NCBI GenBank assembly: GCA_029246105.1
Contig: JAQWOA010000006.1
Coordinates: forward strand, 1 to 64,000
DNA: 64,000 nucleotides
Source of the DNA: Woeseiaceae bacterium
GTDB taxonomy: Bacteria; Pseudomonadota; Gammaproteobacteria; Steroidobacterales; Woeseiaceae
Direction: 5' to 3'
In this document: positions 1 through 64,000 of the stretch, piece after piece
How the letters are laid out: every line of letters begins with the position of its first letter
Numbering within the stretch: position 1 is the first letter of the stretch
Translations under genes and position numbers: made by a program
The notes under the pieces: model-generated
Database searches by the model: none
What the model was told of the DNA's origin: nothing
Seen by the model: only the letters and a program-made list of their open reading frames with translations

Positions 1-490
1 AGTCTGTGGCGAGGCCGCCGACAATAACTCTCTTAATACCTTTTTTATGCAGTTGATCCGAGAGATCAGTGTCCTGGAATCCGGAGTAGGCCTCTTTATC
101 TTTGTCTGTTCCTTTGTTAATGATTGTAACGTTATTTGGAAGTGCTAGGTCTTCTGAGAACTGCGCGCCTGTGCTGCCTGCGACACAGTGTTCTGGCCAC
201 GTCCCGCCATTTTCCATAAACGAACAATGATCAGCAGGATGCCAGTCACGAGTCGCATATATTGGTAAACTTTTTGCTTGTGATAGCTTTATACAATTAT
301 TGATCACCGGTATGACCGCATCACCGTCACTTACAGCCAGACTGCCTCCGGGAAGGAAATCGTTCTGGACATCGACGACGATCAGCGCATCATGTTTTCC
401 AAGCATAAGATTTCTCTCTAATGCATACGACGTTAGAATTGGGCTTGCTGATATGGCCACCATTCCTTTTAGCAACTCTCTGCGTTTCAT
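1..490 (-). CDS. pncA: Nicotinamidase / isochorismatase-family hydrolase, 3' end outside window, with Tat-like N-terminal leader
   Basis: Reverse-strand translation MKRRELLKGMVAISASPILTSYALERNLMLGKHDALIVVDVQNDFLPGGSLAVSDGDAVIPVIN...YATRDWHPADHCSF...GGTWPEHCVAGSTGA matches PncA motifs (DxQNDF, DWHPxxH, WPxHC). Not in the supplied ORF list because it runs off the window edge. Confidence 0.88.
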   Translation of the reverse strand, partial: MKRRELLKGMVAISASPILTSYALERNLMLGKHDALIVVDVQNDFLPGGSLAVSDGDAVIPVINNCIKLSQAKSLPIYATRDWHPADHCSFMENGGTWPEHCVAGSTGAQFSEDLALPNNVTIINKGTDKDKEAYSGFQDTDLSDQLHKKGIKRVIVGGLATD

Positions 491-626
491 AATTTTCCTT
501 CCTGAAGTCGTCCAGAGGACACGGCATATTACCTGATAGTTTTTATTTTTCTTAAGATTACACTCAAAATTGGCTACAGACTAAATTTATACTGAAATTT
601 TGCGAGGTTTTTAGTGGTTGTTGATC

Positions 627-1883
627 CTACTTAACAATCGGCATTTCTTCCCAATTAGTAAGGTATCTTGGCGATCTTAATAGTCTCCTCATTGACCATG
701 TCTTTTTAATTCCTTGCGAAGCAAAAGCAATTTTTCCAACTCCAGAATTATTTATTTTATCTATTGTCGCCATTAATTCTTTACTGTTAATCCTCTTATC
801 CATAAATTTAAATAAATCACCCTGATAAATACCTTCATCATAAAAGTCATTGAGCATCACACCTGCTTTTGTGAAGTTAATATTGGCTTTAAAGATTTGC
901 GTTGTTAGCTGTCTGGCAGCATTCAGAATATCTCTCGTATCATTTGTTGGAGAGGGTAATTTATAACTTCTAAAGCCATGGTATTGCCTGTCCTGTCCTT
1001 GAAAGTAATTGGTTCTCATAAAAACAGAAACCATTTTGCAACATTGATTTTCTTTTCTTAATTTTTCGCATGCGCGTGACGCATAATCACTGACAGCCTC
1101 ACTAATAGAATTCAAGTCATTCACTTTTCTACTGAATGTCCTACTCACAACTATTTGTTTCTTTGTTTTGGGTTGTTGTTCTAGATCTATACAAGAATAT
1201 CCTTTTAGTTCTATGACTGTTCTCTCAAGCACGCTACTGAATTTTCTTTTTATTAATTTAGTATCCATCTCTGCCAGATCAAGAGCAGTCTCTACTCCTA
1301 GACTATTCAGCTTTTTATTAATTTTGCTACCAACGCCCCAAACCTCTCTTACAGGCATCAAGGCCATTAATTTTTTTTGCCTACTTTTATCTGTTAGATC
1401 AACTACACCATTAGCTGCAGGATAATGTTTGGCACCATAGTTGGCCACTTTTGCTAAAGTCTTTGTTGGTCCTATACCAACGCAGACAGGTACCCCAATC
1501 CAGCGATTTATGGTTGCTCGACATTGGCGTCCAAATTCTTCATGGTTCCTTAGGCCTGTAAGGTCTAAGAATGCTTCATCTATACTGTAAACTTCTACTT
1601 TAGGAGCTAAGCATTCTAAGGTTTGCATTACTCTGGATGAGATATCAGCGTATAGCTCATAATTTGAAGAGAAGGCGACACCTCCTTTTTTTAGAAAAGA
1701 TTTTTCTATTTTGAACCATGGTTTACACCTTTTTATTCCTAGTTGTTTAGCTTCTTTTGAAAGGGCAACCACACATCCATCATTATTTGATAAAACAACT
1801 ACAGGCCGCTTTTTGATATCGGGTCTAAATATCCTCTCGCATGAAGCATAAAAACTATTGCAATCAACTAAAGCGAAGGCCAT
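627..1883 (-). CDS. umuC: DNA polymerase V catalytic subunit (Y-family)
   Basis: MAFALVDCNSFYASCERIFRPDIKKRPVVVLSNNDGCVVALSKEAK...VYSIDEAFLDL; directly downstream of umuD. Confidence 0.95.
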   Translation of the reverse strand: MAFALVDCNSFYASCERIFRPDIKKRPVVVLSNNDGCVVALSKEAKQLGIKRCKPWFKIEKSFLKKGGVAFSSNYELYADISSRVMQTLECLAPKVEVYSIDEAFLDLTGLRNHEEFGRQCRATINRWIGVPVCVGIGPTKTLAKVANYGAKHYPAANGVVDLTDKSRQKKLMALMPVREVWGVGSKINKKLNSLGVETALDLAEMDTKLIKRKFSSVLERTVIELKGYSCIDLEQQPKTKKQIVVSRTFSRKVNDLNSISEAVSDYASRACEKLRKENQCCKMVSVFMRTNYFQGQDRQYHGFRSYKLPSPTNDTRDILNAARQLTTQIFKANINFTKAGVMLNDFYDEGIYQGDLFKFMDKRINSKELMATIDKINNSGVGKIAFASQGIKKTWSMRRLLRSPRYLTNWEEMPIVK

Positions 1884-1887
1884 GACA

Positions 1888-2316
1888 TTAATAAATGTTT
1901 ATAGAGGCTATCACCGTGCCAGCTATTTCTAGCTCTTCTTCTTGTTTGATTAGTATGGGTGAATATTTTGGGTTTTCGGATATAAGACATATTCTTGGTT
2001 TAAGTAATAATCTTTTGCACGCATATGACCCGTCTATTGATGCTATGACAATTTTGTTATGGCTTGGCTCTATACTCCGATCCACTATCAATATAGCTCC
2101 ATCTCCTATGTGTGCATTAATCATTGAGTCTCCACTTACGCGGACAAAGTACGTAGCAGCAGAATTTTTTATTAAAAATTCATTCAGATCTATCGGTCTT
2201 TCTACGTAATCATCTGCAGGGCTTGGCCAGCCCACTTGAACGGTATTTAAAAAATAGGGGATTTCTAGAGGGGATAAATCCTCCTCTGAGGCGTTGCTCA
2301 GATAGTCAATTTTCAT
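1888..2316 (-). CDS. umuD: UmuD, S24 self-cleaving polymerase V accessory protein
   Basis: GWPSPADDYVERPIDLNEFLIKNSAATYFVRVSGDSMINAHIGDGAILIVDRSIEPSHNKIVIA; Ser (GDSM) and Lys (YACKRL) catalytic positions present. Confidence 0.93.
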   Translation of the reverse strand: MKIDYLSNASEEDLSPLEIPYFLNTVQVGWPSPADDYVERPIDLNEFLIKNSAATYFVRVSGDSMINAHIGDGAILIVDRSIEPSHNKIVIASIDGSYACKRLLLKPRICLISENPKYSPILIKQEEELEIAGTVIASINIY

Positions 2317-2334
2317 AAGGGTTTTATAAATTTA

Positions 2335-2354
2335 TACTGTATATATATACAGTA
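2335..2354. promoter_or_regulatory. LexA (SOS) box upstream of umuDC
   Basis: TACTGTATATATATACAGTA, a perfect palindrome containing CTGT-N8-ACAG, about 20 bp upstream of umuD. Confidence 0.93.
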
Positions 2355-2492
2355 TAATTAAAGGATAATTTTGTAAAGCTTTTGGCCCAGAAATGAATAA
2401 AAATTATGGGAATGCACTAAGTGCAAATCTAAAAAAAGTCAGCTGATTAATTCTTGTCTGGATATATGGAATATATGTGGCCTATTTATTGT

Positions 2493-5255
2493 TCAATAGC
2501 CACTCTGCTTTGATTTGATGGCAGCCAACACGCGATCTGGGCTCGCCGGTAGATCGCGGATCACTGCGCCAGTTGCACGCCGGATGGCATTTAGAATTGC
2601 CGGCGCAGTACCGACAAGCACATGCTCACCTAAACCTTTAGCACCGTATGGACCATGTGGGTCTGTTTCTTCGATAAATAATGTTTCGATTTCTGGTACA
2701 TCACCAGCAGTAGGGATCAGGTAATCATGGAGATTATTAGTTTTTCCAGGTACAAATTTTTCCATTAATGCCATCCCAATGCCCTGCGCAACGCCGCCAT
2801 GAACTTGACCCTCAGCTAGTACAGGGTTTATGACTTTCCCAACATCATGGGCGGCAGTGACTTTTATGAGCTTGGTTGTTCCTAGCGCAGTATCTACAGA
2901 TAGTTCAACCATCTGTGCTCCGTAGCCAAATGAAGCATAAGGCTCTCCTTGACCATCCTTGTCGAGGGGCTGCGTTGGAGGATCATATGTTTCTTCGGCT
3001 GTCGCAATGAAGCCATTTTGATCAGCTGGCAAACTATCAAGCTGCAACTTATATGTACTATTTTCTGCAGAGGCAAGCAGTGTATTTCCATTGAGCTGTA
3101 AACGAGCTGATATTGGCGCATTGCAAATTTTGAGTAGTTTATTTCGTAAGACGTTCCCAGCCAGAAATGCTGCTTTGCCTGAAATAAACGTTTGCCTTGA
3201 TGCCGACGTTTTTCCGGCGTCTGCTGTTAAGTCAGTATCGCCATAAACTAAATCGAAACAGTCAATCGAAATACCTATAGCATCGGCGCAAATTTGGCTA
3301 ATAACCGTGTTTGATCCTTGACCAATATCGATCGCCCCTTGAAATAAAATGACACGCCCATCATTTCGCAATGCCACCCGTATAGTTGATGGGTTGGGTA
3401 ATGATGTATTGCCACATCCGTACCATAAGCCGGCAATGCCAACACCAAAACGCATCGGAGTGTTCTGGGCTGATTCGTTACGCATTTCAGCGTTACGAAT
3501 GGCTTGCTGCCATTGTGGTCGCAACGCTTCAAGACACGCAACAATACCAACGCCACTATCAAAGCGTTGTCCTGTTGCTGTTGGCAAACCGTTTACAAGC
3601 GCATTACGAACTCGAAATTCGAGTGGATCAATTTTCAATTTCTCAGCGAGGAGGTCAAACAGTGTTTCCTGTGCAACAGCAGATTGCGGTACACCGAACC
3701 CTCGAAAAGCACCTGATGGAGGGCAATGCGTATGTATTGCAGCAGACTCAGCGCGGTAGTTTTCAATACGATACGGCCCACACGCATGAATTGGCACACG
3801 ATTGGCAACCGTTGGCCCCCAGGATGCATAGGCGCCGGTATTAAATATACCGTCGAACGTCATTGCTACAATTTTGCCATCCTTGCTGGCGCCTATCCTA
3901 GACTGAATACTGGATGGATGGCGCTTCGTCGTTGATAGCATCGATTCGGTACGTGAATACACCATCTTTACTGGCTGTTTCAAATGCCACGCAGCTATCG
4001 CCACAAATGGCTGCAGCGACAGATCTAGTTTTGAGCCAAAACCTCCACCTACTGATGATGGAATGATTCGGACTTGGTCTTCCGAAATATTCATAATCTC
4101 GGCTAAGCTACTTCTATCCATGTATGGCGCCTGCGTGCAGGACCATACTTCAATTCGATCGCCAATTCGCTGCGCGAAGGCCGCTTCGGGTTCAATGTAA
4201 GCATGCTCAATAAATTCAGTTGTGAAAGCGCCCTCCACTACGACGTCGGCGGCTTCGAAACCGGATTGCACGTCACCGCTTTCTACATATCCACCGGTCA
4301 AGCGATTATTCGCACGCCCTTCATGTAGCTGTGGCGCACCTTCATCAGTAGCTTCATTTGCGGTAGTGACGTCCGCCAGCTTTTGCCACGTTATCGGCAG
4401 CTTCGATATATTTAGAGTAACGATGTCATCGGTAGTGCCAACGACAAGTGCTACTGCTTCACCCTCAAACCGTGTTTCGGATTCGGCCAAGACTGGCTGG
4501 TCAACAAATTCCGGAATCACACCAAAGCAATTTCGTCCTAGAACATCCTTGGCTGTGTATACGGCGACCACTTCATCCGTTTTGTTTACATACGCATCGA
4601 GATTCCCGAACGAAAAGGCGGCATGTGGATAAGGACTGCGAATTGCTATTGCATATAAAGCATCGTCTGGCCAGTCATCGGCTGCAAACAGGTCTGAACC
4701 AGCGACTTTTGGCGCTCCATCTAAACGGATGATCGGTTCACCAACTGAGCTTTTGTTCTCAGTAGAATGTGGTGCTGAGTGATTTTCTGGCACGTTCGCA
4801 TTGACGATGGCATGAATAATATTGCGATAACCGGTGCAACGGCAAAGTACTCCGCCAATAGCGTTTTCCGCTTGTTGTTCACTGGGATGCGGTATACGTC
4901 GTAATAATGCCTCAGCTGCAACTATCATGCCGGGCGTGCATATTCCACATTGAGCAGCGCCGTATCGTAGGAAGGATTTTTGCAAATTCCCTTTTGCAAC
5001 ACTGCACCCATTTTGCAAGCCTTCAACGGTTTCAATATTGCAACCATTAGCTTGTTGTAAGGCCATCATGCAGGCACAAATGGGCTTATTGTCGACTAAG
5101 ATTGTGCAGGCGCCACAGTCACCTGCATTGCAGCCAACTTTAGTGCCGGTAAGTCCAAGTTCTTCTCGTAATACTCGCGAAAATCGCGTGCCTGCTTCTG
5201 CGTCAACGCTGATCGATTCGCCGTTAAGCTTAAAATTGATCTTTGAGGCATTCAT
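2493..5255 (-). CDS. Xanthine dehydrogenase-family molybdenum hydroxylase: N-terminal 2x[2Fe-2S] subunit fused to molybdopterin subunit; putative nicotinate dehydrogenase
   Basis: GCNAGDCGACTILVDNKPICAC, QCGICTPGM and CRCTGYRNI [2Fe-2S] motifs, then a Moco domain with GGGFGSK, GAFRGFG and a GAKGLGEH active-site Glu region. Nicotinate assignment is from context. Confidence 0.85.
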   Translation of the reverse strand: MNASKINFKLNGESISVDAEAGTRFSRVLREELGLTGTKVGCNAGDCGACTILVDNKPICACMMALQQANGCNIETVEGLQNGCSVAKGNLQKSFLRYGAAQCGICTPGMIVAAEALLRRIPHPSEQQAENAIGGVLCRCTGYRNIIHAIVNANVPENHSAPHSTENKSSVGEPIIRLDGAPKVAGSDLFAADDWPDDALYAIAIRSPYPHAAFSFGNLDAYVNKTDEVVAVYTAKDVLGRNCFGVIPEFVDQPVLAESETRFEGEAVALVVGTTDDIVTLNISKLPITWQKLADVTTANEATDEGAPQLHEGRANNRLTGGYVESGDVQSGFEAADVVVEGAFTTEFIEHAYIEPEAAFAQRIGDRIEVWSCTQAPYMDRSSLAEIMNISEDQVRIIPSSVGGGFGSKLDLSLQPFVAIAAWHLKQPVKMVYSRTESMLSTTKRHPSSIQSRIGASKDGKIVAMTFDGIFNTGAYASWGPTVANRVPIHACGPYRIENYRAESAAIHTHCPPSGAFRGFGVPQSAVAQETLFDLLAEKLKIDPLEFRVRNALVNGLPTATGQRFDSGVGIVACLEALRPQWQQAIRNAEMRNESAQNTPMRFGVGIAGLWYGCGNTSLPNPSTIRVALRNDGRVILFQGAIDIGQGSNTVISQICADAIGISIDCFDLVYGDTDLTADAGKTSASRQTFISGKAAFLAGNVLRNKLLKICNAPISARLQLNGNTLLASAENSTYKLQLDSLPADQNGFIATAEETYDPPTQPLDKDGQGEPYASFGYGAQMVELSVDTALGTTKLIKVTAAHDVGKVINPVLAEGQVHGGVAQGIGMALMEKFVPGKTNNLHDYLIPTAGDVPEIETLFIEETDPHGPYGAKGLGEHVLVGTAPAILNAIRRATGAVIRDLPASPDRVLAAIKSKQSGY

Positions 5256-6100
5256 TTAAGGGCATCTACACATGAAAGAATCGCTCGTCGTACTAATTCT
5301 GCTGTGGCCTCTAATCGATACTGACCACTGGAGCGAATATCATCGATCGGCGATAGTGGTTCAAAGAATTTTGCCGCATGCGGTAGGCGACTCATTTGTT
5401 GAAGCTGGCATCCCTTCAGCTTGGCTTCCAGGTCACGTAAGCGACACGCGACCGCTGAACATGATCCAACGCTTATACTGATGTTTTCGATTGAGTTATC
5501 GCTGCTCGGCTCAAGTACCACTGCAACCATGGAAATAGAAATAACCAGATATTTTCGAGAGCCTAGTTTTAAGAATGAACTTACACTTCGTTCGCTAGAC
5601 TTAGGAACCAGCACTGCAGACATTAATTCTGTTTCAGTTAAAGCAGTTTGCCGTGGTCCAGTGATAAAGTCTTTCAAGCCTAAAATTCGTCGACCGTTAG
5701 TTGATGATAACTCCACGCTGGCATTCAATGCCATTAAGGGCGGCACACCATCTGCCGCAGGTGATGCATTACACAAATTGCCAGCAATTGTGCCAGCGTT
5801 CTGAATCTGGATTCCTCCCACTTCGCAGGCCGCTAATTTCAAACAATCAAACGATTTAGGTAAATTTGCAGCCATCACATCAGACCATGTTGAGGATGCT
5901 CCAATTCGCCAGTGATCTCCAACATCTTTAATGCCAACCAAATCTGGAATTGCTGTTACATCGAGAACATTGTCCAAACTATTGTGATCACCCAAGGCTG
6001 CATAGACATCAGTGCCACCGGCAAGCACTTGCCGAGGGCTTTGACCGAGGAGCATGAGTGCCTCATCGAGGTTGTCGGGACGTTCGTAACTTTGCCGCAC
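5252..6100 (-). CDS. FAD-binding subunit of molybdenum hydroxylase (CoxM/NdhF-like)
   Basis: LAGGTDVYAAL, GGIQIQNAGTIAGNLCNASPAADGVPPLMALNA; overlaps the upstream end of the Moco subunit gene. Confidence 0.9.
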   Translation of the reverse strand: MRQSYERPDNLDEALMLLGQSPRQVLAGGTDVYAALGDHNSLDNVLDVTAIPDLVGIKDVGDHWRIGASSTWSDVMAANLPKSFDCLKLAACEVGGIQIQNAGTIAGNLCNASPAADGVPPLMALNASVELSSTNGRRILGLKDFITGPRQTALTETELMSAVLVPKSSERSVSSFLKLGSRKYLVISISMVAVVLEPSSDNSIENISISVGSCSAVACRLRDLEAKLKGCQLQQMSRLPHAAKFFEPLSPIDDIRSSGQYRLEATAELVRRAILSCVDALK

Positions 6101-6110
6101 TATTTACCTT

Positions 6111-7304
6111 TTATTTTTCTAAACTCGCTAGCGTTTCAGCGGGGGGTGTATTTCGCGAGCGTTGACAGCGAACAACTCCATCAATAATAACCATACTGAT
6201 GCCGGGTAAATCACCTAGTGCAACACTATCAAGAAGCGTATCACCGGCAGAATGCTGTGCACGATCCATGATGACAAAATCAGCTACACGACCAATTTCA
6301 ATCAAGCCGCAATTAAGTTCTCTGATTCGGGCGGTATTGCCTGTCGCAAAACAGAACACAATCTCAGGCGCTACGTTGCCCATCGAACTAAGCATTGCAA
6401 TTAGCCGTAAAATGCCGAGTGGTTGAACCCCAGAACCCGCTGGTGAGTCTGTTCCTAGACTGATGCGCTCAGCCTGATCGAGTTCTATTGTCGTGCGCAT
6501 AGCATATAGACCAGCTACTTCATTACCGTTGTGTACAATCTCGACAGCTCGCGTACAGGACTCACAAAGGCATCGAATCTGATCAATCGGTAGTGCTGTG
6601 GGTCCACCATTTATGTGTCCGATGACATCGGCATCAGCTTCAAGAACAACATCCGCATCAATAAGACTAGAGCCTGGAATCGAGGGACCGCCAGTGTGGA
6701 TGGTGCTTTTAATGCCATATTTTCTCGCCCAGGCAACCATTTTTTTAGCTTCTTCACCATTTTTGACACTACCCAGTCCTACTTCACCGAGTAATTTTAC
6801 GCCAGCGTCTGCTAGTTCTTTGAAATCATGTTCCTCCATGCCCTGTTCGAGGATTGGAGCTCCAGCATGTACTTTGACACCGCCCGGTCTGTGTCTTGAA
6901 AAAGAGCGTTGTGCAGTAATGGCCAGTGCTTTCAGGCCAACAATATCTTTGGGGCGTCCGGGCAAATGGACTTCACCAGCTGAAATCATTGTCGTAACTC
7001 CGCCATTTAGATAGCTGTCAATCCAATCAATCTGGTTTTGCCGTGGTGTCCAGTCGCCGACCACAGGATGCACATGACTATCAATCAATCCAGGTGCAAC
7101 GCAGGTTCCGTTAGCGTTGACAACTCTGTCAGCATTCTCAGTATCAAGTTCTGAATAGCGACCAATATCAGTGATTACACCATCGACGACGATGATTGTA
7201 TCCGCATCCAAAATTGGTTGTGTCAGATCACCCGATAGTAATAATCCAATACCCCGAATTACAAGCTTGCCTTGTGGATTTGTTTGCCCTTGAAATAACT
7301 CCAC
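6111..7304 (-). CDS. ena: Enamidase-like amidohydrolase (1,4,5,6-tetrahydro-6-oxonicotinate hydrolase)
   Basis: Recalled similarity to E. barkeri enamidase along the whole length: GLIDSHVHPVVGDWTPRQ, GGVTTMISAGEVHLPGRPKD, IKSTIHTGGPSIPGSS, IGHINGGPTALP, and C-terminal GDLPGISMVIIDGVV..SRNTPPAE. Confidence 0.85.
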   Translation of the reverse strand: MELFQGQTNPQGKLVIRGIGLLLSGDLTQPILDADTIIVVDGVITDIGRYSELDTENADRVVNANGTCVAPGLIDSHVHPVVGDWTPRQNQIDWIDSYLNGGVTTMISAGEVHLPGRPKDIVGLKALAITAQRSFSRHRPGGVKVHAGAPILEQGMEEHDFKELADAGVKLLGEVGLGSVKNGEEAKKMVAWARKYGIKSTIHTGGPSIPGSSLIDADVVLEADADVIGHINGGPTALPIDQIRCLCESCTRAVEIVHNGNEVAGLYAMRTTIELDQAERISLGTDSPAGSGVQPLGILRLIAMLSSMGNVAPEIVFCFATGNTARIRELNCGLIEIGRVADFVIMDRAQHSAGDTLLDSVALGDLPGISMVIIDGVVRCQRSRNTPPAETLASLEK

Positions 7305-7332
7305 GCTTTTCTAACCTCCCCTTTGAATTTTT

Positions 7333-7917
7333 CTAGCGAAGCCCATCTTTTCCGATTGCATCCGCTTGCGTTAGTCCGCCAACGCGAGGAAGCGGTCGAC
7401 CGCTGTCCGTCACGGCAACCGCGACCAAAATTTCATTAGATCTAGGACCATCGTTTAGGCTTACTTCCATAGCATCAAAGTGGCTACGAACATGCGCAGC
7501 ATCTTTGTGCCCGAGTGGAATATCAATTGTTGTTCCAACTCCCCCCATTTTTTTTGACGATGGAATGAGTGCAGCACCTTGTTGAACAGCTGAACGCAAT
7601 GGCTTACCAAGGCGAGGATGCAGAATTGCCGCGGCATGTTCTAGCTCTCCATCAACACCAACGATAGCAGCTTTACCGAAGCTCTCAATTTCCGACGGCT
7701 CCACTCCCAATGCAGCAACAGCTCGACTACCGAGGAGGTCCCCTAGCTCTGCACCGATTCGCATCAAAGCCTCGAGGTCTTCGACAAATTTTCCTGCACA
7801 AGGATTCTCGATTACCGCGAACGCTGCTGCCTTTCTCGTCACTGGATTCACCACACAACCCATCTCTTTGCAGGTGTCCTCAACAACAACTAAAATCTTT
7901 CGTATATCCGCATTCAT
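7333..7917 (-). CDS. DUF1185 / AA_synth (PF06684) family protein, paralogue A
   Basis: FGKAAIVGVDGELEHAAAILHP...PSSKKMGGVGTTIDIPLGHKDAAHVRSHFD; overlaps the adjacent paralogue by 4 bp. Confidence 0.82.
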   Translation of the reverse strand: MNADIRKILVVVEDTCKEMGCVVNPVTRKAAAFAVIENPCAGKFVEDLEALMRIGAELGDLLGSRAVAALGVEPSEIESFGKAAIVGVDGELEHAAAILHPRLGKPLRSAVQQGAALIPSSKKMGGVGTTIDIPLGHKDAAHVRSHFDAMEVSLNDGPRSNEILVAVAVTDSGRPLPRVGGLTQADAIGKDGLR

Positions 7918-8495
7918 CGTAAACCGTCCTCTCCAATGATATTACTTGCCTGCAAACCACCCATTCGTGCGTGGATGCGAGAGCCGGTCGCCATAGCCAA
8001 GCAAAATACCAATTCGTCTGGTCTGGGCGCATCAGGTACTTGCAGCGGTAATGTATGGAAATGATTTCGTACATACGCAGCATTGGTATGCGCCAGTGGA
8101 ATGTCTATTGTAGCGCCGACCGGCCCAACTTTTTTTGTGGATGGAACAATAGCCCGTGTTTCGCCAAGTACTTGACGCATACCGTAACCACCTGGGGAAT
8201 GCCAGAGTGCACCATGCTCGAGTTCGCCATTAACACCTACAATGCAGCCTTTTCCATATGCCTCGATGTCGTCAGGGCCACAGTTCATCGCTTCTAATAA
8301 CTCATTCGCAAGTTGTAGACCCAGTGGCTCCAAATCTTTCATGGCAGGCTCTAGGATTTCGACATACTGGCCTGCGAAGGGGTTGCTTACTATTCCACAG
8401 ATTCCACCCAAAATTAATGGCTTATCTTTAGGTGGTCCGAATTCATGATTTGAACGATCTAGCGTAATGACGATTTTTCGCACATTAAAATTCAT
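7914..8495 (-). CDS. DUF1185 / AA_synth (PF06684) family protein, paralogue B
   Basis: YGKGCIVGVNGELEHGALWHSPGGYGMR...PSTKKVGPVGATIDIPLAHTNAAYVRNHF; clearly paralogous to the adjacent ORF. Confidence 0.82.
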   Translation of the reverse strand: MNFNVRKIVITLDRSNHEFGPPKDKPLILGGICGIVSNPFAGQYVEILEPAMKDLEPLGLQLANELLEAMNCGPDDIEAYGKGCIVGVNGELEHGALWHSPGGYGMRQVLGETRAIVPSTKKVGPVGATIDIPLAHTNAAYVRNHFHTLPLQVPDAPRPDELVFCLAMATGSRIHARMGGLQASNIIGEDGLR

Positions 8496-9409
8496 TATTT
8501 ATCAATTCCTTTGTATTCATATGGCCAACCTATCGTACGACTATGTCCCTGCAGGCTTATGAAAACACCGTAGAGCTCAGGTTCTTTTATCAAGGTTCGG
8601 GTGAATTTCGCTCCACGATCAAGAGCATTATCAATTGCTTGTTTTTGTAATGCTCCTACATTCATCGTGACCAGTCTTTCTCCAAGATCACTGTCAGGAT
8701 CAATGTCCAATGCTCGAGCTCGATCGACGCATTTAGCATCACAATCGACTTCATTTGCGATCAATGTTGCTACCGTATCAGCAATCGCCGCATTTTTTGC
8801 GAGAACAGTCACGGCATCAGCAATACCCAGAGACATTGAATGGCCATTCCAACCACTGGTCGCGATACCACATATACCATCCTCGCTTGTGATTTCCACT
8901 GATGCATTTAATTGTGCTGTTGAGAGGGAAGGTACAATACCAATATTCATTTTCTGGCCAGGCTCGAGGTGCAAAGCGATATCGCCACCATTATTAACAA
9001 AAACACTATCCAGCCCATTTACATTTTTCATTGCAGCCAGAACCTCATCCGCGACCGCGCCGGCTACAGCTGCCATGGGTGTGATGAAATAATCTCTATA
9101 TTGTCTGACAGTTGAAATCATATGTTGCGATGTAGCGTCATCTATCCTTCTATTATCTATAATGTACAGAGGTGATCGCAGTAGCGATAGGTTATCAACC
9201 AGTCCTTGTAGCATTCCTTCCATGCGTTGTGCTGCAAAGGCATAAGCATGCTGCACACTTTTAGCATCACCTATTGCTTTGATGACGAGGTTGATTGGTC
9301 CATGCTGTAAATGAAGACGATTACCGGACAGCATTGCTTTTTGCACTTGTCCAGATGGCCATGGTTGAAGCTGAGCATCAGGAATCCTGCAAATTGTGCT
9401 TGAATTCAT
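8495..9409 (-). CDS. UPF0280 family protein (ApbE-like superfamily)
   Basis: LQHGPINLVIKAIGDAKSVQHAYAFAAQRMEGML...ITPMAAVAGAVADEVL...VFVNNGGDIALHL...GIATSGWNGHSMSLGIADAVTVLA. Confidence 0.82.
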   Translation of the reverse strand: MNSSTICRIPDAQLQPWPSGQVQKAMLSGNRLHLQHGPINLVIKAIGDAKSVQHAYAFAAQRMEGMLQGLVDNLSLLRSPLYIIDNRRIDDATSQHMISTVRQYRDYFITPMAAVAGAVADEVLAAMKNVNGLDSVFVNNGGDIALHLEPGQKMNIGIVPSLSTAQLNASVEITSEDGICGIATSGWNGHSMSLGIADAVTVLAKNAAIADTVATLIANEVDCDAKCVDRARALDIDPDSDLGERLVTMNVGALQKQAIDNALDRGAKFTRTLIKEPELYGVFISLQGHSRTIGWPYEYKGIDK

Positions 9410-9416
9410 GAGCAGA

Positions 9417-10949
9417 TCACTTCAGCGGCCAAGGGTTCTTGGGATTCCAGCTGTTACTCTGCGCACTGTCGCCATAGTAGTCGCGGATTTCCTCCAATGA
9501 CTGAATGAAATCGACATGACCACCCATTGCAGTATACCGGTCTCTAGATAACGTAAATTCTATTGGCGCTACTATTGCCGGTGTCGGTACATAGCCAAAG
9601 GAATTTTCTGGCATACGTGTAACATCGACCATAATTGTGATGCCACCACCAGGCCACACATAGACCGGTGCACCACCCATGGTGACTCGTGTTAATGTCT
9701 CTTTGACAGATTGGGTTAAGCTTATTGGGTTCTCGGTGACGCCAGCGCGTAGTGATCCGCCAGCACCACCAACAAATAATACTGAGCATAGTGATGGTTC
9801 GCAGTTTTCTCGAATCCGGTCAACAACAATTTGTACAGCATCTGGCATCGCTGCCTTCACTGGCTGCAATTTTTCATCGAGAACGCAATAGATGCTTTCT
9901 TCACCCGTTGTAGTGGTCATCAATACCCGACTTCCCGAGCATGCAACATTATCATCGATTGATTCAATTATAGAAAATGGGTCATTGATGTCTGTGCCGC
10001 CCCATCCCTGACCAGGATTTGCAACGTTGAAATATCGACCGGGCGTTGAGCGGCGTCCGCGAATACGAATACCGGAGGGTTTCATTCCAAGACAACGCCC
10101 AGCCTGATGCTCTGATAGAACTCCAGTAATATGTTCGTCAATGACAATGACTTCATCTACATGGCCATGCCACTGCTCTGCGAATATGCCAATTGTTGCT
10201 GAGCCACAACCGACACGCATATGCTTTTCGGGGACACCATCAATAATGGGCGCATGTCCTGCTTGCACCACCATAGAGCAGCCTCCAGCAACGACAAGCT
10301 CAACTGGCTGACGATTGCACAGTGCCATAATGGCGTTGCAGGTTACCTTACCCTCTCGTTTGCTGCCGCCCGTGAGGTGATTAACTCCTCCAAGGGATAA
10401 CATTGGTGATCCATATTCGGTGGTCGTTACATGCCCAATGCGTTGCCCATCGCAAAGAACATCTGCTTGTTCGGCACCAAGGTGTTTATCTGTATCCAGT
10501 TTAATTTTCACGCCGCAATACGAAAAGATACCCTCACTGACCACTGTTACAGTTTCAACTTTGTCGTACTGTGTTGCTACAATAAATGGTGCTGGTTTGT
10601 AGTCGGGATAAGTTGTACCTGCACCGATGGCAGTAACGAATGTTCCTTGTTGAATCAGATTGCCGTCCCATTCGCTCGAGGAGTCTACAAACGGGACAAC
10701 CTCGCTATCGGAATCAAGTGAGTTTTCGAGAAGCACCAGCGGATCAACACGCGCGAGCTCACCTTTAACGTTGGCATAGCGCCCACAAGCTCCAGACCGC
10801 TCTGGTCTGATCCGGCAAAGTACTGGGCAGGCATCACAACGCACTATGCCATCTTTTTCACGAGCGCCGAAGCGTTCGGTCATACTGGGAATACCAGTTG
10901 GTTTGCTCGACTTCTTGTCGGCGCTGGGATTATTCTTTTCAGTCGCCAT
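9417..10949 (-). CDS. hnr: 6-hydroxynicotinate reductase (Fe-S flavoenzyme)
   Basis: Cys motif RCDACPVLCRIRPERSGACGRYANVKGELARVDPLVLLENSL; Hnr-like full length. Start set to ATG at 10949 (MATEKNNPSADKK) rather than the ORF-track start at 11111. Confidence 0.85.
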   Translation of the reverse strand: MATEKNNPSADKKSSKPTGIPSMTERFGAREKDGIVRCDACPVLCRIRPERSGACGRYANVKGELARVDPLVLLENSLDSDSEVVPFVDSSSEWDGNLIQQGTFVTAIGAGTTYPDYKPAPFIVATQYDKVETVTVVSEGIFSYCGVKIKLDTDKHLGAEQADVLCDGQRIGHVTTTEYGSPMLSLGGVNHLTGGSKREGKVTCNAIMALCNRQPVELVVAGGCSMVVQAGHAPIIDGVPEKHMRVGCGSATIGIFAEQWHGHVDEVIVIDEHITGVLSEHQAGRCLGMKPSGIRIRGRRSTPGRYFNVANPGQGWGGTDINDPFSIIESIDDNVACSGSRVLMTTTTGEESIYCVLDEKLQPVKAAMPDAVQIVVDRIRENCEPSLCSVLFVGGAGGSLRAGVTENPISLTQSVKETLTRVTMGGAPVYVWPGGGITIMVDVTRMPENSFGYVPTPAIVAPIEFTLSRDRYTAMGGHVDFIQSLEEIRDYYGDSAQSNSWNPKNPWPLK

Positions 10950-11089
10950 TACGGCCTCATAGGCTGAATTATTTATAAGTATACATATAAAAAAAACAAA
11001 CATGCTAGTACAATACGGTACGGTAATCAGCCATTTCCTCAGATATTCTGGAAAAGTACTGTTCAGTTGACATACTGCAGGTACATATA

Positions 11090-11401
11090 TTGGAATACAT
11101 AGGCACATCAATGCCTGATAGGCTTAAAGATGAATCCAAAATCGAGACATTAACCCGTATGAATTTCAAGTCTAATAAACATCAACATCGTTCATTCTGG
11201 TGGCGTGTTTGCTGCGGTATCGCGATAGCGCTCTCTGCCATAACTTTTACACCACTTGTCATCGGTGATCATGCATCTCGTATTTTTCATCTTCCTTACT
11301 TGTTAGCGGTTGGCTTAATTCTTGCGATCGCGTTTATCGCAATAACAATTGCTGGCACCTTCTTTTATCCAAAATCTCTTGATCGTGGCGACAAAAAGTG
11401 A
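11090..11401 (+). CDS. Small membrane protein (two predicted TM helices), probable partner of downstream symporter (DUF3311-like)
   Basis: Hydrophobic segments WWRVCCGIAIALSAITFTPLVI and LPYLLAVGLILAIAFIAITIAGTFFY; stop overlaps the GTG start of the next gene. Start could also be 11111 or 11159. Confidence 0.6.
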   Translation: MEYIGTSMPDRLKDESKIETLTRMNFKSNKHQHRSFWWRVCCGIAIALSAITFTPLVIGDHASRIFHLPYLLAVGLILAIAFIAITIAGTFFYPKSLDRGDKK

Positions 11402-12816
11402 GTGGGTGGATATTAGGGATTGGCACTGTATATCTTTGTATGTTGGTTACTGCTGCACTTCGCGCTCGCAAATCAAACCATTCTGACAATGATTTTCTCT
11501 TAGCTGGATCAAGTCTTGGATCGCTTGTTGGATGCTTAACGGTCGCCGCTACACTATTTAGCACATTCACGTTGATGGGTATGCCAGATCTGTTTCGTAA
11601 TCATGGCATTGGCGCCTGGATTTTTCTTGGTGTTTCTGACTGCGCACTAGCATTCGTTGCTTTGTGGTTCGGTATTAATATTCGCCGCCGAATTTCGGCG
11701 GATAACTTCAATGGATTTTCTGATTGGTTGGGACGAGCATACCGTGGCCGCCATGCGACGTATGTCTACTTGTTTGGCATTTTTGTTTTCCTGATCCCCT
11801 ATGTTGCGATTCAGATAAAAGGAGTTTCATTATTTTTGAATTCGATAATGCCGGGTGTTATGCCAAGTTGGGCCTGGTCAGTTTCAATAGTCAGTGTGAT
11901 TCTTGCTTATAGTGAATTAGGTGGCCTCAAAGCCATAATTTTTGCAGATGCTGTTCAAGGTCTGGTGTTGTTTGGTGCGACTATTGTTATTGCAATAAGT
12001 TGTGTGGCCTATTTTGGTGGTATTGGACCCATGTTTGATTCGATTGAATCGACTTCGCCGGCACTCTTATCAACCCCTGGTCCATCTGGGTTATTCACCT
12101 ATCAATTTCTCATAGCTTCATTTTTGGCCATCGCAATGATTCCGGTGACACAGCCACAAATGAGTACTCGCTTGATTATTATGCGTGATAGTTCGTCGCT
12201 TGCTCGAATGGCCGTATTACTTGCTATATTTTCTTTCGTACTCGTACTCGCAACATTGCCGATTGGTCTTTATGGCGCTGCGCTCTACCCAACTAGTGCG
12301 ACGGGGGAATTCATAGCGCAAGTCCTGGTATACGATCAATCACCGATTGTCGCTGCTGTGGTTGTAGTTGGACTGATTGCAGCTGCCATCTCAACGGCAG
12401 ACTCGCAACTGTTTGCGCTAGGGAATGAGTTACGTTCAGGTGTATCCAAACCACAATATCAATCATTGAGATTAATGCGTAGTGCAATTGTGATATTTGC
12501 GCTGTCGGCACTGGTGGTTTCATTAGTGAGCAATACACATATCGTTTTATTAGCACGAACCAGTTTTGCTGGATCAGCATTGCTCGCACCCATGATATTG
12601 TCAGCTGTTTTCTTTCCAAAGCAATTGCATCGCGCTATTCCGTTGTTGGTTGGCTTGTGTTTAATTCTATTTCTCGCATCCATTTTTGGTTTGATAGGTG
12701 ATACTTTTTGGGGGCTGCGTATGGATCTTGTGATGTTTATAGCGGTTACGTTTGGCACCGCAATAATTTTGATGTTCAAAAATCACTATTTGCCTGATGA
12801 GCGAAAATCTTCATAA
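11398..12816 (+). CDS. Sodium:solute symporter (SSS) family transporter, putative nicotinate uptake
   Basis: DNDFLLAGSSLGSLVGCLTVAATLFSTFTLMGMPDLFRNHG..., SELGGLKAIIFADAVQGLVLF, AAAISTADSQLFALGNE; substrate inferred from context. Confidence 0.8.
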   Translation: MSGWILGIGTVYLCMLVTAALRARKSNHSDNDFLLAGSSLGSLVGCLTVAATLFSTFTLMGMPDLFRNHGIGAWIFLGVSDCALAFVALWFGINIRRRISADNFNGFSDWLGRAYRGRHATYVYLFGIFVFLIPYVAIQIKGVSLFLNSIMPGVMPSWAWSVSIVSVILAYSELGGLKAIIFADAVQGLVLFGATIVIAISCVAYFGGIGPMFDSIESTSPALLSTPGPSGLFTYQFLIASFLAIAMIPVTQPQMSTRLIIMRDSSSLARMAVLLAIFSFVLVLATLPIGLYGAALYPTSATGEFIAQVLVYDQSPIVAAVVVVGLIAAAISTADSQLFALGNELRSGVSKPQYQSLRLMRSAIVIFALSALVVSLVSNTHIVLLARTSFAGSALLAPMILSAVFFPKQLHRAIPLLVGLCLILFLASIFGLIGDTFWGLRMDLVMFIAVTFGTAIILMFKNHYLPDERKSS

Positions 12817-12833
12817 GTAAGTCAGGTAAATTT

Positions 12834-13319
12834 TTAGGTTAATCGTGCTAGTAATCGTAAAAAAATCTTTTGTTCATTCATAGTCAATGGCAGAAGTGTT
12901 TCTTTAGATACCTGGTGAGCTGCAGTTTCTAGCGACTCAATTAACTCGAGTCCTTTGGTAGTTAATGTGAGTACAGATTTTCGTTTATCAATCGGATCAG
13001 TCGTTTTTTGGATAAATTGACGTTGAACTAGGCGATTCACAATACCCATAATTGTCGCGGGATCCGTATGGTTAAGTCGACCAAGTAGGTTTTGAGATAC
13101 GCGACCTTGATCACGAATTTTCACTAATGAAGTAAATTGCATTGGGGTCAGTCCGCTATCGATAAAGAGTGTCTGGAAAATACCACTTGATCGTTGATGG
13201 GCGCGCCGTAGAAGAAATCCAGCTTGCTTCTCTACTATGTACAACTGATGCTCCTCCTTTAAAGATAGCGATGGCCTCTCGTCACTGTTTTTTTTATTAA
13301 TTGCTATAGATTTGTCCAT
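12834..13319 (-). CDS. MarR family transcriptional regulator
   Basis: LTPMQFTSLVKIRDQGRVSQNLLGRLNHTDPATIMGIVNRLVQRQFIQKTTDPIDKRKSVLTLTTKG winged-helix signature. Confidence 0.9.
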   Translation of the reverse strand: MDKSIAINKKNSDERPSLSLKEEHQLYIVEKQAGFLLRRAHQRSSGIFQTLFIDSGLTPMQFTSLVKIRDQGRVSQNLLGRLNHTDPATIMGIVNRLVQRQFIQKTTDPIDKRKSVLTLTTKGLELIESLETAAHQVSKETLLPLTMNEQKIFLRLLARLT

Positions 13320-13321
13320 TG

Positions 13322-13663
13322 CTAGTCAGTATCGCCGGGCTCTTCACTAAAGTAACGCTCAAACTTATTCTCTTCATTTCGAAATTCATCGGCATCCACC
13401 GGCGATACTCCTTTTCGCGTGATATTTGGCCACATTTCAGAGTATTTCGTATTCACTTCCAGCCAAAATTGGTCCGGCGTATCTTCATCATCAGGCTTGA
13501 TCGCTTCAACTGGGCATTCGGGCTCACAGACGCCACAGTCAATACATTCATCTGGATGAATGACCAAAAAGTTTTCGCCCTCGTAAAAACAATCAACCGG
13601 GCATACCTCCACACAATCCATTAATTTGCACTTCACGCATGGATCAGTAACGATAAAAGTCAC
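13322..13663 (-). CDS. fdxA: 7Fe/8Fe-type ferredoxin
   Basis: [55 protein letters not shown]. Confidence 0.95.
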
Positions 13664-13751
13664 GTAAGCCTCCTTAAAATAATGACTAACTTGTGGTCAT
13701 TTTTTATACAATATTGCGGCACCAACTAGGTGACCACGAAAATCTTTACTA

Positions 13752-14588
13752 TCAGCCGACGAAAGCCCGTTCAACTACAAAACTTCCTGGGGCAGAATTA
13801 CTACCTTCTTGGAGTCCATGCTCTTTGAGCATGGAAGCCATATCTTTGTTAAACGCCATTGAGCCGCAAACCATTACTCTGGCAGTTAGTGGGTTAAATC
13901 GATTTCCGATCAATCCAAGGTCTTTAGCGAAATCACCAAGCTGTATACGGTCTGTAATTCTGCCTTGTGTTCTGAATTCACCACGCGTAACCGTTGGATA
14001 GTAAGTAAATCGATCTCGCAATAACTCTCCAAAGATCTCATCAGCATGGATTTGCTCTTCCAAAAATTCACGGTAGGCAAGTTCCTGTTCTTCCCTGACG
14101 GTATGCGTGAGAATGATTTCATCAAATTTTTCATGAGTTTCAGGATCACGTAAAACGGAAAGGAAAGGAGCCAAGCCTGTGCCAGTTCCGATCATAAATA
14201 GACGTTGACCAGACTTAAGCGCATCTGTAACCAATGTGCCGGTTGGTTTTTTGTTTAGGAACAGGTAATCACCAACTTTTAAATGCTGTAAGCGGGACGT
14301 CAGAGGTCCTTCTGGAACTTTAATTGAGAAAAATTCGAGGTGTTCTTCCCAATTGGGACTAACGATGGAATAAGCTCTTAATAGAGGACGATTGCCATCT
14401 TCAAGCCCGATCATCACAAACTCACCAGAGCGAAAGCGAAAACTATCCGGGCGCTCGATGCGAAAACTAAACAAACTATCTGTCCAATGATGCACCCAGG
14501 TTACTCGCTGTAGGAAAAGCTTTTTTGCTTCAGCTATAGCCTGCAAATCTATTAATGTTGAAGATTCTTTGGGTTTTTCTTGACTCAT
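13752..14588 (-). CDS. fpr: Ferredoxin-NADP+ reductase
   Basis: RPLLRAYSIVSPNWEEHLEFFSIKVPEGPLTSRLQ...MIGTGTGLAPFLSVLRDPETHEKFDEIILTHTVREEQELAY...CGSMAFNKDM...FVVERAFVG. Confidence 0.95.
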   Translation of the reverse strand: MSQEKPKESSTLIDLQAIAEAKKLFLQRVTWVHHWTDSLFSFRIERPDSFRFRSGEFVMIGLEDGNRPLLRAYSIVSPNWEEHLEFFSIKVPEGPLTSRLQHLKVGDYLFLNKKPTGTLVTDALKSGQRLFMIGTGTGLAPFLSVLRDPETHEKFDEIILTHTVREEQELAYREFLEEQIHADEIFGELLRDRFTYYPTVTRGEFRTQGRITDRIQLGDFAKDLGLIGNRFNPLTARVMVCGSMAFNKDMASMLKEHGLQEGSNSAPGSFVVERAFVG

Positions 14589-14604
14589 CCCAATGCCTAT
14601 ATAA

Positions 14605-14629
14605 AGTTATTTATAACTAATCATTGGTT
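14605..14629. promoter_or_regulatory. Overlapping inverted repeats upstream of fpr-fdxA-marR (candidate MarR operator/promoter)
   Basis: AGTTAT-TT-ATAACT (14605-14618, perfect) overlapping AACTAAT-C-ATTGGTT (14615-14629, one mismatched pair). Confidence 0.4.
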
Positions 14630-14889
14630 TAATAATATCATAGGCACACATACAACTTATACATTGTCGTTATTAAGCAAATAAGGGTTCAGTATTGTGA
14701 TAGTTATATACTTTGTGAAAGATGCGATTTTTCGCGCTAATAAAATTGGATATACGCATAACTAAGCGCTATGTTCTATCACGATATATATTAATTTATT
14801 TAACCTTTTAAAATTAAAGAAAAATCTTTTGAAAGGTTTTAATCTAAAAAAACTTAAATCGTTGCAATATTAATAAAGGGGAAAATTCA

Positions 14890-15945
14890 GTGAGAACAAT
14901 AAAAGGCCCCGCGATATTTCTCGCTCAGTTTGCATCGGAAGAGGCTCCGTTTAACACGCTGGACAGCATAGCGAAATGGGCCGCTGACCTTGGCTTCAAG
15001 GGTTTGCAGATTCCAACCTGGGATGAACGCCTTATTGACCTAGCACAGGCTGCTGGTAGTCGCGCTTATTGCGATGACCTGCGGGGGACGCTCGACAAAT
15101 ATGGCCTAGAGCCGACCGAGTTGTCGACGCACCTACAAGGCCAACTTGTTGCGGTACATTCCTCTTATGATACATTGTTCGATGCCTTTGCCGCCCCCCA
15201 TGTTCGTGGTAAACCTGATGCTCGGCAGAGGTGGGCGGTCGATCAACTTATGCTAGCCGCGAGAGCATCTGCCAATCTCGGACTTACTGAGCACGCCACT
15301 TTTTCTGGCGCATTGGCCTGGCCCTATATGTATCCATGGCCACAGCGACCAGCAGGCCTAGTTGAAACGGCATTCGATGAACTCGCAAATCGCTGGTTAC
15401 CGATTCTTGATGCCTTTGATGAAGCAGGCGTTGATCTTTGCTATGAAATTCACCCTGGTGAGGATTTACATGACGGAATCACATTCGAAATGTTTCTTGA
15501 GCGGGTTAATAATCATTCGCGTTGCAATATGCTATATGACCCCAGTCATTACGTGCTGCAGGCACTTAACTATGTTGACCATATCGACATTTATCATGAA
15601 CGCATCAAGATGTTTCATGTCAAGGATGCTGAACTGAATCCGACTGGTCGTCAGGGTGTTTATGGTGGCTATCAGCCGTGGATTGATCGCGTGGGACGTT
15701 TCCGTTCGCTAGGCGATGGTCAGGTTGATTTCAATGCTATATTCTCGAAGTTCGCACAATATGGTTTTACTGGCTGGGCCGTTCTCGAATGGGAATGCTG
15801 CTTGAAGCACCCTGAAGATGGAGCCCGTGAAGGCGCCAAATTTATCAGTGATCACATTATTCGAGTCACAGAGCGTGCGTTTGATGATTTCGCAGGTGCG
15901 GACATTGATGCCGATGCGAATAAATCATTATTAGGACTTTCGTAA
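14890..15945 (+). CDS. Sugar phosphate isomerase/epimerase (TIM barrel, AP_endonuc_2 family)
   Basis: LGFKGLQIPTWD...VDLCYEIHPGEDLHDG...CNMLYDPSHYVLQALNYVDHIDIYHERIKMFHVKDAE. Confidence 0.85.
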   Translation: MRTIKGPAIFLAQFASEEAPFNTLDSIAKWAADLGFKGLQIPTWDERLIDLAQAAGSRAYCDDLRGTLDKYGLEPTELSTHLQGQLVAVHSSYDTLFDAFAAPHVRGKPDARQRWAVDQLMLAARASANLGLTEHATFSGALAWPYMYPWPQRPAGLVETAFDELANRWLPILDAFDEAGVDLCYEIHPGEDLHDGITFEMFLERVNNHSRCNMLYDPSHYVLQALNYVDHIDIYHERIKMFHVKDAELNPTGRQGVYGGYQPWIDRVGRFRSLGDGQVDFNAIFSKFAQYGFTGWAVLEWECCLKHPEDGAREGAKFISDHIIRVTERAFDDFAGADIDADANKSLLGLS

Positions 15946-15956
15946 GGATTAAGGTT

Positions 15957-17117
15957 ATGGCAGAAACTTTATCAAATAGAAAAATTCGGTTGGGAATGGT
16001 AGGGGGCGGTCAGGGCTCACTTATTGGTGATGCACATCGCATAGCAGCAAGATTAGATGATGAATACGATTTTTGCGCTGGCGCATTATCATCAGACCCA
16101 GAACGCGCGATGGCGTCCGCACGAGAAATTGGCCTTCCCTTGGATAGGTCTTATGGCAGTTATGCAGAGATGGCAAGTAGTGAAGCAGCCCGCAAAGATG
16201 GTATCGATGTAGTCGCAATTGTTACACCAAATAATACGCATCATGAAATTGCTAAAGCTTTTCTTGCTGCCGGTATACACGTTATTTGTGATAAGCCGAT
16301 GACTGTAACTATTGAAGAGGCTGAGTCCCTTCAAGATGCCGCGCGAAGTGCCGGTCGGATTCTGGCAGTGACGTATAACTACACTGGATATGCAATGGTG
16401 CGAGAGGCCAGGGCCATGATTGAACGGGGTGATCTTGGCACAATCCGGATCGTACAGGTCCAGTATGCTCAGGACTGGCTAACTGAGCCAATCGAATTAG
16501 GTGGACAAAAGCAGGCCGCGTGGCGTACTGATCCAGCACAATCAGGTGTAGGCGGTACTATTACTGATATTGGTACGCATGCTTATCATCTGGCGTGCTT
16601 TGTGAGTGGTCTTAAACTTGAAGCTTTATGTGCGGACCTTACGACGTTCGTTGACGGACGTCGGCTGGATGACAATGCACATTTACTGCTTCGTTTCGCA
16701 GGTGGAGCCAAGGGCATGCTGTGGGCTAGTCAGGTCGCGGTTGGCAATGAAAATGATGTACGACTCGGTATCTATGGCGATAAAGGTGGTATTACTTGGC
16801 AGCAAGAACAACCTAATGAAATAAGCTATATGTTATTTGGCAAGCCTCGGCAAAGAATTACTCGGGGTGGCCCATCAGGCCATCCAGCTTCATCCACGAG
16901 CATTATTAGGATGCCGAACGGACATCCGGAGGGGTATCTGGAAGGATTTGCAACCATCTATAATCAAGTAGCTACTGCAATACGTGCGGCCAGTGATGGC
17001 AAAGTACTGGAAGCCAATGTCTTGTTTCCAACGGGTGATGATGGCAAATCCGGCGTTGCATTCGTCGATGCCGCTGTTCGCTCAAGCGAAGCTGGCGGCA
17101 TATGGGTTGAACTTTAG
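15957..17117 (+). CDS. Gfo/Idh/MocA family oxidoreductase
   Basis: [30 protein letters not shown]..., [52 protein letters not shown]. Confidence 0.93.
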
Positions 17118-17173
17118 CTGAAATGGCATGCGAACATGGTGCGTATAACGGTTGAAATCTTTCAGGGGGAATT

Positions 17174-18007
17174 ATGAAACGTAGAGACTTGTTAAAGGGA
17201 ATAGCTGCGATATCGGTAAGTCCAGCATTAGCGTCGTGTGCACCGAAAGAAAAAGCACCGATTCGCATACTTGATAAGGTTGGAATCCAGCTTTATACGG
17301 TTCGTGACCGAATGGTTGATGATGTGCTTAACACGCTGACTCAGCTTGCCAGCATAGGTTATAGGGAGATGGAATTTGCCGGATATTTTGACCATAGTCC
17401 GAAAGAAATTAAGTTATTCCTGGATGATCTTGGGCTAACTTCCCCCTCAGCACACACGAACACCCAATCGATGCGTGAAACCCCTGAACAACTGATAGAG
17501 GCTGCTCTTGTTGTGGGTCATCAATATATTGTGTTGGCTGGCCTTCGGCCGGAGGAACGCATCACGCTTGACGATTATCGTCGACATGTCGATCTAATTA
17601 ATGGGTTTGCTGAGCAATGCCATGAAGCAGGACTGAAGTTTGCGTATCACAACCATGCTTATGAATTCGAGAATCTGGATGGCATACGTCCAATGGATTT
17701 ATTACTGGCTGAGACCGAGTCATCGCTCATGCAAGTTGAAATTGATTTTTATTGGGCTGTCAAAGCCGGAGTCAATCCAATTTCATATTTTGAAAAGTAT
17801 CCAGGCCGCTTCCCATTGTGTCATGTAAAGGATATGGCACCGGATGGTTCGATGGTAGATGTGGGCGCTGGTGAAATTGATTTTTCGGCATTATTAGCAG
17901 CAAGCCAATCCGGCCTTCGTCACTACTACGTTGAGCATGACTACCCAGTGGATTCGCTGGCGAGCGCTAAGAATAGTTATTCTTCTCTCTCAAAACTTGA
18001 ATTTTAA
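17174..18007 (+). CDS. Sugar phosphate isomerase/epimerase with Tat/lipoprotein-like leader
   Basis: MKRRDLLKGIAAISVSPALASCAPKE (RRxLLK motif, LASC lipobox), then TIM-barrel motifs IGYREMEFAGYF..., FAYHNHAYEFENLDG, PLCHVKDMAPDG. Confidence 0.85.
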   Translation: MKRRDLLKGIAAISVSPALASCAPKEKAPIRILDKVGIQLYTVRDRMVDDVLNTLTQLASIGYREMEFAGYFDHSPKEIKLFLDDLGLTSPSAHTNTQSMRETPEQLIEAALVVGHQYIVLAGLRPEERITLDDYRRHVDLINGFAEQCHEAGLKFAYHNHAYEFENLDGIRPMDLLLAETESSLMQVEIDFYWAVKAGVNPISYFEKYPGRFPLCHVKDMAPDGSMVDVGAGEIDFSALLAASQSGLRHYYVEHDYPVDSLASAKNSYSSLSKLEF

Positions 18008-18052
18008 TGATGCAGGGTCTGATCACCTTGTTCCAATATTTGAGGCACTGAT

Positions 18053-18982
18053 ATGACTAAGCTAGTCGTAGTGGGTTCTTCCAATACCGACATGATTATC
18101 CAAGTACCTCATATCCCAGCGCCTGGAGAAACGATATTGGGTAGTGAATTTCTGACTGCGGCTGGTGGCAAGGGAGCCAATCAAGCAGTGGCCGCGGCTC
18201 GAATTGGTGGAGATGTCAGTCTGGTGGCTTGTGTTGGTGCTGACATGTTCGGCGAGCAGGCTTTGGCGGGTTTCGCAAGTGATGGCATTAATACGAAATA
18301 TTGCAATGTGAACGACAAAGCTCCATCAGGAGTCGCACAAATTTTGGTTGCCGACAGCGGTGAAAACAGTATTGCCGTAGCACCTGGCGCCAATTATTTG
18401 TTAAGTCCAGGGTGCATTGCCAAGACGAGAGATTTACTAAATAACGCAGCAGTTGTTTTGATGCAGCTAGAAATTCCAGTTGACACAGTACTTGAGAGTG
18501 CTCGCCTCGCTCGTGCGAGCGGCGCTAAAGTTATCCTCAATCCGGCGCCTGCCTGTGCACTACCTGATGAGATATTCTCATTACTAGATTTACTTACACC
18601 TAACGAGTCTGAGATAGAACTGCTGACCGGCATAAGCGTTACTGACGAAAATAGTATGGCCGCTGCTGCGTCCATTTTACATGAACGTGGCGTGTCAGTT
18701 GTGCTGCTGACCCGTGGTGCGCAAGGAGTCTTTTTGTCTGAAAAAAAGGGTAATGAAATACGAACCAGCATTTTTTCAGCTTTCCAAGTGACTCCTATTG
18801 ATACGACTGCTGCCGGCGATGTGTTTAACGGCTGCCTTGCAGTCAGCTTAGCTGCGGACCATCCGCTGGCCGAATCAATTAAATTCGCTCAAGCAGCAGC
18901 AGCAATATCGGTGCAGACTCTAGGCGCACAAACTAGCGCGCCTACTCTAGAGGAGGTTGAAAATTTCCTGCAGCGGGTTTGA
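18053..18982 (+). CDS. rbsK: Ribokinase (PfkB family)
   Basis: VVVGSSNTDMIIQVPHIPAPGETILGSEFLTAAGGKGANQAVAAARIGG...LNPAPACALPDEIFSLLDLLTPNESEIELLTG...DTTAAGDVFNGCLAV. Confidence 0.9.
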   Translation: MTKLVVVGSSNTDMIIQVPHIPAPGETILGSEFLTAAGGKGANQAVAAARIGGDVSLVACVGADMFGEQALAGFASDGINTKYCNVNDKAPSGVAQILVADSGENSIAVAPGANYLLSPGCIAKTRDLLNNAAVVLMQLEIPVDTVLESARLARASGAKVILNPAPACALPDEIFSLLDLLTPNESEIELLTGISVTDENSMAAAASILHERGVSVVLLTRGAQGVFLSEKKGNEIRTSIFSAFQVTPIDTTAAGDVFNGCLAVSLAADHPLAESIKFAQAAAAISVQTLGAQTSAPTLEEVENFLQRV

Positions 18983-19020
18983 ATATTATTCACTCTTTTC
19001 GGATTGAATTCCGGGCTTTC

Positions 19021-19734
19021 TTAAAGTCTTCGTAAACCCACCAGCGCCGCATCAATAAGATCCAAAGGTATGCTGAAGCGGATTTTTCGGATAACTGCAG
19101 CGCGTATTCTTCGTTTTGACACAGTATGTGATCGTAGGTCGAGATCATTATAAGAATGTGCGAGGTTTTCAGCGCGAGACATTAGTTTGGCAGGCTCGAC
19201 CAGTTCGTCAAAAAAACCGGCGTCTTTAGCAGACTCGACATCGAAGTATTCGGAAAGAGTCACGGCCCGCTGGAATGCTGCTGGGTTGAGTCGATGTCTT
19301 AATGTTGCTGCTGCAACGCGTGGCATGGTCATGCCGATAGCGACCTCGTTTGCAGCGATCTTAAAATCGCCACGGCTACCAATTATGTAATCGCTCGATA
19401 ACATCAGAAAAACACCCATTGCTAGTGAATGGCCGTTACAGGCAGCAATCACGGGATGGGGATAGGCCATAATACGAGCAGTCAAGCCATAACCAGCGTG
19501 CAACATTCGCAGCGCATTAAAGCCACCTCGCTTCATAATATGAAGGTCGAAGCCGGCCGAGAAGACAATTTCCCGACCGGTGATTATTACTGTAGCGCCA
19601 GCAGATTCGGCCCGATCAAGCGCTCGGTTTATGTCACGTAGAACCTGCGGTGACAGCGCATTGCGTTTGCCATCATCAATACGAATAGTGGCTACATTAT
19701 CTTGCAAACTGAATTGAACGAGCTCATTTGCCAT
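19021..19734 (-). CDS. Crotonase/enoyl-CoA hydratase-isomerase family protein
   Basis: NVATIRIDDGKRNALSPQVLRDINRALDRAE...FSAGFDLHIMKRGG...HPVIAACNGHSLAMGVFLMLSSDYIIGSRGDFKIAANEVAIGM. Confidence 0.9.
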   Translation of the reverse strand: MANELVQFSLQDNVATIRIDDGKRNALSPQVLRDINRALDRAESAGATVIITGREIVFSAGFDLHIMKRGGFNALRMLHAGYGLTARIMAYPHPVIAACNGHSLAMGVFLMLSSDYIIGSRGDFKIAANEVAIGMTMPRVAAATLRHRLNPAAFQRAVTLSEYFDVESAKDAGFFDELVEPAKLMSRAENLAHSYNDLDLRSHTVSKRRIRAAVIRKIRFSIPLDLIDAALVGLRRL

Positions 19735-19868
19735 AAAATCTTACCTATTGATTAGTTCAGCGTAAGCATGAATAGCGCCGATAATCATTATTAATAAACG
19801 CAATACCTAACAAACATTACTTGCCTCTACACTTGAATTTTTTGTTCAAGGATGTATTCACCATTCGT

Positions 19869-20774
19869 TTAAATGGCTTTACTAAAACCAGCTAGTTTGG
19901 CAGCTTCTACTGTTTCTTGATACAAACCAGGAGCCATCAGATGCACGCCGGAGACTCCAATAATTTCGCTGGCTTGCTGCATTAATTCGGCACAGATTCG
20001 AACCCCTTCATCGCGAGGCTTGCTGGCTATCTCCATTCGTCGTATGACACTATCTGGCATGATGGTTCCGAATAAATTGTCGCGCATCCAAATTGCATTT
20101 TTGGCTGAACGTAGCGGTCCGAGACCAATAATGAAGTATAGCTTTTCACTTACGCCGTGATCGTTGAGTCTTTGCATGTAGCGACTGAGAATATCCATGT
20201 CATAACAATATTGAGTCTGCACAAAGCGAGCTCCAGCCGCGAACTTCTCTAGTAGAATGTCAGGTGTCCAGTCACTCGTGGGATCACATGGAGTATCTGC
20301 GGCAGCTGGGAAGAAATTTGCAGCGGTACTCAGTTCAACACCCGATAATGTGGTCTTTTCTTCACTCATGGTGCGCATTACTTTTAGTAAATCCCTGGAG
20401 TTGAAATCGAAAACAGTCTTGGCGTCTTTTTCGTTCCCGGCTGTTATATTGTCGCCAGCGAGTGCCAGCACATTGCTGATACCGAATGCGGCTGCACCGA
20501 GTAGATCGCTCTGGATTGCTATTCGATTTCGATCGCGGCAAGTAATCTGCATGATGGGCTCTATACTCATTTTTTTGAGATGAATGGCGGCGGCAAGGCT
20601 GGACATACGAACTCGGGCCCCGGCTCCATCTGTCAAATTTACTGCCGAAACTGCTGGCTTAAGTATCTCAGCAGCTGCAGTCAATGAATCAAAATCAGCA
20701 CCACGAGGCGGTGTGATTTCGGCGGTCACGATAAATCGACCAGATTCCAAATCTTTTTGTAATGAGTTTGACAT
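19869..20774 (-). CDS. Methylenetetrahydrofolate reductase (MetF) family protein
   Basis: GRFIVTAEITPPRGADFDSLTAAAEILKPAVSAVNLTDG...PIMQITCRDRNRIAIQSDLLGAAAFGISNVLALAGDN...FVQTQYCYDMDI. Confidence 0.85.
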   Translation of the reverse strand: MSNSLQKDLESGRFIVTAEITPPRGADFDSLTAAAEILKPAVSAVNLTDGAGARVRMSSLAAAIHLKKMSIEPIMQITCRDRNRIAIQSDLLGAAAFGISNVLALAGDNITAGNEKDAKTVFDFNSRDLLKVMRTMSEEKTTLSGVELSTAANFFPAAADTPCDPTSDWTPDILLEKFAAGARFVQTQYCYDMDILSRYMQRLNDHGVSEKLYFIIGLGPLRSAKNAIWMRDNLFGTIMPDSVIRRMEIASKPRDEGVRICAELMQQASEIIGVSGVHLMAPGLYQETVEAAKLAGFSKAI

Positions 20775-21016
20775 ATTTAATTCATATTATTGTGATTAGG
20801 CCAATTTATAAGTCAACCAAATAAGGGTATTGCGTTAGTGTTGAGTATCATGCCATTTCATATGGACATATACGATCAACTTATATTTTATACTCCTTAG
20901 AGAACGGATTTTTATTTTTGAGTAACTATGCTTATCGGAGTGTTAATTGACTGTTTTTTGGGTAGTCGTTTATCATTGATATTATTCCTTCCCAATTACA
21001 AAGTTTAAATTTCAAG

Positions 21017-23242
21017 ATGTCAAAGAAAGTAAGAGTTCTATCAGGAGCTCTCCAAGCAATTTTGTTTTATGTCTTTGTCTTTGGGCAGACATCTGTTTTT
21101 GCAGCGACCCTTGGTGAAAGACCCGTACTTCAAAGTTCTGAAATGGCAAGTGAGCCACTTTTAGATGGTGTTGTACTTGATGATCCGGCTTGGGCGGAAC
21201 TAATACCAGCAAGTGGCTTCCAGCAAATTCAACCTGACGACGGATTGCCTGCAACTCAAAAAACGGAAGTATATATTGGTTTTTTAGATGACGCTTTATA
21301 TGTCGGATTGATTGCATACGATGATAATCCGAATGAAATACTTGTCACTGATAGTCGTCGCGACTCCAAACTAGGGGACACGGATAGCTTTCAGTTAATT
21401 ATTGATGGTCTTCGAGACCGTCAAAATGGTTATGTATTTGGTACCAATCCGTCGGGTATGCAATATGACGGTCAAGTAATTCGGGAAGGTGCAGGCGGTT
21501 TGATGGCTACCGGAGGTGGTGGTTTTAATCTGAACTGGGATGGCTCTTGGGAAGTTGCGACCTCCATAAGTGATATTGGTTGGAGCGCTGAGATGCGAAT
21601 TCCATTCAGCACTCTTCGGTACGGCCGTGGTGATATACAAACATGGGGAATAAATTTTCAACGAAACATTCGTAGAAATAATGAAATAGCTTTTTGGGCT
21701 CCTTTATCTAGGCAGCACAAGTTATTCCGTTTATCTGAGGCTGGCAGTATCACTGGAATAAAGCCGACTAAACAACGTAATTTACAAATTTCACCTTATA
21801 TTCTTGGCCAGTCTTTGGAAGATGGCAATGCAGTTGGCACACAAAATAACAGTGAAGTTGGTTTTGATATTAAGTATTCGATTACACCAAGCCTCACGCT
21901 TGATGCGACCTATAACACTGATTTTGCGCAGGTTGAGGCTGACGAGCAACAAATGAATCTGGATAGATTCAGTCTTTTCTTCAAAGAAAAGCGACCTTTT
22001 TTTCTTGAAAATGCGGCACAGTTTACCGTGGGTGATGAAGCGGCCGTTCAGATGTTTAACAGTCGGCGTATAGGCATTAGCGATAATGGTGACCAGCTAC
22101 CAATTATTGGTGGAGCTCGGTTATCGGGAAAATTGGGTGGAAATACGAATGTAGGTTTTCTGCACATGCATTCGGAAGCAGTCGCAGGCGTTGCGCCAGG
22201 GAATAAGTTCACGATTGCAAGAGTAAATCAAGAATTACCCAGTCGTTCATCTATCGGTTTCATGTACGTCGGTCGTGACGGAGATGGTTCACAACTTGTC
22301 GTACCCGGTAAAGATAAGAATCAGACTTATTCTGTGGATGGCCGCTTGGGTGTTGGTGAAAATCTAATAATAGAAGGTTGGGCGGCGAAAACATCGACAC
22401 CTGGTATGGATGGTCGTGATAAAGCGTTTACTACCAAAGCAACTTATAACTCGACTGAATGGTTGAACCGGTTCGAGTACGGTCAGGTTGGTGAGGACTT
22501 TAATCCTGAGGTTGGCTTTCTTAAGCGCTCGAACTATCGGCGTATGTCGGCATTGATTTTGCGCAGAATTCGACCGAAAGATAAATGGGGTTTGCTCGAA
22601 ATAAGACCACATATTTCTTATACGGGTTACTGGGATTTTGACGGCTTTCATGAGACCGGTTTTTTACACATAGACCAGCATTGGGAATTTCGCAATGGCT
22701 ACAGAGTCGATACTGGCGTGAACTTTACTCGGGAAGGCGTGCAAACAGCTTTTGATATTGTTGATGGTGTCACTGTCCAGCCGGGTACCTATGATCACTC
22801 TGAGGCTCAGATTCGGTTTAATACCAATAAAGCTGCACCTCTTAGCTTATCAAGTGTGACGTATGTAGGCGGTCGGTTTGGTGGTAATCGTATTGCCATC
22901 AAGTCGAGTATTATTTATAGGGTTGGAGATTCATTCAGGTCTGAACTTACTTACAATTATAATAAATTTGATCTTCCAGTGCCTGGGGGGCAATTTAACG
23001 CCAACCTTACACAATTGCGGGTGTCCTATGCGTTTACACCTAAAATTTTGTTGCAAGCGCTGGTTCAGTACAATCAAGTAAAAGACACACTTGGTACTAA
23101 TTTGCGTTTTTCATGGCTACAGACCGCAAATTCTGGCTTCTTTCTTGTATACAATGAAGTCGACGAACGAGGCATCAGTGCCAATCCGAGAGGTAAAGAG
23201 GTAATCCTTAAGTACAGTCATATATTTGATGTTTTTAATTGA
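21017..23242 (+). CDS. DUF5916-type outer-membrane-associated protein with CBM9-like N-terminal domain
   Basis: Signal peptide; EPLLDGVVLDDPAWAELIPASGFQQIQPDDGLPATQKTEVYIGFLDDALYVGLIAYD...WSAEMRIPFSTLRYG...WGINFQRNIRRNNEIAFWAP...FSLFFKEKRPFFLENA; beta-strand-rich C-terminus. Confidence 0.78.
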   Translation: MSKKVRVLSGALQAILFYVFVFGQTSVFAATLGERPVLQSSEMASEPLLDGVVLDDPAWAELIPASGFQQIQPDDGLPATQKTEVYIGFLDDALYVGLIAYDDNPNEILVTDSRRDSKLGDTDSFQLIIDGLRDRQNGYVFGTNPSGMQYDGQVIREGAGGLMATGGGGFNLNWDGSWEVATSISDIGWSAEMRIPFSTLRYGRGDIQTWGINFQRNIRRNNEIAFWAPLSRQHKLFRLSEAGSITGIKPTKQRNLQISPYILGQSLEDGNAVGTQNNSEVGFDIKYSITPSLTLDATYNTDFAQVEADEQQMNLDRFSLFFKEKRPFFLENAAQFTVGDEAAVQMFNSRRIGISDNGDQLPIIGGARLSGKLGGNTNVGFLHMHSEAVAGVAPGNKFTIARVNQELPSRSSIGFMYVGRDGDGSQLVVPGKDKNQTYSVDGRLGVGENLIIEGWAAKTSTPGMDGRDKAFTTKATYNSTEWLNRFEYGQVGEDFNPEVGFLKRSNYRRMSALILRRIRPKDKWGLLEIRPHISYTGYWDFDGFHETGFLHIDQHWEFRNGYRVDTGVNFTREGVQTAFDIVDGVTVQPGTYDHSEAQIRFNTNKAAPLSLSSVTYVGGRFGGNRIAIKSSIIYRVGDSFRSELTYNYNKFDLPVPGGQFNANLTQLRVSYAFTPKILLQALVQYNQVKDTLGTNLRFSWLQTANSGFFLVYNEVDERGISANPRGKEVILKYSHIFDVFN

Positions 23243-23299
23243 CGCACCGTATTTAAGGTACCTAAATATCGCGCCTAAGCACGAATGTAATTAAATGAC

Positions 23300-24541
23300 G
23301 TGCTGAATTTCTTGCGACATAACATTCGCTGGATAGCAGGCGGATTTACACTCACCTTTTTTTCTAGTTTTGGACAAACCTACTTCATTTCTGTATCGGT
23401 TTCAGAATGGCGAGAAGCATTTGACTTGAGTCATGGTGAGTTTGGCCGGCTTTATATGTTTGCAACTTTAGCGAGTGCCACATGTTTGCCATTTCTAGGC
23501 AAACTTATCGATTCTATACCGGTAAATAAGATGATTGCAGTGGTCATTCCGGTCTTGTCGATTGCAGCGGTATTGGCTGGTTTTGCGCCATCGCTTTGGA
23601 TGTTAGTGGTTGCGATTTTTCTGCTCAGATTGTTTGGTCAGGGCATGATGACGCACATCGCATTAACCACAACAGGCCGATGGTTCTCTGCCGAGCGCGG
23701 TCGCGCAGTTTCACTTGTGGTACTCGGGCATCAGGGTGGTGAAGCAACGATGCCATTGATTTTTTCGATCGTAGCTATTACGTATGGAAATCAAACCGGT
23801 TGGTATCTTGGTGCAGCGATATTGTTAGTTATTGGATTGCCATTTTCACTCTGGGCATACAGTATTCCGCGTGAACCGCAAGCTCATATTGCTAGTGACA
23901 GTAAGTCAGGCCGACAGATTCGTAACTGGACTCGTGGTGAAGTCATTCGGGATCCGGTTTTCTGGGTATTACTGACCGGTGTGCTAGCTCCTGGATTTAT
24001 TGGTACAACGATTTTTTATCACCAGAATTATTTGACGGAGCTTAATGATTGGCCACCGCAACTGTTTGTCCAGTCATTGGTCGCTCTTTCTACGATGACG
24101 ATAATTTTTACTTTGATATCGGGTGCAGTGATCAATAAATTTGGTGCGAGAGTTTTATTACCGTACTTTCTTATTCCATTAGCGATCGCTTGTTTCTTGC
24201 TAGCGACGAGCGGACCAGCATTGATTGTTTCTATAGTTATGGTATTCCTAGGTATCAGTTACGGCATTTCATGGACTTTATTTGGATCATTGTGGCCCGA
24301 GATTTACGGAACAGAACATCTTGGATCAATTCGTGCCATAACCGTTTCCGCTGTAGTATTTGCTACGGCCGCTGGTCCGGGGCTTACGGGAACACTTATC
24401 GATTTTGGAATTACTTTGCCGAGGCAAATGAATTATATTGGGGCTTATTGTCTAATGGCTTTAGTTGCAATGATCATTGCAACTTTTTACCTACGACAGA
24501 GGATGAATCCAGAGAATAGCGACGAACTACTTCAAAATTAA
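23300..24541 (+). CDS. MFS transporter
   Basis: 12-TM pattern; LRLFGQGMMTHIALTTTGRWFSAERGRAVSLVVLGHQGGEATMPLIFS. Confidence 0.85.
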   Translation: MLNFLRHNIRWIAGGFTLTFFSSFGQTYFISVSVSEWREAFDLSHGEFGRLYMFATLASATCLPFLGKLIDSIPVNKMIAVVIPVLSIAAVLAGFAPSLWMLVVAIFLLRLFGQGMMTHIALTTTGRWFSAERGRAVSLVVLGHQGGEATMPLIFSIVAITYGNQTGWYLGAAILLVIGLPFSLWAYSIPREPQAHIASDSKSGRQIRNWTRGEVIRDPVFWVLLTGVLAPGFIGTTIFYHQNYLTELNDWPPQLFVQSLVALSTMTIIFTLISGAVINKFGARVLLPYFLIPLAIACFLLATSGPALIVSIVMVFLGISYGISWTLFGSLWPEIYGTEHLGSIRAITVSAVVFATAAGPGLTGTLIDFGITLPRQMNYIGAYCLMALVAMIIATFYLRQRMNPENSDELLQN

Positions 24542-25039
24542 TTTTTCATCGATAGGTACAAAGCGACTTGCTGGTCCGATGAGCTGGCTAGATGTTAATG
24601 CCCTAACGCCATAAACTTCTGACTGTGTTTTGAATCGATCTCGAATACGATCAAGCAAAATTCCAAAATCGCCATCGCCCGATGCAAGAACAATCGTATC
24701 GCATTGATGGGCTGCTTCGAAAACATCCAGTGCGATACCAACATCCCAATCGGCCTTCGCTGTTCCATCGCGGCGCTTCAGTACAGCTTTGAGTTGAACG
24801 TCAAAACCAATCGCTCTGAGAATGTTTTGAAATTGTATTTGTTTGGTGTCGCCACGATCTGTGGCATAGGCATGCGCGCACACAACATTACGGCCCTTAG
24901 TTACTTCATCCCAAAATTTGTTGTAGTCAAAATTGCCCTGATAGGCCTGGCGACAGGTGTAATAGATATTCTGAACATCGACAAAAATGCCGACCTTCTC
25001 CAAATCCTTATCAGCTTCAAGCAACGCGCGATCTTTCAT
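24527..25039 (-). CDS. NYN domain (LabA/DUF88-like) putative ribonuclease
   Basis: [29 protein letters not shown]...[38 protein letters not shown]. Confidence 0.88.
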
Positions 25040-26627
25040 CAGAAATTTTCATGCGTAGATATTCATTATAGGTACCATTGAAGTCGACGATACCATTTGG
25101 CGTCATATCAATAATTCGCGTTGCAAGTGATGATACGAAATCACGATCATGACTGATGAAAATTATTGTTCCTGGATAGTTCTCCAATGCGAGGTTGAGA
25201 GCCTCGATAGACTCCATATCTAGGTGATTAGTTGGTTCATCCAAGACAATGACATTCGGTTTTTGTAAAATGATTTTGCCGAACATTAGTCGGCATTGCT
25301 CACCACCAGATGTGACTTTCACAGATTTTTCGCTATCATCTCTTGAGAACAACATACGTCCCAGTGTTCCACGAAGCATTTGCTCATCGGCACCTTTTGG
25401 CTGCCATTGAGTGATCCAGTCGAAGAGGGTCATTTCGGTTTCAAATTCAGCCGTGTTGTCTTGAGCAAAGACTCCAATAGATGCATTTTCAGACCACTTT
25501 ATCTCACCCATATCGACCTTGATTTCTTGTAGCAGAGCTCGGGCGAGTGTTGTCTTGCCGATTCCATTTTCACCGAGAATGGCTAAGCGTGTCCCAGCAT
25601 CGATTGTCAGATCAAGATTTTCAAACAAAGGGCCTTCTTCGAAGCCTTTGCTGATGCCAGTCGCTTCAACCGCAATACGTCGCAGCGGTTTGTTCTGCTC
25701 AAAGCGAATGTATGGGCTGACTCGGCTGGATGGTTTTATGTCCTCGAGTTTTATTTTTTCGAGTTGCTTTGCGCGCGATGTCGCCTGACGCGCTTTTGAT
25801 GCATTTGCAGAAAAGCGACTGACAAATGTTTGAAGTTCGGCCATTTTTACTTTCTTTTTAGCGTTGTCGGCATGCATGCGCTCACGTGCCTGTGTCGCCG
25901 CGGTCATATACTCGTCATAGTTACCAGGAAAGACCTGCAATTTGCCATAGTCGAGGTCAGCCATATGCGTACATACACAGTTCAGGAAGTGGCGATCATG
26001 CGAAATGATAACCATTGTGGATTTGCTGCCATCCAAAAATTCTTCCAGCCAGCGAATTGTATTGATGTCGAGATTATTGGTGGGCTCGTCGAGCAACAAT
26101 ACATCTGGTTCTGAGAATAGAGCTTGTGCCAATAACACTCGAAGCTTCCAACCCGGAGCTACAGCACTCATGAGGCCATAGTGTTGACTGATGGGAATAC
26201 CGATACCTACCAGCAACTCGCCCGCTCTGGATTCGGCTGAATAGCCTTCCAGTTCTGCAAATTCGACTTCGAGGTCTGCAACCTTAATACCTTCCTTGTC
26301 GCTCATGTCTGACAGAGAGTAAAGGCGCTCCCGTTCCTGTGATAACTTCCATAGTCGGTCATAGCCCATGATGACAGTATCGATAACCCGGTATTCCTCA
26401 TAGGCAAACTGGTCCTGCGACAACTGTCCAATTCGAGCACCTGGATCAATAGAAACATTGCCAGAACTGGGTTCCAGCTGGCCAGCCAGAATTTTCATCA
26501 GAGTCGATTTACCACAGCCATTCGCTCCGATAAGGCCATAGCGGTTGCCATTACCGAAAGTGGCTGAAACATTTTCGAACAGGGGTTTAGCACCGAACTG
26601 AATCGATAAATTTGCTGTAGAGATCAA
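25017..26627 (-). CDS. ybiT: ABC-F family ATPase YbiT
   Basis: [79 protein letters not shown]; two ABC domains, strong recalled match to E. coli YbiT. Confidence 0.93.
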
Positions 26628-26804
26628 GGGAATGCACCGATTAAAGGGGCCAGGCAGCGTAAAATGCTGTCCGGCTATTGTTTAGGCGGCGGATCATAAC
26701 AAAAATGTTGCTGCTTGAGGTAGTTCGAGGTCGACTGTTTTGCACAACAGTTGTAGATTTCAATTATCATAGCAAACATGTTTACACTGACTGATACTTG
26801 ACTT

Positions 26805-27887
26805 ATGACGCGTAAATGCGAGGCGGTTATCGACCTCGATGTGATACGTGCGAACTACGCGATAGCGTGTGACCTGGCGCCGAACTCCAGAGTAATTGCG
26901 GTAATCAAAGCTGATGCTTATGGCCATGGGGCTCTGGAGGTTACACGCGCACTTGAGGGGTCCGCACAGGCGTTTGCTGTCGCGATCATTGATGAAGCTC
27001 TGGAACTACGAGATGCCGGTATCACCAAGATGATATTGGTGATGGAGGGCGTAGACGGTATCGCTGACCTTGAAAGCGCGGCAAAGAATAATTTGGCTAT
27101 TGTGGTGCATAGTGAGTCGCAATTACAGGATTTGGAGCAGGCTACACTTTCGAACCCTGTAAATGTATGGCTAAAAGTTGACACGGGTATGCATAGATTG
27201 GGTATAAACCCTGATGCGGTAGAGGACGCCGTTAAAAGACTTCGTGCCAGTAAGAATTGTGAGTTTCCACTAGTTGTCTGTACACATCTGGCCTCGTCAG
27301 AAGATCCTGATAGTGAAATGACGAAAAAACAGATTGATGCATTTGACCGTTCTGTTCACAATTTAGATGTTCTTGAAAGTATCGCTAATTCGGGTGCAAT
27401 CCTTACTACAGCAAAAAGTCATAGGGATTGGAATCGACCTGGTTATCTGCTTTATGGTAATACGCCTTTTAGTGAGGTTATCGAAAGCCCGAATGGTTTA
27501 AAGCCGGCAATGACCCTGAAATCTGAAGTGATTGCAATTCGCGAAGTACCAGCGACCGAGTCTGTTGGTTATGGCGGACGATGGACGGCAGTTGGTAAGT
27601 CAATAATCGCGACTGTCGCGATTGGTTATGCGGACGGTTATCCACGCCATGCGACAGACGGAACACCAACATTGGTAAATGGTCAGATTGCACCGCTTGC
27701 AGGCGCTGTTTCAATGGATATGATAACAGTTGATGTTACGGAGCTGGATGAAGTGAAAATTGGTGATCCAGTCATCCTGTGGGGCTCAGATCTTTCCGTT
27801 GATCTGGTAGCAGCAGCGTCGGGCACGATTGGTTATGAATTATTGACAGGGTTGACGGCACGCGTGCCTCGTCGATACTTGAAATAG
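26805..27887 (+). CDS. alr: Alanine racemase
   Basis: AVIDLDVIRANYAIACDLAPNSRVIAVIKADAYGHGALEVTRAL...VNVWLKVDTGMHRLGI...AVSMDMITVDV. Confidence 0.95.
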   Translation: MTRKCEAVIDLDVIRANYAIACDLAPNSRVIAVIKADAYGHGALEVTRALEGSAQAFAVAIIDEALELRDAGITKMILVMEGVDGIADLESAAKNNLAIVVHSESQLQDLEQATLSNPVNVWLKVDTGMHRLGINPDAVEDAVKRLRASKNCEFPLVVCTHLASSEDPDSEMTKKQIDAFDRSVHNLDVLESIANSGAILTTAKSHRDWNRPGYLLYGNTPFSEVIESPNGLKPAMTLKSEVIAIREVPATESVGYGGRWTAVGKSIIATVAIGYADGYPRHATDGTPTLVNGQIAPLAGAVSMDMITVDVTELDEVKIGDPVILWGSDLSVDLVAAASGTIGYELLTGLTARVPRRYLK

Positions 27888-28068
27888 AGTGCCAATAATT
27901 CTATTTGAGCAATAGAAAGAAGCGATAAAGTTGTCGCGATAGCGGCCATATGGGTTGCATAGCTTATGATTTCGTCCGGCGTATTTACATCTAATTATTA
28001 ATTATTTTGGCGCGGTGTCTTTCGATTGAAGAAAGAAATAATTGAAGTCTGATATTAGTGATTAGTGA

Positions 28069-28704
28069 TTAGTGCTTGTGCCCATGGCGAAATATGATGG
28101 CATGTACTAATGATCCGGAGATGAATGCCTGTAATAAATCGAGAGTCTGAGTCTCAGCTAAATTTAACAACAACGGGCCGATGAAGAATCCAGCAACTGT
28201 AGACAGAATTACGAGCGCGAATAAAGCAGCAGTGACAGGCAGGCCGAAATTAGGTCGCGCAATACACCAAATCGTTATTCCAACAGGAAGACGATGCAAT
28301 ACGATCGCATAGGTCAATGCGATTTCGTTTTCGGACAGTAGTGCAACACCATCAATGACGGCATGTATAAGCAGGCCGACGATAGCTAGACCTATGATGA
28401 AGAGGTGCGCAGTATTAGCTGCTTTGTGAAATAGACGCTCAAGTATTATTGGGAATATTAATCCGAGAGTGATAATGAGTGCGGCCAACCAACCTGTATG
28501 TCGTAATGCTTCAGGTATAATATGTACGATGATGATCACAGCAATTGTCAGTATGATTACGCCATCCAGGATGCGTCTTGCTGTCGGATTTTTGTGGCCC
28601 GTCATGTAAATGATAGGGCCTAGCAATAGCGATGCAATGCTTAAAAGTAAAGTCATGATGTCAGGTGTGATGAGGGAAGTTAGAAAAGTTAACATACTTG
28701 TCAA
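28069..28704 (-). CDS. ZIP-like integral membrane protein (putative metal transporter)
   Basis: Multi-TM; IVGLLIHAVIDGVALLSENEIALTYAIVLHRLPVGITIWCIA...LLQAFISGSLVHAIIFRHGHKH. Confidence 0.6.
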   Translation of the reverse strand: MTSMLTFLTSLITPDIMTLLLSIASLLLGPIIYMTGHKNPTARRILDGVIILTIAVIIIVHIIPEALRHTGWLAALIITLGLIFPIILERLFHKAANTAHLFIIGLAIVGLLIHAVIDGVALLSENEIALTYAIVLHRLPVGITIWCIARPNFGLPVTAALFALVILSTVAGFFIGPLLLNLAETQTLDLLQAFISGSLVHAIIFRHGHKH

Positions 28705-28759
28705 TAGGCTAATTGAAGGTGTGCTTTAGGTGGCAAACGTAATCTCTAGAGATAGTCTC

Positions 28760-29725
28760 ATGATTTCGTTCCGCGTGACTCTTTATTGTTGCCTTATTTC
28801 ATTTTGTATTGTTCTTTATTCAGAGGACACCCAGGCGCATGGCGGTGTCGTCGAAGAAGATGATATTTGTGTTATCAAGGTGAACTACCTACGCGCTCAT
28901 TTCAAAGTTTACCAGCCAGAAGCTTTGGGGCACGAACAATTTTGTGAAGACCTTCCGGCAGCAGCAGAAAGTGTATTTGTGATGGAATATCTGCACGACT
29001 CATTATCTGAAATGCTAATTGATTTTCGTATAATTAGAGATGTCACTGGAAAAGGTCGGTTCGCCCGCATGGAGGATATCGACCTGATTGATGATATTGA
29101 TAGTGTAACAGTCTTTTATCAAGCACCTATAATTGAGCCAGACATCTTTCTGGTTAACTATCAGTTTATTGAAGAAGGTGATTTCATTGGTATTGTATCT
29201 GTAAGGCACCCAGAAACAGGAAAAAATTATACTGCTGTTTTTCCATTTGAGGTAGGATTTACCGGGCTAGGTTATTGGCCATTTTTTATAGGATTACTTG
29301 TGTTTATTCAATTTCAGTATTTTCTAATGAGTGGCCGACTCAAGCACTGGTTCGGTAGAAAAGTGAGTACCGCTGCATGCCTTGTTCTTTGTCTCGTGTT
29401 TTCCCCAGCTTTGTTTGCAGAAAACCTAGTGGTCACATATACGACCCCGGATGGTGATCCTGAGATTAATAAAATGCATCATTGGATATTGCATATCGAG
29501 GATGATAATGGGCTTGAAATCGAGGGTGCCACTGTTGATGTCGAAGGGGGTATGCCTAAGCATAATCACGGCTTACCAACAAAACCATTAATCACTGTCG
29601 AGCTTGGCGGAGGCAGCTACAAGCTGGAGGGGATGCGTTTTCATATGGGTGGTTATTGGGAAATCGTCGTTAATATAACGACGAATAATGGCTCTTCGAA
29701 AGTGACTATACCACTGCAGTTATGA
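28760..29725 (+). CDS. Membrane-anchored periplasmic protein with C-terminal FixH/YtkA-like domain
   Basis: Signal peptide MISFRVTLYCCLISFCIVLYSEDTQAHGG; internal TM; ITVELGGGSYKLEGMRFHMGGYWEIVVNITTNNGSSKVTIPL. ORF track starts at GTG 28730; ATG 28760 gives a better signal peptide. Confidence 0.6.
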   Translation: MISFRVTLYCCLISFCIVLYSEDTQAHGGVVEEDDICVIKVNYLRAHFKVYQPEALGHEQFCEDLPAAAESVFVMEYLHDSLSEMLIDFRIIRDVTGKGRFARMEDIDLIDDIDSVTVFYQAPIIEPDIFLVNYQFIEEGDFIGIVSVRHPETGKNYTAVFPFEVGFTGLGYWPFFIGLLVFIQFQYFLMSGRLKHWFGRKVSTAACLVLCLVFSPALFAENLVVTYTTPDGDPEINKMHHWILHIEDDNGLEIEGATVDVEGGMPKHNHGLPTKPLITVELGGGSYKLEGMRFHMGGYWEIVVNITTNNGSSKVTIPLQL

Positions 29726-30909
29726 GTTTTGGATTTCTAAAGATTATTGCTGTCCTGTTTGCGCTAAGTCTATTTGTTAGTGCATGCGATAGTGACTCAT
29801 TCCGATCATCTGAATGGACCGAGGCTGAAATTACAACTCTTAAATCGCTGTGGTTGGAATCTTTATCAGATTTACCCGATGATCCGAGTAATGTTGTCGC
29901 AAATAACGTGATGGCAGCTGAATTCGGTAGTAAATTATTTTCAGATACTCGCTTGAGCGCTAACGGAGGAATTTCTTGCTCGACTTGCCACCAAGTAGAT
30001 CGTCGATTTACCGATGGGCTAAAAAAAGCGCTAGCAATAGGATTGAGCGACCGGAACACACCCAGTATCGTTGGGTCTCAGTATAGTCCTTGGCAATACT
30101 GGGATGGCCGTAGAGATAGTCAATGGTCGCAAGCACTTGCGCCGTTGGAAAATGCACATGAGCATGGAATAAATAGATCTCAGGCTGTCGATATTATTTT
30201 CAAAGATGCTAATTATCGAATGACCTATGAAGCATTGTTTGGTCCGCTGAAAAGTGCCATGGAATCAAATAATATTGAGTTAAATATTGCGTTTGCAAAC
30301 ATTGGTAAGTCGATAGCCGCATTCGAGCGAACAATTTTACCAACGGCATCTCGTTTTGACGATTACGTTACAGCTCTTATTAAGGGAGATATGGTTGCTC
30401 AAAGTGAGATTCTTAATAAAGATGAGAGAGCGGGATTACACCTATTCATTGGTAAAGCAAACTGTACGCAATGCCATAATGGGCCCTTATTGACGAATCA
30501 AGAGTTCCACAATACAGGAGCGATTAATTTTTCAGGCGATTTACCAGATAAAGGTAGAGCGGGAGGTGTGAGAGAGGTCATTGATAGTGAATTTAACTGT
30601 CGAAGTATTTATAGTGATGATCCTGCCCAAAATTGTCCGGAACTTGATTTCATTCGAACTGGAGTTGAATTGATTGGAGCTGTTAGGACGCCATCGTTAC
30701 GGAATCTTGAGCATACTGCACCCTTCATGCATAAGGGTCAGCTGCAAAGCATTGCTGACGTTCTAAATCACTACAATGAAGCACCAGATGCAATGATCGG
30801 CCATAACGAGGCAGAACCACTAGGACTTAATGATATCGAACTATCGCAATTAGAAGCTTTCCTGACTACCCTGGCAGCACCTATATCGTTATTGGGTGCT
30901 GAGCTTTAA
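29722..30909 (+). CDS. Di-heme cytochrome c peroxidase (CcpA/MauG family), predicted lipoprotein
   Basis: ISCSTCHQVDRRFTDG and CTQCHNGPLLTNQEFHNTG heme motifs; RNTPSIVGSQYSPWQYWDGRRDSQWSQALAPLENAHEHG. Confidence 0.92.
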   Translation: MSFGFLKIIAVLFALSLFVSACDSDSFRSSEWTEAEITTLKSLWLESLSDLPDDPSNVVANNVMAAEFGSKLFSDTRLSANGGISCSTCHQVDRRFTDGLKKALAIGLSDRNTPSIVGSQYSPWQYWDGRRDSQWSQALAPLENAHEHGINRSQAVDIIFKDANYRMTYEALFGPLKSAMESNNIELNIAFANIGKSIAAFERTILPTASRFDDYVTALIKGDMVAQSEILNKDERAGLHLFIGKANCTQCHNGPLLTNQEFHNTGAINFSGDLPDKGRAGGVREVIDSEFNCRSIYSDDPAQNCPELDFIRTGVELIGAVRTPSLRNLEHTAPFMHKGQLQSIADVLNHYNEAPDAMIGHNEAEPLGLNDIELSQLEAFLTTLAAPISLLGAEL

Positions 30910-30962
30910 GCTAAATATATAGAGTATTTTATTTTTAATTACAGATGATGAATAACACGAGT

Positions 30963-30981
30963 TTTTTATCGTTGATAAAAA
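30963..30981. repeat. Perfect AT-rich inverted repeat between peroxidase and MOSC genes
   Basis: TTTTTATC-GTT-GATAAAAA, 8-bp arms. Confidence 0.6.
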
Positions 30982-31043
30982 TCTTTGCAAATTTATTAGT
31001 GGATATGCAATATTTAGATTGAGCTTAGAAAAAAGGAAGGTGC

Positions 31044-31634
31044 ATGAATAAATTGAAGGGTACGGTCGTTTCTGTTCATGCTGGTGCTAGCGGTCAATTT
31101 GGTAAGAATGAACAACCTTCGATTATGTTGGAGATAGATGGCATCGTTGGCGATCGTCATGGTTCATCCAAGCGAGCTGCTTGGGCCATTACTGACAAGC
31201 AGCCAGAAGGAACTATTCGTCGCAATGAGAGACTTTGGTCAGCAATTTCGGTTGAAGAGCTGACGCAGATTACCGAGGATATGAATCTCACTGAACCACT
31301 AACTGCTGAAATAATTGGTGCTAATTTTTGTTTCAAAGGGATACCTCAATTTTCTAGATTACCGCGAGGTACTACGCTTCGATTCCCCTCTGGGGCAGAA
31401 CTTCAGGTCGAGAACTTCAATCCGCCATGTCTTGGTATGGGCAAGAAGCTTGCTGAATCGTTGCAGACACGATCGGGTAAGCAGCTCGAAAACACGGATT
31501 TCTCAAAAGCGTCAAAGCTGAGCCGTGGCCTTGTTGGTGTGGTTGAAGTTGCCGGGCAAGTAAAAAGTGGCGATACGGTAGACGTTGTTGTTTATGAGCA
31601 CCCTTCTTGGTTAAAGCGAACGGAATCGTCATAG
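31044..31634 (+). CDS. MOSC domain-containing protein
   Basis: GIVGDRHGSSKRAAWA...ISVEELTQITEDMNL...EIIGANFCFKGIPQFSRLPRGTTLRFPSGAELQVENFNPPCLGMGKKL. Confidence 0.85.
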   Translation: MNKLKGTVVSVHAGASGQFGKNEQPSIMLEIDGIVGDRHGSSKRAAWAITDKQPEGTIRRNERLWSAISVEELTQITEDMNLTEPLTAEIIGANFCFKGIPQFSRLPRGTTLRFPSGAELQVENFNPPCLGMGKKLAESLQTRSGKQLENTDFSKASKLSRGLVGVVEVAGQVKSGDTVDVVVYEHPSWLKRTESS

Positions 31635-31650
31635 CAAGGAGAACCAATCC

Positions 31651-32304
31651 TTAGTGGTTGATGGAAAATGCGCTTTCAACCTTTTCTTTTATACATGCTG
31701 GACTGGAAGCAATCGTATCTGTGCCCGCGTTTATAAGTTCTTTGATTGAACCATAGCCATATGACACACCTATCGGTCGCATGTTATTTGCGATTGCACC
31801 CATGACATCGTATTTTCTATCTCCAACCATTGCGCGATCAAAGGTGCCTGGAATTTCTTCGATTGCGTATTTCAGTAAATCAATTTTGTTTGTGTGAGTG
31901 CCGTCAAATTCACTACCAAATACTCTTTCAAAATAAGGCCTCATTTCGAAATGATCAATGATCCTTTCCGCATTTATCCTAGGCTTACTGGTTGCGACGA
32001 ACAAAGTGTAACCAGCATCAGCAATAGAGGACAGTGCTTCATGAATTCCTTCATAGGGTTTATTTTCACACCAACCGATTTTATCAAATCGTTCACGATA
32101 TAAGTTAACAGCTTTTAACGTAAGTTCTTCACCGACCATTTCTGGAAATGTGTCGTATAAAGATGGGCCTATACAGTATCGTAAATATTCGTTGGAAGGA
32201 CGTGGATGCCCGAGCTTATCGACGGCGTAAAGGATGCTTTTGCTAATTCCCTCAAATGAGTCAGTTAGTGTACCGTCGAGATCGAAGTAGATGTGGAATG
32301 ACAT
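31651..32304 (-). CDS. HAD-superfamily hydrolase (phosphoglycolate phosphatase-like)
   Basis: MSFHIYFDLDGTLTDSFEGISKSILYAVDKLG...MVGDRKYDVMGAIANNMRPIGVSYGYGS. Confidence 0.92.
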   Translation of the reverse strand: MSFHIYFDLDGTLTDSFEGISKSILYAVDKLGHPRPSNEYLRYCIGPSLYDTFPEMVGEELTLKAVNLYRERFDKIGWCENKPYEGIHEALSSIADAGYTLFVATSKPRINAERIIDHFEMRPYFERVFGSEFDGTHTNKIDLLKYAIEEIPGTFDRAMVGDRKYDVMGAIANNMRPIGVSYGYGSIKELINAGTDTIASSPACIKEKVESAFSINH

Positions 32305-32485
32305 CTGAGTAGCATATCAGTGTGTCCGCTATTTGAGCGTATTTTTTTAGACATTTTTTTGATTAAGAGTTTAGAGTAGTTGTTTGACATCGAGTAACTA
32401 GAGATAGGCGACTTAGTCTTCTATAAACTATGATTGAAATATAGTTTCTTGCATAATCATGCTCGTAATTTTAAGAATTTAAACG

Positions 32486-33844
32486 ATGACTAATTCTACT
32501 CTCGAAAATACCGTTTCACAGACCTGGACACGAATGCTTGAGCCTCCTGAGGCGATGCCATCTTCGGCTGATATCGTCATCATTGGTGGCGGTATCGTTG
32601 GCGTATCTACAGCCTGGTTTCTTGCCAAACAAGGTATTGACGTGGTGCTTTGTGAGAAGGGTTATATCGCGGGAGAGCAATCAGGACGAAACTGGGGCTG
32701 GGTGCGCGTGCAGGGCAGGGATAGTAGAGAAATTCCAATGGCACTTGAGAGCCAGCGTATCTGGGAAGGTCTTAAAGAAGAAATCGGCGAGGACGTTGGT
32801 TTTGTTCGCGGTGGTTGTTTTTATATAGCGAACACTGAAAATGAATTAGAGAAACGAGAAGATTGGATAAAGCTAGCTAGAAAATATGATATTGGCACGC
32901 GCCTCATAGGGCCCAGAGAATTACAGAAACTTGTACATGGTTCAGCAATGGATTGGGCTGGCGCGATGTACACAGAAAGTGATGGCCGTGCAGAACCCCA
33001 CTTAGCCACACCTGCAATTGCAAGGGCAGCCATGCAGAATGGTGCGAAGATTTTAACAGCTTGTGCAGTACGAGGGATAGAAACGTCGGGCGGAGCCGTC
33101 TCAGCAGTTGTTACTGAAAATGGCACGATAAAAACGTCGACGGTTTTATGTGCCGCTGGTGCTTGGACGTCAATGTTTTGCCATTCTTTGGGTATCAACG
33201 TACCCCAACTTACGGTACAAGGAACTGTAGCAAGAACAGCAGCAGCAGAAAACGTTTTGAATGGTATGATAATTGGTAATAATTTGGGAGTTCGTCGCCG
33301 TCAGGATGGTGGATATACAGTTGCGCATGAGTCTATTTTTGAGCACTCGATAACACCATCTTCTTTTCGCCATTTCGCTAAATTTTTGCCAGTTATATTG
33401 AAGGATGTCGAACATATACGGTTTTCTTTTGGGCAAGAATTTATCGACGAATGGAGGACACCTCAAGCCTGGGCACTTGATAAAGCATCACCTTTTGAGA
33501 AGACTCGAGTATTAAATCCGTCTCCAACGCCTCGCATACTTGAAACTATTCGACGAAACTTGGATGTAATGTTCCCACAATTAGCATCAGCGCCATTTGT
33601 GGAAACCTGGGGCGGTATGATCGAAACGACGCCGGATGTCGTTCCCGTGATCGACGCCATCGACAATCTATCAGGCTTCCATATAGCGACCGGATTTAGT
33701 GGTCATGGTTTTGGTATAGGGCCTGGAGCAGGTAAAGCGACCGCTGGTCTACTGAGTGGCTCTGATTCGGGTATCGATATTTCTGAATTCAGGTTGAGTC
33801 GATTCTTTGACGGTAGCCCGATAAAGCCCCAGGGATTTGTATGA
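32486..33844 (+). CDS. FAD-dependent oxidoreductase (DAO family)
   Basis: ADIVIIGGGIVGVSTAWFLAKQGIDVVLCEKGYIAGEQSGRNWGWVRVQGRD...SGFHIATGFSGHGFGIGPGAGKATAGLLSG. Confidence 0.93.
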   Translation: MTNSTLENTVSQTWTRMLEPPEAMPSSADIVIIGGGIVGVSTAWFLAKQGIDVVLCEKGYIAGEQSGRNWGWVRVQGRDSREIPMALESQRIWEGLKEEIGEDVGFVRGGCFYIANTENELEKREDWIKLARKYDIGTRLIGPRELQKLVHGSAMDWAGAMYTESDGRAEPHLATPAIARAAMQNGAKILTACAVRGIETSGGAVSAVVTENGTIKTSTVLCAAGAWTSMFCHSLGINVPQLTVQGTVARTAAAENVLNGMIIGNNLGVRRRQDGGYTVAHESIFEHSITPSSFRHFAKFLPVILKDVEHIRFSFGQEFIDEWRTPQAWALDKASPFEKTRVLNPSPTPRILETIRRNLDVMFPQLASAPFVETWGGMIETTPDVVPVIDAIDNLSGFHIATGFSGHGFGIGPGAGKATAGLLSGSDSGIDISEFRLSRFFDGSPIKPQGFV

Positions 33845-33920
33845 GCGATCTGTTGTGCTGTGTAAGCCATAGTCATTGGCTTTTTGCGACTGCGATAATA
33901 AAATCAACAATATGAAAAAT

Positions 33921-34253
33921 TCAGGCGCACGCTTGCCAAATAATGGCTGAGCGTTGTCCCGATCGGCAGTAAGCTAGCACTGGTCCATCACATTCGTCGA
34001 TGATACGACGCTGTTCCTGAATAGCCTCGTATGCTATCGGCAAGATGGATATAGGGATATGGTGGAATGATATTCCGACCTTTCTGCATTCTGCAGAAAT
34101 AGTATCAACCGTAGGTTGATCAAGCTCTTCATGATCCGGGCGATTGCAGATCACCACACGGTAACCAGCCGCTATGATCTCAGCAAGATCATCAGGAAAG
34201 ATCTGAGTAGCCACGGCATAATTATCTGCAATTCTTAAAATATTAATTTTCAA
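33921..34253 (-). CDS. TIGR01244-family sulfurtransferase/phosphatase-like protein
   Basis: YAVATQIFPDDLAEIIAAGYRVVICNRPDHEELDQPTVDTI...GPVLAYCRSGQRSAIIW. Confidence 0.8.
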   Translation of the reverse strand: MKINILRIADNYAVATQIFPDDLAEIIAAGYRVVICNRPDHEELDQPTVDTISAECRKVGISFHHIPISILPIAYEAIQEQRRIIDECDGPVLAYCRSGQRSAIIWQACA

Positions 34254-34377
34254 ATTCCACTAGAAGATAAGGCTAAATATAGCAAGTGCTGAACGAACTA
34301 GTATGTAGACATTCATGATGATCAGAAAGTAGTATAACGGACGGTTTCCAATCTTCACTTCAATAGAGAGTAATTCC

Positions 34378-36570
34378 TTGTCAGACGAAAAAAATAGATT
34401 CATCGGTGGATTAAGTATTAATCCAATATTTGCGGATTTCGTGGAGACAGAGCTTCTTCCAGCGATTGGATTTGAACGCGCGATGTTTTGGAGTGGTGTC
34501 GAGTCGATTATTAACGATCTTACTCCCAGAAACCGTGAGTTGTTAAAAATTCGTGGTGAGCTACAGAGTAAGATCAATGACTGGCATAAGGCTCGGCAAG
34601 GAAGCGACTGGGTTCATGATGAGTATGTCACGTTCCTAAAAGATATCTCGTATCTCGAGCCAAGCGACACATTCGTGGAAATTGAAACCATTAATGTAGA
34701 TGCAGAACTAGCTAGTATCGCAGGCCCACAGCTTGTTGTGCCCGTGAGTAATGCTCGTTTTGCAATCAACGCAGCCAATGCACGCTGGGGTAGTCTCTAC
34801 GATGCTTTATATGGCACGGATGTCATTGCCGAAGATGAAGGTAGGCAGAATACCAGTGTTTATAATGCTCGTCGCGGCGCAGCGGTTATACGTTATGCAA
34901 CGGAGTTTCTTGATAGAACTCTTCCGCTCGTTGGTGCAAGTCATGGTGATGTTAATATTTATGGAATTGATCGTGACGAAGATGGGGTACGCTTCGTCGC
35001 ATCTCATGCGAATGGTGAGGCACTTCACCTTAAGTCGCCCGCACAATTCGTTGGGTTTAAAGAAATTGAATCTCATGCACAATACTTGTTTTGCAATAAC
35101 GGTCTACATATTGAATTACTCATAAATCCTGACCATCCGATTGGAAAGGACGCTACTGCGAACCTCGCTGATGTAATTCTTGAATCAGCGCTAACCGCTA
35201 TTCAGGACTGTGAAGACTCAGTAGCTGCCGTTGATGCCGTTGATAAGGTTGGTGTGTACCGCAATTGGCTGGGATTGATGCGTGGTGATCTGACTGCGAA
35301 TTTTATGAAAGGTGGCAAGGGGATAGTTCGTACTTTAGCAAAAGATCGTGTGTATACCTCGATCAATAATGAAGAATTGGTCCTGTCTGGAAGAAGTCTG
35401 CTGCTGATCAGAAATGTTGGCCACCTGATGTCAAATGACGCGATTCTTGATGCTACTGGTGACGAGGTGTTTGAGGGTATATTGGATGCAATTATCACCG
35501 TTGCTGCTGCACTAACTGATCGCCGTCGTGACGGTCTGCAGCCGAACAGTCGCACTGGGAGTATCTATATTGTAAAACCGAAGATGCATGGTCCAGCAGA
35601 AGTTGCATTTACAGACACACTCTTTAGCCGCGTTGAGAAACTATTTGATTTGGAGGAAAACACGATCAAGATCGGTATCATGGATGAGGAGCGCCGTACC
35701 ACTGTTAATTTACCCCTATGTATAAAGGCAGCAAAAAGCAGAGTTGTCTTTATTAATACTGGTTTTTTGGATCGTACTGGTGATGAAATTCATACCAGCA
35801 TGCACGCTGGAAAGGTACTACCCAAAGGAGCCATAAAAGAGCAACCGTGGCTTAATGCCTATGAGGACTGGAATGTCGATGTAGGTATCCGTTGCGGTTT
35901 GCCAGGTTTGGCACAGATCGGAAAAGGGATGTGGCCAAAGCCAGATGAAATGCTTCAGATGATTGAGACGAAGCAAGTGCATCCTGAATCTGGAGCGAAT
36001 TGCGCCTGGGTGCCATCGCCCACAGCGGCTACCCTTCATGCGATGCATTATCATGCGGTTAACGTGCAGGCGATGCAGAAGAAGCTGGCCAGTCGGCCGC
36101 TGGCCAGTATTGATGAAATCTTGACACCACCGCTTGGCGACGTTTCCACCTTATCAGCGGATGAAATCCAGAGAGAGATTGAGAACAATGCACAGGGAAT
36201 ACTTGGATACGTAGTACGCTGGATTGATCAGGGGGTAGGTTGCTCGAAAGTACCAGACATTACTGACGTTGGTCTAATGGAAGATCGTGCTACTTTGCGA
36301 ATATCCAGTCAGCATATTGCGAATTGGTTATTGCATGGCGTGACGAGTAAAGAGCAAGTGTTATCAATCTTTAAAAGGATGGCAAAAGTTGTCGACAATC
36401 AGAATAACAGTGATGCATCATACAAGCGTATGAGTGAAGACATTGACAATAGCATCGCTTTCCAAGCTGCTTGTGCTTTGGTTCTGGAAGGTCTTTACCA
36501 GCCCAATGGTTACACTGAACCTCTCTTACATCAGTATCGTCTGAAAAAGAAAAGAGAGCTTGCCTGTTAA
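34378..36570 (+). CDS. glcB: Malate synthase G
   Basis: 730 aa; INAANARWGSLYDALYGTDVI, RNVGHLMSNDAILD, KPKMHGPAEVAFTDTLFSRVE, IGIMDEERRTTVNLPLCIKAA, NCAWVPSPTAATLHAMHYH; TTG start. Confidence 0.95.
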   Translation: MSDEKNRFIGGLSINPIFADFVETELLPAIGFERAMFWSGVESIINDLTPRNRELLKIRGELQSKINDWHKARQGSDWVHDEYVTFLKDISYLEPSDTFVEIETINVDAELASIAGPQLVVPVSNARFAINAANARWGSLYDALYGTDVIAEDEGRQNTSVYNARRGAAVIRYATEFLDRTLPLVGASHGDVNIYGIDRDEDGVRFVASHANGEALHLKSPAQFVGFKEIESHAQYLFCNNGLHIELLINPDHPIGKDATANLADVILESALTAIQDCEDSVAAVDAVDKVGVYRNWLGLMRGDLTANFMKGGKGIVRTLAKDRVYTSINNEELVLSGRSLLLIRNVGHLMSNDAILDATGDEVFEGILDAIITVAAALTDRRRDGLQPNSRTGSIYIVKPKMHGPAEVAFTDTLFSRVEKLFDLEENTIKIGIMDEERRTTVNLPLCIKAAKSRVVFINTGFLDRTGDEIHTSMHAGKVLPKGAIKEQPWLNAYEDWNVDVGIRCGLPGLAQIGKGMWPKPDEMLQMIETKQVHPESGANCAWVPSPTAATLHAMHYHAVNVQAMQKKLASRPLASIDEILTPPLGDVSTLSADEIQREIENNAQGILGYVVRWIDQGVGCSKVPDITDVGLMEDRATLRISSQHIANWLLHGVTSKEQVLSIFKRMAKVVDNQNNSDASYKRMSEDIDNSIAFQAACALVLEGLYQPNGYTEPLLHQYRLKKKRELAC

Positions 36571-37339
36571 TTTTTTTAATGTGACTTTTTCGCGAACGTT
36601 TCTCCTGCTCATTATTCTTGTGCCAATTGGATCCTGGGCTGATGAAGACTTAACGATCGCCGTTGCCAGTAATTTTCAGCGAACTGCCGAGAAACTTGCA
36701 ACTGAATTTACTTTAGTTACACAAATTCCAATAAGGATCACTGCCGCCTCGACCAGTAATTTGTATGCTCAGATCATCAATGGGGCACCCTATGATATTT
36801 TTCTCGCTGCTGATATCGAGCGACCAAAGAGTCTGGAAGCAAATGAATTTGCTGTTCGCGGTTCCAGAATGACTTATGCAATCGGAGCATTGATGTTGTG
36901 GTCCTCCGATAGCTCCTTTGAAAAAGGCGAATGTGTTGCTGCTCTGGAGAGTGGCTCATATAGGAAGCTTGCAATAGCAAACCCTGAAATCGCGCCTTAC
37001 GGTCTGGCTGCTAAGGAGTATCTACAGGCGATCGGGAATTGGCGTGATGCATCAAGTCAATTGGTTTTTGGTGAAAATATCTCACAGACATTATTATTCG
37101 CAGTTACTGGTAATGTGACATTCGCATTGGTTGCTCGTGCTCAGGTAGTTGCCAGCTTACCTGTTGATGCTACATGTATATGGAAAGTACCCTCGAGCTT
37201 GCATAGTGACATTGAGCAACAAGGCGTTCTATTGTCTAACTCAAAAAGTTTAGAGTCAGCGCAACGCTTTATGAATTTTTTGCGCGAACCAAAAGCAATT
37301 GCAATAATCGAAAGCAGCGGTTATACGGTTACTGAATAA
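36560..37339 (+). CDS. modA: Molybdate ABC transporter substrate-binding protein
   Basis: DLTIAVASNFQRTAEKLATEFTLVTQIPIRITAASTSNLYAQIINGAPYDIFLAADIERPKSLE. Confidence 0.92.
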   Translation: MPVNFFNVTFSRTFLLLIILVPIGSWADEDLTIAVASNFQRTAEKLATEFTLVTQIPIRITAASTSNLYAQIINGAPYDIFLAADIERPKSLEANEFAVRGSRMTYAIGALMLWSSDSSFEKGECVAALESGSYRKLAIANPEIAPYGLAAKEYLQAIGNWRDASSQLVFGENISQTLLFAVTGNVTFALVARAQVVASLPVDATCIWKVPSSLHSDIEQQGVLLSNSKSLESAQRFMNFLREPKAIAIIESSGYTVTE

Positions 37340-38001
37340 TGGACATTGGGCCCCTTTGGTTATCTCTACAGTTAGCGTTTGTAACGACCTTAGTATTGAT
37401 TATTCTGGGCACACCATTGGCTTGGTGGTTATCACAGAGTCGATCTCGTTGGCAGTCCGTCATTCAAGCAATCGTTGCAATGCCTATTGTATTACCACCA
37501 ACGGTATTGGGCTTTTATTTGTTAGTAGTGCTAGGCCCAGCGGGTGTAATTGGCAGTTGGTGGGTGAAGCTCACAGGGAATACTTTAACATTCTCATTTG
37601 CCGGGCTTGTAATTGCATCCTGCATATACAGCCTGCCTTTTGCCGTACAGCCTATGCAGAATGCATTCGAGTCATTATCTAGCAGTAAGCTTGAGGCTGC
37701 GTGGACTCTTGGTGCATCAAAGTTGGATGCATTTTTTTCTGTTGTCGTGCCACTGTCTTTACGTGGATTCGTTAGTGCCACTGTTCTTGCATTTGCTCAT
37801 ACATTAGGTGAGTTTGGTGTAGTTCTAATGGTTGGCGGTAACATTCCAGGTGAATCACGTGTCGTTTCAATTGCGATTTATGAGCATGTTGAGACGCTCA
37901 ATTTTGCAGCGGCACATCAATTATCTCTAGTGCTAATCCTTTTTGCGTTCTTTATTCTATTTGGCATGTTTCTGGTCAATCGTCGGTGGCAACCACGATG
38001 A
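37339..38001 (+). CDS. modB: Molybdate ABC transporter permease
   Basis: TPLAWWLSQSRSRWQSVIQAIVAMPIVLPPTVLGFYLLVVLG...AHTLGEFGVVLMVGGNIPGESRVVSIAIYEHVE. Confidence 0.94.
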   Translation: MDIGPLWLSLQLAFVTTLVLIILGTPLAWWLSQSRSRWQSVIQAIVAMPIVLPPTVLGFYLLVVLGPAGVIGSWWVKLTGNTLTFSFAGLVIASCIYSLPFAVQPMQNAFESLSSSKLEAAWTLGASKLDAFFSVVVPLSLRGFVSATVLAFAHTLGEFGVVLMVGGNIPGESRVVSIAIYEHVETLNFAAAHQLSLVLILFAFFILFGMFLVNRRWQPR

Positions 38002-39017
38002 ATAACGTTGAGATGAAATACTCGCTTCAAAAAGGTGACTTCAAATTGGAGGTGGATACAAGGATTCCAGCTACAGGCATCACTGGCGTGTTTGGCGAGT
38101 CCGGATCTGGTAAGACCACGTTGTTACGCTGCATTGCCGGTCTTGAGGCATTAACTGATGAAGACTCCCGCCCACCGCATAAACGTCGTATTGGTTATGT
38201 TTTTCAAGATTCAGAGCTATTTCCACACCTGACGGTGCAGAAGAATTTAGAATATGGATGGCGCAGAAATCCAGATGCCCGTCGGCCTATCACTGAGTTT
38301 GCGAGCATGCTCGAAGTCGATCAATTGCTAGATCGCTCAGTAAGTGATTTATCCGGTGGAGAAGCTCAGCGTGTTTGTATTGCTCGTGTGTTGTGTCAGG
38401 AACCACAATTAATACTCATGGATGAGCCGCTCTCTGCGCTCGATGCACGACGACGTAACAATGTGCTGCCATATCTTGATCGATTGCATTCTGAAACGTC
38501 AGTGCCAATTATTTATGTGAGTCATAATATTGACGAAATTTGTCGATTGAGTGACCACCTCATTCTTCTCGACAATGGCAAGGTGGTTGCGGAGGGCGGT
38601 CTACAAGAGACACTGGCAAGAATCGATTTGCCGCAATTCAGAGGCCAGAATGCTGGAGCTGTTCTCGAGGCCAACCAGTCACGATACGACGCAGAATTTG
38701 ATCTTTCGTTATTCCAGTTTTTGGGTGGCGAGTTGTGGGTGCCGGGTTGTCAGGACATGAGGACTACTCGATTGAGAATTGACGCGGGGGATATCAGTTT
38801 AAGTCGTACTTCAGTGAAGTCGAGCACGATTCTCAACATACTTCCTGCTGTCATTGATGAAATGATTGCAGAGACTGCGTCTACTCAACTAGTACGGCTG
38901 AGATTAGGCACTAATTTTCTCGTTGCACGCATTACTCGAAGATCATTACACGAACTAAATCTACAGGTCGATGATAATGTCTTTGCGCAAATAAAATCAG
39001 TCACTGTTCGTTACTAA
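37998..39017 (+). CDS. modC: Molybdate ABC transporter ATPase
   Basis: GVFGESGSGKTTLLRCIAGL...RRIGYVFQDSELFPHLTV...LSGGEAQRVCIARVLCQEPQLILMDEPLSALD; C-terminal TOBE-like domain. ATG at 37998 forms ATGA overlap with modB stop (ORF track starts at GTG 37986). Confidence 0.93.
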   Translation: MNNVEMKYSLQKGDFKLEVDTRIPATGITGVFGESGSGKTTLLRCIAGLEALTDEDSRPPHKRRIGYVFQDSELFPHLTVQKNLEYGWRRNPDARRPITEFASMLEVDQLLDRSVSDLSGGEAQRVCIARVLCQEPQLILMDEPLSALDARRRNNVLPYLDRLHSETSVPIIYVSHNIDEICRLSDHLILLDNGKVVAEGGLQETLARIDLPQFRGQNAGAVLEANQSRYDAEFDLSLFQFLGGELWVPGCQDMRTTRLRIDAGDISLSRTSVKSSTILNILPAVIDEMIAETASTQLVRLRLGTNFLVARITRRSLHELNLQVDDNVFAQIKSVTVRY

Positions 39018-39128
39018 GGTGAAGGCAATGGAAATATTTTTTATGCGATTTTATTTTTTAGTCGTTCAGATACAAAGAGTTTCCAGTGTAAGATATTCGT
39101 TGCAAATTAGAGTGGTGGAGTATTCATA

Positions 39129-39839
39129 GTGAGTACGGACAAGGTTGTAGGAATTATAGGTGGTATGGGTCCAGAAGCGACAGTGGATTTCATGTCTCGT
39201 ATCCTATTAGCAACACCAGCAGTCAAGGATCAGGATCATGTTCGCATGATCGTCGAAAATAACCCCCGAATTCCCAGCAGGCAAGCCGCGATGAAAGGTG
39301 AGGGAAAAGACCCGGGCATAGCGATCGCCGCAATTGCGACTCGCTTAGAGGTAGCTGGCGCAGATTTTCTGGTGATGCCCTGTAATTTAGCGCATGTTTG
39401 GCGAAGTGATATCGAATCCGCTATCAGTGTTCCGTTTATCAGCATCATTGATCAGTCAGTTCAATTAGCGCTCTGCCAAAGTAGCAATGACAATGCTGTT
39501 GGTCTTATGACGACTCCTGGTTGTTTCTCTGCAGGGCTCTACCAGCAAGCTTTAGCTGAAGCAGGTAGACCAGTAATTTTGCAAACGCCAAATGAACTGT
39601 CGACTACAATGTCGCTGGTTGAAAGAATCAAAAGCGGTGATAAGTCGCGCGAAGTAGCGATGGGCCTGCGACAATTAGCCGATGAACTTATTAAGCGTGG
39701 CGCGAAGATTTTAATTGCTGCCTGCACAGAATTTCCACTTGTGCTTAATGAGTCGATGTTTGATGTCACCTTTATTACATCGACTGATGCGCTTGCAAAG
39801 AAAACAGTATTGTTGGCGCTTGGCGGCGATCGCTTTTAG
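39129..39839 (+). CDS. Aspartate/glutamate racemase family protein
   Basis: VGIIGGMGPEATVDFMSRILLATPAVKDQDHVRMIVENNPRIPSR...FLVMPCNLAHVW...ILIAACTEFPLVL. Confidence 0.92.
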   Translation: MSTDKVVGIIGGMGPEATVDFMSRILLATPAVKDQDHVRMIVENNPRIPSRQAAMKGEGKDPGIAIAAIATRLEVAGADFLVMPCNLAHVWRSDIESAISVPFISIIDQSVQLALCQSSNDNAVGLMTTPGCFSAGLYQQALAEAGRPVILQTPNELSTTMSLVERIKSGDKSREVAMGLRQLADELIKRGAKILIAACTEFPLVLNESMFDVTFITSTDALAKKTVLLALGGDRF

Positions 39840-39857
39840 AATAACCAGGAAACAGAT

Positions 39858-40856
39858 ATGAAGCTATCCAATTTTCCGCGAGTGTCCCTCGCACACTTAC
39901 CGACACCGCTGGAGCATATGCCGCGCTTGAGCGAAAGTCTTGGCGGTCCAGAAATATTCGTGAAACGTGATGATTGCACAGGCCTCGCAACTGGCGGTAA
40001 TAAGACTCGGAAACTTGAGTTTTCGATGGGTGAGGCAGTCAAGCAAGGCGCGGATACAGTCATTACCGTTGGAGCGATCCAATCGAACCATGTCCGCCAA
40101 ACAGCAGCAGCTGCATGTAAACTTGGTATGGCCTGTGAAGTACTTCTCGAGAATCGCGTGAGTGGATCAAGCGAAATCTATTCGAAGTCCGGTAACGTTT
40201 TCCTTGATCAGATATTCGGTGCAAATTTACGTCAATTTGACGCTGGTACTGATTTTAATGCGGCGATGCAGTCAGTTGCCAATGAGGTAAGGAGTGCTGG
40301 TGGCATGCCATATATTATCCCTGGCGGTGCATCGAATGCTGTAGGAGCGCTAGGTTACGTTGACTGCGGTGTTGAAATGCTGGGTCAGCTCAAAGAACAA
40401 AACCTTACAATTGATCATCTTGTTTTAGCTACAGGTAGTGCAGGTACGCATGCGGGCCTTTCTGTTGGATTCCGGGCAAGCGGAAATGATTTACCGATTC
40501 TTGGTATCGGAGTAAATGCACCTCAGGAAACACAAGAAGAGCGCGTTTATAATTTGGCTGTTGAAACAGCGAAGCTAGTTGGTTCAAAAGACTGTGTTGC
40601 TCGTGAGGATATCATTGCTGACTGCAACTACATTGGTTCCGGTTATGGTGTACGGACAGAATCGATGAATGAGGCGATTTTGATGTTGGCTCGTCTCGAG
40701 GGATTACTATTCGATCCGGTATACAGTGGTAAGGCCTTGGCAGGCATGATCGATTATATTCGTCAGGGTCGTTTCACTAAAGGGCAGAATATCGTATTTC
40801 TGCACACGGGTGGTTCAGCCGGATTGTTCGCTTACTCAGATATCTTATCAACATGA
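39858..40856 (+). CDS. dcyD: D-cysteine desulfhydrase / ACC deaminase-family PLP enzyme
   Basis: FPRVSLAHLPTPLEHMPRLSESLGGPEIFVKRDDCTGLATGGNKTRKLEFSMGEAVKQGADTVITVGAIQSNHVRQTAAAACKLG. Confidence 0.9.
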   Translation: MKLSNFPRVSLAHLPTPLEHMPRLSESLGGPEIFVKRDDCTGLATGGNKTRKLEFSMGEAVKQGADTVITVGAIQSNHVRQTAAAACKLGMACEVLLENRVSGSSEIYSKSGNVFLDQIFGANLRQFDAGTDFNAAMQSVANEVRSAGGMPYIIPGGASNAVGALGYVDCGVEMLGQLKEQNLTIDHLVLATGSAGTHAGLSVGFRASGNDLPILGIGVNAPQETQEERVYNLAVETAKLVGSKDCVAREDIIADCNYIGSGYGVRTESMNEAILMLARLEGLLFDPVYSGKALAGMIDYIRQGRFTKGQNIVFLHTGGSAGLFAYSDILST

Positions 40857-40910
40857 GAGTTGATGGTGACGCTGGTATATTGTACGTATGAATATCCATA
40901 AAGATCTTCT

Positions 40911-42161
40911 ATGCCACGAATAATATTGATGATAACCCTTATTTTTGTAGGGGAACTTATTTTTAGTCTGGTTTTTAATATACCTCTTTTTTTTCGACCT
41001 ACGGTGCTGGAAGTATTTGGCATTAGTAATACGCAACTAGGCGATATGTTTGCTGTTTACGGTATCGCAGCAATGCTTTCTTATTTTCCAGGTGGAGTCC
41101 TAGCAGACCGATTTTCACCGCGCAGTCTAATAGTGACATCACTGTTCCTTACTTCCATCGGTGGACTTTATCTAGCGACGTTTCCGGGTATTGTTGGAAT
41201 GCGATTTCTCTATGGGTACTGGGGTGTCACAACGGTATTCTTTTTATGGGGCGCTTTGATCAAGACAACACGTGATTGGGGTGGTGAAAAATCGCAAGGA
41301 TTGGCGTTTGGGTTGCTGGATGGAGGTAGGGGCTTGGTAGCTGCGTCCTGTGCGACGATAGGCGTAATTATTTTATCAGTTTATATGCCTGATGATGCTC
41401 GACAAGCAACTCCTCTGATGCGTGAAAGCGGTTTTCGAATGGTGGTTTGGTACTACACACTATTAGTATTTTTAGCCGCCATTCTCGCTTGGTTCGTAAT
41501 TCCGACCACGAGGATGGAACATAAAGTTATTTTTAATCCGCTAAAGAACATGGCTATTGTTTTAAGAAGACCTGTTATTTGGGCACAAGCTGCTGTCATT
41601 GTTTGTGCTTATTGCGGATATAAGAGTCTCGGTAACTATTCGTTGTATGCCGTTCAAGTTCTGGGAATGAATGAGGTCGATGGCGCAAGAATAGCCTCTT
41701 ATGGTGCTTGGACCCGACCAGTCGCAGCGCTCATGGCCGGGTTGATTGCAGATCGATACAACGCGACTCGCTCAATTATTGTGATGTTTCTTGCTATATG
41801 TGTGATGTATGGATCGTGGTCGTTTGCGACGCCAAAAGATTCGGGAAATTTTATAATTTATGCCAATTTCTTTATGACCATGGTCGCCGTCTATGCATTA
41901 CGGGGCGTATACTTCGCGCTGCTTGAGGAAAACCGAACACCAAAATATTTGACTGGTGCAGCCGTCGGTTTGGTTTCGGTGGTGGGTTACACTCCTGATA
42001 TATTCTTTCCACCGATCGCAGGTCGTATACTAGATGCAAATCCTGGTCTTATAGGTCACCAGAATTATTTTTTATTCCTTTCTATAATTGCATTGCTGGG
42101 AGCTATCGCCGCAGTCAGCCTAGTTTTTCTGAATCGTAACAATGCGACTAATTGGAAGTAA
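40911..42161 (+). CDS. MFS transporter
   Basis: 12-TM; GISNTQLGDMFAVYGIAAMLSYFPGGVLADRFSPRSLIVTSL. Confidence 0.88.
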   Translation: MPRIILMITLIFVGELIFSLVFNIPLFFRPTVLEVFGISNTQLGDMFAVYGIAAMLSYFPGGVLADRFSPRSLIVTSLFLTSIGGLYLATFPGIVGMRFLYGYWGVTTVFFLWGALIKTTRDWGGEKSQGLAFGLLDGGRGLVAASCATIGVIILSVYMPDDARQATPLMRESGFRMVVWYYTLLVFLAAILAWFVIPTTRMEHKVIFNPLKNMAIVLRRPVIWAQAAVIVCAYCGYKSLGNYSLYAVQVLGMNEVDGARIASYGAWTRPVAALMAGLIADRYNATRSIIVMFLAICVMYGSWSFATPKDSGNFIIYANFFMTMVAVYALRGVYFALLEENRTPKYLTGAAVGLVSVVGYTPDIFFPPIAGRILDANPGLIGHQNYFLFLSIIALLGAIAAVSLVFLNRNNATNWK

Positions 42162-42164
42162 TTA

Positions 42165-42578
42165 ATGAAAAAAATTATATTAATAACATCATTACTATTG
42201 ACGGCATTAGTTTCTAATGCAGCTGATACTGTTAAGGAATTCCGCGGATCAGAAAATACGACAACAGCGATATTTACAGTCAAAGCGCCGTGGCTGCTCG
42301 ATTGGCGCTTAGATGGCGATTATGATGGGCTTATTGCACTGGATGTTGCATTGATTGAGGCCGATACGGGCCGACATGTCGGTCGTATTTTACACACCAA
42401 GTACAAAGGTAATGGTTTGAAACTTTTCGATCAAGCAGGTCGTTATCAATTGCGGGTCAGTTCAACGTTGGCTCGATGGACTTTAAAAGTTAAGCAAATT
42501 AAACCCGAAGAAAAGGAATTGTATACACCAAAGGAATCCCGATTGAAAAAAGCTACTCCTTTTCGTCTAAAAGGTTAG
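42165..42578 (+). CDS. Hypothetical secreted protein
   Basis: Signal peptide MKKIILITSLLLTALVSNAA; 3 bp after the MFS gene; no family recognised. Confidence 0.6.
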   Translation: MKKIILITSLLLTALVSNAADTVKEFRGSENTTTAIFTVKAPWLLDWRLDGDYDGLIALDVALIEADTGRHVGRILHTKYKGNGLKLFDQAGRYQLRVSSTLARWTLKVKQIKPEEKELYTPKESRLKKATPFRLKG

Positions 42579-42629
42579 TTTATAGCAATAGGTATGCAAG
42601 CCATATGGTGTTGTGCGATTATCAAGAGC

Positions 42630-43697
42630 ATGAATAATTTGATTGACAAGAAGGGCAGCGCTTTGGTCAGTTTTGCGGCGGTAATTGTCGTAATCTATGG
42701 AATGCAGATGGCCAAGGTACTGCTCGTTCCTTTTCTTATTGCTGCCTTTTTTACACTAATAACAGTTCGGCCGATGATTTGGTTGCAGAAGCGACGAACT
42801 CCGAGTTTTTTGGCCGCACTGATCATTGTGTCTTCGATTATGTCCTTACTGGCCATTATCGGTGCGATCCTCGGAAGCTCAATAGGTGATTTTACTGCTG
42901 CATTGCCTGGGTATCAGGAGAGGCTCGATGTTATTAAGGATAGCGTTATTGATTTTGCTATCAGGCATTTTAATTTTGAAGAATCGATGGAAAATATCGG
43001 TGATATGATTGATCCGGGCTGGGCCATGGGCCTTGTCGCATCAATTCTGAACAGCTTAAAGGATGTCCTGACAAATGCGTTTTTGATTATTTTTACGATG
43101 ATTTTTATGCTTCTCGAAGTATCGAGTGTTGGCACAAAGGTCGAAGCCGCCTTCGGCCGCAGTGCAAATTCGATGGAGAGACCACGAGTTTTTTTGCAAA
43201 ATCTTGGCCGCTATCTGGGCATCAAAACAATCGTCAGTATCGCTACAGGTACCTGTGCAGGCATTCTTACTTGGTCACTCGGTTTGGACTTTCCGCTTCT
43301 TTGGGCGATGCTTGCTTTCCTTCTTAATTACGTGCCGACTATCGGGTCAATAATTGCTGCCGTACCGGCGGTCTTGTTAGCACTTGTTCAATTAGGGCCT
43401 GGTGCAGCCGGTGCAACTGCGATGGGTTTTGCTGTTATCAATGTCGTATTTGGTAATGCCATTGAGCCACGTTTGATGGGTTATGGCGTTGGAATATCGC
43501 CGTTGGTGGTTTTCATTGGATTGATTTTTTGGGGTTGGGTTTTTGGTCCAGTTGGTATGTTGCTTTCAGTACCGTTAACGATGACCCTCAAGTTGGGGTT
43601 GGAGAGCGATGCACGCACTCGATGGATCGCGATTCTTATTGGTTCGGAAGGGGATGCCCAATATGCACTAAGACTACACAATGTTACTGAGGATTAA
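42630..43697 (+). CDS. AI-2E family transporter
   Basis: VLLVPFLIAAFFTLITVRPMIWLQKRRTPSFLAALIIV...LLWAMLAFLLNYVPTIGSIIAAVPAVLLALVQLGPGAAG...NAIEPRLMGYGVGISPLVVFIGLIFWGWVFGPVGMLLSVPLTMTLKL; internal ATG preferred over 42594. Confidence 0.92.
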   Translation: MNNLIDKKGSALVSFAAVIVVIYGMQMAKVLLVPFLIAAFFTLITVRPMIWLQKRRTPSFLAALIIVSSIMSLLAIIGAILGSSIGDFTAALPGYQERLDVIKDSVIDFAIRHFNFEESMENIGDMIDPGWAMGLVASILNSLKDVLTNAFLIIFTMIFMLLEVSSVGTKVEAAFGRSANSMERPRVFLQNLGRYLGIKTIVSIATGTCAGILTWSLGLDFPLLWAMLAFLLNYVPTIGSIIAAVPAVLLALVQLGPGAAGATAMGFAVINVVFGNAIEPRLMGYGVGISPLVVFIGLIFWGWVFGPVGMLLSVPLTMTLKLGLESDARTRWIAILIGSEGDAQYALRLHNVTED

Positions 43698-43811
43698 ACA
43701 GTCGTTTTTTTGTAGAATGACTGAATACCTAAACGTACATTGGAATTATGAGTCTTAATTATAAGGCCATAAAAAGCTAAGTTACTTAGTGGGCTATTGG
43801 TAAGTTTTAAT

Positions 43812-44072
43812 ATGTTTACAAGACCCATTCTCTTGACATTGCTATTCATGACTCCGGTTTTTGGTTTTGGCAATGAGAATGATGCGAAAATAATAGTACG
43901 AGATGCTATCAATCATTGGCGTGGCCATTCTTCCTATACTGAAATGACGATGGTAATCCATCGTCCGAAATGGGAACACTCGATGAGTATGCGCGCCTGG
44001 ATGAAGGGTGATCATCATTCACTGGTGCGCGTAATTGAACCCAAGAAAGATCGCGGTAATGGCACCTCATAA
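43812..44072 (+). pseudogene. 3'-truncated outer membrane lipoprotein-sorting protein-like gene
   Basis: MFTRPILLTLLFMTPVFGFG...ARDAINHWRGHSSYTEMTMVIHRPKWEHSMSMRAWMKGDHHSLVRVIEPKKDRGNGTS*, i.e. signal peptide plus conserved N-terminal block of a family normally about 250 aa; stops abruptly at the GNGT motif. Confidence 0.65.
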
Positions 44073-44080
44073 ATGTCTTT

Positions 44081-44824
44081 TTGGAGACTATTAGTTTGAG
44101 TATTTTACGGTACACGATACCTAACAGCTTTACAGCACTGAGCTTATTACTTGGCTTTACATCTATTGTGATGACGCAATTGGGAGATCTCGAACTTGCA
44201 GCCTGGATTATAGTTTGGTGCGGCCTGCTTGACGTATTGGATGGTGTATCGGCAAGGTTACTCAAAGCCACTTCCAATTTTGGGGCCGAATTTGACTCTA
44301 TGGCTGACCTAGTTTCTTTTGGGGTTGCTCCGGCAGTTCTGGTGTTGAATGCGGGTTTGCAGATTGTTGGAATTGAGTATGACTCTAATTTTTTCTGGTT
44401 ATTATTGATCGCGGTTGCCGTTTTTGTATTAGCTGGCGCTATGCGCCTTGCGCGTTTCAATTTGACGTCAGAGGAGACATCCAAGGGCTGGTTTATCGGT
44501 ATTCCAATTACCGCCTCCGGTGGAGGTCTAATTGCTCCTATTGTTCTTGTTCTAATTTACTATGAGCAAATCGCTTTCTCCTTACCACTGCAACTTTATT
44601 TGCCATTGTTGATGTTTGTTTTAGCTATTTTGATGATTTCGAGTATTCGTTTTCCAAAAGCTACTCGACGAGAGAATAATTTTATTAACGTTTTTCAGAT
44701 TATTGCGATCCTTGGGATTTACTATTGTGGATTTACGCGCACATATCCCGAGTATCTGTTCGGTATGGGATTGTTTTTGATGATCGTAGGGATCATCTCA
44801 GGTCGAATAACTCGCTATAGGTGA
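44081..44824 (+). CDS. pssA: CDP-diacylglycerol-serine O-phosphatidyltransferase
   Basis: LRYTIPNSFTALSLLLGFTSIVM...CGLLDVLDGVSARLLKATSNFGAEFDSMADLVSFGVAPAVL (CDP-alcohol phosphotransferase motif). Confidence 0.92.
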   Translation: METISLSILRYTIPNSFTALSLLLGFTSIVMTQLGDLELAAWIIVWCGLLDVLDGVSARLLKATSNFGAEFDSMADLVSFGVAPAVLVLNAGLQIVGIEYDSNFFWLLLIAVAVFVLAGAMRLARFNLTSEETSKGWFIGIPITASGGGLIAPIVLVLIYYEQIAFSLPLQLYLPLLMFVLAILMISSIRFPKATRRENNFINVFQIIAILGIYYCGFTRTYPEYLFGMGLFLMIVGIISGRITRYR

Positions 44825-44858
44825 TTTGGATTAATTTCTGATTATTTTTCTATCCAGT

Positions 44859-44872
44859 GAGCCTGCCGGCTC
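44859..44872. repeat. Short GC-rich hairpin (REP-like)
   Basis: GAGCC-TGCC-GGCTC within AGTGAGCCTGCCGGCTCCTACTAG in an otherwise AT-rich intergenic region. Confidence 0.4.
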
Positions 44873-44906
44873 CTACTAGAGCTTCATTCACAAAGCAGGC
44901 AAAAAT

Positions 44907-46328
44907 TTGTCAACGACCATTATTATACTCATTATATATTTAGCTATGCTCGCAGGCTTGGCTATTTGGAGTCGTCGCGAGACGCGCACTCTGAAAGGGT
45001 ACTATCTGGCTGATAAAAAGTTGCCGTACTGGGTAGTGGCTTTTAGTACTAATGCCACTGGTGAGAGCGGCTGGTTATTGCTTGGTTTATCAGGCATGGG
45101 ATATTTAGTCGGCGTACAAGCTTATTGGGTCGTTGTTGGTGAAGTTCTTGGAATTACTGCGGCTTGGTGGTTTATCGCGAGGCGACTAAAAAAGTTTAGT
45201 GACGAAGCTGATGCAATAACGGTACCTGATTTTTTGGTCGCGAAGTTTCAAGATAAGCTTAACTTGATACGTGGAATTGCAATTGTGATTATTCTTGTAA
45301 TGGCCACTGCTTATATCACAGCACAAATGGTTGCGACGGGCAAAGCGTTTAGTAGTTTTCTTGGAATAGAGTATGCGACAGGAGTCATTCTAGGATCAAT
45401 ATTTATCATTGGTTACACATACGTTGGTGGATACAAGGCAGTGTCGTATACCGATGTCATGCAGGGCGTGCTAATGCTGTTGGGTCTCATTATTGTGCCA
45501 GCGGCCGCAATTTACGCTTCTGGTGGTTGGGAAGAAGTACAGAACAATCTGGTCTTGCAGGACCCATCGCTTGTTAAAATGTTTGCTGTTTCAGATGGCG
45601 GCAAACCGATTTTTATTACTATCGCTAGTTTTCTCGCGATTGGTCTGCCATTTCTAGGTATGCCACAGCTGATGTTGCGATTCATGTCTGCACGAGACGA
45701 TGGTGAGGTTAGAAAGGCCAGAATTGTTTCTTCATTAGTCTTGCTGATCCTCACTTTTGGTGCTGTGACAGCTGGGGTAGCTGGTCGCGCTTTGTTTCCT
45801 GGTCTTGAAGACTCGGAAACTATATTCCCTGTATTGTCGAATAATCTCTTTCCCGAGGTTATTTCGGGCATGCTACTGGTGGTCGTTATATCGGCAATTA
45901 TGTCAACAGTTGACTCATTACTGTTGCTTGTTTCGTCATCAGTCGTTCGGGACGCATATCAGAAGATTATGAAATCAACCAAGAGCGAGGAGGTGCTATC
46001 GACTTATGGTAAGTATGTAACGATTATCATCGGGGCTATTGCAGTTGTACTCGGTATTCAGGAGCCGCAAGTCATATTTGATTTTGTTCTAGCATCCTGG
46101 TCTGGTCTTGGGTCTGCCTTTGGCCCACCAATTATTGGCATTCTTTACAATAAGCGTATTACTTGGGAAGGCGTTGTAGCTGGAATGCTAGGTGGTTTCG
46201 TGGCAAGTGTTACCTGGCTTGTTTGGTTCAAGGCGGATTATTACGGACTTTATGAAGCAATTCCTGGGTTCATATTTGGTTTAGTTTTGACTTACGGCGT
46301 AAGTTGGCTGACTAGCCAGAAAAATTAG
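44907..46328 (+). CDS. Sodium:solute symporter (PutP-like SSS family)
   Basis: GYYLADKKLPYWVVAFSTNATGESGWLLLGLSGMGYLVGVQAYW...GYTYVGGYKAVSYTDVMQGVLML...ISAIMSTVDSLLLLVSSSVVRDAY. Confidence 0.92.
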   Translation: MSTTIIILIIYLAMLAGLAIWSRRETRTLKGYYLADKKLPYWVVAFSTNATGESGWLLLGLSGMGYLVGVQAYWVVVGEVLGITAAWWFIARRLKKFSDEADAITVPDFLVAKFQDKLNLIRGIAIVIILVMATAYITAQMVATGKAFSSFLGIEYATGVILGSIFIIGYTYVGGYKAVSYTDVMQGVLMLLGLIIVPAAAIYASGGWEEVQNNLVLQDPSLVKMFAVSDGGKPIFITIASFLAIGLPFLGMPQLMLRFMSARDDGEVRKARIVSSLVLLILTFGAVTAGVAGRALFPGLEDSETIFPVLSNNLFPEVISGMLLVVVISAIMSTVDSLLLLVSSSVVRDAYQKIMKSTKSEEVLSTYGKYVTIIIGAIAVVLGIQEPQVIFDFVLASWSGLGSAFGPPIIGILYNKRITWEGVVAGMLGGFVASVTWLVWFKADYYGLYEAIPGFIFGLVLTYGVSWLTSQKN

Positions 46329-46533
46329 AAATAAAATCTATTAAAATGTGCCCAAAACGTATGGAAAATACTTACTGATTCCACTATCCTTCGCTTGGTT
46401 TTCGTTTGCACGGCTCTTGAAATAAGGAAAAAAGCTTAGCAGTAACGCGAACTGAACAAAATTAAGACTATCGTGGATGTCTCATAAGATCTCCAGATCA
46501 TAAATCGTATGACCCTCAAAGGATGCATGAAGT

Positions 46534-47886
46534 ATGCCCTTAGCTGTTGTTTTGATTTTTCTCGTAGTTGGCTCTCTTGTGTTTCATTTTGTAAGCCCAT
46601 GGACTTTTACAGATTTGGCTTCCAATTGGGAGATGGTGGATTTAACCGTCGACATTACCTTCGTTGTTACTGGTTTTGTCTTTGTTGCTGTGAATCTCTT
46701 TACGGCCTACTGCGTCATAAAATACCGTCATAAGAAGAATGCACGTGCCAACTATGAGCCAGAAAATAAGAAACTTGAATACTGGTTAACGGGGCTAACT
46801 ACAATTGGTGTTGCTGCGATGCTGACACCTGGACTGTTCGTCTGGGATAAGTTTGTAGATGTTCCAGAAGAAGCCCATGTCGTAGAGGTGGTAGGGCAGC
46901 AGTGGCATTGGACTTATCGCTACCCGGGCGTGGATGGCAAGCTTGGCGAAGTAGACGCTGAACGGATTTCAAAAGAAAATCCGTTTGGAATTGATCCAGA
47001 AGATCCAAACGGCCAAGATGATATTGTCGTCTACAATCCTGAGGGGCATATTCCCATTGATCGGCCTGTGAAGTTCTTGCTGCGCTCAAAGGATGTATTA
47101 CACAATTTTACCGTCGCACAGTTTCGCGTGAAGATGGACATGGTGCCCGGTATGACGACGTTCCTATGGTTAACGCCAACTAAGACAGGCCGTTTTGAAT
47201 TACTTTGCGAAGAACTTTGCGGCGTTGGGCATTTTGCTATGCGTGGCGCCATCGTCGTTGATAATCAGGAAGACTTTGATTTGTGGTTGGCGACTCAACC
47301 GACTTTCGGTGAGCTGATGTCACGACCAGCGGGTAATGCGATGGTAGGGTCTGCGTTATATGCACCCTGTGCTGCATGTCATGGCATACAAGGTGGAGGC
47401 AATTTTGACTTAAATGCTCCCAATCTTGCAGGCCAGTCGGATTGGTACCTGAAACGTCAACTTATGAACTACAAGACGGGGCTTCGTGGCACGCATGAGA
47501 AGGACATGTATGGGCGCCAGATGACTGCTATGGTCATGACCTTGGTTAACGAGGCGGCTGTCGATAATGTAGTTGCTTACATAGATACGCTTCCTGGTAG
47601 TCCGGCTCCGTCAACCATTGACGGAAACATTGAACGCGGTCAGAAAACATATGCTGTTTGTGCTTATTGTCATGGCCGTGATGGTATGGGCAATCAAGCT
47701 ACGAACGCACCACGTTTAGCCGGTCTTTCGGACTGGTATATGAAACGTCAACTGCAGAATTGGAATGATGGCGTGCGGGGCACTCACAAACAGGACTATT
47801 ACGGCTATCAGATGGGGCTGTTTAGTCAGATATTAAACGACGAACAAGCGATTGATGACATCATCGCTTACATCAATACTTTATAG
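46534..47886 (+). CDS. coxB: Cytochrome c oxidase subunit II with two C-terminal cytochrome c domains
   Basis: VVGQQWHWTYRYPG, CuA motif CEELCGVGHFAM, and two c-type heme motifs CAACHG and CAYCHG in repeated domains (NAPNLAGQSDWYLKRQLMNYKTGLRGTH / NAPRLAGLSDWYMKRQLQNWNDGVRGTH). Confidence 0.95.
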   Translation: MPLAVVLIFLVVGSLVFHFVSPWTFTDLASNWEMVDLTVDITFVVTGFVFVAVNLFTAYCVIKYRHKKNARANYEPENKKLEYWLTGLTTIGVAAMLTPGLFVWDKFVDVPEEAHVVEVVGQQWHWTYRYPGVDGKLGEVDAERISKENPFGIDPEDPNGQDDIVVYNPEGHIPIDRPVKFLLRSKDVLHNFTVAQFRVKMDMVPGMTTFLWLTPTKTGRFELLCEELCGVGHFAMRGAIVVDNQEDFDLWLATQPTFGELMSRPAGNAMVGSALYAPCAACHGIQGGGNFDLNAPNLAGQSDWYLKRQLMNYKTGLRGTHEKDMYGRQMTAMVMTLVNEAAVDNVVAYIDTLPGSPAPSTIDGNIERGQKTYAVCAYCHGRDGMGNQATNAPRLAGLSDWYMKRQLQNWNDGVRGTHKQDYYGYQMGLFSQILNDEQAIDDIIAYINTL

Positions 47887-47897
47887 GCTAATAATTT

Positions 47898-49649
47898 ATG
47901 TCTTACGTTGCATTTGCAGATCGTGATCATGAGCAAGACCACCATGACCCGGACACATTTATTACTAAATATGTCTGGAGCCAGGACCATAAGGTCATTG
48001 CAATTCAGTATGGAATCACAGCAATATTGGTTGGCCTGATTGCACTCGGACTGTCAGTCTTGATGCGCTTACAGTTAGGATTTCCTAATGAATATAGTTT
48101 CATCAATCCTGAGAACTATTATCAGTTTGTAACGATGCACGGCATGATCATGGTGATCTACCTGCTGACTGCACTTTTCCTTGGTGGATTCGGTAACTAT
48201 CTGATCCCATTAATGTGCGGTTCACGGGATATGGTATTTCCATACTTAAATATGCTCAGTTATTGGACTTATTTGTTGTCTGTCATCATCCTAATTGCGA
48301 GTTTCTTTGTGGAGGGAGGATCAACGGGAGCAGGATGGACCCTGTATCCACCACAAGCCATTAGTCCCGGCACACCCGGTGTCGATCTTGGCATAATACT
48401 GATGCTTGTATCACTCGCTGTATTTATTGTTGCGTTCACCATGGGTGGATTGAACTACATCACCACGGTTTTGCAGGCGCGATGCAAAGGCATGACGTTG
48501 ATGCGTATGCCATTGTCAGTCTGGGGTATTTTTATAGCAACAGTTCTTGGTCTACTCGCATTCCCAGCATTGCTGGTCAGTGCAATCATGATGTTGTTTG
48601 ATAAGACACTCATGACCAGTTTTTTCATGCCAGCTGTAAGTTCCATGGGCGTTGATCCTGGTTATACTGGTGGCAGTCCTATTCTGTTCCAACATTTGTT
48701 CTGGTTTTTTGGGCACCCTGAGGTCTACATTGTGGCTTTACCGGCGTTCGGTATTGTTTCTGACCTTCTCAGCACGCATGCGAGAAAGAATATTTTTGGT
48801 TATCGCATGATGGTCTGGGCTATTATTGTAATAGGTGGGTTGAGCTTTATTGTTTGGGCTCACCATATGTATGTTAGCGGCATGAACCCATATTTTGGAT
48901 TCTTCTTTGCGACAACGACGCTGATCATCGCCGTACCAACGGCTATAAAAGTTTACAATTGGGTGCTGACCCTATGGCAAGGCAACATTCACCTTCGGGT
49001 GCCAATGCTATTTTCGATAGGCTTCATCTTTACTTTTATTCATGGCGGTTTAACCGGCCTTTTCCTAGGTAATGTGACGATTGATTTACCGTTGTCAGAT
49101 ACTTACTTCGTTGTAGCACACTTCCATATGGTTATGGGTGTATCACCAGTGCTCGTCGTTTTCGGAGCGATTTATCACTGGTGGCCGAAGATTACTGGAA
49201 AGATGTACAACGAAACCTTGGGCAAATGGCATTTCTGGATGACATTTCTCGGCACTTATGCGATCTACCTGCCAATGCATTATTTGGGTTTTGCTGGTGT
49301 TCCGCGACGCTACTTTGCGATGGGTAACACTGACTTCCTTCCTGATTCGGCACAGGATTTGAATGCGGCAATTACAATATCGGCAGTGTTTGTCGCAGCC
49401 ACACAGCTTCTGTTCTTTATTAATATGATCTGGAGCCTCAAGAGTGGACCTAAGTCGGATCCTAATCCATGGGATGCCACGACGCTTGAGTGGCAAACAC
49501 CGGATCATCCACCCAAACATGGTAACTGGGGACATGAGTTACCGGAAGTACATCGTTGGGCCTACGATTACAGTGTGCCGGGCTATGAGGACGATTTTAT
49601 TCCTCAAAATGTTGCTGCGGATAAAGCGCCGGTGGGTGAGGGGCATTAG
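47898..49649 (+). CDS. coxA: Cytochrome c oxidase subunit I
   Basis: MHGMIMVIYLLTALFLGGFGNYLIPLMCGSRDMVFPYLNMLSYW...QHLFWFFGHPEVYIVALPAFGIVSD...DTYFVVAHFHMVMG. Confidence 0.97.
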   Translation: MSYVAFADRDHEQDHHDPDTFITKYVWSQDHKVIAIQYGITAILVGLIALGLSVLMRLQLGFPNEYSFINPENYYQFVTMHGMIMVIYLLTALFLGGFGNYLIPLMCGSRDMVFPYLNMLSYWTYLLSVIILIASFFVEGGSTGAGWTLYPPQAISPGTPGVDLGIILMLVSLAVFIVAFTMGGLNYITTVLQARCKGMTLMRMPLSVWGIFIATVLGLLAFPALLVSAIMMLFDKTLMTSFFMPAVSSMGVDPGYTGGSPILFQHLFWFFGHPEVYIVALPAFGIVSDLLSTHARKNIFGYRMMVWAIIVIGGLSFIVWAHHMYVSGMNPYFGFFFATTTLIIAVPTAIKVYNWVLTLWQGNIHLRVPMLFSIGFIFTFIHGGLTGLFLGNVTIDLPLSDTYFVVAHFHMVMGVSPVLVVFGAIYHWWPKITGKMYNETLGKWHFWMTFLGTYAIYLPMHYLGFAGVPRRYFAMGNTDFLPDSAQDLNAAITISAVFVAATQLLFFINMIWSLKSGPKSDPNPWDATTLEWQTPDHPPKHGNWGHELPEVHRWAYDYSVPGYEDDFIPQNVAADKAPVGEGH

Positions 49650-50324
49650 GTGACTGTTGCTTTAGTTTTTCTCGCAATTATCCTTGCGACTTTGTTGGGC
49701 TGGCTGTTCAAGCAGACTCTCAATGCAGCGCCGTGGGAAATGGAAGCAGTAAGCGATTTGGCCCATCATGGCCCGTTAGGCGGAACGATTGACAAAAGTA
49801 AATTGATTGCTTTATTAGCATTCATGGCAGTAGCTTCGTCGTTTTTTGCATTAATTCTTAGCGCCTATGCTTTACGAATGGAGCTTGGGGATTGGGTGCC
49901 CCTGACAGAACCGCAGCTTCTATGGATGAATACGGCGATACTGATTGTCGCGAGTATTGTTTTCCAGTGGACACGCAATGCAGCCATAAACGACTGGCAG
50001 AGCCGTTTGAAGCCGGGACTAATAATCACTGGTGCTCTTACATTGGGATTTGTGCTTGGACAATTTATTGCATGGCAGCAGTTACAAAATTCAGGTCAAC
50101 TTGTTTCGAGCAATCCGTCTAATGGGTTTTTCTATTTATTGACGGGAGCACATGCGATTCACATTCTTGGTGGATTATATGTTTGGGCAAGAGCGACATT
50201 AAAGTTTGTTGCTGGCTCTGGAGACACTGAGGGGATTCGTCGCAGTATTGAACTATGTACGATTTATTGGCATTTCCTGCTAATCGTTTGGTTAGTACTT
50301 TTTGGTTTGCTGTTGTCGACCTGA
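49650..50324 (+). CDS. Cytochrome c oxidase subunit III-like protein (first copy)
   Basis: LGQFIAWQQLQNSGQLVSSNPSNGFFYLLTGAHAIHILGGLYVWARAT...CTIYWHFLLIVWLVLFGLL. Confidence 0.88.
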   Translation: MTVALVFLAIILATLLGWLFKQTLNAAPWEMEAVSDLAHHGPLGGTIDKSKLIALLAFMAVASSFFALILSAYALRMELGDWVPLTEPQLLWMNTAILIVASIVFQWTRNAAINDWQSRLKPGLIITGALTLGFVLGQFIAWQQLQNSGQLVSSNPSNGFFYLLTGAHAIHILGGLYVWARATLKFVAGSGDTEGIRRSIELCTIYWHFLLIVWLVLFGLLLST

Positions 50325-50347
50325 TTTATTTGGTTTAAGGGGTTTCT

Positions 50348-51034
50348 ATGTCAGAAGCAGTATTATATAGCGGAGAAAAAGAAGCTGAGGGCACGGAAGG
50401 TCTTATAGAAGATTGGTCCCGGGACAAGCAGGTCTTTGGCGTGCCGTGGGGTAAAGCCATGATGTGGATTTTCCTTCTCTCGGACACCTTTATTTTCAGT
50501 TGTTTCCTTGTGGGCTATATGTCTGCTCGAATTGCAACAACAGATCCATGGCCGAATCCGTCTGAGGTTTTTGCACTAGAAGCATTCGGATACCCAGTGC
50601 CATTGCTCTTAATCGCAATAATGACCTTTATCTTGATTACGTCGTCTGGCACGATGGCCCTTGCTGTAAACATGGGTTATCGCAAGAATAAAAAAGCAAC
50701 ATTTTGGCTTATGTTTGCTACCGCGATACTCGGTGCTTCCTTTGTCGGTATGCAGGCGTTTGAATGGTCCAAGCTAATAGCAGAGGGCGTGCGGCCATGG
50801 GAAAATCCGTTCGGCGCCGCACAATTTGGCTCGAGTTTTTTCATGATTACAGGCTTTCATGGAATGCATGTATCCGCTGGTGTTATTTATTTACTCGTGG
50901 TTGCTTTTAGAGTTAAGAATGGCTTTTACGATAAGGTACCGGATGGATATAAAATTGTTGAGATCGCAGGTCTTTATTGGCACTTTGTCGATCTCGTTTG
51001 GGTATTTATTTTTGCATTTTTCTACCTCTGGTAA
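50348..51034 (+). CDS. coxC: Cytochrome c oxidase subunit III (second copy)
   Basis: VPWGKAMMWIFLLSDTFIFSCFLVGYMSAR...GSSFFMITGFHGMHVSAGVIYLLVVAFR...EIAGLYWHFVDLVWVFIFAFFYLW. Confidence 0.94.
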   Translation: MSEAVLYSGEKEAEGTEGLIEDWSRDKQVFGVPWGKAMMWIFLLSDTFIFSCFLVGYMSARIATTDPWPNPSEVFALEAFGYPVPLLLIAIMTFILITSSGTMALAVNMGYRKNKKATFWLMFATAILGASFVGMQAFEWSKLIAEGVRPWENPFGAAQFGSSFFMITGFHGMHVSAGVIYLLVVAFRVKNGFYDKVPDGYKIVEIAGLYWHFVDLVWVFIFAFFYLW

Positions 51035-51052
51035 AAAATAGGACTAATCGCT

Positions 51053-51397
51053 ATGTCAGACGATGGGACACAACATCCACTAAAAATTTATTGGATTATG
51101 TGGGTTGCACTTTTTGTACTTAGCTCGTTTTCGTACGCAACAGACTTTATGGATAGAGGGGCGTTACGAACATTCTTGATTTTACTATTTATGTTTATCA
51201 AGGCTGCTGGAATTACTTGGATCTTCATGCATATGGGTTGGGAGCGGTTAGCGCTAAAAATTGCTATATTGGGACCACCAGTTGCAATTCTGGTGCTTAT
51301 CTACTTGATGTCTGTAGAGGGTATTTATGTAGAGGATTCCAGATTAGAGCATTATGGTGAAAGTACGATGGAAGTATTACCTCCTGTACATCATTAG
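51053..51397 (+). CDS. Cytochrome c oxidase subunit IV family (CoxD/CyoD-like) protein
   Basis: 114 aa, three TM segments, directly after subunit III in the oxidase operon. Confidence 0.78.
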   Translation: MSDDGTQHPLKIYWIMWVALFVLSSFSYATDFMDRGALRTFLILLFMFIKAAGITWIFMHMGWERLALKIAILGPPVAILVLIYLMSVEGIYVEDSRLEHYGESTMEVLPPVHH

Positions 51398-51416
51398 TAA
51401 TCCATGATGTATGATC

Positions 51417-51443
51417 GAAAGGGTCCGCTTGCGGGCCTTTTTT
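51417..51443 (+). terminator. Rho-independent terminator of cox operon
   Basis: AAAGGGTCCG-CTTG-CGGGCCTTTTTT: GC-rich stem with T run, 20 bp after the last cox ORF. Confidence 0.88.
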
Positions 51444-51522
51444 GTTTGGCCTTACAATGAAACTTTGATCCCAGAAAGAATCTTATTTGAAATGACTCAA
51501 GCAGTACTATTGGACCTTAAGA

Positions 51523-52752
51523 ATGAGCAATAATGCTGTTCCTGTAAGAGCGATTGTCCTTGTGCTGGACTCTTTTGGCATTGGTGCGACAGCGGATGCT
51601 AATAAGTTTGGTGATATTGGCGCTGACACTTTTGGGCATATTGCTGCTGAACGTGCAGCATCGGCGTCTGGCCCTTTAAATTTACCCAATTTGGCACGAC
51701 TTGGACTATTTCATGCCGGCCAGGAAAGTACTGGAGTGTTTGCGCCCGGTTATAATCCTGATATTGAAGTCGTCGGTGCTTATGGTTATGCAGCAGAGCT
51801 CAGTAGTGGAAAAGATACACCGAGCGGGCATTGGGAAATTGCGGGTTTACCTGTTTTGTTTGAATGGGGTTACTTCACCGATCAGGACAAAACTTTTCCA
51901 GAGGAGTTGTTAAAGGAGTTGATCCAGCGAGGTAATCTACCTGGAGTCCTCGGAAATTGTCATGCATCAGGAACCACTATTATCTCTGAGTTAGGGGATG
52001 AGCATGTAAAAAGTGGTATGCCAATTGTTTATACTTCATCAGATAGTGTGTTCCAGATAGCCTGTCATGAGGAGGCATTCGGACTGGATCGGCTTTACGA
52101 GCTTAGCGATATCGCTCGAGAACTGGTCGATAAGTACAATATTGGACGAGTAATTGCTCGACCATTCGTTGGTGATGGACCTCGAACTTATGTACGTACT
52201 GGCAATCGACGTGATTTGACGACACCACCGCATGCGCCGACAGTACTAGATAGGTTGGTGGAAAGTGGCGGCAATGTTATCGGTATTGGCAAAATCTCAG
52301 ATATTTATGCTGATATGGGTATTACGAAAAAAATAAAGGTTAGCGGAAATGAAGCGCTATTTGACGCTACTCTCACCGCGATGCATGAGACGGGAGATCG
52401 CTCTATTATTTTTACGAACTTCGTAGATTTCGATATGTTGTTCGGACATCGTCGAGATGTTGATGGTTATGCGAGAGCACTCGAGCATCTTGATACACGG
52501 CTCCCCGAAATTATTGATTTGATGGGTGAGGGCGATTTGCTGATTTTATGTGCTGACCATGGTTGTGATCCTACTTGGCCGGGGAGTGATCACACGCGAG
52601 AACATGTTCCTGTGTTAGCACTTGGCTCTGGTATTGCAGCTGGATCATTGGGAAAAAGAGAATCATTTGCGGATATAGGCCAAAGTTTGGCAGTACACTT
52701 TGACCTTTCACCGATGGATTATGGAACGAGCTTCATTAATGCTATTCGCTGA
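51523..52752 (+). CDS. deoB: Phosphopentomutase
   Basis: [35 protein letters not shown]...[18 protein letters not shown]...[25 protein letters not shown]. Confidence 0.96.
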
Positions 52753-54052
52753 TGTAATTCGTACCAAACGTGATGGCAATGAACTGACTGATAAACAAAT
52801 TCAGTTTTTCGTAGATGGACTTGCTGATGACAGCATTCCTGCAGAGCAGATTTCATCACTTGCGATGGCAATATTTATCAAATCAATGACATTTGAAGAA
52901 GCTGGGCGACTGACGAATAAAATGGCAGCATCCGGAACCATGCTTGACTGGGAGAAAGAGGATCTTGGCGGACCAGTCATCGATAAACATTCCACTGGCG
53001 GTGTAGGCGATAAGGTTAGTTTTATGTTGGCCCCAATCGCAGCAGCCTGTGGCTGTTTTGTGCCGATGATTGCCGGGCGTGGCCTTGGGCATACCGGTGG
53101 CACAATCGATAAAGTTGAGTCGATACAAGGTTACAACGCTACACCACATTTTGATGCGTTTCGAAAGACAGTCAAAAATATTGGTTGCGCGATAATTGGA
53201 CAGACAGAGGAATTGGCACCCGCTGACCGACGTTTTTATGCGATCAGAGATGTCACCGCAACTGTGGAATCAGTACCGCTGATAACAGCATCAATCCTAT
53301 CCAAGAAAATAGCTGCGGGCCTTCAAGGCCTCGTTATTGATGTAAAAGTAGGCTCAGGTGCTTTTATGAAAACGACTGATAGGGCTCATGAGCTCGCTAA
53401 CAGTCTTATCCAAACAGCAGAAAAAGCCGGTCTAAAGTCTCACGCTATCATCACCGACATGAATGAGGTGCTTGGATCTACAGCGGGTAATGCCGTAGAG
53501 ATTCGAGAGTCAGTACTCTATTTGCGTAACGATGTTCGCGAGTCGCGTCTCAATGATGTTGTTTTGTCTCTTTGCACAGAAATGTTAATTATTGGGGGTA
53601 TTACAAACGATCGTGATATCGCTCGCGAGCGATGCGAGCAAGCGGTAAGCAGCGGTAAAGCTGCGGAAATCTTTGGGCAGATGACGGCCGCACTCGGCGG
53701 CCCCATAGACTTTATTGAGAATTATGATAAGTACTTGCCGAAAGCGCCGGTAGTACGAGATTTGTATGCTGACGGATATGTAGAAAGTATTGATACTCAT
53801 GCTGTTGGTAATGTGATCATTGGGCTTGGGGGTGGTAGAAGTAAAGCAGATGACATTCTTGATTTATCAGTAGGCTTCACGAATATCGCATCAATCGGAA
53901 CGAAGCTGAGTATCGACAGGCCGCTTGCGGTTATACATGCGTCGAGCGTATCGGATGCAGATCTCGCCGCTAAAAATTTACTTAATGCTTACACCTTGAG
54001 TGAATCAGTGCCAACTCAACGATCTATAGTTAATGAGACTTTGACGGTTTAA
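52739..54052 (+). CDS. deoA: Thymidine phosphorylase
   Basis: [27 protein letters not shown]...[52 protein letters not shown]; true start 52739 overlapping deoB stop (ORF track start 52700). Confidence 0.96.
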
Positions 54053-54114
54053 TAGCCACTTTGCGGTATGCTAAAGACTACCTCCAATAATGAGGGGTAG
54101 CTGGGAGGAATAAT

Positions 54115-55338
54115 ATGCAGAATCTGATCGGCTTGGTTGGAATAATTGTACTTCTGGGCATTGCTGTCGCCTTTTCGAGTAATCGCAAAAAGATCAATAT
54201 ACGTATTGTTGGTGCAGCGTTAGGATTACAGGCAGCTGTTGCTGCTCTAGTTTTGTATTTTGAACCAGGACGTACAGCGATCGACTGGATGAGCACAGGA
54301 GTACTGGCGGTAATCGGTTCTTCAAAAGCTGGTATCGATATGGTGTTCGGTCCGCTGGCTGATCTTAGCAAAATAGAGTTTATTTTTGCCGTCCAGGTTC
54401 TGTCAGTTATTATTTTCTTTTCAGCTTTGATGTCAGTGATGTATCACCTGAGGATTATGGAGTGGATCGTTAAGATTGTCGGTGGTGGAGTACACAAAAT
54501 TGTTGGCACGGGTGCTATCGAATCGATGAATGCAGCAGCAAATATTTTTGTCGGACAAACAGAAGCACCGCTTGCTATTAGGCCTTATTTGAAGAATCTG
54601 ACGGAAGCGCAAATTTTTACAGTTATGGTATCTGGCGTAGCATCGATTGCGGGAACAATGCTCGCGGGTTATGTCCTCATGGGGGCCGAACTTAAATATT
54701 TGTTGGCTGCCTCAATTATGGCTGCACCAGGCGGCTTATTGATGGCGAAAATTATTATGCCGGACGATGAAGTGGTACCCAATGGCGGGCATGAAAAAAT
54801 CATCATGGAGCCAAGTCGCCATAAGAACGTTATCCTTGCAGCTGCCTCCGGAACGACTGACGGATTACGTCTTGCAGCCAATGTTGGAGCAATGTTGATT
54901 GCTTTTGTAGCATTGATCGCATTATTTAATGGATTAGTCGGCGGGCTTTTCAGTTTATTCGGAATAGAAGGCGTTACGCTGCAGTTTTTGCTTGGTAAGC
55001 TTTTTCAGCCGTTGATGTACCTCCTGAGCATACCGTGGACTGAAGCCGCTGCCGCGGGTGCCTTATTTGGCGAAAAAATAGTCCTCAATGAGTTCGTTGC
55101 ATTTTCGCATCTGGGTGAGTCTTTAGCGGGAATGAGTCCTCGAACTATTGCGATCACAACTTTTTCTTTATGTGGTTTTGCCAATTTATCTTCGATAGCG
55201 GTTTTGTTGGGTGGTCTTGGAGTCCTTGTACCAGAGAAGAGAGATTTAATCGGTCGCTTTGGCATTAAAGCAGTATTGGCGGGCTCACTTTCCAACCTAA
55301 TGAGCGCAGCGCTGGCTGGGTTGATGCTGAGCTTCTAA
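54115..55338 (+). CDS. nupC: Concentrative nucleoside transporter (NupC/CNT family)
   Basis: GAIESMNAAANIFVGQTEAPLAIRPYLKNLTEAQIFTVMVSGVASIAGTMLAGYV...GASDGLRL-like GTTDGLRLAANVGAMLIAFVALIAL...CGFANLSSIAVLLGGLGVLVPEKR. Confidence 0.95.
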   Translation: MQNLIGLVGIIVLLGIAVAFSSNRKKINIRIVGAALGLQAAVAALVLYFEPGRTAIDWMSTGVLAVIGSSKAGIDMVFGPLADLSKIEFIFAVQVLSVIIFFSALMSVMYHLRIMEWIVKIVGGGVHKIVGTGAIESMNAAANIFVGQTEAPLAIRPYLKNLTEAQIFTVMVSGVASIAGTMLAGYVLMGAELKYLLAASIMAAPGGLLMAKIIMPDDEVVPNGGHEKIIMEPSRHKNVILAAASGTTDGLRLAANVGAMLIAFVALIALFNGLVGGLFSLFGIEGVTLQFLLGKLFQPLMYLLSIPWTEAAAAGALFGEKIVLNEFVAFSHLGESLAGMSPRTIAITTFSLCGFANLSSIAVLLGGLGVLVPEKRDLIGRFGIKAVLAGSLSNLMSAALAGLMLSF

Positions 55339-55467
55339 TGCAATTAGCCTTGAAGGCCTAACACTCGATTATCATTCATTGTGATTCAGGCTAGGGCGAT
55401 GTTTCACTGTTAAGCTAGCAAAAATAATTAGACTTAAGATGTGGATTAAAAAGAATTTTACGAGTTG

Positions 55468-55878
55468 CTAATTAGCAAGGCTACTTTTATCAAAGCCTAC
55501 TGGAAGCAATTCGGTTATTGAGTAGTTCTGCCAATTATGACTATCATTCATAGTGATAATGACGGTTTCTTCGTTGGCAAATTCGTAAATGCGTTGGCGG
55601 CATCCGCCGCACGGCATGCAAGGTGCAATCTCACCTTTACCGCCTGCTATAGCCATACGTACAATATTCTTGCCGCCTTTAAGAACCATGGCTGATATTG
55701 CAGATGCCTCTGCACAATTGCCTAAAGGGTAAGCAACGTTCTCAATATTGACGCCAACGTGTAAGTTACCTTGATCATCAATGATTGCAGCACCAACGGC
55801 ATAACCTGAATAGTGGCTATAGGCGTTACCACGAGCATCTTTAGCTGCATTAATGAGATCTTTATCTGAAATAGTCAT
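55468..55878 (-). CDS. cdd: Cytidine deaminase
   Basis: SHYSGYAVGAAIIDDQGNLHVGVNIENVAYPLGNCAEASAISAMVLKGG...CMPCGGCRQRIYEF. Confidence 0.96.
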   Translation of the reverse strand: MTISDKDLINAAKDARGNAYSHYSGYAVGAAIIDDQGNLHVGVNIENVAYPLGNCAEASAISAMVLKGGKNIVRMAIAGGKGEIAPCMPCGGCRQRIYEFANEETVIITMNDSHNWQNYSITELLPVGFDKSSLAN

Positions 55879-55979
55879 TGTTTAATCCATTTTTCTTATG
55901 AGATGTTCCGGGCACCTGATCTAATTTAATTCTTCGACGCCTATTTTATATCTTTTGATTTAATTACAAGTGGTTATGC

Positions 55980-58894
<2,915 letters not shown>

Positions 58895-58904
58895 TCGGAG
58901 TTTT

Positions 58905-59783
58905 CTATTCGTCGACCAGCGAGATGTATGTCTCTGGTCTGCGGTCACGGAAGAATTGCCATGTATCACGGACTTCGCGAATCATGTCGAGATCAATCTC
59001 ATGCACTAGAAGCTCGTCATTCCCATAACTAGCTTGCGCTTCGATTACACCGCAAGGATTGACGATATAACTAGAGCCATAAAATTCGCCCATTTTGTGT
59101 GTTGAATTCCAAGGCTCCTCCTTACCAACGCGATTGATTGCCCCAATATAAACACCGTTTGCTGCAGCGGATGCAGGTTGTTCAAGCTCCCATAAATATT
59201 TACTAAGGCCGGCAACTGTCGCTGATGGGTTCACAATATAATCAGCACCATTGAGTGCTAGCGCGCGCCATCCTTCAGGGAAGTGTCTGTCATAACAAAT
59301 ATAAACACCAAGCTTCAAATAAGCTGTTTCAAATACTGGCCAGCCTGAGTCACCTGGCTTGAAGAAGAATTTTTCATAGAAACCTGGAGCAACTTGCGGA
59401 ATATGAGTTTTACGATACTTGCCAAGGTATTTACCGTCGGCATCAATTACTGCGGCCGTGTTGTAATAAACACCGGTCATATGTTCTTCATAGATTGGCA
59501 CAACGATGACCATGCCATGCTTTTTTGCGTATTCCTGCATAAGTCTGGTTGTGTAGCCATCAGGAATTTTCTCAGCAGCGGCATACCATTTGCGGTCCTG
59601 TCCTGGACAAAAATAGGGCTGGGTGAAAACTTCTTGAAAACACAGTACTTGAACACCTTGTTTTGCAGCATCCTCTATATAGGGAATATGCGCTTCGATC
59701 ATACGATCCCGGATGTCATCCGGTTCCATTGAGCCGTCGCCTTTTAGCGCCATTTGTATTAAACCGCACTTGACTTTTGACAT
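58905..59783 (-). CDS. Nitrilase-superfamily N-carbamoyl amidohydrolase, probable beta-ureidopropionase
   Basis: VLCFQEVFTQPYFCPGQDRKWYAAAEKIPDG...GKYRKTHIPQVAPGFYEKFFFKPGDSGWPVFETAYLKLGVYICYDRHFPEGWRALALNGADYIVNPSAT. Confidence 0.92.
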   Translation of the reverse strand: MSKVKCGLIQMALKGDGSMEPDDIRDRMIEAHIPYIEDAAKQGVQVLCFQEVFTQPYFCPGQDRKWYAAAEKIPDGYTTRLMQEYAKKHGMVIVVPIYEEHMTGVYYNTAAVIDADGKYLGKYRKTHIPQVAPGFYEKFFFKPGDSGWPVFETAYLKLGVYICYDRHFPEGWRALALNGADYIVNPSATVAGLSKYLWELEQPASAAANGVYIGAINRVGKEEPWNSTHKMGEFYGSSYIVNPCGVIEAQASYGNDELLVHEIDLDMIREVRDTWQFFRDRRPETYISLVDE

Positions 59784-60061
59784 CTTGAACCTCCGTAGAT
59801 TCTTTTCTTTTCAATATGTTACGACATTTCTTTAGCTGCATAGCATACGCTCTTTGGCTAATGGAAGTCCATGATCTATATATCGGATTTGGAAAGAAAT
59901 ATCAGTCATTCCTTCAGTGTCTTTTGTAAATTTCTTATTGTTTTATAGCTTTTTCCGAACAAATGTCTTCTGGTAATTGTAGTAGAGTACAGTAGCCGCG
60001 GTCGGTATAGTTTTTACGATATTAGCGGCAAGGTGAAGAAGATCGTGGAAAAGGAAGATTT

Positions 60062-60775
60062 ATGACAGCTAAACATATGAACGCTGCACCTGGTGATTTC
60101 GCTGAAACGGTGCTGATGCCTGGCGATCCGCTGCGAGCACAATATATTTCCAATACTTATCTCGATAACGCTCGCCGTGTGACTGACGTGAGAAACATGT
60201 GGGGATTTACAGGTGAGTATAAAGGGCAAGCAGTTTCTGTGATGGCCCATGGCATGGGAATTCCATCTGCGTCGATTTATTGCACCGAACTTATTATAGA
60301 GTTCGGTGTGAAGCGTATTATACGTGTAGGAAGCTGCGGTACTTCACATCCGGACGTCAAACTCCGCGACATCATCATTGCCATGGGAGCGTCAACTGAT
60401 TCGAATTGTAATCGAATGCGATTTAGTGGATATGATTATGCGGCGCTAGCGAGTTTTGATCTTGTAGAAAAGGCCGTTGCGGCAGCGAATGCTGCGGATG
60501 TTAGTCACCATGTTGGAAATATCTTCACATCCGATTTTTTTTACTCACCAGATTCGGCCATATTCGAGACGCTAGCGAAATACAATATTTATGGTGTTGA
60601 GATGGAGGCTGCTGGAATTTTTGCGATTGCAGCAGAAAATAATATCGATGCATTAGCGATATGCACGGTTAGTGACGATATTATTACGGGTAATGCTTTG
60701 ACTGCTGACGAACGAGCGACAACATTTGACGATATGATTTTAGTGGCACTCGATACAGCTATAGCGGTTAGTTAG
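60062..60775 (+). CDS. deoD: Purine nucleoside phosphorylase
   Basis: [75 protein letters not shown]...[15 protein letters not shown]. Confidence 0.97.
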
Positions 60776-60898
60776 ATATAATAATAATTGGGGTTAAGAA
60801 ATCCAGATAATATTGCAAGATAAAATCTGATATGAAAAATATAAGAAGTTAAAATGATCTGTCATTTGATTGTTATGTAAGTTCGTAGACCTGCTTGT

Positions 60899-61876
60899 CT
60901 AACTGAGGTCGTTGAGAAGTCCCTTTTCGATGCGTGCACCTAATTGCTGAATAATTTTAGTGGCACAATATGTGCCATATTCAGCACACTTAGATAACGT
61001 TTGGTCTTTCGTCCAGCCATATAGAAAGCCTGAAGCATAGGCGTCTCCCGCACCGGTAGTGTCGATGATTTTTTCAACCTTCGTCGCATCCTGTATAATA
61101 ATTGTTTTATCATTAATAATGATGGAGCCTTTTTCTGCCCGAGTTACAGCGAATAAGGTCTCTAAGGTTGAGAGAATTTCTATCATTTCCTCATTATTTT
61201 TTGTTCCGAATAGTGAATGAATCTCATCTTCATCTGCAAACACAATGTTAGCTTCACTCCTAACGAAGTCTTTGAATGATTCGCGATGTCTTTCTACACA
61301 AAATGAGTCTGACAATGATATGGCAATCGTCGTACTATTTTGACGAGCTATTTCAGCTGCCTTCTTTGCAAGAGCTGGGCCCTCTTCAATATCCCAGATG
61401 TAACCTTCAATAAATAATACTTTAGGGTTTTTTATTGTGATTTCGTTTATATCGGCCAAACAAAGCTCTAGACAGGCACCAAGATAAGTCTGCATCGTCC
61501 GCTGGCCACCCTCACTGATCAAAATATGGCTTCTCGCCGTCGATGGCCCAGTTCCTGCTGACGGTAGGCGAATGTCTACTCCAAGTGATTTCATATCGTG
61601 GTTGAATATGTCACCAAAATGATCATCGCGAACCTTACCAATGTAAGCAGAACTGCCGCCGAGATTCGCGAACCCTGCAATACTATTTGCTACTGAGCCA
61701 CCTGAAATTTCTGTCGTTGAGCCCATTTTTGAATAGATATTTTTTGCTTGTTTTTCATCGATGAGCGTCATTGAGCCAAGAGGCGCACCAATAGCATCTA
61801 GAAATTTTTGATCAACATATCCGAGTACATCAACAATTGCATTGCTGATACCGAGTAACTGTTCTGAATGAGTCAT
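60899..61876 (-). CDS. PfkB-family kinase, adenosine kinase-like
   Basis: GISNAIVDVLGYVDQKFLDAIGAPLGSMTLIDE...GGSVANSIAGFANLGGSSAYIGKVRDDHFGDIF...IDTTGAGDAYASGFLYG. Confidence 0.9.
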   Translation of the reverse strand: MTHSEQLLGISNAIVDVLGYVDQKFLDAIGAPLGSMTLIDEKQAKNIYSKMGSTTEISGGSVANSIAGFANLGGSSAYIGKVRDDHFGDIFNHDMKSLGVDIRLPSAGTGPSTARSHILISEGGQRTMQTYLGACLELCLADINEITIKNPKVLFIEGYIWDIEEGPALAKKAAEIARQNSTTIAISLSDSFCVERHRESFKDFVRSEANIVFADEDEIHSLFGTKNNEEMIEILSTLETLFAVTRAEKGSIIINDKTIIIQDATKVEKIIDTTGAGDAYASGFLYGWTKDQTLSKCAEYGTYCATKIIQQLGARIEKGLLNDLS

Positions 61877-62169
61877 CTGTATCTTTTCGTAGTTTAAGAC
61901 GGCGTTAAGATTAACATTGAAGGGCTATATGCGCTTGTCTAATAATATGGTGAAATAATCCTCATGATTGTATTGTCATTATTGAATCAGTCTTGGGAAC
62001 TTGATAATGAGAGAATCTATGAATCTTTTGATATTGCTAAGATTTATTCTCATGCATTACAGGGCCTGGATCAGGCTAATTCAATACATAGAACTTGTCG
62101 GATATCCTCCTGGGCTAAATAGAATTTATTCTCAGATAATTTTTAATTTAACGATTTTGAGCGGGCGCG

Positions 62170-63183
62170 ATGAATGAATGGATCGATGAACTAGTAGATA
62201 TCGCTGCTGCTGGCGAACGTGCGATTCTTATGACAATTGCTGGTATTCGGGGTAACGCATCACGCGAAATCGGCTCAAAAATGATTGTGACAATGACTCA
62301 TACCGTTGGCTCGATTGGTGGCGGACAACTTGAATATCAGGCCATGCGTATAGCAGTGGGTATGCTCAATGACCAAAAGATGACGCTATTGAGCTTTCCA
62401 GTTAGCTCATCATTAGGTCAAAATTATGACGATATTGTTGAAATTCTTTTTGAACCAATTAGTGATGGATTACCGGGCTGGTTACGTGATCTCAGTACTC
62501 TGCATGGCCAGCGTGAATCGGCGATTATAGCTACCCGGATATCACAAACGAATTCTTCTAAGAATATAGTCACCGCAGATAAAATATTTGGCTCTGATGC
62601 TCCTCAAACTAGCTCTGTGATAGTCAATAGGGCGCGCCAAATACTATTGGAAAGTCCACTTATTATCACGCGAGATGTCCAGGAATTTTATGAACCGGTT
62701 ATTGCATCTAATCTCAATATCGCCGTGTTTGGAGCTGGCCATATAGGTTCATCCGTAGTGGATGCTTTATCGAGTTTAGATTGCAATATTCGATGGATTG
62801 ATAATCGACGAAAGATGTTTCGTGGAGAGCCTAGAAACGTTCGCATAATTGAAGCGAATGATCCTGTGCTAGAGGTAAATGCGATGCCTCGAGATAGTTT
62901 CTATCTTGTGATGACACATAGTCACGCGATGGATTTTGATATTTGTGGCCAGATATTGAGACGCCGTGATGCTCGTTATTGTGGGCTCATTGGTTCAGCG
63001 TCAAAACGTCAACAATTTGAAAAACGCTTCCAAAAGCAAGGGATGTCACAGTCATTAATAGATCAATTAATTTGTCCTATTGGTGTTGATGGAATAAGTG
63101 GCAAAAAGCCTGCTGAGATAGCAGTGGCAGCTGCCGCAGAAATTTTACTGGTCCGCGAACGGATTGTTGCATCCGTCGATTAA
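62170..63183 (+). CDS. xdhC: XdhC-family Mo-hydroxylase maturation protein
   Basis: GERAILMTIAGIRGNASREIGSKMIVTMTHTVGSIGGGQLEYQAM...IAVFGAGHIGSSVVDALSSLDCNIRWIDNRRKMF...YCGLIGSASKRQQFEKRFQKQGMSQSLIDQLICPIGVDGISGKKPAEIAVAAAAEIL. Confidence 0.94.
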   Translation: MNEWIDELVDIAAAGERAILMTIAGIRGNASREIGSKMIVTMTHTVGSIGGGQLEYQAMRIAVGMLNDQKMTLLSFPVSSSLGQNYDDIVEILFEPISDGLPGWLRDLSTLHGQRESAIIATRISQTNSSKNIVTADKIFGSDAPQTSSVIVNRARQILLESPLIITRDVQEFYEPVIASNLNIAVFGAGHIGSSVVDALSSLDCNIRWIDNRRKMFRGEPRNVRIIEANDPVLEVNAMPRDSFYLVMTHSHAMDFDICGQILRRRDARYCGLIGSASKRQQFEKRFQKQGMSQSLIDQLICPIGVDGISGKKPAEIAVAAAAEILLVRERIVASVD

Positions 63184-63248
63184 GGCTATCTCGAAAACTT
63201 ATAGTTATTGAAGTACTAACCTTTATATTACAGGGAAAGAGGCAAGAA

Positions 63249-64000
<752 letters not shown>

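Follow-up and report, generated by a model that had tools for sequence, protein, structure and literature searches.

The two tandem DUF1185 genes of the window (the whole stretch of 64,000 nucleotides analysed here) represent, by their sequences, two old and separate clades of one protein family, and one of these, clade A, follows the ring-opening enamidase of nicotinate degradation from genome to genome. With somewhat less than even confidence, we propose that DUF1185 proteins accelerate the conversion of an enamine or enol to the aldehyde after ring opening, with A working alongside enamidase and B serving the proteobacterial or HyuA/HyuB version of the pathway. Membership of the family, the clade split, the positions in operons, the co-occurrence and the conserved residues were all read from the sequences.

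The nicotinate operon and its DUF1185 pair

Read 5' to 3' on the minus strand, the operon encodes 6-hydroxynicotinate reductase (Hnr, 9417..11111; 57-64% identity to plasmid proteins, many annotated 6-hydroxynicotinate reductase), a weakly ApbE-like UPF0280 protein, DUF1185-B (7914..8495), DUF1185-A (7333..7917), the enamidase that hydrolyses 1,4,5,6-tetrahydro-6-oxonicotinate (6111..7304; 48% identity over the full length to the Eubacterium barkeri enamidase 2VUN, E=2e-114), and a nicotinate hydroxylase of the xanthine-dehydrogenase family, as an FAD subunit (5252..6100; PF00941 E=1e-37) and a fusion of the [2Fe-2S] and molybdopterin subunits (2493..5255; PF02738, PF20256, PF01799). A xanthine-dehydrogenase-type hydroxylase, Hnr and a ring-opening enzyme thus stand together, the gene content of a reductive (THON) nicotinate cluster. 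The first-pass annotation had rightly placed the pair within a nicotinate operon, between enamidase downstream and UPF0280 upstream. No further PF06684 gene was found in the source genome, a 1.35-Mb assembly that is 88% complete.

A divergent sodium:solute symporter gene (11398..12816, plus strand; PF00474 E=3e-14) could possibly serve in nicotinate uptake. Beyond it, again on the minus strand, lie genes for a MarR-type regulator (12834..13319; PF01047), homologues of which recur beside such clusters, a ferredoxin-like protein (13322..13663) that shows cysteine motifs, recurs in related loci and is a candidate electron carrier for the reductase, and a ferredoxin-NADP reductase-like protein (13752..14588) homologous to the ferredoxin--NADP reductase adjoining Hnr in Sagittula and Comamonadaceae plasmids.

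The UPF0280 protein (8495..9409, minus strand; NF003322 above its cut-off, PF02424 ApbE E=3e-4 and below cut-off, 2O34 E=3e-9) is a recurrent neighbour of Hnr in aerobes and anaerobes. It is a candidate flavin transferase for Hnr and may attach its flavin, which in the E. barkeri enzyme is covalently bound. Hnr lacks the motif known for targets of ApbE, D..[ST]GA[ST], so a flavin transferase, if real, would use another site. In an alignment of 100 homologues of Hnr, conservation is absent ahead of the CxxCP region and begins at about residue 90; the TTG at 11111, listed first among the starts, probably lies too far upstream, and initiation near 10952 or 10949 agrees better with the conserved part.

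Two divergent paralogues of about 194 aa, with shared motifs and a 4-bp overlap, had been described in the first pass, and this description holds. A (194 aa) and B (193 aa) are 39% identical across their full length (E=1e-47), and positions 7914-7917 take in both the stop of B and the start of A. Both belong to PF06684 (AA_synth, former DUF1185), with 238.6 bits for A (E=3.7e-71) and 212.4 bits for B (E=4.3e-63) against a Pfam cut-off of 27. Of the family's two crystal structures, 2QTP is nearest to A (E=1e-81) and 3BYQ to B (E=1e-53), and AlphaFold models of A and B (mean pLDDT 89.8 and 92.3) match 3BYQ with TM-scores of 0.91 and 0.93. The family is characterised in its structure and not in its biochemistry.

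Both window proteins keep R7, E90, E92, H93, H98, R106, R142, H144, R172 and R176 (3BYQ numbering). Across all clades, R7, E90, E92, H93, R106, R142, R172 and R176 are kept, and H144 and H98 occur in at least 95% of sequences; the interface residues E90, E92, H93, R172 and R176 are found in nearly every relative. BB2672 and SPO0826 are both hexameric in solution, and the conserved Glu, His and Arg residues of the family sit in a cavity at the subunit interface (PMC2954203). Among the matches listed, a fold search with both models gave nothing informative beyond 3BYQ and 2QTP. The structure 5zy9 was discarded as a fold analogue (TM 0.24 and rmsd 10, despite E=5e-4), as was an identity with chorismate mutase (AroH; no Pfam match, Foldseek 1fnk at a non-significant E=0.19) or with the enamine/imine deaminase RidA (no Pfam match, no RidA among the best 50 Foldseek matches per model); any likeness to RidA would be chemical only. 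No convincing case of DUF1185 fused with a hydrolase or a dehydrogenase appeared in the extensions examined.

Two clades and the ring openers they accompany

Plasmid records, contigs and whole genomes supplied 220 DUF1185 genes; with two PDB entries added, 222 sequences went into a FastTree phylogeny without an outgroup. Gene calls were scored on homology, not by a trained gene finder; calling by longest ORF had let antisense ORFs displace many DUF1185 genes. Clade A (n=100, support 0.92), that of window A, comprises 60 sequences of the proteobacterial group, 2QTP/SPO0826 among them, and 40 that come from anaerobes, actinobacteria and archaea. Clade B (n=71, support 1.0), that of window B, takes in 3BYQ/BB2672 as well, along with loci similar to the hydroxycoumarin hcd cluster, and the remaining 51 sequences are mostly trigonelline-like. 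Lys121 marks the nicotinate clades, in 98/100 A sequences and most of B.

Among 398 Pseudomonadota genomes sampled evenly, PF06684 is present in 75, about a fifth, and Hnr in 39 (the window's own counted), of which 38 carry DUF1185. The distribution of clade A was assessed on whole genomes of this draw, with two extra genomes and without the window's own, chosen by PF06684 and not by enamidase. Every one of the 25 genomes with both Hnr and enamidase has clade A, against 1 of the 14 with Hnr but no enamidase (Fisher p=2e-9). A single genus supplies 11 of the 25 enamidase genomes, and a genus-level test was therefore added: 12/12 genera with enamidase carry A versus 1/8 without (p=1e-4). The link may in part reflect joint gene transfer. 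An action around the enamidase product, as first suggested, is on this distribution the most likely one.

Clade B is present in all 14 genomes that have Hnr without enamidase. So is a HyuA homologue (60-100% identity to a query from genome G320, the next best matches reaching at most 46%), whereas just 2 of the 25 genomes with enamidase have it; among NCBIfam models it matches caprolactamase alpha best, at E=3e-151 but below that model's cut-off. This constant presence suggests that an ATP-dependent lactamase pair, HyuA/HyuB, probably replaces enamidase as ring opener. Caprolactamase-like HyuA/HyuB pairs were seen in or near Hnr clusters without enamidase at L200:10363-14149(-), L202, L221, L013, L179 and L260. 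DUF1185 is absent from one HyuA-type cluster (G395, L260).

Where a locus holds both clades, B and A are adjacent in that order in 37 of 39 cases, with an exact 4-bp overlap in 25 of 39, an arrangement far beyond chance; in L066 and L089, A and B lie kilobases apart. Because the two genes overlap, their translational coupling is likely, and this half of the earlier idea of a coupled, possibly heteromeric enzyme stands. An obligate heteromer is unlikely, given that A-only genomes (11 of one genus, Belnapia, Plastoroseomonas and anaerobes) and B-only genomes exist; all conserved residues are moreover present in each protein. A heteromer is possible in organisms that have both. We give little credence to the stricter form of this idea, in which the sole active complex, where both are present, would be a hexamer of A and B subunits together with a common active site. 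The strict B-A order with its frequent overlap fits such a complex, as do the conserved interface salt bridges of the family's hexamers (PMC2954203) and the disordered C-terminal interface region in the crystal of SPO0826, an A-clade protein. Yet each clade occurs naturally without the other, L066 and L089 keep the genes apart, and SPO0826 is hexameric alone in solution (PMC2954203). The His174-to-Leu change of proteobacterial A was rejected as a sign of a mixed active site, since A-only genomes have the same change.

A scan for enamidase gave about 45 anaerobe-type loci, picked by that enzyme and excluded from the Pseudomonadota statistics. Nearly all have a single A-clade DUF1185, mostly directly adjoining UPF0280, enamidase or a 3-hydroxyisobutyrate-dehydrogenase-like gene, which is likely the 2-formylglutarate reductase. 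Most of the whole anaerobe genomes checked contain exactly one DUF1185 copy, and none of 40 anaerobe, actinobacterial and archaeal loci has a B-clade gene. The Acetobacterium bakii locus also encodes B12-binding, PrpF-like, aconitase-like and PrpB-like proteins, which we take to match the E. barkeri route described by Alhapel in 2006; that route reportedly keeps all carbons of 2-formylglutarate. Since A lies in operons of a carbon-keeping route, clade A should be neither a decarboxylase nor a deformylase, and the decarboxylation or deformylation first envisaged for it is not supported. The other roles suggested in the first pass, isomerisation (or tautomerisation) and the handling of the ring-opened intermediate, agree with the explanation favoured below. 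Our own initial hypothesis, that DUF1185 is the 2-formylglutarate decarboxylase, predicted its absence from anaerobic clusters; the scan gave the opposite, and it was dropped for A.

Clade B could then be the missing decarboxylase, forming glutarate semialdehyde, while A would perform the step common with anaerobes. This is improbable: beta-aldehydo acids can lose CO2 unaided, the 11 genomes of one genus, Belnapia and Plastoroseomonas combine Hnr, enamidase and A without B, and A and B have all family-wide residues in common, which makes different reaction types less likely. Such an assignment would nevertheless suit the lack of B in the 40 loci named above, where the aldehyde is presumably reduced, the constancy of B in the enamidase-less Hnr genomes, and the Azorhizobium route, which goes via glutarate and must lose CO2 (PMC3511419).

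Other lineages show further combinations. The archaeal enamidase cluster L047 (Archaeoglobi) has Hnr, enamidase and UPF0280, in a genome from which DUF1185 is absent; in the archaeal L063 (Hecatellales), enamidase is followed by DUF1185. Actinobacterial loci L064, L065 and L046 (one labelled Acidimicrobiia) have xanthine-dehydrogenase subunits, enamidase and DUF1185, and L064 and L046 also Hnr, that of L064 being close to the proteobacterial kind (637 bits). In L068, L092, L173 and L014, enamidase and/or DUF1185 stand with nucleoside ABC transporters, nucleoside hydrolases and isochorismatase-family (nicotinamidase-like) genes, which looks like the use of nicotinamide riboside as a growth substrate. 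At two loci in genomes without Hnr (L230:4783-8095 and L241:4080-5907), DUF1185 is directly followed by a divergent enamidase-like gene, an association that also counts in favour of the step proposed below; these loci possibly serve another pyridine pathway. At L230 the enamidase-like gene is in turn followed by one resembling a flavin monooxygenase.

A candidate step for DUF1185

In the third clade, DUF1185 is followed by an a/b hydrolase in 30 of 51 cases, mostly in trigonelline-type loci with flavin reductase, LLM monooxygenase and aldehyde dehydrogenase, and genomes with only this clade have no Hnr. The trigonelline enzyme TgnD is said, after Perchat's work of 2018, to hydrolyse an enamide to an enamine/2-formyl acid. 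The chemistry common to trigonelline and to nicotinate degradation, with both ring openers and both fates, is enamide hydrolysis to the enamine or enol of a 2-formyl dicarboxylate.

In the proposed scheme, nicotinate would be converted through 6-hydroxynicotinate to 1,4,5,6-tetrahydro-6-oxonicotinate, followed by ring opening. DUF1185 would act after hydrolysis of the enamide or lactam bond, A and B most likely each as its own hexamer, and would make the free aldehyde, 2-formylglutarate, from 2-(aminomethylene)- or 2-(hydroxymethylene)glutarate; this would take a proton transfer and, for the enamine, the addition of water as well. The same conversion could go slowly without an enzyme, which would account for the rare clusters devoid of DUF1185 (G395/L260, L047). 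A would be the partner of enamidase, and B the version of the proteobacterial pathway, the one retained when the caprolactamase-like HyuA/HyuB opens the lactam. We infer the reaction, its substrate and this division of work from the gene associations; the carbon-keeping anaerobe operons with A argue against loss of CO2 or formate as the common step.

Several points weigh against this scheme. The enamidase of E. barkeri is reported to be bifunctional, combining ring-opening hydrolysis with deamination (PMC9304392), so enamidase itself may suffice and the enamine/enol step may need no helper. Enamine hydrolysis by A would predict A with HyuA/HyuB instead of enamidase, and B would have to take that role. 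The hydroxycoumarin (hcd) context is free of nitrogen, so enamine chemistry cannot be the function of the whole family. An extension to a widespread, so far unrecognised class of enol/enamine-to-aldehyde catalysts for several N-heterocycle pathways (nicotinate, trigonelline and vitamin-B6-like), in which clade A would go with enamidase and clade B with the ATP-dependent HyuA/HyuB that takes its place in aerobic bacteria, is somewhat more doubtful still.

TgnF, a DUF1185 homologue, stimulates succinate-semialdehyde oxidation, the TgnE step, according to a second-hand account in PMC7913881, and attempts to detect an effect of HcdD failed (PMC7913881). For 4-hydroxypyridine, the hydrolysis of a comparable enamine is described as unresolved (PMC7356986). 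A locus resembling the hcd cluster (L234:5719-12161) encodes FMN reductase-like, cupin-like, oxidoreductase, DUF1185, FAH, VOC and MhpA-like proteins.

A different role, as activator or partner of a neighbouring hydrolase in the opening of a lactam, lactone or enamide, is rather unlikely. The neighbours in loci of the nicotinate and trigonelline types are indeed hydrolases that open rings or cleave enamides, and in the hcd pathway, where HcdD is co-induced, the dihydrocoumarin lactone hydrolase is unassigned (PMC7913881). However, the E. barkeri enamidase is described as performing both the opening of the ring and the deamination itself (PMC9304392), and there is no relationship between HyuA, enamidase and the a/b hydrolase, which makes a single partner for all of them unlikely. 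A similarly small chance attaches to an earlier role of DUF1185, on the product of the reductase, or to a binding or regulatory function without catalysis. B directly follows UPF0280 in 37 of 56 cases, UPF0280 itself adjoining Hnr, and almost all Hnr genomes have DUF1185; but the genomes with only the trigonelline-type clade lack Hnr, and the interface cavity with its conserved Glu, His and Arg looks catalytic (PMC2954203).

Comparison with known systems

The 'amino acid synthesis' name of PF06684 rests on thin evidence, and its transporter-like neighbours look more like genes of nicotinate uptake than of amino-acid metabolism. Clades tied to named ring-opening enzymes lead to specific, testable substrates and would give PF06684 a function. 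The nicotinate cluster as such is already known; the function of DUF1185, the A/B split and the exchange of ring opener appear to be unreported as far as we searched. For several proteobacteria the data also point to nicotinate degradation through an ATP-dependent lactamase, a route of which no description was found in the literature searched.

TgnF of trigonelline degradation in Acinetobacter baylyi is a homologue acting in a pyridine-carboxylate pathway, with matching clusters in our survey (L020). It differs in belonging to another clade and in having neither Hnr nor enamidase beside it, its pathway presumably proceeding by oxidative ring cleavage with an a/b hydrolase. SPO0826 (2QTP) of Ruegeria pomeroyi is, like window A, a member of clade A and the nearest solved relative of the downstream paralogue, and it adjoins branched-chain-amino-acid-type ABC transporter genes (PMC2954203), as do many of the nicotinate clusters surveyed. 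Unlike our pair, it was obtained as a structural-genomics structure and tentatively tied to amino-acid metabolism; nicotinate was not invoked (PMC2954203). BB2672 (3BYQ) of Bordetella bronchiseptica, the nearest solved relative of B (44% in structural alignment), resembles it in fold and conserved residues; however, it groups with FAH/VOC/oxidoreductase (hydroxycoumarin-like) loci and not with nicotinate, and is without the Lys121 of the nicotinate clades.

The nicotinate cluster of Azorhizobium caulinodans and Bradyrhizobiaceae SG-6C follows the same pathway via tetrahydro-oxonicotinate, whereas the part of that account available to us proposes neither a function for DUF1185 nor an A/B split (PMC3511419). 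The fermentation of E. barkeri uses an Hnr and an enamidase homologous to those of the window, and a close relative, Acetobacterium bakii (83% in enamidase), has a single DUF1185 of clade A adjoining enamidase. Such anaerobes differ from the window in having a single DUF1185 copy and no B, and in the anaerobic fate of 2-formylglutarate, which is reduced.

Follow-up and report, generated by a model that had tools for sequence, protein, structure and literature searches.

The window, the whole 64,000-nucleotide stretch of DNA analysed here, carries the following genes, given in order from hnr downstream.

9417..10949, minus strand: hnr, a 6-hydroxynicotinate reductase homolog of 510 aa, 42% identical to the E. 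barkeri Hnr ORF
8495..9409, minus strand: UPF0280/COG2122 long form, 304 aa, ApbE superfamily (NF003322, E=1.5e-94)
7914..8495, minus strand: AA_synth (PF06684/DUF1185) protein 1 (E=4.3e-63), its start overlapping the UPF0280 stop
7333..7917, minus strand: AA_synth (PF06684) protein 2 (E=3.7e-71)
6111..7304, minus strand: enamidase homolog, matching 2VUN end to end (E=2e-114)
5252..6100, minus strand: Mo-hydroxylase FAD subunit, nicotinate dehydrogenase-like (PF00941, E=1.3e-37)
2493..5255, minus strand: Mo-hydroxylase with 2x[2Fe-2S] and Mo domains fused, 920 aa

The ATG at 10949 was preferred as the start of the hnr ORF, whose stop codon is at 9417-9419, because it agrees with homologs; starting at the alternative upstream TTG (11111) would lengthen the product to 564 aa. 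As an earlier sequence-only reading of this DNA had noted, the UPF0280 gene lies 7 bp past the hnr stop (gap 9410-9416, both genes on the minus strand). With the enamidase homolog, the Mo-hydroxylase, and AA_synth downstream, the cluster resembles the initial three steps of nicotinate catabolism as it occurs in E. barkeri, where enamidase is the step directly after Hnr (Mo-hydroxylase, then Hnr, then enamidase). No family among the Pfam and NCBIfam profiles names Hnr; its identity as 6-hydroxynicotinate reductase follows from the match to the E. barkeri ORF (42% identity) and from the enamidase/Mo-hydroxylase context. In E. barkeri, the hnr ORF occupies L052:1830-3329, UPF0280 overlaps or abuts its stop, the cluster enamidase matches the 2VUN sequence at 100% identity, and an AA_synth homolog follows ena (L052:11191-11772). 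The hnr-UPF0280 adjacency, Mo-hydroxylase, enamidase, and AA_synth are common to both clusters. The window differs in that its Mo and Fe-S hydroxylase domains are fused in one subunit, AA_synth is encoded twice, and Hnr lacks the 2x[4Fe-4S] ferredoxin domain found at the N-terminus of E. barkeri Hnr.

Full-length Hnr and long-form UPF0280 occupy identical sets of genomes, comprising 38 of 399 in Pseudomonadota (lists that left out three short partial Hnr and two weak NF003322 matches) and 11 of 300 in Bacillota (where the long form was defined as above ~180 bits to NF003322). The corresponding Fisher p-values (~5e-54 and ~3e-20, respectively) ignore phylogeny, and the genes travel as a cluster; these values therefore express the tightness of the association rather than independent events. 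One Bacillota genome (G665) has two Hnr and two UPF0280, the second pair being ~3.2 kb apart. At all 29 loci measured, both genes were on the same strand with gaps mostly <100 bp; a few loci have gaps of 160-325 bp, and in one (L032) a MarR match lies between hnr and UPF0280. The two genes are kept together despite reordered neighbours wherever a contig covers both, and named anaerobes with the pair include E. barkeri, E. aggregans, Acetobacterium bakii, and Anaerotruncus, among others. UPF0280 is the sole gene found beside Hnr in every covered locus, while Mo-hydroxylase, enamidase, and AA_synth relocate or are missing; one locus (L038) retains, among the genes tested, just Hnr, UPF0280, Mo-hydroxylase, and MarR. 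Evolutionary distances of Hnr correlate with those of UPF0280 at r=0.73, and with those of XDHM or either AA_synth protein at 0.13-0.56. The Hnr-enamidase correlation was higher (r=0.93), from just 8 loci; co-evolution alone is therefore not specific. The co-occurrence check across genomes that the sequence-only reading had proposed thus returned a one-to-one relationship in two phyla. This result, the same-strand adjacency, and the presence of both genes in the E. barkeri cluster support the earlier suggestion that Hnr and UPF0280 form a dedicated pair, and we conclude, at a probability of about 0.9, that UPF0280 is a dedicated maturation partner of Hnr.

The same reading had described UPF0280 as a family with no assigned function. 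That description does not hold; UPF0280 is COG2122, which is tied genetically to homocysteine synthesis (PMC5764234). In D. vulgaris, COG2122 is required for DUF39-dependent homocysteine/methionine synthesis, mutants are methionine-requiring, and the fitness patterns of DUF39 and COG2122 correlate with r=0.98 (PMC5764234). In Methanosarcina, MA1715 is needed when sulfide is low (PMC5764234, PMC12068725, PMC9431491) and has been termed a sulfur trafficking protein (PMC12068725). The ApbE homology of COG2122 was judged to fall seemingly short of the flavin-binding region, and a persulfide role was suggested (PMC5764234). In Bacillota, short-form UPF0280 (92 bits or less to NF003322) and DUF39 (PF01837) are common to 98 genomes, with four short-form-only genomes, three of whose matches appear fragmentary (G646, G661, and G669), and one DUF39-only genome. 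The distributions of short-form UPF0280 and Hnr are independent (p=0.75). A. bakii has both forms: the short one is encoded next to DUF39 and metH, the long one next to hnr. DUF39 was not found in the E. barkeri genome, where Hnr is therefore the sole known UPF0280 client. By these distributions in Bacillota, A. bakii, and E. barkeri, UPF0280 divides into two forms, with a single enzyme linked to each: a long form of the window type (~280-300 aa, NF003322, mostly TSG-x-G-R-S), with Hnr as client, and a DUF39-pathway short form (~245-265 aa), with DUF39 as client. The DUF39-pathway proteins (MA1715, DvMF_0044, and 2O34, which is DVU1097) are of the same family and fold as the window protein (2O34 profile E=4.7e-15), share its PMAAVAG, GGD, and AD..AT motifs, and likewise follow one enzyme nearly one-to-one (98/102 for DUF39). 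No gene fusing UPF0280 to Hnr or to DUF39 was found.

A common origin of the two client enzymes was considered and rejected. Searches with hmmsearch both ways, hhalign, and controls gave no signal; the hhalign probability of Hnr-DUF39 homology was 0.2-0.3%, no better than for reversed or column-shuffled controls, and a look-alike stretch (VDVVT..T..P...SG) is within chance. DUF39 does have a conserved D-x-[YF]-[LIV]-G-[AVC]-T that comes close to the ApbE acceptor motif quoted in PMC12052999, with Thr as its last residue in 47 of 53 sequences, Asn in 5, and Ala in 1. We rejected this D-x-Y-x-G-A-T motif as proof of flavinylation, and treat it as a lead only, because Asn or Ala replaces the Thr in 6/53 and because it was spotted after the fact.

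Window UPF0280 scored 316.3 bits to NF003322 over residues 23-294 (cut-off, 290 bits), which places it in that family, and 20.8 bits to Pfam ApbE (PF02424), which is below the 25.6 cut-off. Its assignment to the ApbE-like superfamily by the sequence-only reading was nonetheless confirmed by structure and profile comparisons. With the predicted structure (pLDDT 82.6) as query, Foldseek returned 2O34 first (E=5e-10), followed by FmnB (E=6e-5), ApbE, and Ftp; the Foldseek probability to FmnB/ApbE/Ftp was 0.9-1.0, with global TM-scores to ApbE of only 0.3-0.5. Alignment of UPF0280 to ApbE by hhalign gave 91% (E=1e-6). Active-site residue roles in FmnB (PMC8906456) served as the reference for the following motifs, where the equivalences come from sequence alignment and not from superposed coordinates.

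8765..8779, minus strand: D211-x3-T215, the ApbE Mg-binding motif (FmnB Asp301/Thr305), each residue in 57/57
8981..8989, minus strand: G141-G-D143 as in ApbE (FmnB Asn216 position), 57/57
8840..8860, minus strand: T184-S185-G-W-N-G-H190, with T184-S185 corresponding to FmnB Thr256-Ser257 in the alignment
9059..9079, minus strand: P111-MAAVA-G117, aligned to ApbE D-[LI]-G-G/A-I-A-K-G, with the Asp and Lys lost

S185 is invariant (57/57), and the FmnB Arg262 position is Arg in 54-55 of 57 UPF0280 and His (H190) in the window protein. By contrast, FmnB His273 with its entire loop, Lys190, and Asp184 are without counterpart. The catalytic-His loop of ApbE (YHHI..P.TG.P) is missing from all UPF0280 examined; HH[IL] is present in 0 of 96 UPF0280 compared to 7 of 7 canonical ApbE, and PMAAVAG stands in place of DLGGIAKG. 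UPF0280 thus shares with ApbE/Ftp/FmnB (PF02424) the fold, the Mg-site Asp/Thr of the AD..[AS]T motif, GG[DN], the Ser of TSG, and the Arg at the FmnB Arg262 position, whereas it lacks the HH[IL] loop with its catalytic His, the Lys of AKG, and a clear export signal, and it falls below the Pfam cut-off. Because the Asp/Thr, GG[DN], and Thr-Ser residues are kept, a Mg-diphosphate site is plausible in UPF0280, although the usual base is missing. Transfer of FMN by UPF0280 is possible and is not readable from sequence. Points against flavin transfer are the missing catalytic His loop, Lys, and Asp of ApbE, an Hnr without the acceptor motif, and the link of the other client family, DUF39, to sulfur transfer in the literature.

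Hnr is presumed to be cytoplasmic, and a canonical ApbE would be one alternative source of flavin transfer to it. ApbE above the Pfam cut-off is absent in 17 of the 38 Hnr-containing Pseudomonadota, namely 16 genomes at ≥99% completeness and the genome of the window, which is 88% complete. Canonical ApbE is present in E. barkeri and in the six other nicotinate-cluster genomes tested. As judged from their N-termini, which have a lipobox in 4/7 and a hydrophobic stretch in the other 3/7, these seven ApbE are probably exported; that of E. barkeri is a predicted exported lipoprotein (lipobox LGGC). No convincing export signal was found in UPF0280; the one lipobox-like sequence among 56 proteins is internal and lacks an ApbE-like hydrophobic stretch. 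No cytoplasmic ApbE candidate other than UPF0280 was found in E. barkeri.

Purified E. barkeri Hnr was reported in 2006 by Alhapel and colleagues to carry a covalently bound flavin. This report concerns E. barkeri only. In a limited literature search, no paper linked Hnr to covalent flavin and none named UPF0280. Two stretches of window Hnr bear on its cofactors.

10785..10838, minus strand: C38-x2-C41-x3-C45-x9-C55, invariant in all 53-54 aligned Hnr covering the region
10194..10208, minus strand: C248-G-S-A-T252, with C248, G249, S250, and A251 invariant and T252 variable

The four N-terminal Cys are probable Fe-S ligands. The sequence-only reading had correctly placed the Thr codon of VGCGSATIG at 10194-10196 (codon 252 of hnr) and had offered this Thr as the flavin acceptor. 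Among 59 Hnr, however, 53 have Thr at position 252, two have Ser, and four have Ala. The Ala variants (loci L031/L046, L049, and L130) come from one gammaproteobacterial genus, from G285, and from Bacillota G648, three lineages in which UPF0280 is alongside and intact throughout. Thr252 is therefore unlikely to be an obligate acceptor, and we rejected it as such. The ApbE acceptor motif, even relaxed to D-x-x-x-[GAS]-A-[ST], is absent from every Hnr scanned. Invariant Ser/Thr of Hnr (window numbering) are T135, S143, T153, T176, S181, S250, S301, T319, T347, T348, and S399. An AlphaFold2 model of Hnr, built from 9 sequences, was of low confidence (pLDDT 63) and gave no significant Foldseek match. 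A weak resemblance to GCV_T_C appeared in two Hnr (E ~0.008, below cut-off), and also weakly in Foldseek.

The leading mechanism, which we put forward tentatively, is that UPF0280 serves as an FMN transferase for Hnr. UPF0280 would be a cytoplasmic, divergent maturation factor of the ApbE superfamily with Hnr as its client. It would most likely bind FAD.Mg and attach flavin, probably as an FMN phosphoester, to a conserved Hnr Ser/Thr other than Thr252, and the covalent flavin would then pass electrons from the Fe-S clusters to 6-hydroxynicotinate. We infer the client-maturase relation, flavin as the transferred group, and the kind of acceptor. Flavin attachment, whose chances we put somewhat below even, leans on the fold, the kept residues, the absence of other candidates, and the covalent flavin reported for E. 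barkeri Hnr. A cytoplasmic ApbE of Klebsiella pneumoniae, which matures a soluble fumarate reductase, follows the same logic (PMC12052999). Unlike UPF0280, the K. pneumoniae protein is a canonical ApbE, and it acts on Dxx[ST]GA[ST] (PMC12052999), a motif that Hnr lacks.

The main rival to flavin attachment, though in our judgment an unlikely one, is that UPF0280 partners Hnr in sulfur or Fe-S chemistry, such as persulfide delivery or cluster assembly, and that the flavin forms without UPF0280. The methionine requirement for COG2122 in D. vulgaris, the r=0.98 with DUF39, and the persulfide role proposed there (PMC5764234) point this way, as do the sulfur-trafficking designation of MA1715 (PMC12068725), the loss of the ApbE catalytic His and Lys from UPF0280, and the Fe-S character of Hnr, in which six Cys are invariant (the four N-terminal residues, C248, and C383). 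However, sulfur transfer plays no part in the Hnr reaction, and the ApbE-type Mg and Ser residues would be invariant without obvious need. Moreover, no invariant Cys was found in Hnr-type UPF0280, which makes a persulfide-carrier role awkward.

It is less probable still that Hnr flavinylates itself, through an 8alpha linkage to a His or Cys (e.g., H273, H281, C248, or C383), and that UPF0280 is a flavin/nucleotide-binding chaperone or loose subunit that loads FAD non-enzymatically. These four residues are invariant in 59/59 Hnr, and such a division of labor would be consistent with the lack of an ApbE acceptor motif in Hnr and with a UPF0280 pocket that has lost its transfer residues and kept its Mg/nucleotide half. 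Self-flavinylation alone, however, would not explain why a partner with the ApbE fold is obligate in two phyla. Finally, AA_synth and Mo-hydroxylase are also usually in the cluster, but it is very improbable that UPF0280 is a generic operon neighbour acting elsewhere in nicotinate breakdown (e.g., with AA_synth or Mo-hydroxylase) in a cluster transferred as a unit, given that UPF0280 alone adjoins Hnr in every covered locus where these genes and enamidase vary, and that short-form UPF0280 follows DUF39, a single enzyme outside nicotinate metabolism.

Flavin attachment by UPF0280 might extend to both branches of the family, with the long form maturing Hnr and the short form maturing DUF39/HcyS, each as a cytoplasmic flavin transferase; we regard this broader version as rather unlikely. 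If it is true, then DUF39 would be a covalent flavoprotein reductase that has escaped recognition, the need for COG2122 in homocysteine synthesis would be explained, and Hnr would use a different acceptor. If flavin transfer to Hnr is true, then the source of the Hnr covalent flavin would be named, and a cytoplasmic, His-less branch would join the flavin transferases. Desulfovibrio depends on COG2122 to make homocysteine, and Methanosarcina requires it to use sulfide efficiently; the long form, as the obligate partner of a reportedly flavinylated enzyme, provides a clue to the chemistry of COG2122.

The E. barkeri Hnr (L052:1830-3329, in the nicotinate gene cluster of that organism) carries an N-terminal 2x[4Fe-4S] ferredoxin domain, whereas the window Hnr (9417-10949) is without one. 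The following features of the window lie in or near the cluster:

2493-5255, Mo-hydroxylase, a single chain of 920 aa
11398-12816, + strand, sodium:solute symporter (SSF), divergent from hnr
12834-13319, MarR regulator, close to the nicotinate cluster
13322-13663, ferredoxin, 2.4 kb upstream of hnr
13752-14588, ferredoxin-NADP reductase-like flavoprotein, upstream of hnr and beside the ferredoxin

The ferredoxin and its neighbouring flavoprotein might provide the electrons for the window Hnr. A second difference from E. barkeri concerns the Mo-hydroxylase, which has separate small, large, and medium subunits in that organism and fused 2x[2Fe-2S] and Mo domains in the window. The two Hnr proteins weakly resemble GCV_T_C, the glycine cleavage T-protein barrel (E about 0.008; residues 146-180 of the window Hnr, about 10410-10514, and 161-233 of the L052 Hnr), and T-protein was among the Foldseek matches of Hnr at low probability.

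The SSF symporter is a candidate for substrate uptake. MarR homologs lie ≤10 kb from hnr in most of the 20 proteobacterial loci.

DUF39 proteins (L092:1432-2616 and its neighbours; loci L163-L182) conserve D-x-[YF]-[LIV]-G-[AVC]-T, a motif similar to the ApbE flavinylation motif. Across the 300 Bacillota genomes searched, the short form of UPF0280 goes with DUF39: 98 genomes have both.

AA_synth (DUF1185/PF06684) proteins (window 7333-8495 and L052:11191-11772) adjoin the enamidase in nicotinate clusters, including that of E. barkeri. Structure work assigned the family to amino-acid metabolism (PMC2954203); in these clusters, a role in nicotinate breakdown seems more likely.
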